Assembly (NCBI GenBank): GCA_018524725.1
Contig: JAEUWP010000224.1
Span: forward strand, 62,001-126,000
DNA length: 64,000 nt
Reading direction: 5' to 3'
DNA from: Podaxis mareebaensis
Taxonomy: Eukaryota > Basidiomycota > Agaricomycetes > Agaricales > Agaricaceae
The notes below the pieces were generated by a model. That model searched no databases, was not told the DNA's origin, and worked only from the letters and a program-made list of their open reading frames with translations. Positions 1 to 64,000 of the stretch are shown piece after piece. The stretch's first letter is position 1. The number at the start of each line of letters is the position of its first letter. Made by a program: the position numbers and the translations under genes.

Positions 1-2900
1 ACCATACTTCGAGCGCTGAACCATGTTCAACACGTTCCCGCAGACAAACGTTGCACCGCCTCCACTCTCTGGGCGTCCAACCGCTTCCATGGCACGTCCA
101 ACGTCGACGGCCCTCGGATTCAGCGCGATAGCCTAGAACATCCCATCAGTCCCGTGACAAGGGATGGGATGGCAACAACGTACGTTACGATGAAAATTAC
201 ACTCCTTCGTCAGGAACCACTTCATCCCCTCGGGACAATCGACATAATCCAAAGCGTATCCACCAAATCCAAGAGTGGCCAACTATTCTCAAAAAACATC
301 AATCAGCCAGTAAGAGGGAGGTGAAGGAGGACAAAACGGACCTCTTCGCGCGACATTGGCGCAGGCGCCAGCTGCTGTTCATTGTACTCTCGGAACCACG
401 TCACGATTCTCGCTCTCCTCCCCAAGCCAGTTGTATCGTTGATATGGTGATTCAGCGTGTTGACATCTTCTTTGCATTGCGCTACAAAAGTCTAATGATC
501 CCAATGCCAAATTCAGTGATCCGAAAAAATGTAAGGGAGCCAGCGAGCGAGGGACGTACCCTCAGTTGTGCAGAGTTCATCAAAGCCTCCACAGCGTCCT
601 GATACTTCTGATTCGGGACGGTCATACACATATACGGCGGCTCGATCACCTCCATTTTGAACAGGTGTTTGTGTTGCCTTAACCACAGAATCGCGTCATG
701 TGTGTCCCGATGCCACCTTGACATATGCTGCAATTTGATTGTATCGATGTTATTGAAGCTCTCGATCCTATATCAGACCGAAGGAGAGGTAAGGGTGAGA
801 TTTAGAAATATATGTACACATCGCGTACCTCTTCTCCGCGGCCTCCAACTCCACAGCTGCCTTAGCTCGTTTGTCAATATGAGTTTTAAACTCGTGTTTG
901 AGATCATTGTGCCGTTGATCGAGGTTAAATTTATCGCTTTGCGCTTGGTCCTACAACGAATGACACCAAGTCAGCAATCCAGCCCGCTTCTCCGCGAAGC
1001 ACAGTGAAGCGCATTGCGAAGTTCATACTGCACCTCTAGCGCCTTCAGGACTGCAGGGTCTTCAGTCTTTGGTGGCGGTTTGTCCAGCTCTTTCTTGACG
1101 GCTTCGATCTCGGACTCGAGTTTTCTCATCTCTTTCACTTTGTTCGCTTCGTTACGTTTGAGTTCTTCGATTCGTTGGTAGGTCTTGTCGATCTCTTCTT
1201 CCTATGATGGCATAATCGAAACCAAGCCAAGAAAAAAGAACATGAGTGATGCAGCAATAAAGGATAAGGGGTAGAGTGCGACGTACGAGTTCTTCCAATT
1301 TACCATACACATCATTAAACTTCTTTATGCGTTTTCCTTGTGCATCATGACCCGCCTTGACCCGCGCTTCAAGTACCTTAGCGTGGTCTTGCATCTCCCT
1401 ATTGAAATTAACATATATAATTTCAACCATAAGTAGGGTCGTACACACTTTAGACGAGCGCGGACGGGTTGATTCTTCGCTTGCAACTTCTTGACCTTTG
1501 CGTTGAGAAGTCGATGCTGCTTTTTGAGACGCGAGTATTCTAGGTGGCTGACCCGATATCTTTCAACGTCAATAACGCATTTCAATACAGCTTCCTACGC
1601 GGATGAGAGCTCGTTCAATTCAATGTCAACACAGAGAAGACGGCGGGGAAACCTACCTGTTTCTCGAGCTCTTTCCGCTCATTGAACAGCCTGACTGTAT
1701 GCTCCATCATATCCACGCGCTGCTGAGCCTGAGCTCTACTAGCCTCGTCAGCGGATTGTTTCTGTAATGACGTTAGCTGAGTGCATCTTGGGGGGAAAAC
1801 AAGATGATTATCACCTGTTTAAGCTCACGAAGATCGTTGCCAGCTTTGATCAGCTGTGAATGCCACTGCGTCAAGCGGTTGTCACCCGCCGCACGTTGCG
1901 TTTCTGTAAGGAGCTCCTGAGGGGTCATAGCCGCAAAGGAAGAGACCTTGTCCTGGGGCAAGAACGTGCTAAACCATCATACAACCTGCATTACTTCCTG
2001 AAGTAGGCGGGAAGTGGTGAGGGGAGAACACACCAGAGGTTGCCAACTTGTACATTCAGCTCAGACATCCTGTTCTTGATCTCTTGTCCCGAGACGGACT
2101 TTCCATTGAGTGTGAAAGCAGAAACGTTTTTTTCGGCAGTAAGAGTACGACGAATGACAAGATTAGGTTTGCCTTTCGGGCCTTTGAGCTCGATTTCGAT
2201 GTAGCCATCCTTTGCTTCAAGTTTTACGAATGCATGAACTTTTTCCGCTCGCCCGAGAACCTAAGTCGAGTCAGCCCCGAGGGGTTTTGTGGAAAGATAG
2301 GGAGCATACACTAGGCGGGAAGTTGAGTCCTAAACAAATTGCACAGGCGATGCTGCTCTTTCCAGTTCCGTTGGGTCCGATGATCATGTTGAGATATGGG
2401 CCGGGTCTGAACTCGACAAAGTCGTAGGTGACAAAGTTCTTTAGCTGAACACGGACAATTGAACCAGGGATGTATCTAAAGATGGTCAGTAAAGGATATT
2501 GAAGGTGATAGATTTGTAACGCGCACCCATCGTCGTCACGAGGAAGCGTCTTGAATTCGTGCTTGGGCATCTGCGACCCGATGTCTTCCTGATCATCCTC
2601 CAGGTCCCGACTGACGGCACGACTGGGGACAGAATCTCCATCTCTATTAATGCGCAGCCTCTTGGCACCCTTGGATGATCCAACCTGTTCCTCCTCATCC
2701 TCGTCGCCTTCTGCATCCTGATCTTCATCGGCTGATTGTCCCTGTTGTTCCTCCTCTTCTTCCTCCTCTTCCTCCTCTTGTACCCTTGCGCGTGTTTTCC
2801 TGCCTTCCCGTTTCACAGAAACCTTTTCCTTTTTCACGCGTGCTTGAGACGTATTGTCATCGTCATCGTCGGAGGATGCAACGGCCAGACGACGGGCCAT
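1..2900 (-). CDS. SMC5: SMC5, structural maintenance of chromosomes protein 5 (N-terminal and hinge part; C-terminus off window)
   Basis: SMC5 is the core ATPase partner of SMC6 in the nuclear SMC5/6 complex for recombination repair and replication-fork stability. The start at 2900 gives MARRLAV followed by an acidic, lysine-rich leader. Then comes the N-terminal ATPase half: GSIVRVQLKNFVTYD, the Walker A P-loop GPNGTGKSS, and SVLGRA. A QDKVSSF stretch precedes a long coiled coil, and the hinge-side segment contains LGFGGYALDYVDCPEGMKWF and ALNPRAVDVGRAMEAVG. I infer twelve introns of 49-85 nt: 2476-2526, 2261-2309, 1969-2033, 1762-1814, 1595-1656, 1399-1448, 1202-1286, 951-1033, 768-828, 492-559, 283-341 and 133-183. 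The spliced frame stays open to the left edge, so the C-terminal coil, signature motif and Walker B are missing only because of the window. It is divergent from the gene at 2997. A decayed partial copy lies at 8558 on the other strand. Confidence 0.95.
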
Positions 2901-2996
2901 GATGATAGTGAGTGGTAAGGATATGAAAGGGACGCGTGACAAGTAAATGAAATGATGAAACGCGTTCCTCGCGATCACGCGTCTTGTTACTCAATA
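2901..2996. promoter_or_regulatory. Bidirectional promoter with three ACGCGT (MCB-type) boxes
   Basis: Only 96 bp separate the start codons of SMC5 (-) and the divergent gene (+). Perfect palindromic ACGCGT hexamers occur at 2932-2937, 2960-2965 and 2977-2982. ACGCGT is the MluI cell-cycle box bound by MBF (Mbp1/Swi6-type factors), which drives G1/S genes in yeasts. Use of the site in this fungus is inferred. The spacing is about one site per 20-30 bp, and SMC5 is a plausible S-phase target. Confidence 0.6.
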
Positions 2997-4199
2997 ATGA
3001 GTAGCACTCCTTCAGATCCACACACCCTCACTAACAAACTCAATCACCTTCTGCAGGCCATCCACCTCCCATTCACTCTCCAATCTCCCGTAGATCTCAC
3101 GCCCTCTCTCCTCCTCGCCATCCTCGAGTCCATCCTCCGCGTGCGCATTCCCATCGACCTCGACCACTCCCCACACAGCCCATCTGGTGGATCTGTCACG
3201 CAATCAAGACACATCCAGATCATCAAAGTATTCTTGGGTGTCCTCGAGACAGATGTCCTCAAAACAGATGTAGGTCTCAGTAAATTAGATCCGAGGCTCC
3301 TCGCTGCGGGCGCCTGGGATGAAGTTGTCTATGTCGCCGAGGTTCTATGTTGGATCGGAGAGGAACTTGGCCTCGTGCCGTCTACCCCTGCCCTCGACAA
3401 CCAGAAGGATAAAGGCAAAGGCAGAGCAAGGGACACCCCAGAGCCCTACTCGAACGAAACGCAAACCACGTCCCTCCCCACCTCTTCCTCTCTTGGTCTC
3501 GCACCCTCCCCATCCACCTCCCAAACCACACCCCACGGCCAAGTTCAACCTTCCCCATCTCCCTCATCCACAATCACATTCCTTCCCCCTTTCACCGAAA
3601 CCCCACTACCACCCACACCCACCACCACATCCCTCCTCTTCACAACCGATCTAGACGACACCCTCCACACCACCATCGCCTCCCCACTCGCAACCTCATC
3701 TCCTTTCCGCCAAAGCACATCTAAAACCAAAACACCCAACTCTGAACAACGTTCGCCAAGTTCATCCCGGACAACACGGTTGTCCCATGTACACATACCC
3801 CCAGACGACTCCTCCTTCACCCGCCAAACCCCTCCAATCCGTCGAACAGGCTACATCTCCCTCGTCGACCACGACTCCGAACTCTCCTCCTTTTTCGCCC
3901 ATTCCCTCTCTCTCTCTCCACCAGCCGCATCCTCACCCCGCGACCAAACCCACAAACAATCTCCACCACCCGGTCCACGTCCACCAACCCATCCAAAGTC
4001 GCAATCCAAGCCCAGACCTCAACCCCGCTCTACACCTACGTCATCTACCAGACATTCCGAGCCATCCTCGCGCGACTGGAAGGCTCTTCTTTCTGAATCA
4101 CCCGATTACGATCCCCGACGGACGTATCTACTTTTGCAGCAGCGCACAGAGCTTATGGAAGAACTCCTTCGTATACGGATGAGCCAACGGCCTTCTTGA
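2997..4199 (+). CDS. Uncharacterised protein with helical N-terminal domain (DUF5745-like), Ser/Pro/Thr-rich tail
   Basis: This is a single open frame of 400 codons from ATG 2997. An upstream in-frame ATG at 2952 falls before a cluster of ACGCGT promoter boxes, so 2997 is preferred. Residues 1 to about 130 form a compact helical domain (LTNKLNHLLQAI, LLLAILESILRVRIP, KVFLGVLETDVL, AAGAWDEVVYVAEVLCWIG) that I recall as the fungal DUF5745 type; this is unverified. The rest is low complexity, dominated by Pro, Ser and Thr, and ends in a short helix with the motif LLLQQRTELMEELLRIR. No catalytic motif is visible. The gene shares its promoter with SMC5, so cell-cycle expression is plausible. It converges on VPS41, with stops 209 bp apart. 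Confidence 0.7.
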   Translation: MSSTPSDPHTLTNKLNHLLQAIHLPFTLQSPVDLTPSLLLAILESILRVRIPIDLDHSPHSPSGGSVTQSRHIQIIKVFLGVLETDVLKTDVGLSKLDPRLLAAGAWDEVVYVAEVLCWIGEELGLVPSTPALDNQKDKGKGRARDTPEPYSNETQTTSLPTSSSLGLAPSPSTSQTTPHGQVQPSPSPSSTITFLPPFTETPLPPTPTTTSLLFTTDLDDTLHTTIASPLATSSPFRQSTSKTKTPNSEQRSPSSSRTTRLSHVHIPPDDSSFTRQTPPIRRTGYISLVDHDSELSSFFAHSLSLSPPAASSPRDQTHKQSPPPGPRPPTHPKSQSKPRPQPRSTPTSSTRHSEPSSRDWKALLSESPDYDPRRTYLLLQQRTELMEELLRIRMSQRPS

Positions 4200-4408
4200 T
4201 GATTCCAATACTATTTCACTGATCTATCTATCTATTGATATTTATTCTATGTTGTCCACCCCTGTTGATCTTTCTCTTCTATCTTGTTCGGAATAGGTGT
4301 TGGCTGGGTATATCATTGATGTATTAACATGTACATAATATCATGGCAAACGAATGGGATGGAATATGCAAACGAGCAAAGAGAAAATAAACCAAAAACC
4401 GCGAGCCA

Positions 4409-7400
4409 TCACGTCCGTTGGCCCTCTCCGGCCTTATGACAAACCGGACACCCTCTTCCCAACCTCAACTTAATCATCGACTCCCTATCCACCAAATCAG
4501 CACTCGAAGGAAACAATCAAGGAAAATACCACTCACAGCGCAACACTTGCACTAATCCCCTTCCTCCCTCCACCAAACCCAACATCATGCAAAAACGGCT
4601 CCAAACTCCTCACCAAATCCCCTCCTCCCCCTCCACTCCCATCCAACACACACGACCCATGCACAACATGCCGACACAAAAACAATATCAACAGCGACTG
4701 CGGATTCTCCTGCAGCGCCTTTGCACAAATCGGACACGTCGTCTTCGCTATGGACACATCATAAGTATCAACACCCGACACACATATATAGATCAAGAAA
4801 AACCAAACCACATACCAGTCAAGAAAAACCCACTCGTTTGCCCCCTCTGCAACCTCCCTGCCATCTCCGCACAATCCCCACCCAAAATCTCTTTACACCC
4901 TTCCAACAACGAAATCTGTAAATGGAAATCTTGCAAAATCTTGATCAACGCCTCCTTCAACCCAGGGATCTCTAACCCATTCTTGATCCGGCGTATGAGT
5001 CGTATGGGTGAAATTTCGACGCCGACGTTTTCGAGCAGGCCCCGTATGAAGGTTGGTCGTGTTTCAGAGTATTTGAGGAGGTCTTCCCAGAGGTCGTCGT
5101 CGGATTGGTCTTTTGCGAATTCGATTGCCTGGGCAGGTATCAGTTTTGGTGTGGGTGAGGTGAGGTCTACGTACCCGTTGGACATCGCCAAGTCGTTCAA
5201 TGATGAGGTTTAGCGCTTTCTTGTTATTGCCCATCCGCCCAAGTAGGAATACCATCTCCGGGACCAAATCGCGTTCATTGCAGACTTCGTATGCCTACCG
5301 GATCCTTTCAATACATGATACCACACGAGCACTAGTCACTCACCATCTCGAGGTTATAATAATTACTCGCACGCAAGAAATCGATTAACCGCTTCGTAGC
5401 GAACTCCGCATACAACTTGACCTACGCACACCATTAACACATTACCACTACAAAAAGGGATCTAACGACTCACCTGCAAATCCGCAAACTCGGAAACTAA
5501 ATGCGGGTCCCTCTCTACCAACGCATCAAGGTATAAAAACAAATAATACGGCTTATTTTGCAACTGCTGCACCACGCGAATAATCTGCCACCACACCGAA
5601 TCAGTAATCACACCTCACCAAAACAGACAGGCAAGGAGCGAACTCACAGATATCGAGTGGATATTATTCACCAACAAACTAATCGCCTCGCTCTGTCCCG
5701 GATCCCCTCCCGCAGCCTTTCGTTTCTCCATCAACTCGTGGTCAAACTCTACAAGTAACAACACCTGATCTTGCACATCCGTAAATAGGTTGTGTTCCTT
5801 GATTAGCTCGAACACGTTTGGTCTTCGGAGACGGAGGTAGAATGGAAGAGCTTTGCCTGGTTGGCGATTGGCCGTGTATCTAAAATGCGCACCGGTTGGT
5901 ATGCGGACTGGAAAGCAAAGGCAGGACTTACAGTTCAGCTAGACATTCCATGAGAATTACTGCCCCAGGCGTGGAGGATATTGACTTGGGTTGTGAGGAG
6001 ACTTTGTCCAGTTCTGAGCGAACGGCGACAATGACAGCGCCAATATCGTAAATCTCGCGTGGCCACTCTTTGATTGTTTGTAGCAACATCTAAAACACAA
6101 CATCAACTCTCAGAATAAAAATGGTGCACTGGGATTACCCGTCGGTCATGGGCCAAGAAATGCGCGAGCATCATCTCATACACGAGATGATCCAGCCGAG
6201 GTGACTCGGTGGGGACGTAAGGGATAATCGCCTATGATCATAAGCCCCAACGAAAGCATACAGACATAGAACCACTCACTTGTAATTGCCGCTTCTCTGC
6301 AAACGCAAAAATCCAGTCCTCCCATCTCTTCGGGTCATGTCCGCACACCTTCGGCGTCAATTTCGCAGCTTTAACAAACTCGCCTGCGGGATACAACCCA
6401 TCAGCATCACCCAAAGTGCACAACCCTATAAGCCTCATACCCTCATTCACAAGATGCCGGATATACTTCTGTCCAATCTCAACTGCATTCAACACATCCC
6501 TTTCCTCTCCCTCCCCCTGATCACCCTCCCCTACCAGCTTCACAACCGGGCCCGTCTTCTTCAACAACCCATCTGCCTCAATCTTCTCCACCTCCTCCAA
6601 CGCCTCCTCATACCTCTGCCTCTCCAACAACCACGCAACATGATCCCTCCTATCCCTCGGCCGGACCCTCACAAGATCCCTTGGACTCAACACAACATAA
6701 CACCTGTTCTCCGGATCCAGTCCAGCAGGATCATCACTGCTCACGCCCTCAACGAGAACGTAGTCATTACACCCCCACTTTTGGAAGTCCGTAATAGTTA
6801 TGGCATCCGCTGCGAGTTCCTCCCCTGCGCGTGAAATGATACGGAGTTCTGGACGTTCAGCCTGCTTACGTGCTTGTCGTGCCCGGTCCTCAGTCATTTC
6901 GTCAGTAAAGGTCTCTGGAGGACTGTATGCGATGATAAGGAAGGATGTGAGAGGTGGTGCCCGTTTTTCTGTGGGCTTTGCGTTTGGCGTGTTATCCATA
7001 AGTGAGAATGCATCTTTAGGTGTAGGTGTTGGATGAGGGACTATCCCGGCTATCATACAATCCAGCTGGAAAACAGCTGTGATTTCGACCACGAAGGGAG
7101 GGAGGTTTGCTGTGCTGGAGGATGCTGTCGTCCGTGGTCGTTCACGAATACGGGCGACCTTGATGAAGTCGGCCCAGGCTATGAGAAGGGTAGAGTCATC
7201 CTGCCAATGGAGAGTACATTTGAAGAGATCCGCTCGAGGGCTATCTGGTGGTCTGTCGATGAAGGTAATGCGCGTCTGAGAGACATGGTCATAGATTTTG
7301 ACTCCCTATCGAAAGAATGTCTCTCAGGATGGTCTTGTAACTTAGGGGAACGTAAACACATACCAAATCATTCGCCCATGCAATCAACCTCCCTCTCCAT

Positions 7401-8232
7401 CGCACCTGCCAGATAGGGCCTTCACCAGAATGCAATAGCGTTTCCTTATGTCCCAACCAACCCTTCTCCCGGAGAACCAAGTTCCCAGCCAAACCGCCGT
7501 GGACTAGAGCCCGAGTGTTTCGCTTCCCGAAATTCGGCTCGAGAGCAACTGTCCGCATAGGTCTCTTCATGTCGAACGCATAAGACTCAGTCGTATTAAT
7601 CGAATGCACGACGACCTGTCCTAAGAACTATGTCATTGGTATATGCGTTTGAAAGCAAATTAATACACGAACCGTCTATTGACGCCGTTGCTACGAAATC
7701 AGCGTTGGTGTCTAGAGATATATCGATGATGGATGCATAGTGTGGTTTGTATGACTTGATGCGTTTTCCGGTGAGGTCCAAGAGGTGAATAATGCCCGCA
7801 TGCGTTCCAAGTGCCTATTCGGGTGAGCCGAATTGAAGTTACTGAGGAAGGATGGGGGCATACCATGAGGCTATGTGATATCGCGAGCGCAGACGCAGAG
7901 TCCTTTTTGAGTAGGTCAGGAATGGCTCCAGTTATACGGTCGTACTTCAACGCCGGCTCCTCATCGTCTTCCTCCTCTTCCTCCTCCTCTTCATCTCCAT
8001 CTTCATCCTCGTCTTCATCATCCTCCTCCTCGCCATCTTCGTCCTCCTCTTCCCCTTCCTCTTCATCGTCCTCTTGTAGATGTCTACCATGCCCAGCACG
8101 TCGATGGCCATTGACCCGGTGTTCCTGCTCCGGCCGCCCATCGTCACTCATGGAAGACAAACCAGTCGGACTCTTCGCAGTTGGCGCCTCATCCTGTGCC
8201 TCAGGATGTTCGTTTTCATGTTGCGAGGACAT
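4409..8232 (-). CDS. VPS41: VPS41, HOPS complex subunit (beta-propeller, CHCR repeats, C-terminal RING-H2)
   Basis: Vps41 is the HOPS tethering subunit that links Ypt7/Rab7 and AP-3 vesicles to vacuole fusion. The model has 13 exons and about 1,050 residues. It starts MSSQHENEHPE, followed by a very acidic leader (long Glu/Asp run) and then WD40/propeller sequence (EPALKYDRITGAIPDLL, LGTHAGIIHLLDLTGKRI, WANDLGVKIYDHVSQTRITF). The central part is clathrin-heavy-chain-like repeats (VNNIHSI, LVSEFADLQVKLYAEFATK, DLVPEMVFLLGRMGNNKKAL). The C-terminus is a RING-H2 finger: CPICAKAL, LCRHVVHGSC and, after the last intron (4485-4536), GCPVCHKAGEG. An in-frame TGA at 4533-4535 would end the protein before the last zinc ligands. 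The donor GTGAGT overlaps it, and splicing restores the missing cysteine pair, so the real stop is at 4409. Confidence 0.93.
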
Positions 8233-8557
8233 AGTGGGTGCCTGCCTAGTCGCTTGAGTCCAAGGTCGAACGCGTCGACCCAGTGCTGCATTATGCTGTC
8301 ATCATACCGTGGGAATATCTACTCCTCAGGGGCTAAATTCAGGTTCCTCCAAGGCCCGTTCCTCCGTTCCTCCCAATAACGTAGCTCAGCTCGACCCAGT
8401 AAATGAAGTGTATTTTGAATCAATGTATAGATCATATATGCCCTTGCTGATTGATCCGACACGTCAGTGATGTAAGACAAACCTGCTCGAGGACAGAAAT
8501 TCACTTTTAGATCTGCAAATTGTTTACAATATTTAGAGAATCCGCAATATAGGCGCA
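8233..8557. other. Gene-free stretch upstream of VPS41
   Basis: This should hold the VPS41 promoter and the region upstream of the SMC5 remnant. I see no convincing reading frame, RNA gene or repeat in it. Confidence 0.4.
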
Positions 8558-9010
8558 ATGCGGCCCTACAGCTCTAATGGCTTTTTGGGCTCCGTGCTTG
8601 GTCGTGTCGTCAGTTGAGAATTAGAAGATAGTCAGGAAGAAGACGTGGGCCGTAGATGCTCAAGCATGAACGTTGAACTCAGGACGCTTCGCGATGATGA
8701 CGGTACCTGTCACAAAGTCTATATCCTCCAATACTTTAGATACATGCCTGGTTCAGTTATCTGCATCCAGCTAAAGAGCTTAGCCACCTATGGCCTGTTG
8801 GGCTCAACCTGACCCGCATCTCCGCATGTTTATCTGGCGCGATGGAACTGGAGAGAGCATGATCGTATGCAATGTCCCAGCTCACATACTCTCTACCACA
8901 CTTTCCAGAGCTAACTCATTTTGGGCCTCGGACGAGCAGATAGTAAAGTCCATAAGATTCGTAGAACTTGGAAAGAAGGAAACATCCCTGCTCAGGCGTT
9001 GACCCATATA
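8558..9010 (+). pseudogene. Decayed inverted copy of the SMC5 N-terminus
   Basis: The plus strand here aligns base by base with the functional SMC5 coding strand (2650 down to about 2200), including intron remnants. Matching landmarks are the acidic AAGACG segment, GACGCTTCGCGATGATGACGG, TACATGCCTGGTTC, CAGCTAAAGAGCTTAG and GGAACTGGAGAGAGCATGAT. The P-loop GPNGTGKSS is reduced to WRDGTGESM, so the catalytic lysine is Glu. Several stops and indels interrupt the frame, and the acidic leader is largely missing. The homology fades after about 9010, possibly reaching 9075. Orientation is opposite to SMC5, with the DUF5745-like gene and VPS41 lying between the two copies. Confidence 0.75.
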
Positions 9011-9514
9011 CGAGACCTCGAAGATGAAGGCTCCTCCAGACTTTACGTTGGTCTCCAGGGCATCTTCGGTACTGAAAGAACTTCGGGGAACATACTGTAG
9101 GAGACCAGGTTTATGTGTTGGGAGGAGAAGAGATCGACAGGCGGGACAGATCTGTGTCAAAAGTGAGAGTCGGAACATACTCAAGGCACCCTATCGCTGA
9201 ACCCGGCTTCTGTTATCTAAGGATACAACTGGTTCCGTGAAATAATGTCCATTGAACCCTGTAGACGAACACCCGGGCCGGGCCGACGGCCCTAAATGTT
9301 TGGCACCAGTGTTGTTTATCGACTTCCGAAGGCCTGCATCCGCTCGTTCTGCGCGACTGCACAAGGCGCAAAGAGCCAACATCTCCATGTCACAATATCT
9401 CGACCGAAGACAAGCACAACAATCCTACAGACCCAAAAGCGGGGTACGCACATCCCACTCCCTCCACCAATAACCAAGAATCATTCACACAACTCCCAAT
9501 TTCTCTTCCAGCTA

Positions 9515-9994
9515 ATGTCCCCCGGCCTCCAACGCGCTCGGGAACCATTCCGCCTGCGCAACGCTCTAACAGGCCTCGGGCTTGGACTTTTCGCTTTTGG
9601 AATCTATTCGTACTCTATCAGTGCCGTCAAACAAGACGTGTTTGACGATATCGACGAAGAAGCTAAAGCTCTGGCGCGTGCGGGTACTCCTTCCGGTACC
9701 GCTTCAGCTTCAATACCTTCCGCCGACCCGTCACCGACACCCGTCCTCGCTATGGCACCCAAATCGCCACCAATAGCATTGAGCAAGGATGAGGAGCAGA
9801 GAATAATGGAGAGTGCTGTCGAGGCTGCGACGGGTATTGGTGGTAATAATGGCGTGCGGCGACAGGAGAGTGGGGATGCGACTATGACGGCGACGACGGC
9901 ATCAGTGCCTACGCAAGCGGCACCATCAAAAGAGGGTAGGGGTGTCCTCCAGCGCTTGGGTAAGATGCTTCCTTGGTCTGGATCCAAGGAATGA
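9515..9994 (+). CDS. COA3: COA3, cytochrome c oxidase assembly factor 3 (with long C-terminal tail)
   Basis: Coa3 is a mitochondrial inner-membrane protein that, with Cox14, binds newly made Cox1 and couples its translation to complex IV assembly. The diagnostic part is residues 5-50: REPFRLRNALTGLGLGLF, the membrane span GLGLGLFAFGIYSYSI, then SAVKQDVFDDIDEEAKAL. The remaining ~110 residues are an Ala/Ser/Pro/Thr-rich tail absent from the 85-residue yeast protein. The same frame is open upstream to an ATG at 9296. Those 73 extra residues are basic and hydroxylated like a presequence (MFGTSVVYRLPKACIRSF), so the longer form cannot be excluded; yeast Coa3 has no cleaved presequence, which favours 9515. 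No introns are seen. Confidence 0.85.
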   Translation: MSPGLQRAREPFRLRNALTGLGLGLFAFGIYSYSISAVKQDVFDDIDEEAKALARAGTPSGTASASIPSADPSPTPVLAMAPKSPPIALSKDEEQRIMESAVEAATGIGGNNGVRRQESGDATMTATTASVPTQAAPSKEGRGVLQRLGKMLPWSGSKE

Positions 9995-10121
9995 GACTCG
10001 TATGGGGCGCGCCTCCGGTTGGCGACATCGAAAAGACATCTTCAAAACGACCGTAAGATAGGATGTCTTTGCGTTGTCGTGTCTAATTTATTCATCTGTT
10101 ATCACTTAATTCACTACACGT

Positions 10122-10640
10122 TTAGACCAGTGTTTGGTACATGACAGGTATCTCCAGATCCAATCCAAAGCACTGTACCTCGTCTCGGATGTTTAATGGT
10201 GTCTCCTCGACGGAGCCAGAAAAAATATCAGTAGAATCAAGGGCGCGGTTGAACACTATCCTATGTGTCAGACTCGGGCACGAACATCATGGCAGGGATG
10301 ATACCGTGAAGATCGCACACTCGGTGTGACCTTGTTTCAGCGCATGTGGCAAGAGCTTACTCCGTCTATAAATCACTGAACCCCACATGACAATCTGGCC
10401 GTCAATGTTCACGGGAAAGATATATATCTCCAGAGTCGCTGGCCAATTGGGATTTCGACTCTTTTGGGAGTGGACAAGCCTGCATATGTGCGTTAAGCAT
10501 CTAAAGTTCGCATTCTTGCATCAGTCAATGTATACGATATTGATATCCTAAATATACACCATCAGGAACCCGTCGACACTGACAGTGATTGAGCCAAGGA
10601 ACCCAAGAAGCTGACGTAGTTTTCTCCCACCACCGCCCAT
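10122..10640 (-). CDS. Small uncharacterised protein (three exons, about 122 aa)
   Basis: I do not recognise this protein. The frame was found by splicing: ATG at 10640 (MGGGGRKLRQLL), intron 10480-10557, a middle exon with NPNWPATLEIYIFPVNIDG, intron 10261-10360, and a last exon reading FNRALDSTDIFSGSVEETP to the TAA at 10122-10124. The middle exon is the most protein-like, with alternating hydrophobic beta-strand patterns; no signal peptide or membrane span is evident. It is divergent from the membrane-protein gene at 10686 with only 45 bp between start codons. A weak echo of its middle exon (EISIFPYNLIG) lies at about 12553-12585 upstream of the second membrane-protein copy, which supports its being real and part of the duplicated unit. 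Introns and start are inferred. Confidence 0.4.
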
Positions 10641-10685
10641 ACTTTAAGCCTTGACGGTAGTTAAACTCTTTCCCCCAGCGGATCG

Positions 10686-12315
10686 ATGGTATTGACCAGT
10701 ACACTGAACCGAGCAGTCGTCCTTGATGACGCGGATCTATCCATCGCTTACATAGGCCCCTGGACACAAGAGAATGAAGTCATGGATCATCTTGGGGCAA
10801 ATGGTGCGCCATACCTGCACACCCTCCACAAGACCTCAACGGACTCAGGTACGGTCTTATTCAGCTTCAGCGGTTCGTTGAACTCTTTTCATTGGATGAC
10901 TTCCGACTAACTGTTCCAAAGGTGAGGCCATTGAAGTCTGGGGCACAAGAATCACAAACGAGGCTGCTCTGAAGGAGTTGAATCTAACCGACCCCAACTT
11001 CGAGTGTTTTGTCGACGATGCGAGTATAGGTCGCGCAAGCCTCACTATCAGCCCCCCTTCGGGGCACAATTTGATGCTTTGTGGAAAACAGGGGCTTTCG
11101 GACGGATTGCACAAGCTGCGTATCGATATCAGAAATCAAACCCAGGGGCATATATTGACCAGATCCTCTATGTTCCGTCACCGAGCGTGCTACTGGGGAA
11201 CAAAGTCATACGTCTCGACGATACAGACATCGCCATCCAGCTTGAGCCCCCTTGGGAGCTCCTTGATTATGCTGGTACACTCACCATGTCCCGAACTTAT
11301 CAGACCAATTCAACCGCTAAACTGCGATTTATTGGTTCGTTTGTCGTGAGCTGAATGACTTAAAGAGAGTAATCATCACATTTCAGGGACTTCCACCTCT
11401 TGGGTAGGCTTATCTAGCGATAACTCTCCGCGCAATGTGACTACAGGCACATGGTCGATTGATGACGGGCAACCCACTCAATTTACCTCCCCTTCCTCCT
11501 CTTTTGCATCGTCTGCCGCGGAATCAAATGGGGTCTATTTCACAACACCAGAATACCCAGCTGGTCCTCACACCCTCACAGTCACCTTTCTGGGTTCGAA
11601 CGAGACACAGCCCATGGTCCTCGACTACCTACTTATCAGGAACGGCTCTTTTGTGGGTCCTAGCACCGTCGCAACGCCCAACAGTGGTCCTGGAAGGTCT
11701 TCCGGACCACCTATCAGGGTGATTGTCGGTGCCATCCTTGGGGCCCTTGTGTCTCTCGTCCTCATTGCAGGTGTTCTTTGGAGACGCTTGAACAACCAAC
11801 AAGACTTACGACCGACTCAGGCTTGTGCACGTCCTTTCATATCAAACGACTCAGAGGGGGGTTTTCATCCCTCCTTGCCGTCCAGGCGCACCAAGTCTGG
11901 TGTGTTGTCCTCCGAGATAATGACCCCTCCGCTAAACCGAGTTCCACCCCGAGCGTTTAGAAAACGCCAAGTCACTCTTGTAATGTCGAGCCCGCCTACC
12001 ACGGCTCCGGCGGCGACGTTCCATGTTCCGAGGAAACGACGAGAGCCTGCTGGAATAGCAACTCCACCGTCGATGTCCCATACTTTGAGGGTGATTCAAG
12101 AGCAGAATGACACAGAGGCTGCAGTAGAACGTCCAATCGGCGCCGTTTATCTTCCCATGGCTGGTGGAAATGTTTCAGCCGTCAGGAGAGATGGGCCTTC
12201 GCCACACCAGCTGCACATCGAGTCGATTGAGACGACCACGCCGAATGCAATCCACCAGAACCGCTCGGGTTCGCTCCAGATAGAAGAGCTGCCACCCTAC
12301 TATACCTTAGAATGA
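10686..12315 (+). CDS. Single-pass membrane protein, beta-rich ectodomain, tandem copy 1 (carries a frameshift)
   Basis: This is a member of an uncharacterised family of fungal type I-like membrane proteins, here in two tandem copies. The three exons are 10686-10872, 10922-11334 and 11387-12315. The ectodomain begins LNRAVVLDDADLSIAYIGPW and has a second repeat-like half (STSWVGLSSDNSPRN, YPAGPHTLTVTFLGSN). It is followed by a Gly/Pro linker, the membrane span IVGAILGALVSLVLIAGVLW, and a basic Ser/Pro-rich cytosolic tail ending in EELPPYYTLE. Between IDIRNQTQ and YIDQILYVPSPS (about 11135-11155) the frame changes by -1. Relative to copy 2 four bases are missing. Everything after the lesion remains open and conserved, so it is a recent lesion or an assembly error. 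No signal peptide precedes the ectodomain, as in copy 2. Confidence 0.7.
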
Positions 12316-12773
12316 GCTATCAAGGAGTATTGTGTATTGGTCTATATCTTAAATCATAATGTGAATGATTCCTTGGCAAGAATATGTTCCATGGTGGTCG
12401 TATGGGAGGTTTCCTGATATCCCTTCCATCAGCAAAACTATCGATCAGCTACAGCAGAGTACGTATCAACATGCCATTATAGACACGGGTATGTGAGAAG
12501 CAATCGATTTGTGCTTGTTGCGGTAGCTGCCAAGTCGTCCCATCGTTGTGCCAATCAAGTTGTAAGGAAAGATAGAGATCTCATTGATCAACATCCGGTC
12601 CAATAAAATCCAAACCCCGAGCCCTAAGGTCGGTGCATGAAACACACACTGTCAACTGTAAAGGTCTGCAAGTTGATTGAACTGAGAAGATTGGGTGGTT
12701 TCACTTGTATAAATATTCGCGTTTTGACGACCTATCACGACCGGAACTGAGACTTTTTACCCACCGATAGCTC
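12316..12773. other. Spacer between the tandem membrane-protein genes, with a decayed echo of the 10.1-kb small gene
   Basis: On the minus strand around 12553-12585 the sequence resembles the middle exon of the gene at 10122 (EISIFPYNLIG versus EIYIFPVNIDG, roughly three quarters of bases matching over 33 bp), but no flanking exons survive. TATAAATATT near 12708 may serve as a TATA box for the gene at 12774. Confidence 0.35.
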
Positions 12774-14420
12774 ATGTCAAGCAGCCACCTGAACCGTGCA
12801 ATCGTGCTCGACGACACAGATTCATCTATAACCTACATCGGTCCTGCATGGACTCAAGAAAATGGGACCATCGGCGCTGCTGAAGGGTTTGGTGACTTTG
12901 AACCATATATGCACACAGTACACAAGACCTCGGCCGATGGTAGTGTGTTGCTCGACTTCAATGGTTTGTTGAACTCGTTCCCTTGGGTAGACTGCTGATT
13001 GGCCCTAAAGGCACGGCGATTGAAGTTCGAGGCACCAGGATTGCCAATTTCACGGGTCCCTCGGCTGCACCCGACATTAACTTCGAATGTTTTATCGACA
13101 ACACAAGCATAGGCAATTCTATCTCTCACAATTTAACCTTGGGATACACTGGAAAGTTATGTGGGAAAGAGGGGCTTTCAGATGGACCGCATCGGTTATA
13201 TATCGACCTCAAAGTTCAACCGCAGACGTCTTACTACCTCGACCAAATCCTGTACATCCCGTCTACGGGGTTGTCCCTAGAAAATAAGGTTATCTATCTC
13301 CATATCACGGACAGTGCGGTTCAATTTGATTCTCATTGGTTGGACCTTGGTTTCGCGAAAGCAGCCTCACATATAAATTCAACTGCGAGGGTTCAATTCG
13401 TCGGTGAGTTTTCCATTACCCATTCGACGCACTGGACAGAGTGGTTACCAAGACCAAGGAACCTCCATCACTTGGGTGGGCAGTGCTTTCGACCTTTCCT
13501 CTGACGCGGATAACGCTACAGCAACATGGTCAATTGACGCTGGCGAAGTCACCAAATTCACTCTTGACCCCCATGTACACACCCGATCTGCCTTAGGCTT
13601 GACATTTGGCAGGGTCTACTTCACAACACCAGAAATTCGAGCCGGTCCCCATAACCTCACTGTCACTTATCTCGGCTCGGGTAAGATTGCACAACCCTTG
13701 AGCCTTCAGTACCTGCTTGTCAAGTATAGCACTGCAGCGGGTGCGAGTTCTAGTGGCAATGGTGTCGGAATACCCAGTCAAATGCTAAATCCCACACCTG
13801 CCTCTACCGGTAATCCAGGAGGAAATTCCGGAGGGCCGTCCAGGACTTCAATCGGAGCGATTGTTGGTGGGGTTCTCGGTGCTTTTGTGCTTCTCATTTC
13901 CATCTTCACCATCTTTGTTTGGTGGCGCTGGAGGGTCCAACAACGAAACAAAAATCGACTTAACCCTTATCGTGGTCCTTTTGATCCTGAGGAACGCAAT
14001 ACTGGGCAACACCTGCCTCTCAACAAACCAGGCGCATCACCTAATACACCAGTGACATCACCAGCAGTTTCAGCGCCTCCCACTGTGCGAAAACGACGGA
14101 TCCCGGGTACGCATGTAGCTGGGACATCGACGAGTTCTATCTCGATTCGCCAGAGGGATCGGGATGGTCCCGTTCATGAAAGTCTTATTCACGAGGGTCC
14201 TGCACCGATGGCCGAGGTAAACCGTTCTACTGACGTTCCTCAGTTTGCAAACACTGGGGATGGAAGGGTTGATAGGAGGAATGGGATCTCGTTGCAGCCA
14301 CATATTGAGATAACTGCGGATGGGAATACAGTATTCAGGCATGCAGACAGCGGGATTCGATTGCATGAAGATACCCCTCAGATTGAGGAGCTACTACCCC
14401 GTTATACATCAGTCGATTGA
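12774..14420 (+). CDS. Single-pass membrane protein, beta-rich ectodomain, tandem copy 2 (intact)
   Basis: This is the intact paralogue of the gene at 10686 with the same exon layout: 12774-12963, 13011-13403 and 13459-14420 (about 514 residues). It starts MSSSHLNRAIVLDDTDSSI. Conserved blocks shared with copy 1 are ECFIDNTSIG, GKEGLSDGPHRLYIDL, YYLDQILYIPS, NATATWSIDAGE, VYFTTPEIRAGPHNLTVTY and the terminal EELLPRYTSVD. The membrane span is IGAIVGGVLGAFVLLISIF followed by WWRWRVQQRNK, so the long C-terminal tail faces the cytosol. Cysteines are few (FECF, LCGKEG) and several N-glycosylation sequons occur in the ectodomain. A surface receptor or adhesion role is only a guess from topology. 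The conserved acidic-Pro-Tyr end (E.LPPYY/E.LPRY) looks like a docking motif such as a PY-type site. Confidence 0.8.
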
Positions 14421-14625
14421 GCCGCTCAACGTTATGTACTGCCAGCTGTGTATGTGTAGAACTTCGACGTATTGTGTCAGCATCCTTATGCCCCAGATAT
14501 ACGTTGTGTGCAACCACGGCCGTTAGCTTCGTCTAAATTATCGCAGGAGATTCCAGCCAGTACCAAGTTAACAAACATCGCGTAAACGAGAATCGAACAC
14601 ACGCAATACACACAGCTACGATACT

Positions 14626-16221
14626 CTAATTCAACGGAACCTCAAACGTATCCCCAACCTCGTCCTCACCATCATCAACCGTACTATTTGACCTCTCTTT
14701 CTCCACTGGCGGCGGGGGTGGAACCTCAATACTCGAAGGTGAAATAACACTCTCCTGCGCCTTCACGTGGCCCTTCATCTTCTGCGCGTCCTCTGTGATC
14801 TTGGGCGACCCACTGCCGCTGTCATTATCACCGCTAGGTGGGGAAGATGGGGGGAACTTGAAATCACGCTTCATTGAGCTGGAACGTCTGTGCGCATCGG
14901 CGGAAGTCGGTGGAGGAGAAGACGTAGTTGTTTGTCCTTTTCGTTGTTGTTGATGGCGATCCTCCTCACTGTGGGTTTCGTCTGCTTCCTGTGGAGGTTC
15001 GAAGCGGACTGTGTGAGATGATCCAGAAGCGGCAGGTAAAGAGCCAGTTGTGTTTCGGGAGGGTGGAGGCATGGACGCGCGGTTGGAAGATGTCGGGGCC
15101 TTGGGAGTAGACGTGGTGGGTGAATGGTGTAGTGAGGCTTGGGACATGGATTGTGGTCGATTGAAGCCTGCCGAGACTTGTGGTGTGTTGGGTGCGCCGA
15201 GGTAGTAAGCTGCAATAGGAACCATCCTGTATTGTTGTTAGTGCGGTTCGACAATAAGCGGTGACTTCCTACCCACTTTCTCTCAGCATGACACGCGAGA
15301 ATCCAATGTGGCTGGACCACTGGTATACTCAGCTGCAATGCGCGCTGATATTCGACTCCAGGTGCCCCAGAGTTTCCAGCAGCTTGAGCTCCGGAAGGTG
15401 TCGCCGCAGGTGTCGTACACACAAAGTGCGTGGTATCAATCTGAATCTTGTCGCTCCACTTGGCCTTCATCTCCTGCAGTGCCATCTTCGCGTTCTCCAA
15501 CAATACAGGATCTTGGACATTTCCAAAGCACACACAGATACCTGAAGTATCCGTCATCGTATGCGTTCGGACACGAAGTAAATTCGAGGGGTATGTGCCA
15601 GCAGTTGTTCGGAGGATGAGCTGGAATGAATATTCGGTGCCGAGCTCAAGACCTGAGAGTTTGGTGGAGGTATTGTTGTGGGGGGAGGGTATAGCGGCGA
15701 GTCGCTGTCCGTTGCGGTAGATATCTAGTGAACGGAGTTTGGCTGTCGCAAGTTTGATCGGTGGCCATTCCAGAGTTACGGATGTCTGTGTAACATTTCG
15801 TAGCTATGGATTCTGTCGTTAGTGCTGACTTCGGGGCAAACTGATAAGGAGGCGCACCTGCAGTTTCGGAGGTTCGGGTGAGGCAACACCAAACTCTTTC
15901 AGAATCTCCTCCTGCAACTCCCAAAATTCGGTGTCGCGTCGCTTCTCCTCAGCGTGATTTTGAGTGACCGATATATTGACTATCGATCCAGTTGTCGCGC
16001 CGGGCGGTAGTAGAATCGAAGGGAACTCTATGAGGTGTGCTCGTTCGCCGAGCAGAATCTAGAAATGTATCAATATACAGTTGCAGTAGTAGTCCGTATC
16101 GCCGGCCTTACAGCCATACCAGCGTCTGAATTGCGGCGTCAGTCGGGTACCTGGGCGATAGAGCTCGTGTCTACGAACCTAGCTTTCCAACGGTGAATGT
16201 GAAACTGTCTGGTGTTGGCAT
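14626..16221 (-). CDS. CHS5: CHS5, exomer scaffold for chitin synthase export
   Basis: Chs5 is the scaffold of the exomer coat that takes chitin synthase III and other cargo from the trans-Golgi to the cell surface. The model is 461 residues in five exons: 16179-16221, 16112-16125, 15858-16058, 15277-15803 and 14626-15226. It starts MPTPDSFTFTVGKL, then DAGMAILLGERAHLIEFPS (N-terminal dimerisation region), a fibronectin-III domain (QLRNVTQTSVTLEWPPI, LELGTEYSFQLILRT) and a BRCT domain (GICVCFGNVQDPVLLENAK, TTHFVCTTP, VVQPHWILACHAERK). The C-terminal 200 residues are low complexity with a Glu/Val/Pro-rich end. Exon 2 is a 14-nt micro-exon encoding DAGMA together with neighbouring bases. The gene is head to head with SSN3, with 197 bp between start codons. 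Confidence 0.93.
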
Positions 16222-16418
16222 TTTGGTAGCCTGGGATGGTATGTCGTGGTTGTTACCGAGCCTCGTAATATGCACCGCGTCTGGCGTTGGCCAGTCGATG
16301 TCTTCCATAAACAGTAGTTTGTTCTCATGTGCCACTCGATTTTGCCGTGACTGTCTCGTTGACTCTCAGCCAAATCGCTATGGCATGAAATCCAACTGCA
16401 ACATCTTCCTCAAGTGCT

Positions 16419-18036
16419 ATGCTCGACGAGTGGTCGAATAACATCCTCCAGCATGATCCCATGCGCCTTTACAGGCAGAAGCGCGATACCAGCCACCGCG
16501 CTGTCACTTCCAAGTACGCTATCCTCGGATTCATATCCTCTGGAACGTATGGCCGAGTATACAAGGCGCAGAGCCTGGAGGAGGACGGGAGGGTGCATGC
16601 TATCAAGAAATTCAAACCAGACAAGGAGGGCGATGTGATCACCTACACTGGGATCAGTCAGAGTGCTATCCGAGAAATTGCGGTGCGTTGCATTCCAGCT
16701 AGGTTCCGGTCTAAATCCTGATAATCTGCTCAGCTGAACAGAGAGATTAATCATGAGAACATTGTCGCGCTCAAGGAGGTCATACTGGAAGACAAATCCA
16801 TCTACATGGTCTTCGAATACGCGGAACATGATTTTCTGGTCCGTCACCCAATTTCTTCCAGCACACCCCTTCTGACATATCTGCAGCAAATAATTCACCA
16901 CCACTCCCAAACCATCCGCGCGCCAATCTCCCACGTCGTACTCAAATCTCTCATCTATCAACTCTTCAATGGTCTCCTCTATCTCCACTCTTGCCACATC
17001 CTCCACCGTGACCTCAAACCCGCGAATATTCTCATCACCTCTAACGGCGTCGTCAAAATTGGTGATCTTGGCCTTGCACGTTTATGCTATGAGCCCCTCC
17101 AACCCCTTTTCGCTGGCGACAAGGTGGTCGTGACCATATGGTACCGTGCACCGGAACTCCTGATGGGCGCCAAGCATTACAACAAAGCTATCGACTGTTG
17201 GGCCGTAGGCTGTGTTATGGCTGAACTTGCCAGCCTTCGTCCTATTTTCAAAGGCGAAGAAGCGAAACTTGATTCAAAGAAGAACGTGCCCTTCCAACGT
17301 GATCAGCTTTTGAAGATTTTCGAAGTGTTGGGTACACCAGATGGTTTGTGGCGTTCTCTTTCTCCCAGAATTGCTCCGCGCTCATGTGTTGTGTCATTTT
17401 AGAGAAGGATTGGCCCGGTGTTGTCGACATGCCAGAGTATCACAATATGAAGCGCCTAGATCCGTGCGTATACGTGTCATTTCCTGATTTTTCCGAGACT
17501 GATGATTGTGTATACATCAGATACACCAACCGCCTGCAAGAGTGGTGTCACTCTCGTATCCGTTCACACCTGGGCTATGATCTCCTTCGCCAGTTATTCT
17601 CATATGATCCTGACAACAGGCTGACTGCTAAAGAAGCGCTCCAACACAAATGGTTCTACGAAGATCCGAAGCCCACATGGAAGTAGGTCATCACCTCTCG
17701 CTCTTTACCAATATTCACACAATTTTTTCTCATGTGCTCTTTCTTTTCGGCAGTGCATTTGAGACAGTACCAGTACACCAGTTTCCTCCTCACCGCCGCA
17801 TCACGCAAGACGAGGCACCTTCTATGATGCCTCTCCCCGCACAGAATACCTCCCATCAAGGTGCTGGTGCTGGTCATAATGGCGGTGGTGGTCATGTGGC
17901 TGGTCCCTTCGGTCAACCACATTCGAAACCCGGAAGTACGGCCAGCTTCACTAGTGTTAGTGTCAGCGGGGGCTACGCTGGCCAAACAACAAATGGTGGA
18001 AACGGCCCTAGCAGAAAGAAAGCCAGGTTGGGGTGA
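16419..18036 (+). CDS. SSN3: SSN3/CDK8, Mediator kinase-module cyclin-dependent kinase
   Basis: This is the kinase of the Mediator CDK8 module, which with cyclin C phosphorylates RNA polymerase II and transcription factors. Five exons: 16419-16682, 16734-17343, 17403-17463, 17521-17682 and 17754-18036. The glycine loop is [14 protein letters not shown], the catalytic lysine is in HAIKKF, and the C-helix motif is [11 protein letters not shown] (the SMSACRE equivalent that identifies CDK8). The HRD loop is [13 protein letters not shown], and the activation segment is DLGLARL (yeast-like, not DMG) followed by [19 protein letters not shown] family-typical insert precedes EVLGTPD. The C-terminus is a Gly/His/Ser-rich tail ending SRKKARLG, a possible nuclear localisation signal. 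The activation loop lacks a phosphorylatable threonine, as in other CDK8 kinases. Confidence 0.95.
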
Positions 18037-19640
18037 AGGTAATGTTTTGGATATGGTTACCCTGAATTTTGGATTGGATCAGGTGGTGTGCGTGATATTC
18101 TTGGTTTTGGGATGCATAATATCAATTACTTTCCAGCCTGGAAGGCGGCCGTTGTGTTGATAGCCTTGATACTCGTGTCGCGGTTCGATAATAGGGTTTG
18201 CGTTGTGGAACCGAACATCGCAAGCACGCACGCACGATGTGGTAAGATACGATACCAGAAATAAGTACACTTCAATCACGCACTCCCACCTTTTCGCCAG
18301 TATCTCCCTTATCCAGACTCGATCAGTGTGCTTCAATCAAAATCAGAGTTTACGCCAGTACAGATATGGATTCAAGGTATGGAGGGCGAGTCTTCATCAT
18401 TTTCAGATGTGCCGAGATAAGAGCGACATAGTGCTTCGACGGAACACGCAACGTTCTGTTTATAGTATCGGCATCATGTGTGGACGGCTGCAACCACCTT
18501 TATCATGAACCCTTCACATCACCGTCATCGCCGTGACCTTACTTCGAAATGCTCTTATCATCCATTCGACCATTTACTCGGCTTTCGAGGAGTTCACTCC
18601 GTACGGTCCGGTCAGGGAAATCATGTGCACCCACTCTATCGACAACCGCGATTGTCGTACCCATTCATCAGTACCCGATGATCCTCCCTGGTATTCAACT
18701 CCGAGTAATGGCTCCGTAAGGCTCCTCGATTATCCGGCGCCCCAGATTTCTCGGGAATGTATAACAAACCCCGACTCTTTCAGCCTTATCACGACACCAT
18801 AACAACCAACGCCTCCGCTCAGCGGCAGAACACAATTAACTCCACTTCCACCAGGCGCATACCGCGAAGTTGCGAGGGTCATGAGCTTCGTCATTCAAAC
18901 AAAGGATCTTATGATCAACGTGCTTTCAAGGGCTTCTGTCGCCGGACATTCCGTTCAAATGTGCCATTTGACGATATCGGGAATGTTCGTGGCGGTATGA
19001 TATAGATGTGGTTGTGGTTCTTGCCTTCTTTTGGTGATGTGCTATGTTCTCGCGAGACTGCAAATCTATAGATCTTTGTCTTGCCGATAGGCATCCCCGC
19101 CAAGCCCTTTTTGTGTTGCTCCCAGCACTGGGGGGCTGGGTTGGCCGAGTTGGCCTCAAGAGTTGCGCTCTCGAGGTGCTCTTTACTTACGTACGTGGCG
19201 TGCCTCATAATACCGATATATCGCTCGTATTAACATCCGAGACCAGGCATATAACGCGATTTGTTATTTATCGTGTCGGATATCAGGGAGGTACGACCCG
19301 TTATTTCGCGGCCAAAAATATCACACCGCTCGCGATAAATCGTGAGGGCAGATGAGAGACGGCTGGTAACCACATCATACAACTTCCTGAACAACTTCTG
19401 ACCATGCGCTCGCTATGAGATCTGATTCCTGTGACCCCTTCTACCATTTTCAAAGACCTCGATGGTACTTCCTTATTCTCCTCTTCCACATGCTCCAAAC
19501 CCAAAAGCAATTCATTCCTTTTCTTTGGGTCGGCACACATTACAAGGATCGCAGGTATAAAGGGAATGAAATGATAGAGAGCAAGAGCCAACGCCCAGTG
19601 GTGTAATCAGCTCTCGAAGCCTCTTCGGTCCACAACAACA
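18037..19640. other. Gene-free stretch of 1.6 kb
   Basis: No frame here could be extended by splicing into a recognisable protein. The longest, 18510-18802 on the plus strand, has no early ATG and no family resemblance. The last ~200 bp should hold the promoter of the secreted protease (TATAAAGGGA at about 19557). Confidence 0.4.
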
Positions 19641-21050
19641 ATGCTCTTCCGCCCTCTCGTCGCTCTTAGCCTCTTCGGCACCGCTCTCGCGACTCCATTC
19701 AAGAGGGCAGACAGCCTCACTGTCTCGGTCACTGGTCCCTCTGGAAGCGTCAGCTCCATTGATGACCTCAAATTCACTGCCTCGGTCACCAACAACGGTG
19801 CTGAGCCGGTCAAGATCTTGAAGTATGGCACCATCCTCGATGACAAGCTCCCGACTAGGTCCTTCACTGTCACAAAGGACGGTCAGGAGGTCAATTTCAC
19901 CGGTATCAAGGTAAGGGGATTCCGATGTTGAGTATTATGGTGTAAGCTGATGGTTTGGGATGTAGATGAGCGTCTCGTTGGAAGATGCTGACGACAGTGC
20001 GTATGCTTTCATCAAGCCCGGTGAGACCGTCACCGTGAACCACGAGGGTAAGGATCCGGATGCAAATGCTATGGATATCGGCAGCTAACAGCTTATCCCT
20101 CCGTCCAGTCGCCCACCTCTTCGACTTCGCCACTGCTGGTCCCGGAAAATTCACCTTCTCCCCCGTTGCGAACTTTGCCATCAACGACAACGCCAGCTTC
20201 TCCAAAGTCGCTGCTGCTTCGAGCAGTGTCGAAGTGGAAGTGACTGGTGACCTTGAGAAACGCGAGCTCCCGGTGTTCAACAAGCGCGCTGTGGACATTT
20301 GCACGAACGCCTCGCGCAAGTCGTTCATTGATGCCAGTTACTCTGAGGCCAAGTCGTTGGCTTCGATCGGTTCTTCATACGTCTCGAGCCGCGGCACTTC
20401 CGACTCCGTGTACAGGGCTTACTTTGGCTCCAACACTGCGTCGAGGGTTACTTCGATCTTGAACGCTGTTGCGAACGAGAACTCTAGCTCTCGCACGTGA
20501 GTGATTCATTGCTTAAGCGCTCAAGGGCGACAGTTGAGGGCGGGAGCTAACATCGGTTTTACAGTTTGAGCTGTGTGGACGAACTCGGTGCCTGCTCCAG
20601 TGGTGTTATTGCTTACACCGTCATCTCGACCACCAACGTGAGAATCTAATCGAATCATCCTTCCTCTTCATGTTGACAACTGTTCAATAGATCTACTACT
20701 GCAGCATCTTCTTCAACGAGGTGGCAACTTCCAGCCTCTGCTCTGGTACCTCTGTCGCCTCTCGCAACGTCCGTGGTGGTACTACCTTGCACGAGGTATG
20801 ATCTAGATCCTGGGTCAAGTCCTATCTATAATCTGACAGATAATTCACTTTAGCTCACCCACGCTGTTGGTGACACCGACGACGTCACCTACGGCTGCTC
20901 CGCCGACCAGAGTCTCTCCGACTCTAACAAGATTCGCAACGCCGACAACTTCAACGTGAGATCTCTCTTGACTGTGGATGAGGAACTTTCTGGCTAACAT
21001 CCTGGAACTAGTGCTTCACTACTCAAGTCTACGCTAACACCAGGTGCTGA
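19641..21050 (+). CDS. Secreted deuterolysin-type (M35, aspzincin) metalloprotease, peptidyl-Lys endopeptidase-like
   Basis: This encodes an extracellular zinc protease preproprotein. Seven exons separated by introns 19911-19965, 20048-20108, 20497-20564, 20638-20690, 20796-20853 and 20956-21011. The signal peptide MLFRPLVALSLFGTALA is followed by TPFKRAD, a propeptide with a beta-sandwich prodomain (SLTVSVTGPSG) and a KR processing site (FNKRAVDICTNASRK). The mature enzyme has the disulfide cysteines of the family (SCVDELGACSSG, IYYCSIFFNEV). Its zinc site is HELTH, with the aspzincin GDTDDVTYGC segment supplying the third, aspartate ligand. An intron splits the zinc motif between HE and LTH. 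It ends CFTTQVYANTRC. The Lys-specific mushroom enzymes are the closest type I recall. A nutritional or fruit-body role is inferred. Confidence 0.93.
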
Positions 21051-21241
21051 ACGGTCTATCCGGTTAGATTGGAAGGTCCCCAATCAACGTGAATCGTTAA
21101 GCTGTAAAATAGAGTAGAAATTGGTCTACTCAATGTAAAAATATGTTGCGAATATGTTGTCTACCGATGGGCGCTTGTATATCAGAATGAGAGCTGACAA
21201 AGGGAAGGTGAAATTGAATTCAGTGATGGGATGCCTTGGAT

Positions 21242-22622
21242 ATGTTCCGACTCCCACTCTTGGCGTGGGCGCGTCTTCGATCTCCTTTGCTCAACATAGG
21301 CAGACCTATTCTCCTGCGACGTACTGCTGGAAGTTTTCCAAACACTAGAAGATACTCTGTCGACGCAACACAAGCTCCGGAGGAACTGGAGGAAATAGAA
21401 GACTTTGGTCGATACAGTGTCATACTGCCACCAGAACCTTTCGTCTTCGGAGTCTCACACATCAAGCCCCGATACATCCCGGACGATATTATCAAACCTG
21501 CATACGTTCATAACAATGGAAACGAGGCGCTGGAAGGACCGGACAAGCCAGAGGGCATAATCGAGTTAGGTGGGGAAGCCGAGATGCGCTTGCGGAATGC
21601 TGCGAAGTTGGCGAAGAAGGTCAAGGGGTTTGCTGGGTCTCTCATAAAAGTGCGTTACAGGACTCTCCTTCCAATTCATTGCTCTGATTCCCCCGCCCAG
21701 GTCGGGGTGACAACAAATGCAATTGACAAAGCGATCCATGATTTCATCCTCTCTCATAAAGCATACCCATCTCCTCTTGGATACCTAGGCTTCCCTCGTT
21801 CGTGCTGCACCAGCGTCAACAATGTCATTGTGCACGGCATTCCCGACGAGTATGTCCTTCCTACGTTCCGTTACAAGCCTATTTACCGTAACGCCTTCCT
21901 CAGTCGGCCATTAGAAGATGGGGATATAGTCAATATTGACATCACAGTCTACCTGGACGGATACCACGGTGACACCTCCCAAACATTCCTAGTGGGCGAC
22001 GTCGTGCGTACCCACGTTTTCGTTCCCGCCCTCGATCCTTATTCACTTGTAGCATCTCAGGACCAACCAGGAAGGGAGTTGGTTGACTTGACCAATCGTG
22101 CACTCAGAGCTGGGATTGAAGCTTGCGGGCCCGGTCGCCCGTTCAGAAGTATAGGGAAAGCGATCTCCGACCTTCTTCCTGAAAACTATTCCGTGTCGCC
22201 TCAGTTTACTGGACATGGTATCGGGACGTTTTTCCATACAAGACCATGGATCCTACATCACAGTAAGTTAGTGTCATCCTGTCCCGACCACGTCTAACGC
22301 ATCCTCCGTACATATTCAGAAAACGAAGAACCTGGAATTATGAAGCCCGGGCACTGCTTCACCATCGAGGTAAGTATAATTCCGAGTGTTGTGCTAGATT
22401 GTTGGTATTGACTGGTTCCAGCCATCCATTATCCAAGGACGGAACCCTCAGGGCTGGATTTTCCCTGATGACTGGACGGCTTCCACAGAGGTAAGCAATG
22501 CTCTTCGTGGTTCACATGAACATGTATCTTATGGACATCATTGGTAGAACTGCGCGAGGAGCGCTCAAGCAGAGCATATGATTCTGATCACAAACAACGG
22601 CGCTGAAGTTCTCACTGAGTGA
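21242..22622 (+). CDS. Methionine aminopeptidase type I, probably mitochondrial
   Basis: This enzyme removes initiator methionine. Introns are 21650-21700, 22004-22060, 22263-22319, 22370-22421 and 22491-22547. The start is ATG 21242, because the residues that follow (MFRLPLLAWARLRSPLL, RRTAGSFPNTRRYS) form a basic, hydroxylated presequence. The pita-bread fold is complete. The metal ligands are D and D in GDIVNIDITVYLDGYHGDTS, His in FTGHGIGTFFHT, Glu in GHCFTIEP and Glu in AEHMILIT. SVNNVIVHGIP is the substrate-binding histidine loop. The gene lacks the N-terminal zinc fingers of the cytosolic Map1 form. That and the presequence point to the organellar (MAP1D-like) enzyme. It lies 190 bp downstream of the protease on the same strand. 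Confidence 0.93.
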
Positions 22623-23022
22623 ATAAGTAATCCTGGTGCCGGGCTTTGTGCACGTCCTAAGGTGGGCGTTGCCATCTGGTATTTGCCAACGGAGTCGACG
22701 CATGGTTGGAGGTGGGTGACCCACTCATATACACTAGGCGATGTTTCAATGGTTACCCTGGGGCGTCCTTCGCGGAGGGATGTCTCTAGTGGAGGGGCTA
22801 AAGATACCATATTGATGTAACCTGATATTTAATGAGAGGTGGAATACAATACACTCAACTACTCGTTGCGCGGGTAGAGTCGAAAATACAACAAAAGCTA
22901 TACCCAAACTACGAAACAAGCGGCCATCCAGAGTGTACATATTGCTCATCATGAGGACTATTTTCCTATCATACACCCGCCTACATTCAGGTACTTCATA
23001 TCCTTCCTTTGCCTCCTCGATC
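22623..23022. other. Short intergenic stretch between convergent genes
   Basis: This holds the 3' flanks of the aminopeptidase (+) and the proline-rich gene (-). I see nothing else. Confidence 0.4.
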
Positions 23023-24692
23023 TCAGACAGGCAATGCAACGTCCTCCGGTGGGAGAGGAGAACACTTCAGTGCAGGTGCTCGGAGGAGTCGTAGGTCATT
23101 CGGATCTGCAGGCGGTGAGGGTAACATATCTTGCGTGACTGAGAGTTGATGGGGCACGGATCTGGGAATAGAAATAGACCTGGATACATCCATTGAGATG
23201 GTCGTCGAGGAGGCATTGGGAGAGTTTGGATTAGTATTTGTAGGTGATGGGTACGCTACGACGTTAGGTGGCCGTGTTTGTAATGATGACAATTGAGGTA
23301 ATTGCACCTGGATTTCAGGTGCAGGTCGAGGGCTCAAAGGTTCCAGCCATCTTTGCAGAAGGACAGGTGTCCTCTCATTGAGGCTTCTATTTGCATGCTC
23401 CAGAGGCGAAGGGAGAGGTAAGCTTGGAGCTGTTCTGAGGGCGATGGTGGGGGGTGTGATGGGGGGTGTGATGGGAGGTGTGTTGGGGGGTGTTGGTAAG
23501 GGTTCGGGGATCAGCAGGGGTGTCGAATGCTCAGGTGGTTGTGGTGTGACTATTGAGGGTGTTGGAGCTGATGGGGACGTAGGCTGGTCTGAAGTGGGCT
23601 GAGATGTTGGATTGGAAGGGAGAGGTATTGATTCGGGCAGAACGGGACCAGCCGGCCAATCGTGTTCGGACAAGGTGCCTGGGACCAGGACAACGGGGAG
23701 TAACCACATCGCAGTGAGAGTGACACCAAACCCTTTGTCGTAACTCTTGATAGTGCCCCAGCTCCACGAGATAATATTTCCAATGTATTTAGCATAGAGC
23801 AAGATGTGTCGGAGTAACTGGAGAGCGGGACGAAGCGCGATATGAAAATCATCGACGGGAAGGTTGTTGAATAGCCAAGTGAGTGCCGTAGTGATCATGG
23901 CGGCACGTTTGGCGGCTTCGAGATGTGCATCATCGAGCGTATCAACGACGGGAGGTGGGAGGAACCTTGACGTGAGTTGGTATCGGGAATTTCGAAACTA
24001 AAGAGATGGACATACATACGATAGCCCCACCACATGCACTGGATGGATAGTTGATCTTTGGAAGGGATCCAAACCCGCGTTGCCTGAGCCTGAGGTCGTT
24101 GCTCATGAGTTCGGGTGCTGAGAGATTGGCTGTTGCTGCCAATGGGATGCGATGGAGGAGTTTGAGCAGACCCCGAGGTGCTGACTGGCGCCAAGGGCAG
24201 GGTATTTGACCATGACCAACCTGGAATTTCAGGCTCTGGTATAGCATGGTCTGATCGATCTTCAGCGACCGCCTCAGAATCGGCCAGCTCAACGAGAGAG
24301 TCCCGAGTAGGGAGGAGTGGAGAATAAAGCATGACATTTAGTGAATCGGGGAATATGACGGGATTATCGTCATAGCCGCGACGAGGATTCGAGTTGGGCT
24401 GAGTACCATGCCCTAGAGAGTCGCGCTCATGTTGGGAAGACATCGAACTCTTGACGGCGATATTTGCAGTTGGGTGAGCAGGTACTGACTGAGGGGCCGG
24501 CTCAACGGGGGACAACAGACAACCAGTGAGATATATCCGACGGCCGGCGTATCTGTTTCGATTGTTTGTGGTGGTAGCTGGTGCCTTTATGCTCGAGGTA
24601 GCCTCCTGAGCTCTTCTCGCATGTGAGGGTAGCGCCGAGGAAACGTGTGTTACACGTTGAAGAGTGTCGCTATAATAGTCTTCTAGCAGCAT
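23023..24692 (-). CDS. Uncharacterised proline/serine-rich protein with one hydrophobic segment
   Basis: I do not recognise this protein. There are two exons, 24016-24692 and 23023-23965, joined through intron 23966-24015 so that the frame reads WWGYRM then FLPPPVVDTLDDAHLEAAK. The start MLLEDYYSDTLQ is the first ATG, and MSSQHERDSLG about 85 residues later is an alternative. A conserved-looking core of ~90 residues follows the intron (MITTALTWLFNNLPVDDFH, ALQLLRHILLYAKYIG). It contains one clear hydrophobic span, GVTLTAMWLLPVVLVPG. The remaining C-terminus is disordered, with repeated PPITPP-type proline runs and Ser/Asn/Pro-rich sequence. Length is about 540 residues. It is likely a fungal-specific membrane-associated protein. 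Confidence 0.6.
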
Positions 24693-25279
24693 GTCCGGCT
24701 TCTTTACTCACTGACTGAGGAATGTGGTAACAGAACCGATTCATTAGACCTAAAAGCAGAGAATGTGCAGGTGGGTGAGGCGTTTGAAGGGTGCCGGACA
24801 TATGGACATCATGGGATTGATGCCTTTAGCATACCTATTGCCACCAAGTACAGAGATACCACTGACTGGATAGAACTTTCTTTCGTCTCGTCCGGATTCG
24901 CAATGAGCCGAGTGTGAACGAAAGTCGGCAGGTTGCATTCAAACCACGCAATGTGGTATTTCCCTGGGGCCTGGGGGGATATTTCACACCCGTCGATTGC
25001 AGACGATACTCCACATTGCACATTTGAGAACAACTCGGCGATCAGCGCTCAGCGAGGAGATCGTACCAGCGTCAAATCGGAAAGGCATAACAAAAACAAT
25101 AAAAGTACACTGGTCCGAAAAAGAGATAAAAGATGCATATACAAAACGACCTGGGTCGCAGATAGTCTTTCGAACCACTACTAACAATCTGAGGAAATCT
25201 CTCTGCTTAACCCCTGTTATTTCCTTACCATCTCAACGTTATGTCAGTGTGTGTAGGGAATGAGGTATAAATGCGTTGG
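24693..25279. other. Gene-free stretch of about 590 bp
   Basis: No supported gene, RNA or repeat was seen. The frames present are short and antisense to one another. It should contain the promoter of the 24.7-kb gene and the 3' flank of the small gene at 25280. Confidence 0.35.
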
Positions 25280-25620
25280 TCACACGAGGTTGGCCAAACG
25301 ACCGGGAGAACCATCAAGAGGAGACAGCATATCCTGGGGAGCGGGAAGGGACAGCTGCCTCTTATGCTTGGCACGACGATAGGCTACAAACTCTTCCGCC
25401 CATTGCTCCATTTTGGGTGCGATATATGGCTCGTATACATACTGGAAAACGGAGGATGTCAGCGTACTATTCTACATATACGGCCAATGGTCTCGGGACA
25501 GATCACTGTACTTACTTCCTTGATAGCAAGAAGAGCACCGACTGCCGCTATAAAACATGCCACAGGTGCTGCCGCGTCCCCTAATTTTCCGGGAATTCGT
25601 GGAGCGGGAGCTCGTGGCAT
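25280..25620 (-). CDS. Tiny single-pass membrane protein
   Basis: I do not recognise a family. Two exons, 25516-25620 and 25280-25441, with intron 25442-25515 bounded by GTAAGTACAG and TTTTCCAG, give about 88 residues. It starts MPRAPAPRIPGKLGDAAA, has one membrane span (APVACFIAAVGALLAIK), then a charged amphipathic stretch (YVYEPYIAPKMEQWAEEF, VAYRRAKHKRQLSLPAP) and ends GRLANLV. The basic N-terminus, single span and amphipathic helix recall small mitochondrial inner-membrane proteins, but that is only an analogy. The consensus donor, in-frame splicing and clean stop make it more convincing than neighbouring open frames. It follows NUP192 on the same strand with a 276-bp gap. Confidence 0.55.
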
Positions 25621-25896
25621 GAGAAGGAAGGATGAGGACAGGAACGAGGCACAAGGTGGTCTCTCTTGTCCAGGTGATCACCGCAGAAGTCCGTGTATGA
25701 AGTTGTTACGTTGGTCGTAGAACGCTGCGCAGCGAGTGACGGCACTAGTGAAGGAAGAATAGGACCCGCTGGAATACACATTACAAAAACTATCTACAGG
25801 AGGTTGCTATCACATGATGATACTTTTGCGAAGGAGAGCAAAGACAACGAAGGGAGGAGAGACAGAAAAACCGCAAAGCAAAATGTCACAAAGGGA

Positions 25897-28800
25897 TCAA
25901 GCTGTCGAACTAATATGATCCTGCAAAAAGTTGACTAACACCTGCATAATATCTACTGACTCTTTCCCAACGATCGCCACACTTTTGGCAACAATCGGCT
26001 TCGCCTTGTTCAACAAGGCCTTCAAATCCGACGCCATTTCACTGGTCATACCTCTCCTCAATCGTTCAGCCATCGCTACCGGTTGTGCCGTCCTCGCAGG
26101 TCCTCGTGCACGTTCTTTCAATGAAGTGTCAGGTCTGCCGACGTCCATCGCCAATACGCTCGAATCCACTTCGATATCCATGTCGGGTGAAGTTGAGGGC
26201 TCGAATTCAGGTTTTGAGAGCCACATGACAAGTTGTGTAGCTGCGTATGTGAGGATTCCTTCGAGGTTGCGTCGGGCGGTGATTACGCTCCGCCGCACGT
26301 CTAGAGGTTCTGTAACTGGAATTGTTGGGAATGCGGTTGTTGTGATGCTCTGGTTCGGTGGACGATTAACAAGATCGCGTAAGACGTCCAAGGTGCAATT
26401 GCCAAGCTCCAACAGCGTCCCAAGTGAAGCTGGTTCACCAAGCACGACCTTCGAATGCTGTAGATTTATTAATGATTGTCTGCAGAAAAAAAGGAAGGAG
26501 GACTTACGGGCACAATGAGAGCCTCATGAAGCGGCCACTCTTCTTCTGGAGTAAGGAGGACAGAATCAGCTTTACTAATCACAATCAACGTCCCGACGAC
26601 ATTGCTGGATAGTCTGAACAAGCGATGCAACAGCTGGGTGACCAAAGGCCGCTTTAAAAGATCCGCTGAAGGTTTTTCCTTCTCCAGCTGCGAGCGTTCA
26701 TCAGCCGTAACGGGTTCGAGTAGGCTGGCAAGGTGATTAGGATGAGTGATTGCGTAGTTCAACTGTTGCAAGAGGTTGAGAGCATGAGTAGTGAAGAATC
26801 GTAGGATTTTCTCCATCATGGGGTTGGATTGTGAAGCCGAGGGCGAGTTCGCAGCGACAGCGTAAAACAGATTGACAACCTGTTCGGCCTCTTCCAGTAG
26901 GGGGAACGTGATTGGGTCTCCGATAGTCCAGGTAAGGACATGAGCGAATTGTTCCCCGTACAACTGGACGAAACCGCACACCTCAGCGTCAAAGTAATGA
27001 TTATGGCGTCCGAGAGCTGTGATGATGGTTGCAATAGTAGCGATCATTGAGCAATATGCGGCATGAGCTGGGCTGCGTTCACCAGGGAACTCAGGTAACA
27101 CAACGTTAATCTGCCCAGTGCTTATCGCGGAACTGATGAAGTTGTTGCTGTAGGCAGTCAGAATGCCTTCGCTCGCTAAACGTTCGGCGGCAGTTGCGTT
27201 GCTCGCCAGCGCCATGTGGAACTGCAGGAGGTGAGGTGCATATAGGGGCTGTTTCCTCGAGTGAAGAAGAGGCAAATCTGTGAGACCGACGAGATCAATG
27301 TGCGCATACAGCTCGAGGCTCGTTCGGATGACATCGGTCTCCTGGCACTTGACGAGCCAAAACGTCGATGAGGGGGTAACATCACTGCGGATGCACTGCT
27401 CGAAAACGGATACCAACAACTCCATGTCCCTATCAACATCCACATCTACTCTCGTACGGGCAGTCATGAAGGCGACTCGAAGAGCTTCAACGACAAACGA
27501 TAGGGTGGCCTCGATGAAGTTTAGAAACATCAGCCTCTGCTCCGCATTGAGCGCCTTCTCTCGACGGACCAAGGACCTTCCCTGTTTGACCGAGTAATAG
27601 ATGATCTGGAGAAGGGTCCGATGGAAAGGAACGACGGAATTCTGCACGATCGCGTTCATTGGCGATTGAGCCTCGCTCAAGATGATCCCTCGTACATTCT
27701 TGGCCATCTCCACAAAATTCTGCACCTCCTCGGGTTGCTCCTTCAATGCAAACCACGCAAGCTCCAAGATTGCAAGCAGAAGCGACAACCGCGCTTGATG
27801 TATCATGGCCATCACTGCACCTGACCTCGACTCCTCCGCAATGGCATATGACATTAATGCAGCAATGTTCAGAAGATTGATCCTCGCTTTGTTGTCGCCT
27901 CTGATGTAAGGAACGACTTTACGTAGAAGGTACTCCCAGGACTCTGTCAAGGCTTTCTGTGCATCTGTCAAGGAAAGGTTCATATTGATGGACAGAAGCT
28001 GCATTTCGGCCGAATCTACGGCTTCCAGTGCAGCAGTTGTCAGTTGGAGGTATGGGCGTAGCCGCGTGCGATATAGAGAGGCGTCGAAAGCATAGCCGTC
28101 GCCAAATTCGCGGACATCTTTGGGCTTCTGGATTTCCAGATGTTCCAAAACCAGCCCGGGGAAGTTGCTTTTGAGGAGTTCGACCAGGCGGTCGTAGAGT
28201 TCAGGGGAATAGGTGTTAGCGGACGCATCAGAAAGGAGGTCCGAAAGCCTATCTTCTTCCTTGAAGCAGGGTTCGAGCTTGAGGAGACTCAGTGGCTTCT
28301 TGTCTTTCGCGCTCAACTGGGCGCCAACTTCGATGTCAAGGCCGAACACACGGACAGCATAGGCCTTTGAAAGTGTTCGATAGGCATAACATGATACTGC
28401 GTCATGAGCGTTTGAGTGACGAGCGCTATCCAGGACGACGAAGGCTTCGGTCTCATGTGGTGGTGCTGGTCCGAGGTCTTTCTGAACGAGCTCGTTGAGC
28501 TGATCCCAGAGCTCGTTATTCTCGCGTAATGAAGTGAGGACAGTCTTGTGCTCCAGCCCGTGTTCCCAAACAACACAAATGAACCGCAAGACAGAGGCAA
28601 GCAGCTGTGGATTGGCCTCCCACATCTCCTTCCAGCTTCCCAACGCCTCGCGGGCGACATCCGTGGCATTTACCCCTTTCTCTCTCTTCTCTCCCTCCTT
28701 CACCTTGCCTTTATCTCCTCCCTCAGTCTCCTTCCCTTTATCCTTCTCACCACCCAACTTGCTCTCCAGCCCGCTCGGTGTCCTAAACTTCCCAGTAACA

Positions 28801-31800
28801 AACAAGCTCGCCAATGCTGGCTCCTTATCCACCGCCAGCGCGATAAACCTCCAAATCGCATTCCTCAGCTGCAAATCATCATACGGGTGCTGCGCGATCC
28901 TAACCAAAGATGCCACGGTCGCCTCAGGGTCACTGAGATGCCCAATGATCGTCGGCGGAGACGAGTAGGACACTGACAGCGACGATAGGAGAGCGTATAA
29001 CAACTGCATAGCTTCCAGCGGAACCATAGCACCCATATCCCGATCCTTGACGTAGTTCGCGATGACATCGATGGGATCAGCTTTCGCTCTGACGCTGTCG
29101 AAGGAGGAAGCTCCCCCAACGATACGAGAAGAGAGCGTTTGTTCGAGGAGGCATGGCGTAGATGCCAAGACGGATTGTTGTTTGTAGTTCAGCAACAGAG
29201 CACAGAGATGGAGATGGGATTCAAGGAGGAACACGAGACGTCTTGCATCGCTCAGCCGACGAGAGGCATAGAGCATACGTAAGATGTGTCCACCAGAGGT
29301 GATGGCCGAAATTAGTGGGTTAATGCTCGAGGTCGTCGCTCTAAACAAGAGCGCGTCTGCGATAGTCTGGCTAAGGGTCGTGAACGGTCCATCGCGCAAA
29401 GTAGGCGGAGCGTGTTCCAGGATTTCGGAATAGAAAGAAGACAGCCTCCTCCCAATCTCAAACCGATCACCTAACTGCGCGTACTTCCAGCTGAGGTGCT
29501 CTACCCAAATCTCGGTATGAACGAAACGAGCTGCCCGTAAAAGGACTTCCTCTTTGAGTTGCTGGAGCCGCTGATTGTCAGGGAGGACAGAAACAGAGGC
29601 CTCCCTGAACAGTTGTTGGACAAGATAAAGCAGTGACAGCGTCATGGTATAGTGCCCCGTGGTACGTTCTGACGCAAGAGCAACTGAGGCAAAACCAGTC
29701 GTTTTGTCCGACCCAAATAGTGCCGCTGTAGACCGGATGTACAACCAGACGCGGTTTGAGTAGCCAGGTAATGCAAGGAGTGCGGCAAGAACGCTCATAG
29801 CAGAGGTAATCAACTGCGTTCGTGCAGGTGTGCGGTTTCTGGGATTGGTCCTCGCGAGTGCCTCTTCAAGTATCATGGTCGTAAGCTGAACGAGGTCAGG
29901 AGGTTGTGCTTCTGTCATTGTATGTGCAACGACAGAATCACCTGCTTCCATAGCTTGCATCAACTGCTCTGCCTGAGCGGGATTATCGTAGATCAAGCCC
30001 CGAACGAGATCGAGGGCTTCTGTGATAAGAGTTTCGCCATCATCCGCCTCAAAATCCACTCCGATCTCTGCCAGTGGAAGAGATAGGGTTTGGACGTTCC
30101 CTCTAGGCGCGAACGATATGTCCTGGTAAGGGCCGGAGTTTTGCAGGCGCTTTTTGTTGACATAGTCTGTCAGAAGCTCCAGTATAAGCTTCCAACCAGA
30201 ATGCTGATGCTGCCAACAGATGACCAGGTGCTCGCTGTTGTCCCCGCTGATGACGCGCCCAACACTCCTAGCGGGAAGGGCGGAACCGCCAGGAAGCTTG
30301 ATTGGTTTTAGGTTGATATAAGAGAGTCCCTGTGAAGCTGAGGTCCCGTATCGCTCTTGCTGCCGTTCGTAAAGTGCATGGGCTCCGCTACACGCAGACA
30401 GGGGAACAACTTGGGAGTATGACGACAGTTTGTCAAAGTAGTAGAAGACGTGTCGACCGCATAAATCCCGTTGTTGTTTGAGGTCCTCTGGCGCCTCTAT
30501 GAGGTGATCAGCTGTTGAGAGTGAATCCGTATCGAGGAAGCCGGTTCCGGTCATAGAACGTAGTAGTCGTAGGAGGGGGCGGAATTGGATGGGGAAGCGA
30601 GAACGTGCGACGTCGAAGATTGCACGACGAGCGATACCGTGTTGCCAATCCGCCTGCCAAAACTGTGCGCAGATGGCAGTGATGGACTGGCTTTCACTGC
30701 GGCCGAAAAGCGTTACCCAAACCTCGACAAAGAGGTCAAAATCAGGTATGTGTTCGACGGGTACGAGCTCGACTAGAGCGATGATGAGGCCTAAAGTGGC
30801 GAAAGTGAGGATACTTGTAACAGTGAAGCACGGTTACAGCACACACCTTTCAGCAAGGAGCGGAATGCAATAGCGTTAGGATCAGTGATCCAGGAACCAG
30901 TCTTCCACGCCACCGCGGTAACGAACAAAGGTGATTTTGTGAGAAGTGAGAGGAGGAGCTGAAAGAGACCAGCATCTGGGCTTAGACAAGCCTGAAGCAT
31001 TTGCATATGTATTGGTTCCTTGCTCTTTGAGAATGACCGGCCATTGGAGCTGGAAAGGGATTCAACAAAAGGGGCGTGTGTAGGGCTATCCGTCAAACGC
31101 GAAAGGACGAATGTCCAAGCGAGATACGTGCACGCAAATTGGCTGTCACCGTGAGACACCACAAGCTCATGCAATTTCTTTATGGAATCGAAAGAGGCGA
31201 CATATGTGGATCGTGATTGCGACTCGTCGACAGAACCAACGAATTCGGGTTCACCAATGTTTTCAAGTTCCAGCACTTCGATCATGATAAGCATCCATAG
31301 GGCCGCCAGGTCTTGCTGTAGTTGCATACTCTCTTCGTCCAACAACAATGTTCCATTGGTTTGAGAAGAACCGAGGTTGGTTGAATATGCCGCCTCAAAA
31401 ATCTTCACCACCAGAGGACCACTGCACGGCACATGCCCCCACATCGTCCAGAATAACACCTCCAACAGCACCAACTGCTCCTTTGCACTCTGCTTTGCCC
31501 ACGATGTAGCCGCCTTTGGATCACTCCGGAGGTTTTCTGGCACCCTTTCCTTCGTCCGCTGTGTGTATTCGTTCAAGAGCGTTTCCGCGAACTTGGGACC
31601 ATCCTGGATGATTTGTGGGAGAATTTCTGAGGCAAGTTCGGAGAGGAGGTCGTCACCATTCTCTTTGGCGCGGAATAAGGGGATCAGGACGCGCATTACA
31701 GCGAGCCTTTCAGCGAGGTAGAAGGGAGTAACGGCTTCAAGGAGCTCTTCTGTTATCGAGGTGTCGGAGGTGATGGACGGAATGCCTTCATTATAGAAAA

Positions 31801-32181
31801 AGGAGCGCAGGAATATGAGTGCTTGCACCTGGTCAATTTGGAATTTGTCGCTGATGGCATAGATGTACTCCTTGTCCGTGATATCTGTCCGCAGTGTGAC
31901 GCCATCGGCCAGAGTTACGGAACCGCTCTCGATCTTCTTCTTCGACGCGTCTGACGGCGTTCCAAATGGTTTTTCGACGTTGCCGAGCTGGTCCCTTCTC
32001 GACGTAAGGTATTCCTTGAGCTGGTCGATGGGAACACTATCAGCTTGGCTTGAGAGGATCCCGTGTAGTTGTTGGTATGTTCTGCACAAGATATGGTCAA
32101 ATCAGTGGGATCTGCAGGGTGAATAAGAGGTTCAACTCACACATCTATGAGAGATGACCGCTTGGATGATTCGCCAGACAT
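25897..32181 (-). CDS. NUP192: NUP192/NUP205, inner-ring nucleoporin
   Basis: This is a very large alpha-solenoid scaffold nucleoporin of the inner ring, which binds Nic96 and Nup53. Four exons: 32141-32181, 30847-32081, 26508-30790 and 25897-26457, joined through introns of 59, 56 and 50 nt, give about 2,039 residues, as expected for the family. The start MSGESSKRSSLIDV is recovered only by splicing the 41-nt first coding exon. Recognisable blocks are DITDKEYIYAISDKFQIDQ, QALIFLRSFFYNE, LVLLEVLFWTMWGHVPCSG, LAALWMLIMIEVLELE, LIIALVELVPVEHIPDFD and CAQFWQADWQHGIARRAIF. The third exon is 4.3 kb without an intron, unlike the intron-dense neighbours. A lysine/glutamate-rich low-complexity patch (DKGKETEGGDKGKVKEGEK) sits mid-protein. 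Confidence 0.9.
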
Positions 32182-32676
32182 TGCAGAGAGGTTGGAACAG
32201 CGAGCTCAATTGGATCACGGGCCCTCGCGCATTCAACACCCTATTTGCCATCACCAGCCGAGCCAAACAACAGTCCTCCCCCCGGATTGTTAACGGCGCC
32301 TCTCTCGCAGCTTTATACTCGTAATCGTAGTAATCCTCCATAAGCATCTCCATGAAATATCTCCACCGGTGTCTCTCAGCATTTTTATCGACATGAGCAA
32401 GATGGCCAAACCCGACGACAAGCGCCCGTGATGACGAATCTCGCTCATCAAACACAGCAATACCAAGATTCACACCACACTACACAGGCTCACCCCACCA
32501 GGTTCCAGTCAGCCGAAACTACTTGCAACAAGCACCCGTCGTGGGCGAAGACTTATCCTTTCATCGTCTTATCATATTAAAGGAGTTGATATACATGGTG
32601 TGCTATACCAAGATATCCATTTTCTGCAGCTGTTCACTAAAGGACACAGACCTCACAAGATCAGGGGTTCGCTCAG
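32182..32676. other. Region between NUP192 and the F-box gene
   Basis: This holds the divergent promoters of NUP192 (-) and the F-box gene (+), and probably the unresolved first exon of the latter. One possibility is an ATG at 32595 directly followed by an intron 32598-32676. A long minus-strand open frame here (down to 32132) overlaps the NUP192 start and was not accepted. Confidence 0.4.
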
Positions 32677-34113
32677 AGAAGCCTACCGCTTGATATTCTG
32701 GGTCAAATATTTGATACTTATACAGATTCCTCTCGACGCGATCACCCCGATTTCTCAAACGCAGCTATCCCATGGATTCTGGGACAGATCTGTCGCTCAT
32801 GGAGACAGGCCGTCTTATCGTTCCCACGGTGCTGGAACATCTTCACACTTGAAGTAACTGACGAAAATGTGGATGAGGCATCCCCAATGCACCAAGAGTT
32901 GCTCAAACGTTCTGGATCCACACCTCTCCAAATTTCATTCCATTTCTCCCGCTTCACTACACCAGTTCCTCCGGACCCTTTTCGAATCCTTGGACCTGCC
33001 ATCAGTCGCTCTTCTCAGTGGGAGACCATTTTGATCCAGGGAATGGATGTAACCGAAATACAACGACAGTTCGGCTCGGCTCAAGGACAGCTTTTGCTTC
33101 TGCGTTCTCTGAAAATCTACTTCAGATCGAAGATTTCACGGCCGAACACAGCCTTCCACAGAGAGAGGCGAACCACTCGCTTCGACCTTTTCAATATCGC
33201 TCCATCTTTAACTGAAGTCCTCCTCAACGACATTTCTGGATCACTCGAGAAATATGAAGTCTGTTTGCCTTGGAGCCAATTGACGAGATATGTGACATAT
33301 GGCTCTGCAAAAGGTGCCTTTCCTACTGAACTCGAAAGGCAACCAAACCTCGAAGTCCTCATCTGCGTCCATAATCATTTCCCTACTCTACCTTCCAAAT
33401 ATATCTCCCACCACCGTCTCCGTGAATTGTATCTCTACGCCACGACAGACATACAAGCGTGTTTCGAACGACTGGGCGAAACTACCCTCCCAGCGCTCGA
33501 GGCCCTCGCTGTCACATTTATGACTGTGGAGCTGCGCTACAACGTATCAGCAATCCCCAGCATCGTATCCCTCGTCTCACGCTCACGCTGCCAACTCAAG
33601 GCACTCGTTATTCAACAAAACTCAGACCTGCACGCCGACTTACTCCCCGATCTTCTATCCCAAATTCCTTCACTGGAGACTCTAGACATCGGTCATTGCG
33701 CCCACTTCCGCAACACCCTTTCCGCACTCTGTTTCGACGTGACCCAACCGCTTCTCCTTCCTAACCTGCAACGACTTGTAGTAGCTTGCAACAATACTAC
33801 GCGACCTAGCGACATAAGGCTTATCTCCGACCTCGTAAAATCCCGCCAACATACTTTCGAGGACAATAACGCTCTCGGTCTGCCATTCGTTCCGCTATTA
33901 TACGTTCGGATATTCGTCAAGAAATCCGAGACGCGCTACTATGCTTTCTTGGACCTTGAGGGCTGGCAGGAGGCGCCTCAAACGGATTCGCCGGCGAGTA
34001 CCCCAATTCGAATGCGACTCTTTCTTTGTGATGACCATGTATATCGACTGACCTATAGCAGCGTGACGTTTATCGCTATGATGTCTCCGCCCCGAACTTC
34101 GAAGCTGAGATGA
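32677..34113 (+). CDS. F-box protein with leucine-rich-repeat-like C-terminal part (5' exon unresolved)
   Basis: F-box proteins are substrate receptors of SCF ubiquitin ligases, and this type is greatly expanded in Agaricomycetes. The frame from the inferred acceptor at 32676 reads RSLPLDILGQIFDTYTDSS, then AAIPWILGQICRSWRQA and LSFPRCWNIFTLEV, the F-box with its usual tail. About 400 residues of solenoid follow, with regularly spaced leucines (LLLRSLKIYF, PNLEVLICVHNHFPTL, LRELYLYATTD, LPALEALAVTFM, SLETLDIGHCAHF, LPNLQRLVVACNN). The start codon is not in this exon; a stop lies in frame just upstream, so a short first exon must exist. The unspliced frame ends at 34113 and overlaps the next gene. 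An intron from about 34040 into it is possible, in which case the two would be one gene. Confidence 0.75.
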   Translation, partial: RSLPLDILGQIFDTYTDSSRRDHPDFSNAAIPWILGQICRSWRQAVLSFPRCWNIFTLEVTDENVDEASPMHQELLKRSGSTPLQISFHFSRFTTPVPPDPFRILGPAISRSSQWETILIQGMDVTEIQRQFGSAQGQLLLLRSLKIYFRSKISRPNTAFHRERRTTRFDLFNIAPSLTEVLLNDISGSLEKYEVCLPWSQLTRYVTYGSAKGAFPTELERQPNLEVLICVHNHFPTLPSKYISHHRLRELYLYATTDIQACFERLGETTLPALEALAVTFMTVELRYNVSAIPSIVSLVSRSRCQLKALVIQQNSDLHADLLPDLLSQIPSLETLDIGHCAHFRNTLSALCFDVTQPLLLPNLQRLVVACNNTTRPSDIRLISDLVKSRQHTFEDNNALGLPFVPLLYVRIFVKKSETRYYAFLDLEGWQEAPQTDSPASTPIRMRLFLCDDHVYRLTYSSVTFIAMMSPPRTSKLR

Positions 34114-34639
34114 CTGCGGCTTTGAATGATGTTCAGCAAATCCTTGACGCTAACGGTGAACCACCCGTGCACAAAGCTGCTGAAATTGCGGCTGTGAGTC
34201 CCCTTTATTGAGACTTTGAAACAAGTGATACAACTCACCCATTCTTTCGCAGAAATACCGCACAATGACCATAATGTACTATGCGCGCATTCTCTGTTCC
34301 ATTGCCACCAACTTGAATAAGAAAGAGCAAGTGGTGGCCGAAAGCCTGCGGACCCTCTGCCGTACTTACATCCCACCCTCGTACCTTGATGAACGTAGAT
34401 GGATAATGGCGCAACCTTCAAACATTCTATACATCCATCCTCAACACAGTATGTCGTCCCCCGAACTTGAATCTCCCTCTTATTATCTTATTATCGCAGA
34501 TATCCGAAAATCTATTCGCAAGTCGGATATAGTGATGGGCGTCGACTACCCAGGAAAATTCCCTCCCGAAGGATATCACTACTGGCTAGGTGAACACATG
34601 GATAGATTGTTGGAAAACTTGCGTCCCTTTATCTTTTAA
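34110..34639 (+). CDS. Uncharacterised protein (three exons), possibly the 3' part of the preceding gene
   Basis: I do not recognise this protein. From ATG 34110 the exons 34110-34193, 34253-34448 and 34500-34639 splice cleanly (introns 59 and 51 nt). They read MTAALNDVQQILDANG, KAAEIAAKYRTMTIMYYAR, KKEQVVAESLRTLCRTYIPP, SYLDERRWIMAQPSNILYI and VDYPGKFPPEGYHYWLGEH to a TAA. It is mainly helical with aromatic-rich turns and no membrane span. The same frame is open upstream to about 34064 (RDVYRYDVSAPNFEAEM), so the true start may lie earlier or the exon may be joined to the F-box gene by an intron with donor GTATAT or GTGATG near 34030-34040. Function unknown. Confidence 0.5.
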
Positions 34640-34855
34640 CATGACAGTCACCCAAGTTCAGGTATCACTTGATTGAATAAACTGCGCGAAACCCAAACAC
34701 ATCCCGAGAATCGAATCTCTAAGCCAAAGCCTAAGCCCAAACGAACGATCTTAACACAAACGTCTTCCTGTATCAATCCTCACCGTGAGAACAAGTGTGC
34801 ATGCAAAACGAAGAAAACACTTCACTGCACAGGTAATGTCTAGGAGATGCATTAA
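34640..34855. other. Short intergenic stretch
   Basis: Flanks of convergent genes; nothing further seen. Confidence 0.35.
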
Positions 34856-35091
34856 TTATTTCCCCTTGACCCCCTCGACCTTGTCAATCGCCTTGAATGC
34901 CTCGATAATATCGCTCGCTTCGGCATACGCCCCATGATTGTAAGTCTTCAGCCCCATACTGTTCATAAAATTCCGCCCCCCACCATACGCCTTGTAAATC
35001 GAGTCGGTGGAGGGGGAACGTAGTCTCCGCCCGAGTTGGAGGAGCGTTGGGAGCTGGCGCCTGCATTATTCTGGTTATTCTGCCTAGGCAT
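34856..35091 (-). pseudogene. Small paralogue of the H3-tail-mimic gene, frameshifted in a C-tract
   Basis: It starts MPRQNNQNNAGASSQRSS and, after a one-base frame change, continues DSIYKAYGGGRNFMNSMGLK and AEASDIIEAFKAIDKVEG to a TAA at 34856-34858. The second half is the same module as the C-terminus of the gene at 35966 (YIDSFGGYENFMISYGLK). The frame break lies in the run of five Cs near 35020; one additional base there would make the whole 78-codon frame continuous. It may be a real lesion or an assembly indel. The start MPR matches the MPRLKQTARKSTG copy in the larger paralogue, but the histone-like segment is replaced by an Asn/Ser-rich leader. Family unknown. Confidence 0.5.
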
Positions 35092-35965
35092 GGTAAGGCG
35101 ATTGGATGGAAAAGGCAGGGACGAAGAAAGTATTAGGAAAGCGGGCGAAGTACGTTTGGTTCTGAAGAAGTTGTGGGCAGTACTGCCCTTCTTATACCCT
35201 CTTCATATCTCATGTTCAGTGCCCGGCACAATGCCATCGCGTCATATACAGGCTAAATAAAGGCCCAAGACAACGTATGTTGGCATCATCATTCATTATT
35301 TTGAGTGGCTGATGACCACAAGGCGTTGGTAGGCATGCACTAAGCTGGCCGCTGCTAAAACGCTTTCATTGCTTCAAGGTTGTTAAAAGAGAAGCGAGAA
35401 AGGCCTTCTTTTAGTGTAATATCTGAGCACTTAGGCTTTCGATGAGCATAACCTACGATTATCTTTACCCTGCATCGAAGTCGTCCCTCGTTATTGTTTT
35501 GAGCTTGTATAGAGGATGTACCGGCTTACGTCATGATTTTCTGACGTCTCTTGATCAAATATATGCGGTTTAGTCCTAGAGAAGCCAATTGCTGTTTCAA
35601 CTCATTACATCACAATTGCTCAGTGCTCAAGCGTTGCATTTACTGTTCGATACACCACTCCTAGAAATGAGGAAACGTTCATGCCGTTGAATAGGACATG
35701 ACCGGAAATGATGGGACTAGTATCATAAGACAGCCTTACTGGAAGAATATTTTTTAAGGTCTGAGGGAGGGACCCGGGGGTTACGTATTTACTATTCTGA
35801 TCATTATATACCATCTCCTGCTTGAGCTATGTGCATAACACTGGTGCCTCCAAATACGTGACAACCTCAGAGCCAAAAGCAATTCCCCAAAGCACACCTG
35901 CGACTGCACATATTCTATTAAATTATATTGGCCAGGGCCCTTGGTTTTGCCTCGACGAAACATGC
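35092..35965. other. Gene-free stretch between the two paralogues
   Basis: About 870 bp, AT-rich in places. I found no frame that splices into a related third copy and no clear repeat. Confidence 0.35.
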
Positions 35966-36667
35966 TCAATATTTTCCAAACTCCTCCAAGATCCGACTTC
36001 CCATCTCAATATCCTCGTCGTCCCACGGCTTCAGTCCATAACTGATCATGAAGTTTTCGTAGCCACCAAAGGAATCAATGTAATCCCCTTTGCTTTGACG
36101 GGCTGAACCTGCGCTCTGATAAGTATTATGTGAAACCTGCTGTTGCGAAGGGGCCTCACCTGTTGATTTCCTGGCAGTCTGTTTCAGACGAGGCATGCGA
36201 TGTGTTGAGGGAGCATTAACGCTCCTACTTTGGCTCGAGTGCGTATCCTGCACAGCGGACCTACTGCCAACGCCTGAACTTGAACCTGGTCCCTGCCACG
36301 ACGCGACACCGCCAGTGGCCTTCCCGGAGCCTCGCTCTTGTCTTTGTGCTGATGTGGAGGGTAGAGAAGAGGCTACAGTCGTGCTCCGGTCCGGCTGGGC
36401 ACTCTGAGAAGCCCCAGCTCGGTAAGGTGCAAATCCTCCTGTAGTTTTCCTAGCAGTTCGTGTCACCCTGCCCTGATGACCTTGTTCTGGGATGGGGGCT
36501 GGGGCTGGGGTTGGGATACTGGCGATGGTATGGGTCGATTGTGTATTTTGCGAAGAAGTGGGACGCCGCGGCACAAATCCGCCCGTTGACTTCCTGGCAG
36601 TCAGCTTGGTCCGCGGGGCACAGGGCATGATTTCGGGCGGTAGAGAAAGCAGGGCTGGCTGGGACAT
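35966..36667 (-). CDS. Protein with repeated histone H3 tail-like segments and a conserved C-terminal module
   Basis: I do not know this protein. One intronless frame of 233 codons from ATG 36667; an alternative start at 36628 would put the first mimic right at the N-terminus as MPCAPRTKLTARKSTGG. Histone H3 begins ARTKQTARKSTGGKAPRK. This protein has APRTKLTARKSTGGFVPRRP, then RVTRTARKTTGGFAPYRA, a worn copy GKATGGVASW, and MPRLKQTARKSTGEAPS, separated by Ser/Thr/Gln/Pro-rich linkers. H3 positions K4, R8, K9, S10 and T11 are kept in the best copies, while K14 is replaced by Phe. The C-terminus (GDYIDSFGGYENFM, SYGLKPWDDEDIEMGSRILE) is shared with the small neighbour at 34856. A decoy or substrate for histone writers, readers or erasers is a natural hypothesis, not a demonstrated function. 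Confidence 0.75.
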   Translation of the reverse strand: MSQPALLSLPPEIMPCAPRTKLTARKSTGGFVPRRPTSSQNTQSTHTIASIPTPAPAPIPEQGHQGRVTRTARKTTGGFAPYRAGASQSAQPDRSTTVASSLPSTSAQRQERGSGKATGGVASWQGPGSSSGVGSRSAVQDTHSSQSRSVNAPSTHRMPRLKQTARKSTGEAPSQQQVSHNTYQSAGSARQSKGDYIDSFGGYENFMISYGLKPWDDEDIEMGSRILEEFGKY

Positions 36668-37049
36668 TTTGGCTAAGACATGCTCTATCTTATGCCCTTG
36701 GGATTTGCCATCACTGGGAGTCACGCATCAATGCAAGTCTGTGTATTGTCTGAGAAGCTTAGACGTAACAGGGGTTTCATTACGCATCTATTACACATAT
36801 ATATCTATATCCAGCCACAAGCCTCCTCTTACCTAGGCCAACTCTAGTCCCGCGAGACGAGCCCAGAGCACGCAAATACGGATCTCGAATTGGACCCACC
36901 ACCCACAACCATCAAAGTTGAAGATAGTGACTATGTTCATTGGATATCATTGCTCTCTCATGGCGCTAGTTATCTATCATCATTGTCTTGGCAGCGACAA
37001 AAATAATACGAGAGCCAATAGTAAGTCCAAATAAAATGTTGGATGGCGC
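36668..37049. other. Upstream region of the H3-mimic gene
   Basis: Contains ATATATATCTATAT near 36797-36810, a possible TATA region for the minus-strand gene. No other feature seen. Confidence 0.35.
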
Positions 37050-37470
37050 TCTCAAATTCATCGCCAGCGCTTCAGCTTGAATCTGCTGAGGTCTTTTCCT
37101 CTTCAAGATACACTGACAACCCGCTTCATATGATGGCTCAAGTTCATGAGAGCCATATTATTACTTCCCTATCCTCTCTGAAGACACTACATAATCCATT
37201 TCGCTACATCCTCGTTCCGTCTTGCCCCCAGTGTCTTCTCCTGTGATTGGAAAACGTTGGTTATAGGAACACGAGCTGCGACAGTAACAATATCCTAATG
37301 AGAGGCAATATCCGGTGGAATTAGGCGTTGATGCACGGTAACTGTTGAGGAATCGGGTAAGTAGGCAGCGAGCATAGAAGGGGAAACATCATTTCAAACA
37401 ACGAAGAACCAGGGCTCCGTGTTCCAAAGAAGAGATCACAATCACTTCCTAGTGATGTTAACGTTATCAA
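37050..37470 (+). repeat. Dispersed repeat, left copy
   Basis: This matches 55085-55495 in the same orientation, with many point differences and small indels. Shared landmarks in order: AGATACACTGACAAC, CGCTTCATATGATGGCTCA, TGTTGAGGAATCGGGTAAGT, CAAACAACGAAGAA and CCTAGTGATG. There is no coding frame. The two copies bracket the accessory region. Confidence 0.65.
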
Positions 37471-38032
37471 AGCATTGTATCTACAAACGTATGGGCTACG
37501 CTTCTTCTCCAGTGAGATTCTCGCCTTCCTGGTTGGTGCAACAGAGATCTCTGTTCACAGGGATCTTTTGGTCTGCCCACCTCCTCATCGGTCAACTTAT
37601 GTCGTAATTCATCAAAATATGTGCAGCAATTGCCTTCACTCTGCAACTGCGAAAAAGTGCCCAGGGCTGTATTTTTAGCGAAGGAGTTTCATATGAGTGC
37701 GGAATCACGTAGGGAGAGAGAAAGATCGCATGCCATACATGACGTCCAATTCCACATCAGTGAAAGGGCTCAGACCTGGCAAGGGCTAACAAGTCACTAT
37801 AAGATCTACCAGTGACGTCCAAGCACCGCCAATCCTGGATGCTGTCAAATATGATAACATACATACCTAATCATGGTTCAGTGACCCGATGTTGGCACAG
37901 GTTAGCCATCCTACGGCATGAGTTCCTTGTGTGACAGTGCTCGTAAATAATACATAGTCATACATGTATGTTAGTCAATGAAACCAAGGTCGGGGATATG
38001 AAGCCGTACACACCCTAGTAGATGTTGACTGT
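37471..38032. other. Gene-free stretch
   Basis: About 560 bp with short frames only; the first part may be a continuation of the dispersed repeat. Nothing else supported. Confidence 0.35.
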
Positions 38033-38236
38033 CATCTCACAAGAATACAAGGGCTTACCAGCATCCTATGAGAATGCAAGGCTAGCCCATCATCCTATGA
38101 GAATGCGAGGTTAAGCCCATCATCCTATGAGAATGCAAGCTTAAGCCATCATCCTATGAGAATGCAAGCTTAAGCCATCATCCTATGAGAATGAAAGGTT
38201 GAGCCATCATCCTATGAGAGTGGAAGGCTTTACAAT
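38033..38236 (+). repeat. Minisatellite, 29-bp unit, about seven copies
   Basis: The core CATCCTATGAGAATGCAAG recurs at 38062, 38091, 38121, 38150, 38179 and 38208, that is every 29 bp (one interval of 30), with a degenerate first unit at 38033. The units differ at a few positions. It is a directly repeated, gap-free array, so not a CRISPR. Confidence 0.9.
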
Positions 38237-38376
38237 GAAGGTGATAGCTAGCTGGGCTCTTCAATCAAGAGCTAGCTAGTGATCACGCCAACAAACATCT
38301 CACAAATCACCATAATGGAAAGCATAATTATTTCTATTGTGACAATCCATATCATACAGTCCTAGGCCTCAAGCCG

Positions 38377-40265
38377 TCAATACTTCCTCCTTTTCTTCTG
38401 CATGCTACCATCTATCAAATCGCCTGAAATTTGAGTGTTAGCAAATACAAAAAGAATGAAGAATAAATATACCGTCATCATTATCATCCTCACTCTCAGT
38501 GTGAGACTGTTTGCCTTTTGCCTCTGCCTTTGTCTTGAGTAGCGCCAAACCACCAGGTGAGCGAATCCTCAAGCGAACCGAGCTACAAGTGTTACGCGAA
38601 GGTGTCTCCAAAGGAGGCAGGTTTTCCTTGTTGCAACGGGAGAGTGTGAGCGTGAGTTTTTTCGGGGCAGGAGTCTTGATAGGAATCGTAGGCAGTGGTG
38701 GCATCTCATTACTAAACAGGACATTAGAGAACCCATAGCAAAGAAACAGAAGGAATTACTCCTCTGTTTGGCTCATATCCCCTGGGGACATGCTGTCATC
38801 GTCACTCTCATCGTCACTCTCATCATCCACCTCTTGGCCTTTATCTGATTGTGCACCCTGCTTATGATTTTCCTTGTTATGACAGGAGAGCGTGAGTGTG
38901 AGCTTTTTCGTAATGGGAGTCTTCACAGGAATCTTAGGCGGCGGCGGTGGCGGCATCTCGATACTGAACAAGACATTAGACAACTCATAGCAAAGAAACA
39001 AAAAGAATTACATACACGCTGTCATTGTCACTCTCATCGTCTTCACTGGATTCTTTGTCAGTAGTATTATCAGTGTGTGAATTAGTCTTGTCGTGGTTAT
39101 CCCAGCTGTGAGTATCATTGCTACCACCATTCGCTCGGGTGCTGGTATCCCTGCAAATGCAACTATCTCCTTCATCGCTTGAGCCATCGCTGTCTTCTCC
39201 AGTGTCAATGGGTTTTCCAGTTTGCTTAAGGCAAAGGGCAAAGTCATTTTCGCTATCGTTCGAGTCACCGCCATCACCTTCCGACGTTGGCGTTCCAAAA
39301 ATCAGACTGTAACAGAATGAGAGTAGACTCGAGACAAAGCAAAATATGAACCGAGTCCAACATTCTAAAGTCTCTGTGGCCCATGGATCCTTTTCGTTGC
39401 TGAGAAGGTCGACCAGGTTATTGAAGAACCTGATCTTGTTGAACTTATCCATTTCAGTGCGCCAGTCATCAACGCCCCAGAGCATATAGTGGGTCTGGAA
39501 TAACATTTAATTCGGTCCTCGTCAATAGCAAAGACATACATGGAGGATAGCATAAGCGAGCGTCTCTGGGGTGACGGTCTTGAGGCGGTGCAATTTAGCT
39601 TGACCACTATGAGTTTTCGCTTTCCTAAACTCCAACGTGGTCGCCGAGCTGGGGCCAGTAAAGAGGTGCTTGTATACCTGTAACAGTACATAAATAACAT
39701 TTCAGAAACTGTCAAGATACGTATGTAAACTCCAAGAGGGTCCTCGAGGAGGCCCTTGCGCATATTTTTGGGGTTATACTTGCCAGTGGGATACATAAAA
39801 GACGGAAACATGTTAGCCTTGACCTTGAGAGAACCTGCTTTTATCTTCACGATTGTGCTATAAGGTTGCAAATATCAGCAGCATGTCTAAAATATCAACG
39901 GATCTAACCCTTCTGGGTCCTTTTCATAATCCTTGCGATACCAAACGGGTAACAGAAGCTCCTGGATCTGAGGGTGGACCCAACCCCTGCTCGTCTCCTT
40001 TGATGCCAATGCCTTGATTGGAGGGTCAATGTTGCCACTGGGTACAACTGCAGTGATATAGTCGAGGCCTTTGAGCTTCAGCAAGCTCGCATCTTCGGAA
40101 CAAGCCTGTCTGGCAGCTCGGGTCATCTATTATAGAGTAGATCCGGTCAGCCAGAGTGCATATATTCTTTGCAATTCTTACATTCTTGGCGAGAACGAAG
40201 AATAGCTCGAGGTCAGAAAGCAGGCCTTCGAGTTTATATATAAGCCCAGGTACGTCTCTGACCAT
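38377..40265 (-). CDS. DUF6698-type fungal protein with duplicated KKLTLTLS exon
   Basis: The spliced minus strand gives VRDVPGLIYKLEGLLSDLEL, KGLDYITAVVPSGNIDPPIK, GWVHPQIQELLLPVWYRK, KANMFPSFMYPTGKYNPKN, MRKGLLEDPLGV, YKHLFTGPSSATTLEFRK, KLHRLKTVTPETLAYAILH and HYMLWGVDDWRTEMDKF. That order (..SRGFHH.. / P.FLY..G.YDP.N..KGLF / HIFT.PSS / K.VTP..IAY) is what I recall of DUF6698 proteins of Agaricomycetes. An acidic Ser/Asp-rich segment follows, then two tandem exons, 38760-38963 and 38473-38711. Both begin EMPP.P...PIKTP and contain KKLTLTLS..NKEN, with near-identical introns before them. The last exon ends SMQKKRRKY, a nuclear-signal-like tail, at 38377. The start is uncertain; ATG 40265 is the first Met of the domain frame and upstream exons may exist or be lost. 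Confidence 0.65.
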
Positions 40266-40611
40266 ATGACACCAGATTCTATTGCTCAGCTCCTTATCCT
40301 CCTCTGAAAGTCTAGGGTCAAAGTGTTAGTATATGCGCATACATGTTAGATTGGACTCAACTCAAGCTTCCCTCCATCCCATTTTTTGAATACGTTCTTG
40401 TCCCCGTACTCTCGGATGCCGTGTGTGAATACAAGGGAAAAACACATGAAGGGATTGATACTTCATGCTACCCAATGAGCATAGTCAGTAAACGGGGTGA
40501 TGGGACAGCTACCAATATAGGTCAGACATCATATATGCATTTACCAATGACCGTACCTTTCCTTCCTTTTCCCTGGACCCATAACATGTAAGAGATGATT
40601 CTTCAGATGTT
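40266..40611. other. Region between the DUF6698-type gene and the 40.6-kb gene
   Basis: The DUF6698 frame extends slightly upstream of 40265 (LSEEDKELSNRIWCHM) behind a possible acceptor at 40312, but no first exon could be placed. It also holds the promoter of the gene at 40612. Confidence 0.35.
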
Positions 40612-41433
40612 ATGAACCAGCCTGGTACCTCCCGCCGCAACATCATTTATCATGCCTTAGTCCACGAGCTTGGACTCCCCAATGCCTCCCGTTCCACCAC
40701 TCAAGATATGGGTATACCAGCTGAAGACTCAACCCGCTACTGCAATGAAGCTTTCACCAATCGTCGCCTTCCTGGCCACGCATCCCTATTCTCTGAAGAC
40801 TGGCCAACGCCTGGACCACTCTTCTACGAGACCGACTGCATGATGACAGAAATATTATGCATCGCTTGGGAGAATGCTCCCTTCACTCACGTCTTCAATC
40901 CCGATGGGTTATACATCCAAATGATCCATAACAACTTTGACTCCACCTGGGCCCATGGCTGGAAGATGATTCCTTACGCTGGAGAACCCATAGTATTCCT
41001 TCACCCCTACATGATGTATCCGCCCGAGGTCGTCCCACATATCATCAAATACGAAGTCGCCCACGGATTCTACTTCCGAGAAGTAGAAGTCTACCATGTC
41101 GATCCTAACTCCGACGAACCTCCGGCCATCCCTCCCCATCGAACTCAGCTTCCGCCCCTCTGCAGTGTTGACTCCAACGTTCCAGGTATCGACGAGTCAA
41201 ACCCAGAAGAACCCATCAGTGATCCTCCTCCATATCCACCGCCATACGTCACTGGCGATATATCGTCATCATTGTCATCGTCCCCGCACTGCAGCCTCAT
41301 CTTCCTCCATGAAGATTCTCCTGATTCGTTGCCTTCAACTGGCAACTTCCCTATTCCCAGTTCCACCTCGTCTCCTAACTCCTACTCATCCGACTCCTCT
41401 AACGGACGCCTTCACCCCGATATGGACTTGTAA
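40612..41433 (+). CDS. Uncharacterised 273-aa protein
   Basis: I do not recognise this protein. It is a single uninterrupted frame from ATG 40612. The first 170 residues look folded (NIIYHALVHELGLPNASRST, CMMTEILCIAWENAPFTHVF, IHNNFDSTWAHGWKMIPYAG, EVVPHIIKYEVAHGFYFREV), with many His, Trp and aromatic residues. The rest is disordered: a PPPYPPPY segment, then a Ser/Asp/Pro-rich tail. There is no signal peptide or membrane span. Codon use is GC-moderate and the frame is clean, unlike the decayed elements downstream, so it may be expressed. Position inside the mobile-element-rich region suggests a lineage-specific or transposon-carried gene. Confidence 0.55.
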   Translation: MNQPGTSRRNIIYHALVHELGLPNASRSTTQDMGIPAEDSTRYCNEAFTNRRLPGHASLFSEDWPTPGPLFYETDCMMTEILCIAWENAPFTHVFNPDGLYIQMIHNNFDSTWAHGWKMIPYAGEPIVFLHPYMMYPPEVVPHIIKYEVAHGFYFREVEVYHVDPNSDEPPAIPPHRTQLPPLCSVDSNVPGIDESNPEEPISDPPPYPPPYVTGDISSSLSSSPHCSLIFLHEDSPDSLPSTGNFPIPSSTSSPNSYSSDSSNGRLHPDMDL

Positions 41434-43098
41434 TATAACCAGTAAATAGTTTCTCTTCTATCTAACTACAGACGCTTTGCCTCATATTCCTGTATCCCGC
41501 CTGAACTCTATCTTGAACGGTCTCCTTCTTTAGTTTCCCTTCTGATCTCTGTTTCTATTCCTGTCTTAGTTCTATTCTTGTCTCACTCCGCTCCATAGCT
41601 ATGCTTCTATTGACTCTCGGACTCGTAGCTTTACTTCGTCATAGTTACCAGAATTGGACTTAGAAGTAAAGCTTAAATAGCTGCTCATGTACTGGAAGTG
41701 CAAGCTTCCTATATTCTCAAATCTCAAGTTATTGTTCACCTTTAACTTCTGATTGACATTAGCTCACGATCAGCGTGGTAGTAAACGTTCTATTGGTCAC
41801 ATCCTCGACTTATAGACGTTCGACCTCCTGAGTGTACTTAACTGGACACTTGCCTCGCCACCTTCTTATCGTGATCCTTCTTGCTAGATCCTAGCGCCTC
41901 TGCGAACCATCTAGTGAGATAGCCGCCCCCTAGCAAAGCTTAGGCGACTGGTGATAAGGACCAACCTAACATCAGACGTTGGGATTCTTCCAAGGTTTTG
42001 ACGTTGTTGGCTTGGTCGTCCTGTGGATCTGTCTGTGCAGGGGATCTGCGGGGGCGTGTTTGTGTCTGGGAATCGCGGGGTGTTGTCTTTACAGAGGCTT
42101 TAGCGTTGCTTGTTGCTGAAGGAGACATGATGGTCCAAAAGAGAGGTGGATAGAACGACAGGAAATAAGGGAAAGAATGAGTACATGTGATAAGATGTCA
42201 AGCTTGACGTCGAAAAGAAGGGCACCCAATTTGGGTATAATACGAAATCTATCTACTTGTACAACTGTACACTAGCTCTAAACTAAGTGATTGAAGTGCA
42301 TCCTTGAAGTAACTACGAAGGGAGGTTCATCAGACAAAAAGTATAGTCAAAGGTACTTTTGGATCGTGATGAAATGACGGCCAAGACACCTTCAGAAAAG
42401 AAGTGCTCAGTGAGCCACGCTCGAGGAGAACAATTAAGCTACAGGTTTTCACGGATGACCTAGAGCATCTCAAACACTTGAAGAAAGGCGAAGCTCTGGG
42501 AATGACCAGTAGCAATATTAAGCGATTTATCCTGGGACTACCCAACGATGCGAATGTCCAGTGGCGCAGGAGCTCAATGCTGTTCACGATTTACATCGAG
42601 AGGAAGACCAGGACAAAGATGAGGTGAAGGCAAACGGATTACCTTGTACTGAGTCGGCGAAGTATCGGACACGTGAAGAGGAGTATGAAGCTCTGGGACT
42701 GCCCAGTAGCAACAGGATATAATGTATCTTGGGACTACCCAATGATACACTGGCGACGAGTGGGAAGACGAGGAAGGTCAAGAGGAGGAAAAACAGAGAG
42801 CATGTTGATGACAAAGACAGCAGATGCCGGCTTACCCAAACAAGTGATCCCATGGCATCTATTCTCAGCTTGAACACCCACAGTCGTGTTGGCACCTCCA
42901 AGGTAAGCACTTCACTCAGTGAATACACAACACGTCCGCAATGACAAGTTTTTTTTTCTCAGGTCTCTCCTTAATAACACTCCATTCATTTCTACTGGGA
43001 AGTCCCAGAGAATACCATCCTTCCTGGCTACAGGGCAGTCCCTGAGCGTCCCATCACTCCTTTAAATCGTCACACAATCTTATGGAATATTAATCGCA
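41434..43098. other. Gene-poor stretch with worn internal repeats
   Basis: It contains no convincing gene. GCTCTGGGA.TG.CCAGTAGCAA-type motifs followed by TGGGACTACCCAA occur as direct repeats near 42494-42545 and 42690-42742. A reverse-complement relative (CTGGGAAGTCCCAGAG) lies near 43000, suggesting a decayed mobile element. A 62-codon minus-strand frame at 41940-42128 (MSPSATSNAKASVKTTP) has no support. Confidence 0.35.
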
Positions 43099-45799
43099 AT
43101 GTCGGCCGTGCGAGGTCGCTGCTGGATCATCGACGGTGATATGTATTACTCGCCAAATTCTCAGACGAACCCCATGATGCCGCCCCGAAACCAAGACCCA
43201 GTCATCTTCACACTGTGTGTATCAAAGGCTGAGTATTTTGAAAAACCACATTGGTGGCGAAAAGAGACAGAGTGGCTCAGATTTGTGCCAACTCAGCCTG
43301 TTCCTTACAGTGGAGTCTGGTTCGAATCACTGGCCAATCTTCCGAGGCGACCCACTCCCATGAAAGACGGAGGTTATGGACTCCATCCATCGCTGGCTGT
43401 GCAATGGTTAGCAGCTGACAAACTGCTTTGGGAAGTAGCTGAGATCATTGGCAAAGGAAACAAGCTGACGTACCTGCGCCCATTTCCTCCCTATTACTGG
43501 AAATATGTTGAATGTCACCCAACAGAGGAAGCTGCCATGAGCCACATACTTGCAGGACGGAATTGGTTCGCCATTTGGATTGGGCTGTTCTTCTGGATGA
43601 CAAGGAAGATGCCTGAGGCCAGGGACTTTGTCGAAGGAATGTCGCCTCCAACATGGTTCATGCAGGTTTTGAGTACCAAAAGGCACCAGAGCCAGGCCGC
43701 TATCGACAGTATACGGATGGCACCTCTCCTCAACAAGTTCTGGGATATCAAGCGAGTTGGACTCTGGCTGAATCACCCACATGACGAAGAAGCTCAGCCT
43801 CCTGCTCAATGGTTCGTTGACCAAGGAGTTCCAGTATGGTATCATTGGGGTAAGAGGGAGATGGTTGGTGCAGAATATCGCAGCAATTTTCAACTAATAC
43901 GACCAACTAACGAAGAAGTCCAAAATGCAACTACCTGGCTGGGCCCATACATTGAACCATGTGTTGAAACTATCAATCACACTTTTACTGTTCCGTCGAC
44001 TCCTCCGGCTGAATCAGATTTCTTCTCTCCAACTAGTCCAACTTCGAATTACCTGGCTCCTTTAAGCCCAACCCCTAGCCAAGCTGCTCCAAACTCACCG
44101 ACCTCTGTCACAGAACAGTCAAGTGCAGCAACAGCACCAAGCCCGCCTGTCAGAACTGCCCGCTCGTTTTGGGAGCCATTCTTTGAGAAACAGAGGCAGC
44201 TGCATGAAAAGTGACTTCAGCGAGAGACTCCCACAAATTGACTAAAGAGGCTGAATCGTGAGAAGAATCCACCTACCACATCAGCAGCTGTCTACGAATG
44301 GGAGTGGAATTTCAATGGCGAGTTCATGCGGGAGCAGGTTCGCAAGGCAGATCAGGAGTCAACTCTGATGGGATACGGTGCGCATCAGAAGCAATACGAT
44401 TCAGTCTTCAATGAATGGGACTGTTGTGCCAAATGGGGCCCCGAAGGAGAAGGTCTAGAATGCATCAAATACATCCTGATCGCCGAGCAACCAGCAGTCC
44501 TGACTGAGTGGACTGATCCACCGAAACCTCCAGCGGAAGCGCCTGCATCTTCAATGGAGTTGGAAGAAGTCAGCGAACTGCCACTTGCATTTGTGAATGA
44601 GGATGAGGACTCAAGTGAAGATCCAGTGCAGTGTGAGATCATGAAGATATTGCAACTGCATTTTGGACTCGTCCTTCCATGTCCTCTTCCCCAGTCGTTC
44701 ACCGAGTTGACATCTGACTCGGATGCCAAATCGTTGATTTCGTCTCTCGGATTGCACGACGTCAAGACCTCCAGTAGTTTTTTCAAGACACCACTTGGCA
44801 AACAGTGTCTTGTTTTCTTCCAGTCATTCACAGGGAGGGACAATGTCATGCCAGACCCAGACCTGTGGGACATTTCAGGTGACAATCGGCAAACAATTCG
44901 CTATTCTAGTCGTCTCAATTGTATCAGGAATGTAGTGAGTGATATGAAGACTCTCTACATGTTCGACTTCGGGAATTCAAGCACCGTCCCGTGGAAGTTA
45001 ACGGTGCTGTCTGCTGCAACTGCATTGTATGTTTGTCGTCTCGACGAAAAAATGACTGAGGAAGAATTAGCTTGGGACTTGGTACAAAACGGCATCCCCT
45101 TCTTCACTCTCCAACGTCGTGACACCCTTGCCCCTGCACCAACAGAGAAACTGGCTCCTACTGTGGTTCCCATGAGGCTCTCTGGACACGTTTTTGATCA
45201 GACCGATCATGAGTTCTATGAGAAACAATGCCAGTCGTTATTCTCCCTTCGACATGCTCGTGTGGCCCTGCTGAGAGGGGGTTATGTTTGGCACGTTGCT
45301 CTCAAATACCTCAGTCTCGCAGAGGCCATTCAAGGACCATGGGGCATCCATGATTCCCCCAAGCACATGTTCACAGTACGCGACAGCAGCGGGGTCGAGT
45401 ACATCAATGACAATCTGACTGACAACGAGATGGAGATTTTGAGCAGTGTCTATCGGACTTTCATAGGCGAGTACATAAGCGTGCATCCATTTACAGATTC
45501 TAACAGGGTATCGAACAGGTGTGGGTATGAAAGTCGCCAAGATGTCATGGTATCCACTGGGGTGGTCCTTTGAAGGCAGTGGTGAAGATTTCAGCTGATG
45601 GACACCTCGTAATGAGTTCAAGTGGAAGAAACGCAACGACATGATCCTGAATGACAACATAGACGTCAAATTGTGGTCTCCCATGCCTGTTATGAAGTGG
45701 CGAGATAGGCTGCGTGGTTTCAAGGACGTTAGGCAGGCAATGAGACGCTTGGAAGATTGGTCCAGAAAACTGCTAGAAGATCAGGTTGGCTCCGTTTGA
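43099..45799 (+). pseudogene. Decayed large Agaricomycete gene family member, interrupted by in-frame TGA codons
   Basis: One long frame starts MSAVRGRCWIIDGDMYYSP and runs through WFESLANLPRRPTPMKDGG, PAQWFVDQGVPVWYHWGKRE and FWEPFFEKQRQLHEK. A TGA (44212-44214) follows and a second TGA lies nine codons later (44239-44241). The same frame then resumes as LKRLNREKNPPTTSAAVYEW, MREQVRKADQ and QYDSVFNEWDCC and stays open to about 45570. There a frameshift (VM to GWYPLGWSFEG) and another TGA precede KWRDRLRGFKDVRQAMRR and a final stop at 45797. From memory this is a recurrent uncharacterised family of large fungal proteins with a V.DQGVP.W..WG block and an RLNREK.PPT..VYEWEW block. The stops sit where arginine is expected. 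Confidence 0.65.
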
Positions 45800-46276
45800 G
45801 GATCGTTCATTCTCAGTGAGAACATATTCATTTCCTGCTTGTAGAAAGTCCTTTGCTAATAAGATATATGTACCAGTGCTCCCGCTGTTGGTTGCTCCTT
45901 CATATTCGCCCCTTTGCATGCTTCCAACTTTTCTGTAGCATATTGTAACTGCCCTGGACATGACTTTACTGTTTTTGCTAATCAATTGGACACGACCTAC
46001 CATATTCTGTTCATTAAATAGATTAGATCTTGTTATTGATGTTTCTCCCTTCTCCATGCGTGCCCTCTCCTGTGATAATTGGTATCTATTCAGTGCTAGC
46101 CCCTTGCTAACCTTGCCCTTTTGTAGCATGTTCCACCTTACCCCCCCTGTGAACCAGCATTCTATTTTCGATGATTCATTGAAGAGAGAGTAAATGGCTA
46201 GTCCCACGTGTGTGTGACTGTTTGATTTGGATAGATAGTGGACTATGGCCATCGCAGGTTATCATCATCTGCAACT
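45800..46276. other. AT-rich spacer before the Plavaka remnant
   Basis: About 480 bp, no gene seen. It may contain the 5' end of the transposon, but I could not identify terminal inverted repeats. Confidence 0.35.
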
Positions 46277-49200
46277 ATGGAGCGCAAGCAATGCAGCAGA
46301 AATCTCCCATGCCCCGCTGCACTGATATGCATGTTCTCTGCCTTGTTGCCATCTGCATTGAGCAAACACGAGCACAGTTGCCATTGGGTCAAGGAGCAAC
46401 GTGCTGCGTTCGCAGCCGGCATCCAAGCTAAGTGAAAAAATGAAGGCCCCAGACAGCGAGCTGTATTCAAGGTTCCTCATGGACCTCAGAGGGATGTATC
46501 TCAGAGTAGGAGCCGTGCTACACCCGAGGTATGTATCTACATTAACCGCTGTAACTACCCTGGATGACACTCGCCACATAGCCGCCGGTTGATGAGCCAG
46601 AATCAGAACCAGGACCAGGGCCCGTCAGTGCTCCAGCCCCGTCTCCAGATCACTCAGTGTATCCGACCCGATCTGGGCGTCAGCATAAGCAACCACGGTG
46701 GTTCAAAGATATGATTCTGTCGTTGCCTACCCCACTTCCTCACATGCCACTGCCACCGCCACCACCTCCTGAGGAGGTTGATGAACCCATGGGAGCTCAA
46801 GACAGTCCTTCTCCCCCTCCTTCTCTTGTCACTACTACATACGACACCCAACCAAACGATTTTGGTTTGTATCGGTCCTATACTGAATTCTTACATGTTG
46901 ATCCTGAGGAGGAGCAAACCGTGGATGACTTATGCGATGCACCAACCATGGCTGTCTCGAAGGATCCAGATAGGAGAACGTGGTGGGATAGCATCACTTC
47001 CAGGATCAGCGAAACTGTGAAAAGGAACATCTATGAACCTTTTCGCAATGCGACTACATTCAACCTCATGTTGTGGTATTACCAGAATAAGGGAAGCCTG
47101 ATGCTTGCCGCTGTTGATCAGGTCGTACATAATGTCATGCGCTCGGAAGATTTCAAACTGGAGGATCTTGAGGGTTTCAGTGCTGCCCGAGAGGCTCAAC
47201 GTCCCTTCAGGAACGTCGATCCAACCACCCCTGACTTTCTCAAGGAAGCGGGTTGGAATCAAGGATCTGTGACCTTGAAGCTCCCGGCTGAGCATCCCTC
47301 TCAAAGAAACCTTGAATCGGAAGCTCCAACAATTACTGTCAGAGGAATCTACTATCAGAAACTCACCGACATTGTTCGCACTGCATTTGCTGATCCTTCG
47401 GCTCGCAAATTCCATTACACTCCCTTCCGCCTCTATCGTAGACACTCTCAGAGTTCAGAACCAGAATGTATATACACGGAACTTTACAACTTGGACACTT
47501 TTTTAGAGGAACACAAGAAGCTTCAGAAGATAGCCTGGGAACCTGGTTGCAGGCTGGATCATTCTGTGGCTGCTATGATGCTCTGGTCGGACTCTACACA
47601 CCTGGCAAGCTTCGGGAATGCATCACTTTGGCCGATCTACTGTTACTTCGGAAACCAGTCGAAATACTCATGTTTGAAGCCATCGAACTATGCGGCACAC
47701 CATATCGCTTACATTCCAAAGGTGCGGGCTATTTGAACTTCAGTTTGAGATCTTTCTTTCTGACTGTACTGTCGCACAGATTCCCGATACAGTTGCAGAG
47801 CAATACATGGAAATCTTTGGTTCTCCACCTTCCGCAGCTGTTCTTACACACCTCAAATGAGACCTCATGCATGCATTATGGGAGTTGATTCTTGACGACG
47901 AGTTTCTCCATGCTTATGAACATGGAATTGTTGTCAAGTGTGCTGATGGCATAGAGAGGCGCCTCTACCCCCGCATCCTTACTTATTCGGCAGATTATCC
48001 TGAAAAGTATGCATCCACTTTTAATGCTGTATGTACTCTGATTTATTTACTTAGGATAATTCTATCTACAATCCAATACCTTGGACAATGCCCCTGTCCT
48101 CGGTGCTACATCTTGAAGGAAGAAATCATTGAATTGGGAACTGAGGCTGACTCCAAGCGGCGAAGCGCTGCATGGGAGGATACACCTCAAAGGCAAAAGG
48201 ACGTCGAAAAAGCTCGGCGTCAAATCTTCAATAAGGGCTGAGCAATCACCAGTGTACAAGTGGAGAACTTGCTCAAGCCATCATCCCAAGTTCCTACCCA
48301 CATAAGCCCTGTACTTCTTTGGCTTATCGAAGCTAATGATGTATTATAGAACGCCTTTTCACAGTGTTTATCACGTTTTGGGTTTGATTTTTATATGATT
48401 TTTGTTCCAGACTTACTGCATGAGTTCGAACTAGGTGTTTGGAAAGCAACATTTACACACCTGCTACGACTACTTGCTGCCAGTGGACATGGGAGGACAG
48501 GTATAGTGGACAAGAGGTACGCCAGAGCGATCGTCTTGTCAGTGCATCATTCATGATTGGTAGGTATCGTGATATTCCAAGATTTGGCCAAGACACTATT
48601 CATCGATTTTGTTCCAACGCTTTGGACATGAAGCAGTTAGCTGCGCGTGATTTTGAAGATCTACTGCAGGTATTTGTTCTTTTGTTGTTGACGTATGAGA
48701 ATATATTAATATCATTGGGGCCAGTGTTCAATTCCCGTCTTTCAGGGCCTTTTTCCTGAACCACACAATCAACTGGTCCTCGATCTCTTGTTTGTTCACT
48801 GTTGTTGGCATGCACTAGCAAAGTTACGGCTTCAAACAACATCAACCATTAATCTTCTTCAGCAGACAGTTCGTGCATTGGGATATTATCTCTGAAAATT
48901 CGTTAGGACTACGTGTGCTGCCTACGAGACCCATGAGCTGACTTGGGAGGCAGAAGCTCGTGTATGCTGAGAATCAAGAGATGCTAGTCATAAAGGAAAG
49001 GGTCGAGCTAGTGGACCACATGTCCGAAAGCTTAACCTCTTTACTTATAAGCTACACTCACTGGGAGACTATCCGAGTGCGATCCAATGATATGGTACAT
49101 CCGACGGGTTTTCAACTCAAGTTGTAAGTTAATAAGATCACTTTCTGTACTAGGATCTCAAGCTTTATTCATTTCTGATTAGGGTGAGCTTGAGCACCGT

Positions 49201-50480
49201 CAAGTGAAAAGACACTATGCCTGTACCAACAAGCGGAGTTCGTTTCCTTTGCAGATCGCTAAGCACCAGCAGCGAGAGTGCTTGATTCGCAGGATTAAGG
49301 AGCACAACAAGAGTTGAGAAACTGGTGGTTCTTTGTGCATTCCTTTCGAGGACTCGGATTCTCTTCCACCGACATCTCCTAATGCCCACCATCACGTTTC
49401 GCAAGCAAAGAAATTCTATATCAATATCACAATGTGGCTGGCGGACAATAATGATGATCTGGCATTGGAGGCGAGCTTTATTACCTTTAACGTGTTCCAT
49501 TTGGGCTGAAATCACTTAGGACTTTCTTCTGAAACTCTTGGACCATGTGCTTCACTGGTTGAATCCACAAGATAGCTCGAAAGAATACAGTGACGATCAG
49601 CGCAACCAAGTACTCTTTTCACATAATCGCTTATACCTCCACAAGTATCTACGCATCAACTTTACAACATACAATGCCTGGCGGTCACAAGATTCCATCA
49701 ACCCTTGTAGCCACCCAGATATCATGACATTCAGCAAGACGGAGAACTCAACCGACACTAGTTCACACCCGTTCTGCTATGCCCACGTACTTGCAATCTT
49801 TCACGCAGAAGTGTTTCATCCAACACTGGGCAGAAGATTTGGTGAAGGCGAATTTTGGCCAATGAACTTCTTATGGGTGCGCTGGTTTTCACATGATTCA
49901 AACTATTCAGCCAGATTTTCCTCTCGACGTCTACATCGCCTATCCTTTCGACATGATTATTCGTCCTCAGATGAGTTTGGTTTTCTTGATCCGGATCAAG
50001 TATTAAGAAGCGTTCATTTAATCCCAGCCTATTCGGAAGGGCCTAGTGACCACCTTGGTAAGACACTTGCACGTGAACCCATGGGAGAAAAGGAAGATTG
50101 GAAGTTCTATTATGTGAACATGTGAGTGAGCTTCTAGCTGTTTTGCGACGGTATAATATTGACAGTGGATTGGTAGGTTTGTTGATTGTGATATGTTTAT
50201 GCAGTTTCTGGGAGGTGGAGTCAGTCATCAGTCAGGCCCCTCTCCTGAATCGGGAGGAAGATTTGATTTGGTTGATGATTATTTGGATGACTGGGATCTG
50301 GGTTCAGATGCTGAGGAGAATATGGATGACGATGATAGCTCGAGTTCTATGTCAATAACAGACGATGAAGAGGAGGCGGAGGAGGAAGAGGATTTGGGTC
50401 CAGAAGATGGAGAAGATGGACAATGGGTTGATGTGAACGTTATCAGCCCCGAGGCGATTGGTTATGGAGCATATGACTGA
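46277..50480 (+). mobile_element. Decayed Plavaka-type DNA transposon
   Basis: The span contains the complete but broken order of a Plavaka transposase, a CACTA-like superfamily found in Agaricomycetes. It starts with a zinc-finger-like leader at 46277 (SALSKHEHSCHWVKEQ) and ends with the acidic tail at 50480. Terminal inverted repeats and target-site duplications were not found by eye, so element ends are the coding limits only. Confidence 0.8.
46277..50480 (+). pseudogene. Plavaka transposase pseudogene
   Basis: An intact stretch at 46657-47736 reads RTWWDSITSRI, EGFSAAREAQRPF, AAMMLWSDSTHLASFG and ASLWPIYCYFGNQSKYS, the family signature. Splicing near 47718 leads to IPDTVAEQYMEIFGSPP. A TGA at 47858-47860 replaces the Arg expected in LTHLKRELMH, then ALWELILDDEFLHAYEHGIV, GQCPCPRCYILKEEI, a TGA at 48239, a donor changed from GT to AT near 48302, VPDLLHEFELGVWKATF, RQLAARDFEDLLQ-like sequence, GELEHRQVKRHYACTNK and several more stops. 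The C-terminal exons 49741-50130 and 50180-50480 (LHRLSFRHDYSSSDEFGFL, GGGVSHQSGPSPESGG, acidic run) are again open. Multiple independent lesions make it non-functional as it stands. Confidence 0.85.
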
Positions 50481-51009
50481 CAGTAGACAGCTTTATGACT
50501 ATGATTAATCTTGATCCCTATTTGTTCTCATACAGGCTCATTCGTTCAGATTACTGAGTACAGCGGTGAGTAATTCATTTATGAATACTATGGAGGATGA
50601 ATCTGATTGAGACATCTCCCTATCCGACGTGATATTCACATTGATCCGTTGATATAGGAGGATCCATTGATCATACCGCTTTCAGAAATTCATGTCCCAT
50701 ATATGGTTGTTAGGAAAAATATAACCAGGTATGTATTGCCCAAGTTCCTCGACCATGTCTGTGTTCATCAAGTGATAGGTAGGTTCATTATTGCCGTAGT
50801 CACTCACCGCTATTTGACAATGACGCAGTATTTCAACGCCATTAGCCCGCCTCCAAAAAAGGTATGCATTGAAGTTTGTTAATGAAAATAACGATCCCTG
50901 TCAGCAGCAATTTATAGCCTGGACTTATGGACAGGTTCATCGAGCAAGAGGTGTGAAGGTGCATATCGGCAACATAATGGCGTTTGAGTGTTATTGTGGA
51001 TGGCAAGGC
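50481..51009. other. Spacer downstream of the Plavaka remnant
   Basis: About 530 bp, AT-rich, only short frames. It may include the 3' end of the transposon. Confidence 0.35.
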
Positions 51010-51335
51010 TGGGACATTCAGGCGTTGGGTTGTTGGCAGCATCGCGACACTCAGGCGTTGCATTGGCAGCAACGCGATGCGACATTCAGGCATTGGATCG
51101 TCAGCAGCACCACGACACTCGGGTGTTGCGTCGGTGGCAGCGGCAACGCGATGCAACATTCAAGCATTGAGTTGTCAGCAGCATCGCGATCCGACGTCCA
51201 GGCTTTGCATTGTGAAGAGCATTGCAACACTCGGACGTTGTGTTGTCAGCGGCGACGTCCAGGCATTGAGCTGTTGGCAGCACCACGACGCTTGAGCATT
51301 GCATTAACGGTGACAATGCGACACCATCACAATAA
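51010..51335 (+). repeat. Degenerate minisatellite, about nine units of 30-38 bp
   Basis: Units follow the pattern GACATTCAGGC.TTG, then a variable GTTGTTGGCAGCA.C.C step, repeated from about 51013 to 51330. The clearest copies start near 51017, 51047, 51081, 51114, 51152 and 51190. It is G/C-skewed and open in several frames, which produces misleading long reading frames. Confidence 0.75.
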
Positions 51336-51359
51336 ACTTCTTTTTTCTGAATTTAGTCG

Positions 51360-51895
51360 ATGACACAGCGATGGGAAAGCCCCTCAACTGCTTTCTTCCA
51401 AACTGCCGCCTCACTCTCATCCCTCAAACTGACACACAAAACAATGGATTTTGAAGGCCAAACGAAAATCGTGGTTTATCTCATGGGCACACTTAACAAA
51501 TGTACGCTGAAACAGAACTGGGAAGTGTGCCGGAACGTGAGACAGGCACTTAGAGATACCTGGCCGGCAGTGGTGGAGTATGGGAGGAAGGAAGGACTTA
51601 AAGGGCCTGTGGTTGCACTTCTGACGTGCGTGGTCTTCTTTTCTTTCGGTTCTCCTGGTGCCCTTATCTGAGAACGCTTTTCAGCGCCGTTGGTCACACA
51701 TCCAGGGGGGAACCTTCGTCCAATCCGCACCATTCGACTGTCCACCTGTGTGACGTCAATCAAGACGAGTTCTGTACGCTCCACGCTCCTCCGAAACTGG
51801 GCGATCTGGCTGCCCCACTGTATGGAATCAGCGGGAACTGGAAAGGCGAAGATCTAACGAAGAGGACGCGATTTTACATTGATCTTTCTTGGTAA
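51360..51895 (+). CDS. Uncharacterised two-exon protein
   Basis: I do not recognise this protein. From ATG 51360 (MTQRWESPSTAFFQTAA) or the internal ATG 51444 (MDFEGQTKIVVYLMGTLN), exon 1 runs to 51625. Intron 51626-51684 (GTGCGTGG..TTTTCAG) removes an in-frame stop. Exon 2 continues AVGHTSRGEPSSNPHH, LCDVNQDEFCTLHAPPKLGD and APLYGISGNWKGEDLT to a TAA at 51893. That stop overlaps a consensus donor (GTAAGTAA), so a further exon is possible. There is no membrane span or signal. Its position between two minisatellites makes a young or fragmentary gene likely. Confidence 0.4.
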
Positions 51896-52138
51896 GTAAT
51901 CGTTCAAAAGGCTCATTTTTTTCTTATTCACTTTCGTCTCGTAGAAAATAGTCAGCACTATGCTACAGTGACACCAGAGCTCATTTTGTAGCTATATTTC
52001 TAGGCTCAATCTAAGTTTCTTGGGCGCTAAGCTTGACCTCTGAGTATTGCTATCTAGCTACGGGTACATATGGACACTTCAATCGCACCTTGCAGCAGAG
52101 CACAGGCTCAGATGTGGCACGATAATTCGGGCCCCTCA

Positions 52139-52447
52139 GCAATGGTAAGGCCGTCGAAACGATGGGCGGATGAATATAAGGTCGTCGAGTGATGGGCGGA
52201 TGATGGCAAGGTTGCCGGAACGATGGGCGAATGATGGTAAGGTTGCTGGAACGATGGGTGAATGATGGTAAGGTTGCGGATACGGCGGGCGGATGATGGT
52301 AAGGTCGTCGAAACATGGCCAGACTGCGGTAAGGTCGTTGGAACAGTGGGCGGACGATGGTAATGTCGCTGAAAGGGTGGGCGGACGATGATGACGTCGT
52401 CAAAATGGTGTGCCGGTGAGCGCGATGTCGTCCAAGCGGTGGGTCTA
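52139..52447 (+). repeat. Minisatellite, 31-bp unit, about ten copies
   Basis: The unit GATGGTAAGGTTGCTGGAAC plus GATGGGCGAAT repeats every 31 bp (some 30) from about 52139 to 52447, with increasing divergence at both ends. Translated on the minus strand it gives a spurious His/Pro-rich periodic peptide. It is unrelated in sequence to the arrays at 38.0 and 51.0 kb. Confidence 0.85.
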
Positions 52448-52518
52448 AGTTGGCATTCTGAACGCCAACGTGTTCTAATCATCTAATGTATTTACAGTCT
52501 CTCTGTTTCTTACAAGAT

Positions 52519-54367
52519 CTACAAGTCAATAACGTCTTTTGGACGTTTTGCTGATGCAAATGCCATGAACTCTGGGTAGGCAGTCATCCGCCACTCCAAG
52601 GGATCCGTGTCCACAAAGCGGGATCGTTGGAATTCTTAAGGATTAGGATAATATGCTGAGGATCGAGTGGTGATTAACCAGCCAATTTGTTGGGGGTGCA
52701 GAGCGGTACCTCATCATGTTTAATCGCTCGGCCTGCCACCGCCAGATTGGCTCCTCCGGGATAAACATTCCGTCGGAAAAAGTGAAATCACTCATGGCCA
52801 GTTGAGCCACCTCAGCTGGGATGATTAGACGGCGTCAGCAAATAGATAGCCTTTTTGTGAACAAAGAACTTGCCAGCGTTAGTTCTGTGCGGTCGTCGAG
52901 ATTCCTTGATGAAACTATCTAGTTTGCGCGTTTTTTTAACTGTGACTTTGTTCCAACCTTCTTCCTGTAAGATGGCAGATATCTCTTCTCGTAAGGGCTC
53001 GATGTATGAAGTGTAAGTCGCAAGACTGAAAAGCACCTGGGCTAAGAGCTGGGCAGCCAGTTAAGTAGACCACCCAGAGTGGGTCCTGGTGATTGCTTAC
53101 GAAGGATGTAGCGCGAACGGCTGCAGTGTTGAGAAAGATCGTGCGAATTGCAACGGTGTGTATCGAGCGTTGATTTTCTGGCGCAGCGCTCCACAATCAC
53201 TTGATCATGTCGTTCTGTCCAAGGGTTTGGTTCAATATCAAACAGTAACGGTAGCGCTCAGCTCACAGATTCCGTGACATTCTCCATGTCCCCTTCAAGG
53301 CGTTCGGTAATGATGGGTCGTAAGGGATCTTCAACCTCACGGATCTTTCCTTTAGTATCAAACAAGGCACGAGCAATAATACTACATAAAGCCAGTAAGA
53401 TAGGTATATGCTCTAATAGAGTGATACATACGGCTTAAGAATAGTTGGAACAAGCCTGATAACGAAGCCACCCATGGCGATGTGAGAAGTGAAGCCTTGT
53501 ATGATGTCTGTGTACCTTGAGTTTGAGCCTACGGATGTAGCATAATCAATATCCGAAATGATGGCAATCAAAGTGAGCGTACTGAGTTGTGGACCAACGA
53601 AGAATCGAGCGCTGACCTCGAGATGATATGAAGGCCTGAAGAGCAACACAGGAGGCTTATCCAATCTCCGAAATCAAGGATTTCAATGACAATCCACAAG
53701 ACATTCGGATGTGGTGATTACCATTGTCTGCTCCTGTTAAGAGATCTCCAAAGGCCTTGTCCATCTCGTAGAGGAGAGCCGGGAAACGGGCACTTGTGTT
53801 TCTCGTCATTGGGCCTCGGACAACGTTGATATGATAGGAATTGGCCTTCAACTCTGGGCCAATCGTGTAGTCAAACTGTCCAACCTATAGATCATTAGCA
53901 TCTACACGAAACACATGTTAGAGTATTACTTGGTTAAGAGCGTCGATAAACGACAGCTGATCATCGGTAGCCTTGCAAATTTCTTCCAGATGTTCAGGCC
54001 CACTACCAACACGAGCCAGGAAAAATACCTTGGGACTTTGAAGATACGATACTTCATACAGAGTTAGACGATCTCTTCATTAAATTGGTTGAGGAAAGGA
54101 TTGTACCTTCTCATAACCTTCTTGAATCATCTGATGGCCATGAAAGGATGTCATAATTGCGCCTATACGAGAGGTCAGGATCCCCGAATATCCTACAGTT
54201 GGAATTCTGTCAAGCTAACTTTGAGTTAGTGCGGCCAACATCTTGTTGGAAATTGGTTGACGTACAGGGGATTTCCTCCTTTGTAGATATGCGACAATAC
54301 ACGCGGTTGAGAGGAGTACGAGGGTGGTCGGGTAGGCAGCGGCAAACAGGTCATCCAAAAGAAACAT
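52519..54367 (-). pseudogene. Cytochrome P450 pseudogene (heme-binding loop lost)
   Basis: The minus strand reads, through several introns, an N-terminal membrane anchor (MFLLDDLFAAAYPTTLVLLS), IPTVGYSGILTSRIGA, QFDYTIGPELKANSYHIN, VVRGPMTRNTSARFPALL, KIREVEDPLRPIITERLEGD, an I-helix (FLNTAAVRATSF), PLREEISAILQEEGWNK, and the K-helix DSFIKESRR (ExxR). A frame break then precedes MSDFTFSDGMFIP and TAYPEFMAFASAKR, followed by a stop. The heme signature FGxGxxxCxG should be at that last position: both glycines are alanine and the cysteine ligand is absent. It is related to the fungal monooxygenases annotated as ent-kaurene oxidase-like; the exact CYP family was not determined. With no heme thiolate it cannot be an active P450. 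Confidence 0.75.
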
Positions 54368-55084
54368 TGTGTTAGTGGTTATACCACGGGAAGGGTCAGA
54401 GTCGAGGTTTTATATTCGCTTTCGTGGATCGTAATAGTAAGCCGTGCAACAGCTAAGTCAGGTCTTCTGAGCGCCGCAGTCGAGCTGGCGCGTGATGTTT
54501 GTCAAGAAACTGGCAGTAGATAAAGATAAGTACAAGAGCCAGGAGTTGAGGGCGCGAATAGGCATGTGGTCTCTGGAGGAGTGATGGGAGAACCTGTGGC
54601 TGTGCAGCAAGTCTATTGAGCAGGATGGATGAGTTCCCCGAGGCCGGGATTAAAAAAAAAAGGGCGTCAAAGAAGAGGTTGGTTTGAGTCCGCGCGTGTA
54701 TATCGTCACAAAACCTGCAATAGGGACCAGATTTGGACATGACGGGTGATATAAAGGACCATTGGAGAAGACAATCGCAGTCGATAATCCGCATATGTAT
54801 GGTCTTAGCGCTGGGTCTTACAGGAAGGCTGCCGCGAGGTTGTGAGGTGGCAAAGGACAAGACGAACGAGATGTGATGGCTGGCAGTATCTACCCCCCAG
54901 TGAGATAGACCCGTCAGCTTGAGCCAGGGCTGCGAGAGTAAGGTCTTTTTCGAGACCTTTTTCGGCATTTGGGACCTTTCCAATGGGAAGGACTCTAGCG
55001 TCGAGCTGTGCCGAGCCAGTGATCCGTTTTACCTAATCTCATAGAACCGAAATGAATCATATCAAATTGTCCGGTGGGGTCACA
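54368..55084. other. Region upstream of the P450 pseudogene
   Basis: It contains a run of about ten A at 54650 and a 176-codon minus-strand frame (54453-54983) with no family resemblance, not accepted as a gene. Confidence 0.35.
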
Positions 55085-55495
55085 AATTGCAATCATCATC
55101 AGCGCCTAAGCCTATCGGCTTGAATTGAGACCTTTTTTCTTCAGGATACACTGGCAACTCGCTTCATACGATGGCTCAGGTTCGCGAGGCCACGTATTAC
55201 TTTCTTATTTTTCTCCTCTGGAATCACTGCGGGCTGCGTTTATTGCATCGTTGCTCTGTTTTTTGCCAAACTGTCTCGTCCTGGAACTATGATGCCAATT
55301 ATAGAAGCTAAGATGCAGCGGTAACGATGTCATGGGCAACGTCTGCGTGGAACTAGGCACTAGCACACGGCGACTGCTGAGGAACGGGATAAGTGGGTGG
55401 CAAGTATAGCAGAGGAAGCATCCCCTCAAACAACGAAAGAATACTAGCTCTGCGTCCAAAGAGGACGTCACAACAACCCCCTAGTGATGCTATCG
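55085..55495 (+). repeat. Dispersed repeat, right copy
   Basis: Diverged direct copy of 37050-37470; landmarks GGATACACTGGCAAC, CGCTTCATACGATGGCTCA, CTGCTGAGGAACGGGATAAG, CAAACAACGAAAGAA and CCTAGTGATG occur in the same order. Confidence 0.65.
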
Positions 55496-55591
55496 GGATA
55501 CTACATATATATTCCTGACGTACGGGACATCTCCGGGAATGAGCACTATTCTACTTCTACGGCATCATCTATTGCCCTCAGTCCCGAGAAC

Positions 55592-56133
55592 TCAAACAAA
55601 GTTCCAAGTCACTTGAATTCTCCCTGCGCTCAAACTTGCAAGCTGTGAGAATGCGATGGGGGACAGGTCGATACCACCAGGTCCGCAACCAGGACACAAG
55701 TCGACGACGGTCACACCGACACTCCTGCCTTGAACTGTGAAACCTCAGTATGACCATCCATTGACCATTCATGGACATGTTTGACTTACAGTTGACTTGG
55801 ACTTGGCGACCACAAGCACTTCTACCCCCAAAGTCGGTGGGATTAAGTGCAGCAACAAAATCGTTTGGGCCATTATTCAAACCACAGGCGCCGAGCTGGA
55901 CGCTCAGGAGTTAACCTAGCCACGGGGGAACTTTCGAGAATATGTACATACACCAGGCTGGAACCAAGTGGCTACAGGATTGCCAAGGAAAGAACCATAG
56001 GTTGGTGCGGTTCAGATAATGATATCTAAGTCAAAAGTTAACACCTACCATCGCCAGTAACAGCTAGGGCAGACTGGAAGAAAGTAGCAAGCGTAGTCAA
56101 GGTGAACAGCAAGCTGGTCTTGGTGGGATACAT
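55592..56133 (-). CDS. Secreted RlpA-like double-psi beta-barrel protein
   Basis: This is a small secreted protein of the expansin/RlpA-like DPBB type, thought to act on or bind cell-wall polysaccharide. Four exons: 56049-56133, 55952-55971, 55790-55895 and 55592-55743; the second is only 20 nt. The signal peptide is MYPTKTSLLFTLTTLATFF followed by QSALAV. The mature protein starts TGDGATWFQPGLGACGLNN and continues NDFVAALNPTDFGGRSACGR, QVQVNCFTVQGRSVGVTVVD and LCPGCGPGGIDLSPIAF to TWNFV (about 121 residues). Six cysteines are placed as in the family, and the barrel's HxD-like acidic position is kept (VVDLCPGC). There is no carbohydrate-binding second domain. A decayed relative lies 0.7 kb upstream. 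Confidence 0.92.
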
Positions 56134-56796
56134 TCTCGTAGATGGTGTGTGTTCCTGTAGTGAAAAGTACATGCTGTTTTTTTCGTTTTTATATCTACTT
56201 CTCGCTGTATTTCTGGCTCGTACGTTCTCAGGCACTTCACCACTGGCATCGAATTACTAAACAGTTTATTCCAGTTCGGCGCTACAGGGGCCGCCCGCAA
56301 GTCATCAGACTTGAAAACACGCAAGTTGGCTTCAGCATATAGTATGGGGATAATTGCCAAGACAACTTCATCATTGGTGAAAACGCGGGAAATTGAGACT
56401 TACCGAGAGCCCATGATATTTCTGTGACCTTTTCCCACCAGTAGCAGACAGTAAAAAGTGCCTAAACAAGTCAGACCGAGGTTTGCTGGTCTTTGTGATA
56501 TCCGGGATAGGACAACCACTGACACGAGTGATGGTGAAAGACGCAAAGTCCCTAGCACCATGACAATGTGGTGATTCCAAAGGGCACTTCGGCGATCGGA
56601 GGGGTCATTACTATTGATCCTAGCCCGAAGTGACTTCCAAGAACATTCACCATTCGCCAACCGGTTATAATGCATCTCACCAAGCTTTGCCAAACGCGAT
56701 TTCTCTCCCTCTCCACCATACTATTCACTATGTCGATAGCAGCCGAACCACAGCCACCAGCGCCTGCAATCTAAGAATAGAACACCCACCACATCT
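56134..56796. other. Spacer between the RlpA-like gene and its decayed relative
   Basis: About 660 bp, only short unsupported frames. TTTTTATATCT near 56189 on the minus side could be promoter sequence for the gene at 56133. Confidence 0.35.
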
Positions 56797-57030
56797 CAAA
56801 TATAATCCCACATCGTTCCTTGATGCAGACTCGCAAGTTGCCCGAAGGCAGCGCGGGACAAATCTATTTCCCTGACTCTGCAACAATTGCAACAGGCACA
56901 TCAACGTTATCTCACGCGTTCCTGTCGGGGAATAAACAAAGAACGAGCTTACAGGTAGACTGGAGACGTGAGCCACATATTACTCCTTGAGCAAAAATCA
57001 ACACCAAGCGGGTTGAGTGCGACAACGAAC
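56797..57030 (-). pseudogene. Decayed RlpA-like paralogue
   Basis: Read on the minus strand, 57029-56990 gives FVVALNPLGVDF, corresponding to FVAALNPTDFGG of the intact gene. After a probable intron, 56870-56797 gives IDLSRAAFGQLASLHQG and a stop, corresponding to IDLSPIAFSQLASLSAG. The frames of the two pieces do not join and the CPGC segment between them is scrambled. The signal-peptide exon was not found. Confidence 0.65.
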
Positions 57031-57844
57031 CACAGTTGCCTAGCTATGATAAAAGCCGTCACGGACATCGTCCGCCATCCTGTTATGCGATCAGTTCGAA
57101 GAACTAAAAAAAATATTCCGAAAGGATCGGAATGGCGCGGCTATAAATTATAATAACAACAGAATTCAAAATCAGAATCAGGGACACAGGTAAATATGAG
57201 CCTACACGCCTACATCCTCACTAGCGCCACGGACGGCAAAGGCAGTCTAGACAGAACATCCGAGGTGATCCATGAGAGTTCGAGCGTTGCAAAGAATATC
57301 ATCCAGTTCGAAGAAGTGATGAGGCAGATCCTCGAAACTTCAGGCGCATGACCCCCAGTTTTTGTACCTTCTTCGGTACGCTCCTATCAATTGTGTTTCT
57401 CATGCAGTCTGTACTGTATAGTCACCTTCACCAGTCCGTGTCCCACCAAGATTCTTTTTAGCATCAACGCCGCAGCCATCAAAGCTTTTCTTTGAGGTTT
57501 CTTTATCACAGCGTAAAAACCACCGGGGACAACGCGAGTACTAGAATAAATGATAGCTCAATAGGTCGCCGTAAGGCAGAACCTTGTGTCAAAGGAAACA
57601 GCCGGGAAAGAGAACCCAGTTTCGCCGTTAGTTACAAAAATCACGGAGATATCTTCCCCAGAGGTGCCATTCAAGGATTCCGAATAACAAGTAATCAGCC
57701 CCTCCCCCGTCAAAGAAAAGCGCTTGTCGATGCATGCCTTCCTTCGGCAGACGGGGTAGCTGATCTGGGTGTAACGAGAATGTTCAGCACCAATTTTACA
57801 ATTAACAACAGATATACAATATAACACATCCAATAGTTGATTGT
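57031..57844. other. Gene-free stretch
   Basis: About 810 bp. Two mutually antisense frames near 57492-57833 have no family resemblance. It includes the 3' flank of the TMEM135-like gene. Confidence 0.35.
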
Positions 57845-60136
57845 TTAATTCGGTCCAATAAACTGGTATAAGACCCTTCTAACAAGTCCTGAAAGGTGCT
57901 GTGGGTCATTTTGGTATGTTGTCTGACACGTTCCATCAGCAAACGACAGAACGTCACCTGGCTTACAGAAGGCCACTTACCATCACCATGGCCATAGCGA
58001 TCGCAGTCAGCTGATTCAAAGTCGATCAGTGGGAATTTCGGCTCAAGAAGTAAAGGACTCACCAAAGTCTCGCCCCACTTCCCTGTCTTAAACACTAACC
58101 CATGTCCTCTTAACATAATCCACAAACTCTCTAGCCCCTTTGGCAGAACATACATCGCCAATTCAGCCCTCCTCCGTTTCTCCTCTATGAACAAAGACAG
58201 GCCGGATGCGAGACCCAGGACCACGAATGACACCTTTGACACGAGCAGGTCCACGACGGCTTGCGGGATACCTTTGAGGACACCGGTTGCCACATTAGAA
58301 GGCTTGATGCCTCTCTTGAGTTCGGTGATATATTTGTGTAAACGATGCTTATAGCAGAATAACGCTGTTTAGCAGTATCTCTGTAAGACTAGCGAATGAG
58401 AGGTTGAGACGAGATGGCGTACTCTGGTAGATGACGACGAAAACACCCAGAAACGCTGAGCTTCTCATGCTTCCCAAGCCTGCCCTGACGATCACCGCAC
58501 CCGGATCCTTGAGGAAATTCTTCCACTTGAACAGGATCGGCGGGACAAAATGGAGCGCTCCATAAATGGGTAGCATCCATTTGAAGACAGCGAAGAAGCG
58601 ATCAAGTGGAACGGAGGAGCAGGCAGAAACAGCGGGATGTACGGCACTACAGGGGACGTAACGGTGAACATATACAGGGGGTGGCGGTGGATTAAGACAG
58701 TTTTGCCGGAACGCAAGCAAGGACGCTGTATTGGATGGTGTAATATCCTGAACAGAAGGTCTGTGGGAACACGAATTTGTTTGACAGAAAATGAACGTAC
58801 GGGGCACGCAAGGACTTTGTCAAGGTCCGCCGGATTACACCTTCCTTCCCTGAAGAGGTCATGGTTCATTCGAACACACTCAGGGGAAATCTTGCCGGCT
58901 TGACCGATCCTGTTGGCTATCAAATCAGATTCTCAACCGATGCAAGTGGAGATAAAACAGACCAATTTGTATATGAGCGTGGCAGGGTATCCGGTCGAAG
59001 GAGGAACGCGTACATGATCTGACCGCATCTGTATGGAAATGAGAACCAGAAAACCGAGGACATCATAAGAAACTTACGCAAGGGCGAAAACAAGAACATC
59101 TCCATGGGGTACATGGATACCCTTGCGCGTTGTATATGCGTTGTACGAACCTTGAAGACCGCTACATGCACGTAAATCACAGCGTATATGCGCTGAGAAG
59201 ACTCAAGAGCTCACCGAACGAATAGTTGTTGCGCAATCAATCCCCTTCTACTCCTCTTTTCCCATATAATTGCCAAACCACCTGCGACAGCTCCGGCTAA
59301 TGCTGCATGCCATCGGCGCGTCTTTTTACGGATGAGAATCAATCTAGTCCTTGCGCTGAGGGAAAGTCGCGTTCTCCGACGATTCTCCGGCATTTCGACT
59401 GCTCTGGGCAGCTGAGCCTCGAGGTCGTCATCTTCTACGATTGCACTTGAGGGCTCCGAAGGAGACAACGCGGGTATGAGGATAGGGAGTGCATTGATGA
59501 GGAATTTGTAGAGGGATGTAAATGTACCTTTACAAAGAGAGTCAGAGGTTTAGTCGGACAGGAGAATGAAATACGTACCAAGCATGGTGGCAAACCTCCA
59601 CGTATCTTGGCCAAAGAGCGCGTGCCGAATGAGTGCTGGTCTATAATCTCTGTGGTGCGAGGTTTTGAGTGCGTGCTTTAACATGACAGGGCAAGCAAGA
59701 CCTACCTGGGAACGCGGTGGATGCGAATCAAAGCAAGGACCAAGTTTATGCAGGCGCGAATGCCAAACGCGAGTAAGCCAGAACCTTATGAGGAACCTCC
59801 AGTTAGACGGCGATGAGCTTCAATCGTCAACACAGGCCACGCACGAAATCCTCCCTTGGCAGCATGTTCAAAGCACTCTTTTAGGGTTTCTAACTCGACG
59901 ACGGGTTCACCCCTATCCCTCCACACAACTCTCCTGGCATCCTTCAGCCGCTCCTGGTAGTTGGCTAGAGCGATGAGGTTGTCGAACGAAGCCATGGCCC
60001 TCTTAGGCGTGAAGTGGATACCCTCCCCTGGAGTGGGTGGAATACTCGAATCATGGTTGTATGGCGTCGTGTTCCCCGACGAAGGAGCCGTGACGAAGGG
60101 AGTCTCATCGTCGATGTGGATGGAGTTTGTGGTCAT
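57845..60136 (-). CDS. TMEM135-family multi-pass membrane protein (Tim17-like, peroxisome/mitochondria)
   Basis: TMEM135 proteins are linked to peroxisome and mitochondrial dynamics and carry a Cys-rich N-terminal region plus Tim17/22-like spans. Ten exons: 59845-60136, 59706-59784, 59579-59649, 59215-59527, 59009-59161 (approximate 3' half ends at 58963), 58808-58909, 58423-58760, 58063-58364, 57981-58010 and 57845-57922. The start MTTNSIHIDDETPF is preferred over a non-ATG extension. Landmarks are GGFRSGLLAFGIRACIN, ALIRHALFGQDTWRFATML, RWHAALAGAVAGGLAIIWEK, CGQIMYAFLLRPDTLP, VHRYVPCSAVHP (the PC..HP motif), GSMRSSAFLGVFVVIYQTLF, GLASGLSLFIEEKRRRAELA and the C-terminus MTTYQNDPQHLSGLVRR to FIGPN. 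The last two exons (30 and 78 nt) are needed to reach the conserved end. I am sure of the family, less of every splice site. Confidence 0.85.
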
Positions 60137-61161
60137 CTTGGCAAAGGATATTACCAAGGTGTTGAGGGAGAGGGGTTTTCAAACGCGGGGTTGGGGATAC
60201 TTACCCCAACCACTTGAGGCGTGCAGCAGTTTATCACAAGCATCTTCCAAACTCCCATGACGCACGTGTACTTGATACTAGTTACGTCATTATAATTCAA
60301 CGGTGTTCCTCGTCAAGTAAGAAAAGCTCTAGAGGCTGGACGAGTGGTTTGGAAGGAAAACCATGACCGAGGTTCCAGACAAATGTACAGCGGCGGTCGA
60401 TGTACGCAATGTTCTATACCACTTCTATGCCACTTGAAACCGGCTCTGGTTGGGGAATGTTCTGCACCAGATAATTTCAATTTTTCTTTTGTGTCGTTGA
60501 ATATTTGTCTGACCGTTATTATGCTACAAATAGAACCTCAAATGCTTGAGAAGGCCTCACCAACTGCTTTAAGTTCTCTGCTATGATCCAATATCCCCTC
60601 TCTCCTTCCTCACCTACACTATGTTTGTCAAACCCATTGACCTCTTCACGTCATAAACATGTGATTCAATGACAAAGACTGTAAAACAGGTTATCATTCA
60701 CAACCTTGCAAATGTCATGCAGATTCTTTGTGACATGCTCCAACTGCTGCAGAAGTCTTAGAAGCCAGAAAACTTGGCAAGAATGTTCTATCAGTTTTAA
60801 TCAGTACCACCATCAGCAAAATGTAAAAGTGACTTATGATACTTGAGAAGGGGGTGTCTTGAAAGTGACTTGGGCCAAGGTATGTGATATTTATGAACTC
60901 ATGGAAGTCCCTTTAAGCCTATCCAAGTCATTCAAGTAATTCTCAAGGATTCACAAATTTTTTTGAAATATCTTAAAATGTATCCAACAGCTCTTTAAGA
61001 CATTAAAAATTTTTTGCACAAGCCTCTCACAAGCCATGTCAAGATAGAGGCATGTCTTGAAGGGCTTGGGTGAAAATGGCTTGAATTTGCCTTGCCACAA
61101 GTCAATAAGTCACATAAGACTTACCCAAGCCACTTTTATATTTTGCTGATGACTGAGGCAT
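60137..61161. other. AT-rich gap before the retrotransposon
   Basis: No gene seen. From about 60600 to 61140 the sequence is AT-rich with scattered CTTGGG/CCAAGT and TCAAG motifs, for example GACTTGGGCCAAGGT at 60864 and TTACCCAAGCCAC near 61121. It may be worn repeat DNA into which the LTR element inserted. Confidence 0.4.
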
Positions 61162-61852
61162 TGTCACAACCGCTCGCGCGCGTCCACGCTTACTTTCCCG
61201 CACTTATCCGATGTCTGAAAATCCGATATCTGATGTTCCGATTTCGCATGACTCCGATCCACTCGTTCCGTTGATGGATTTCCGTCCACCCTGTTATCCG
61301 AACAGGCGGGTGCGCGCACTCGGTCGCTCACGACCACTGCAACGAGTGTTGTTCATTTGCTTTTCCTTTATCGTCTCGGATCCTTTACCCTTGCCTCGGT
61401 CCATTTGTTCCTTGCTTCCGTTCTACGTTTTATTACATTCCGAACAGCCTCCTTTCCATTCCGCCTCCATACCTGTACCTTCCGCACGCTTCTAGTTTCT
61501 GCTTTACCTCCGAAATGTTTTACCTGTTTGTACTCACTTTTGTTCTCCGGTTATTTTCCTGTTCCCCGTTTCCGGTTCTCGACACGTATTTAAGCATAGT
61601 AGTTTCCTGTATCCGTTTCCTCAGTCTGAATATCAACTTCGTTATCCTCTTCCTCCTCTGTTCTACTCGTCAGTCCTCTGGGTCATCTTCCGACCACTCC
61701 TGCTGCTCGTCTGCACTCTGTCCCTCGTTCCCTCTGCCTCCGGGTTCCGTCTCTGTCCAAATTGGACCAACGTGATACCGGAAGGGCACAGCACATAAGC
61801 TGAGGCTGAGGTCTGCTCCCTGACGCCCTAGGTGCCTGTCCGGAACGTAACA
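61162..61852 (+). repeat. 5' long terminal repeat (putative limits)
   Basis: The proposed LTR starts TGTCACAACC and ends GGAACGTAACA, giving the usual TG..CA ends (TGT/ACA inverted). Inside, TATTTAA at 61587-61593 could be the TATA box. Without the 3' LTR the limits cannot be confirmed. A primer-binding site should start at 61853 (GTATATTCAG), but I could not match it to a tRNA. Confidence 0.55.
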
Positions 61853-61894
61853 GTATATTCAGACTCTGACTTCTGGTATTGCCATTTTTTTTCT

Positions 61895-63445
61895 ATGACT
61901 ACCAGAACTATTACTCGCGCCACCGCTCGTTCACAGAACATCACTATCCCCACTCATCCGCTTCCTTCGGGCACTCGTCGCCGCTCCTCCGCTGCCGCTT
62001 TTGGCTCCTCCACTCCCCGATTCCCCACATCCTGTTCCAACTCTCGAACCCTTAGTGCTACAACCAAAGAGCCACTCATGGACCAAGAGCCCAACGACTG
62101 GGAACTCACTGAACGCCAGTCCGAGGACGTCACAGAGTCCCAACCGGACAATAGAGAATCCCGTGTCCCCGATGACACTCAAGACGAGCTCGAGTACTAC
62201 GACCTGCCTGACGACCTGAATCCGGCCGACAATGCCGAAGGTCGGGATGATGGTCAGGGTGGTGGTGGTCCTCCAGGCGACGACCCCGGTGACAGTGATG
62301 GTCCAAGCGATGACAATGGCGATAGCGAACCTGAAGCCCGTGGCGCTCAGGAACCTCCCGAGGACGATGGTATGCGTTTTATGAGAGTCATGGAGAGACT
62401 CGCCCACGGTATCGAATCCAGCATACGCAACCAATCTGTCCCTCCTCCTCCTGTCGCGCGTCCCGAGAAGATCCAGGCAAAGGAACCCGACACCTTTGAC
62501 GGATCTAAGCCACACAAGCTTCCGGATTTCCTTTTCCAGTGTCACATCTATTTTAGGACGAACCCGCAACTTTTCCAAATGGAGACCACAAAAGTTAATT
62601 TCACCATTTCTTATCTTTCTGGGTTGGCACACCAATGGTTCCAGACCATCCTGGACTCGGAACCAGATTGGGATCAGATCCCATGGTACACCGACTGGAA
62701 ACTCCTCTCCGACGAACTCAATCTCTATTTCGGCGCCATTGACCCCATCACCGAAGCTGCCGAGGAACTCGAAAACCTCACCATGGCTAACAGGTCGCAT
62801 ATCTCCAAGTATAACGTCGAGTTCGCTCGTCTCGCTGGTCTCCTCAAGTGGCCCGACTCCGTCCTCTGCCATCACTACTACCGTGGTCTTCCGGACCAAA
62901 TCCAAGATGCCCTTGTCTCTCTTCCGAATGGCAAACCCACCTCCTATGCTGACATGCGTGCCACTGCAATGCGCATCGACAATTGCTACTGGGAACGCCA
63001 ACACGAGAAGAGCCAGGCTGGTAACTGGTCCGCATCACTCCACAACAAACAGGAGTCTCCACAACATTCCTCCGACAAGGGCAAGGGCAAGAACCTGCCT
63101 CCAACTGCCAAATCCAGCAACAGCAATAACTCCACCAACGCACCCCAGCAGTCCAGTAAGGGGTTCCATTCCGCCAAGCCCACTCCATCCACCAATCAGC
63201 CTTTGTCTTCATCCTCATCTTCATTTCCGCCCAAGTTGCTCTCCAACAAGCTCAGAAAGGATGGTAAGTTGACCCCCCAGGAACGCCAGTGTTGCATCGA
63301 CAACAAGTTATGTCTCTTTTGTGGCGAACTGGGTCATTGGGTCGACAACTGTCCGCAGAAATCCGCTAACAAGGCTAAGGCTCACAAGGCCACTGCGGAT
63401 GCCCCTCCCACTTCGGGTCCCCCTTCGGAGGGCTCGAAAAAATAG
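61895..63445 (+). CDS. gag: Retrotransposon Gag with zinc knuckle
   Basis: Gag forms the virus-like particle. From ATG 61895 (MTTRTITRATARSQ) the protein is 516 residues; the frame is open slightly upstream but without an ATG. The N-terminal 180 residues are Pro/Ser-rich then acidic (Asp/Gly-rich run). The Retrotrans_gag core follows: DTFDGSKPHKLPDFLFQCHI, LSGLAHQWFQTILDSEPDW, ELNLYFGAIDPITEAAEELE, FARLAGLLKWPDS and YRGLPDQIQDAL. A Ser/Asn/Lys-rich linker leads to the CCHC knuckle CLFCGELGHWVDNC, and then a basic tail ending SEGSKK. The TAG stop directly follows six A residues. Confidence 0.9.
   Translation: MTTRTITRATARSQNITIPTHPLPSGTRRRSSAAAFGSSTPRFPTSCSNSRTLSATTKEPLMDQEPNDWELTERQSEDVTESQPDNRESRVPDDTQDELEYYDLPDDLNPADNAEGRDDGQGGGGPPGDDPGDSDGPSDDNGDSEPEARGAQEPPEDDGMRFMRVMERLAHGIESSIRNQSVPPPPVARPEKIQAKEPDTFDGSKPHKLPDFLFQCHIYFRTNPQLFQMETTKVNFTISYLSGLAHQWFQTILDSEPDWDQIPWYTDWKLLSDELNLYFGAIDPITEAAEELENLTMANRSHISKYNVEFARLAGLLKWPDSVLCHHYYRGLPDQIQDALVSLPNGKPTSYADMRATAMRIDNCYWERQHEKSQAGNWSASLHNKQESPQHSSDKGKGKNLPPTAKSSNSNNSTNAPQQSSKGFHSAKPTPSTNQPLSSSSSSFPPKLLSNKLRKDGKLTPQERQCCIDNKLCLFCGELGHWVDNCPQKSANKAKAHKATADAPPTSGPPSEGSKK
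63437..63445 (+). promoter_or_regulatory. Candidate -1 ribosomal frameshift site (A6 then gag stop)
   Basis: GAAAAAATAG: the last two gag codons are AAA AAA, followed by TAG. Pol is open in the -1 frame straight through this point. The A6 run is a plausible slip site, although it is not a textbook heptamer. Confidence 0.45.
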
Positions 63446-64000
63446 AGGGCGGTCCTCAGGACTCTGCACAGACTGGGGGCTGCGTTGATCTCCTCTGTGC
63501 ACCAGGGAGTTTCCGCCTCAACGCATCCGCTCTTTCTGACCCTAATGCTTTGTATCTCAAATTCACTTTGTCTCTATTTTCTTCTCCTTCATCCGACTCT
63601 CCTTTCTTCATCACCGCGCTTGTTGACAGTGGTTCTACTCACTGTTTCGTCGACTCCGGTTTAGTGCGCAAATTCGACATTCCAACTTTGTCTATCGCTC
63701 TGGTGGAACTTTGCTTATTTGATGGCTCTTCAAATTCCTTTATCACTCAGTCCGCTTCACTTCCTGTAACCTTTGATACCGGTGAATGTATGAACCTTGA
63801 CCTGTATGTCACCCGGCTTGATTCTGCTTGTTCAGTGGTTCTAGGACACGACTGGCTCACCCGCCACAATCCGTCGATTGATTGGGTTTCAGGCCGTATC
63901 ACTTTCCGTGCCCCTGACAATGCAAATCTCGCACCTTCTGTTTCCATATGTGCGTCCTCCGTTTCTGTGGAGTCACTTACCACTGTTCTGGATCTGGTTT
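63446..64000 (+). CDS. pol: Retrotransposon Pol, N-terminal part with aspartic protease (partial)
   Basis: In the -1 frame relative to gag the sequence reads GGPQDSAQTGGCVDLL and then the retropepsin-like domain: FFITALVDSGSTHCFVD (active site DSG), LFDGSSNSFITQSASLPVTF, then CSVVLGHDWLTRHNPSIDW, the usual second half. The frame is open to the window end, so reverse transcriptase and downstream domains are not visible. It is probably made as a Gag-Pol fusion by frameshifting, because no ATG starts this frame near the junction. Confidence 0.85.

What the first reader, a model, noticed from the sequence alone, without database searches (positions are those of the whole stretch)
35966..36667. 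Non-histone protein carrying three to four near-copies of the histone H3 tail
Four spaced segments imitate the first ~18 residues of H3: APRTKLTARKSTGGFVPRRP, RVTRTARKTTGGFAPYRA, a worn GKATGGVASW, and MPRLKQTARKSTGEAPS. The TARKSTGG core (K9/S10/T11 region, with K4 in the best copies) is kept while position 14 is not lysine, and no histone fold follows. Multivalent H3-tail peptides on a soluble Ser/Pro-rich scaffold could titrate or recruit H3 readers and writers (HP1-like chromodomains, K4/K9 methyltransferases, S10 kinases). H3-tail mimicry is known in single-copy form in other proteins; a tandem array encoded in a mobile-element-rich fungal locus seems unusual. Novelty is not verified.
Basis: partly seen in the sequence, partly recalled or inferred. 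Interest (0 to 1): 0.88.

Follow-up and report, generated by a model that had tools for sequence, protein, structure and literature searches.

The report
Protein with repeated histone H3 tails
A mushroom-type fungus encodes a small non-histone protein that strings together several imitations of the histone H3 tail, and other fungi have proteins of the same design, which suggests a natural decoy or docking strip for the gene-silencing machinery that still has to be tested.

Summary
ORF 35966-36667 (minus strand, 233 aa) carries three intact TARK[S/T]TG cores plus one worn copy and no histone fold. None of 200,000 shuffles of the protein gave two cores.

It is not unique. Five other proteins without a Pfam histone match carry 3-4 spaced H3-tail copies: Heterobasidion irregulare, Peniophora sp. 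and three unnamed metagenome-type proteins; a Crepidotus protein carries one. In the 24 copies of these seven proteins, K9 and G12 are kept 24/24, R8 and S/T10 23/24, K4 16/24, but K14 only 1/24. The window's intact cores differ from each other mostly at synonymous sites. R8-G12 is what the Neurospora H3K9 methyltransferase DIM-5 needs in vitro, and H3 K14R is there a semi-dominant silencing mutation that leaves DIM-5 activity intact (PMC3248561).

Best explanation: a soluble, multivalent, K9-competent, K14-less H3 decoy or docking strip for the H3K9 writer and chromodomain proteins. Direction, expression and methylation are inferred. The C-terminus is a separate small domain of unknown function, found at two further places in the genome without H3 tails. 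My eight literature searches listed no H3-tail arrays. New variant of a known kind (histone mimicry).

The parts
35966..36667 (-). 233-aa ORF of the H3-tail array protein (P0001), stop codon included
   Evidence: ATG with A at -3; single open frame
36560..36619 (-). H3-tail copy 1, APRTKLTARKSTGGFVPRRP (residues 17-36; K9-equivalent K26)
36416..36475 (-). H3-tail copy 2, QGRVTRTARKTTGGFAPYRA (residues 65-84; K9-equivalent K74; no K4)
36290..36349 (-). worn copy 3, AQRQERGSGKATGGVASWQG (residues 107-126; K9-equivalent K116, R8 lost)
36137..36196 (-). H3-tail copy 4, MPRLKQTARKSTGEAPSQQQ (residues 158-177; K9-equivalent K167)
35969..36094 (-). C-terminal small helical domain (residues 192-233, FGGYENFMISYGLKPWD...), shared with a family of 71-86-aa proteins
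   Evidence: 24 of 41 identical to the C24 paralogue
34856..35091 (-). neighbouring diverged relative of the small C-terminal-domain family, without H3 tails, lying in two different frames (broken, or split by an unrecognised intron)

Best explanation
The protein is a soluble, largely disordered, multivalent mimic of the H3K9 region of the H3 tail. Shown: three intact copies and one worn copy; strong conservation of K9 and its immediate context across seven proteins; loss of K14 in nearly every copy. Inferred: the copies are methylated by the host's Clr4/DIM-5-type H3K9 methyltransferase and, once methylated, bound by chromodomain proteins (HP1-like readers and possibly the chromodomains of the many retroelements). 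Because K14 is missing and no histone fold is present, a bound copy cannot become productive heterochromatin, so the protein most likely works as a tunable decoy that draws off writer and readers and so weakens silencing. A docking hub that gathers them is the close alternative. The C-terminal domain probably confers some other interaction or localisation.
For: Array verified and beyond chance. Non-histone proteins with 3-4 copies: P0003, P0004, P0006 (unnamed, metagenome-type sources), P0005 (Heterobasidion irregulare) and P0016 (Peniophora sp. CONT); P0048 (Crepidotus variabilis) has one; no histone domain in any of the seven by Pfam. Over 24 copies: K9 24, G12 24, R8 23, T6 23, A7 23, S or T at 10 in 23, T11 23, P16 21, K4 16, K14 1 (H 8, R 7); R8-K9-[ST]-[ST]-G12 is intact in 23 of 24. 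The three intact cores within the window protein differ by 3-5 synonymous against 0-1 non-synonymous changes per pair; neutral simulations give as few or fewer non-synonymous changes in 0.4%, 2.1% and 6.7% of runs. [quoted passage not shown] The host has a gene with a Clr4-like Pre-SET region, at least 150 chromodomain stretches and five C5-methylase matches. The three host H3-tail genes found all keep K14.
Against: No expression, localisation or modification data. No full-length orthologue with the same C-terminus was found at E <= 1, so selection on this gene is judged only from its own internal copies, on 7 codons, and one of three pair tests is not below 5%. In the single-sequence search the other array proteins score weakly (E 0.015 to 0.86): they share the motif, not a demonstrable common scaffold; the five profile members score well by construction, and P0048 scores no better than true histones. 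Copies within a protein, and P0003/P0006, are not independent. The profile was built from five proteins without K14, and only 120 of 4668 hits were listed, so the K14 figure may be biased. No chromo-shadow domain was found in the genome (inconclusive, because introns split domains and the family rang in no control). DIM-5 specificity is from an ascomycete; the paper's text and its summary table disagree on A7M and partly on G13. The semi-dominant K14R effect was measured in real nucleosomal H3, and a K14Q strain kept H3K9 methylation and HP1 binding nearly unchanged.
Confidence: 0.48

Rival explanations
1. Multivalent hub rather than decoy: methylated copies bridge several HP1-type readers or writers and help to seed or condense heterochromatin (a soluble nucleation platform).
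For: Spacing of 42-94 residues between neighbouring K9-equivalents (positions) suits several independent binding events; the residues needed by DIM-5 are intact. The host has abundant chromodomain-bearing stretches, presumably retroelements, to silence.
Against: K14, which matters downstream of K9 methylation in Neurospora, is missing in 23 of 24 copies. No DNA-, RNA- or chromatin-binding domain was recognised.
Confidence: 0.22
2. Mitotic kinase substrate or scaffold: the S10/T11 (and T3) positions are the real target, for Aurora- or haspin-type kinases or 14-3-3 proteins.
For: S or T at position 10 in 23 of 24, T or S at 11 in 24 of 24, R8 in 23 of 24.
Against: G12 (24 of 24) and A7 (23 of 24) are as strongly kept as S/T10, and T3 in only 11 of 24. 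A K9 requirement is not expected for an R-x-S/T kinase site (recalled).
Confidence: 0.1
3. Evolutionary accident: H3-tail-like peptides spread in a disordered N-terminal region by internal duplication and have no chromatin role (perhaps only nuclear import).
For: The linkers between the copies are low-complexity (73% S/T/P/G/Q/A over 95 residues). One of four copies in the window protein is worn. Copies 1, 2 and 4 share the AGG arginine codon, unlike the host H3 tails (CGC), which suggests duplication from one another.
Against: The cores resist amino-acid change while synonymous sites diverge. The same design recurs without the window's C-terminal domain in two Russulales families and in unnamed proteins. 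Basic residues would suffice for import, but K14 and K18 are lost while T11, G12 and G13 stay.
Confidence: 0.16
4. Misread or captured fragment of a true H3 gene, or a pseudogene.
For: Copy 4 begins MPR.KQTARKSTG like an H3 start; one host H3 gene has a 25-nt exon encoding most of QTARKSTGG that could in principle be copied.
Against: No histone fold; the three intact cores differ from the C47 H3 core at 4-6 synonymous positions, so it is no recent copy; the frame is open for 233 codons and ends in a domain homologous to other proteins.
Confidence: 0.04

Closest known systems
Canonical histone H3 N-terminal tail
   Same: Residues 2-13, above all Q5-G13, nearly letter for letter; S10/T11 mostly kept
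   Different: Several internal copies per protein, K14 lost, no histone fold, no free N-terminus except in the first copy of P0003, P0004 and P0006
Single-site H3K9 mimics in nuclear proteins (candidates in PMC10611923, listing and abstract opening only; ATF7IP as a ligand of MPP8 is recalled, PMC7618375 seen in a listing only)
   Same: ARK[S/T]-type peptide in a non-histone protein, plausible K9-writer substrate and chromodomain ligand
   Different: There, as I recall them, one short site; here 3-4 longer copies on a dedicated small protein
Viral H3 mimics (SARS-CoV-2 ORF8 ARKS, disputed in PMC10833455; hepatitis delta antigen, PMC6972770; listings and abstract openings only)
   Same: Histone-like feature thought to engage host chromatin factors
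   Different: Here encoded in the fungus's own genome; 47 pattern matches in viral contigs gave no confirmed relative
[quoted passage not shown] its K27M-like peptide is recalled)
   Same: A dedicated protein whose H3-like peptide would act on a histone methyltransferase
   Different: Here the target lysine K9 is kept, so substrate or ligand decoy, not K-to-M inhibition
Small SYGLKPWD-type proteins (P0007-P0014; one named: Leucoagaricus AN958_03620)
   Same: The C-terminal ~40 residues (24 of 41 identical to the own-genome paralogue)
   Different: None of the eight has an ARK[S/T] motif; function unknown

Membership tests
Histone H3 | histone fold (PF00125) | tested here: not met
   no histone match in P0001, P0004, P0005 or P0003, P0006, P0016, P0048
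Histone H3 | N-terminal ARTKQTARKSTGGKAPRK | tested here: not met
   in the window protein only near-copies, internal, K14 replaced
Histone mimic (functional class) | H3-like peptide in a non-histone protein, beyond chance | tested here: met
Histone mimic (functional class) | conserved target residue and context | tested here: met
   K9 24/24, R8-G12 intact in 23/24 copies; synonymous excess within the window protein, two of three pairs below 5%
Histone mimic (functional class) | modified or bound by histone writers or readers | not testable with these tools
   needs biochemistry or proteomics
K-to-M type methyltransferase inhibitor (EZHIP-like) | target lysine replaced by methionine (recalled) | tested here: not met
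   K9 kept in 24 of 24 copies
SYGLKPWD-type small protein family | C-terminal FGGY..FM.SYGLKPW...D...G..IL..F | tested here: met
SYGLKPWD-type small protein family | length 71-86 aa, no H3 tails | tested here: not met
   233 aa with four copies; the H3-likeness of the small proteins' own N-termini is weak and inconsistent

The most novel reading that the evidence does not exclude
Agaricomycete fungi carry a rapidly evolving, endogenous class of H3-tail array proteins, K9-competent but K14-less, that act as built-in anti-silencing decoys: good substrates and ligands for the H3K9 machinery that reproduce, in soluble form, the semi-dominant K14R mutant of Neurospora H3. They may have arisen in conflict between the host, its heterochromatin and its many chromodomain-bearing retroelements.
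Probability: 0.3. Interest if true: 0.92.

Novelty: new variant of a known kind. Interest (0 to 1): 0.78.

Why it matters
The histone mimics that my searches listed are mostly single sites in viral or nuclear proteins. A cellular protein class built around repeated H3K9 regions with K14 removed would be a natural, genetically encoded probe of what H3K14 does after K9 methylation, a step that PMC3248561 leaves unexplained. It would also give fungi a tunable regulator of heterochromatin, and a ready design for a multivalent reader trap.

Tried and rejected
Fold of the C-terminal domain: AlphaFold gives three short helices (mean pLDDT 62.6, best ten-residue blocks 88 and 90); Foldseek against the PDB found five matches at E <= 10, none at E <= 0.001, so no function is inferred. 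Pfam's HNH_repeat line appears below its cut-off in three of the five proteins with this domain that I scanned (P0001 E 0.11, P0007 E 0.044, P0008 E 0.18; not P0011 or P0012): too weak to accept, left as a lead.

Idea that the small family's own N-terminus is a worn H3 tail: shuffle test on eight N-termini (seven small proteins and the neighbour; P0013 left out because it lacks that region) is weak and inconsistent (28, 38, 92, 143, 199, 265, 812 and 1327 of 2000 shuffles reach the score; copy 4 itself 0 of 2000). Not claimed.

Viral origin: 47 pattern matches in viral contigs, none a confirmed relative. Prokaryotic arrays: 61 pattern matches in GTDB contigs, six confirmed loci, each with a single motif in H3-like sequence or its beginning, probably eukaryotic contamination of MAGs. 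Of the 120 rows listed, seven lack histone domains (the six kept plus P0002, the window protein in a shortened model); the other 113 carry precomputed histone domains and were set aside although most hold two TARK-type motifs.

Sigma-70 promoter and terminator scan: uninformative in a fungus. Chromo-shadow search: none found, inconclusive. Own-genome search with P0004 found two H3 genes and this protein. PDB sequence search with P0001 gave only weak H3-tail matches (best E 0.054). The weak third match on C374 (E 0.0086) was not pursued.

Literature: eight searches (one search held no paper). In the titles and abstract openings listed I saw no paper on tandem H3-tail proteins, in fungi or elsewhere. 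The library holds only openly licensed PMC papers, and result lists were truncated. Two papers were opened: PMC3248561 (abstract, section list and 12 passages) and PMC8303541 (8 passages).

Full report
WHAT IS THERE. The frame 35966-36667 on the minus strand encodes 233 aa. It holds three intact TARK[S/T]TG cores with K9-equivalents at residues 26, 74 and 167, and a worn copy at 116. In 200,000 shuffles of the protein, 3 gave one such core and none gave more. Pfam finds no histone fold. In the 36.95 Mb assembly, the degenerate DNA pattern for the core hits 12 places against 3 for the reversed control; three are genes with an H3 tail (C47, C345, C400), three are this protein, and of the other six only one (C169) reads TARKSTG (translations).

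SURROUNDINGS. On one side lie an LRR-like frame (below Pfam's cut-off), Nup188 and, further off, an M24 peptidase, an fn3/BRCT frame that I take for CHS5-like, and Vps41; on the other side DUF6698 pieces, a Plavaka transposase and a retrotransposon gag (20 of 85 long frames scanned). So the gene sits near a border between conserved genes and mobile elements. About 0.9 kb downstream on the same strand (34856-35091) is a diverged relative of the C-terminal domain, split over two frames, without H3 tails.

THE C-TERMINUS. Residues 192-233 are homologous (24 of 41 identical) to an 83-aa own-genome protein on C24 (also P0007) and to seven further small proteins, P0008-P0014, one of them named, from Leucoagaricus (Agaricales). 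None of these eight has an ARK[S/T] motif. AlphaFold predicts a small helical unit; no known fold was matched. Function unknown. Copy 4 begins with a methionine (MPRLKQ...) where most of the small proteins begin (MPR or MAR), which suggests that H3-like copies were built at and upstream of a former N-terminus; this is inference.

OTHER ARRAYS. Two searches of about 5.8 billion proteins gave non-histone proteins with the same design: P0005 of Heterobasidion irregulare (3 copies), P0016 of Peniophora sp. CONT (4), unnamed P0003, P0004 and P0006 (4 each, the first copy at the very N-terminus), and P0048 of Crepidotus variabilis with one copy after a region that looks coiled-coil-like (taxonomy; Pfam). 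None of the six contains SYGLK or FGGY, the hallmarks of the window protein's C-terminal domain. The single-sequence scores are weak (E 0.015, 0.05, 0.76 and 0.86 for P0003, P0004, P0005 and P0006), so the motif is shared but a common scaffold is not shown. Whether they are one fast-evolving family or repeated inventions is open; the recurring GGHAP in five of seven proteins (8 of 24 copies) hints at shared descent or shared selection. Only 120 of 4668 hits were displayed, 113 of them with histone domains, so the number of arrays is a lower bound.

CONSTRAINT. Counting 24 copies in seven proteins (rule: K[STA][ST]G preceded by at least two of T-A-R, plus the worn window copy included by hand; P0002, the window protein itself in a shortened model, left out; no gaps allowed): R2 22, T3 11, K4 16, Q5 19, T6 23, A7 23, R8 23, K9 24, S10 15 (T 8, A 1), T11 23 (S 1), G12 24, G13 22, K14 1 (H 8, R 7, F 2, A 2, S 2, V 1, G 1), A15 15, P16 21, R17 12, K18 1. 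K9 and G12 are part of the selection rule, so their 24 of 24 is partly by construction; the other positions are not fixed by it, T6-R8 and positions 10-11 only in part. K14 is far below its neighbours (Fisher against A15 3e-5, against P16 4e-9; copies are not independent, so these values are only indicative). Within the window protein, pairs of intact cores (7 codons) show 5:1, 3:0 and 3:1 synonymous to non-synonymous differences; neutral simulations reach as few or fewer non-synonymous changes in 0.4%, 2.1% and 6.7% of runs. All three share the arginine codon AGG, unlike the three host H3 tails (CGC), which suggests that they are duplicates of each other and not recent copies of H3.

HOW IT MOST LIKELY WORKS. 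The conserved block fits the H3K9 writer. In Neurospora only residues R8-G12 are required for DIM-5 in vitro, while the text reports no significant effect of K4L, A7M, K14R, A15M and P16A; the paper's own table lists A7M as impaired, and G13M was slightly impaired. K14R and K14Q in an ectopic H3 nonetheless cause loss of DNA methylation beside wild-type H3, and for K14R DIM-5 activity was shown to be normal (PMC3248561, abstract and passages). Human SUV39H enzymes read an RKST motif with neighbours on both sides (PMC8303541, passages); there SUV39H2 also weighs K14, which the arrays lack. The array proteins keep just that block and drop K14. The host has one Pre-SET match, whose best solved relatives are H3K9 methyltransferases including Clr4 (only the Pre-SET part was compared), at least 150 chromodomain stretches, many with a TGA inside and presumably from retroelements, and five C5-methylase matches. 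The three H3-tail genes found keep K14. I therefore propose a multivalent H3K9 decoy; the steps of methylation, reader binding and weakened silencing are inferred. A docking hub is the main rival and cannot be excluded, because K14 may simply be unneeded outside the nucleosome.

NOVELTY. Single-site histone mimics are known; eight literature searches listed no tandem H3-tail protein, within an openly licensed library and truncated lists. I rate it a new variant of a known kind.

Noticed in passing
34856-35091 (-): Diverged relative of the small SYGLKPWD-type family, its N- and C-terminal halves in different frames (broken copy or unrecognised intron).
   Followed up: partly
L022 (G000:C400): One host H3 gene splits its tail over introns so that a 25-nt exon encodes most of QTARKSTGG; the H3 genes on C47 and C345 have no intron there.
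   Followed up: partly
genome-wide: At least 150 chromodomain stretches (239 candidates, 150 scored), many with one or two TGA stops inside, as if CGA codons had decayed by methylation-linked mutation.
   Followed up: no
46582-47730 (+), 38991-39874 (-), 61832-63439 (+): Plavaka transposase match, two DUF6698 pieces in different frames, and a retrotransposon gag on the right half of the window.
   Followed up: no
P0048 (Crepidotus variabilis CPB83DRAFT_902499), residues 275-294: One near-perfect H3 tail (MPRTKQTARKSTGGHAPRKQ, K14 to H) inside a 393-aa protein with a coiled-coil-like first half and no histone domain.
   Followed up: partly
P0003, P0004, P0006: The first copy is at the exact N-terminus (MAR[TSA]KQTARK), so it could also offer a free alanine to K4 readers, unlike the internal copies.
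   Followed up: no
C-terminal domain, residues 192-233 of the window protein: A sub-threshold Pfam HNH_repeat match recurs in three of five scanned proteins with this domain; perhaps a distant relation.
   Followed up: no
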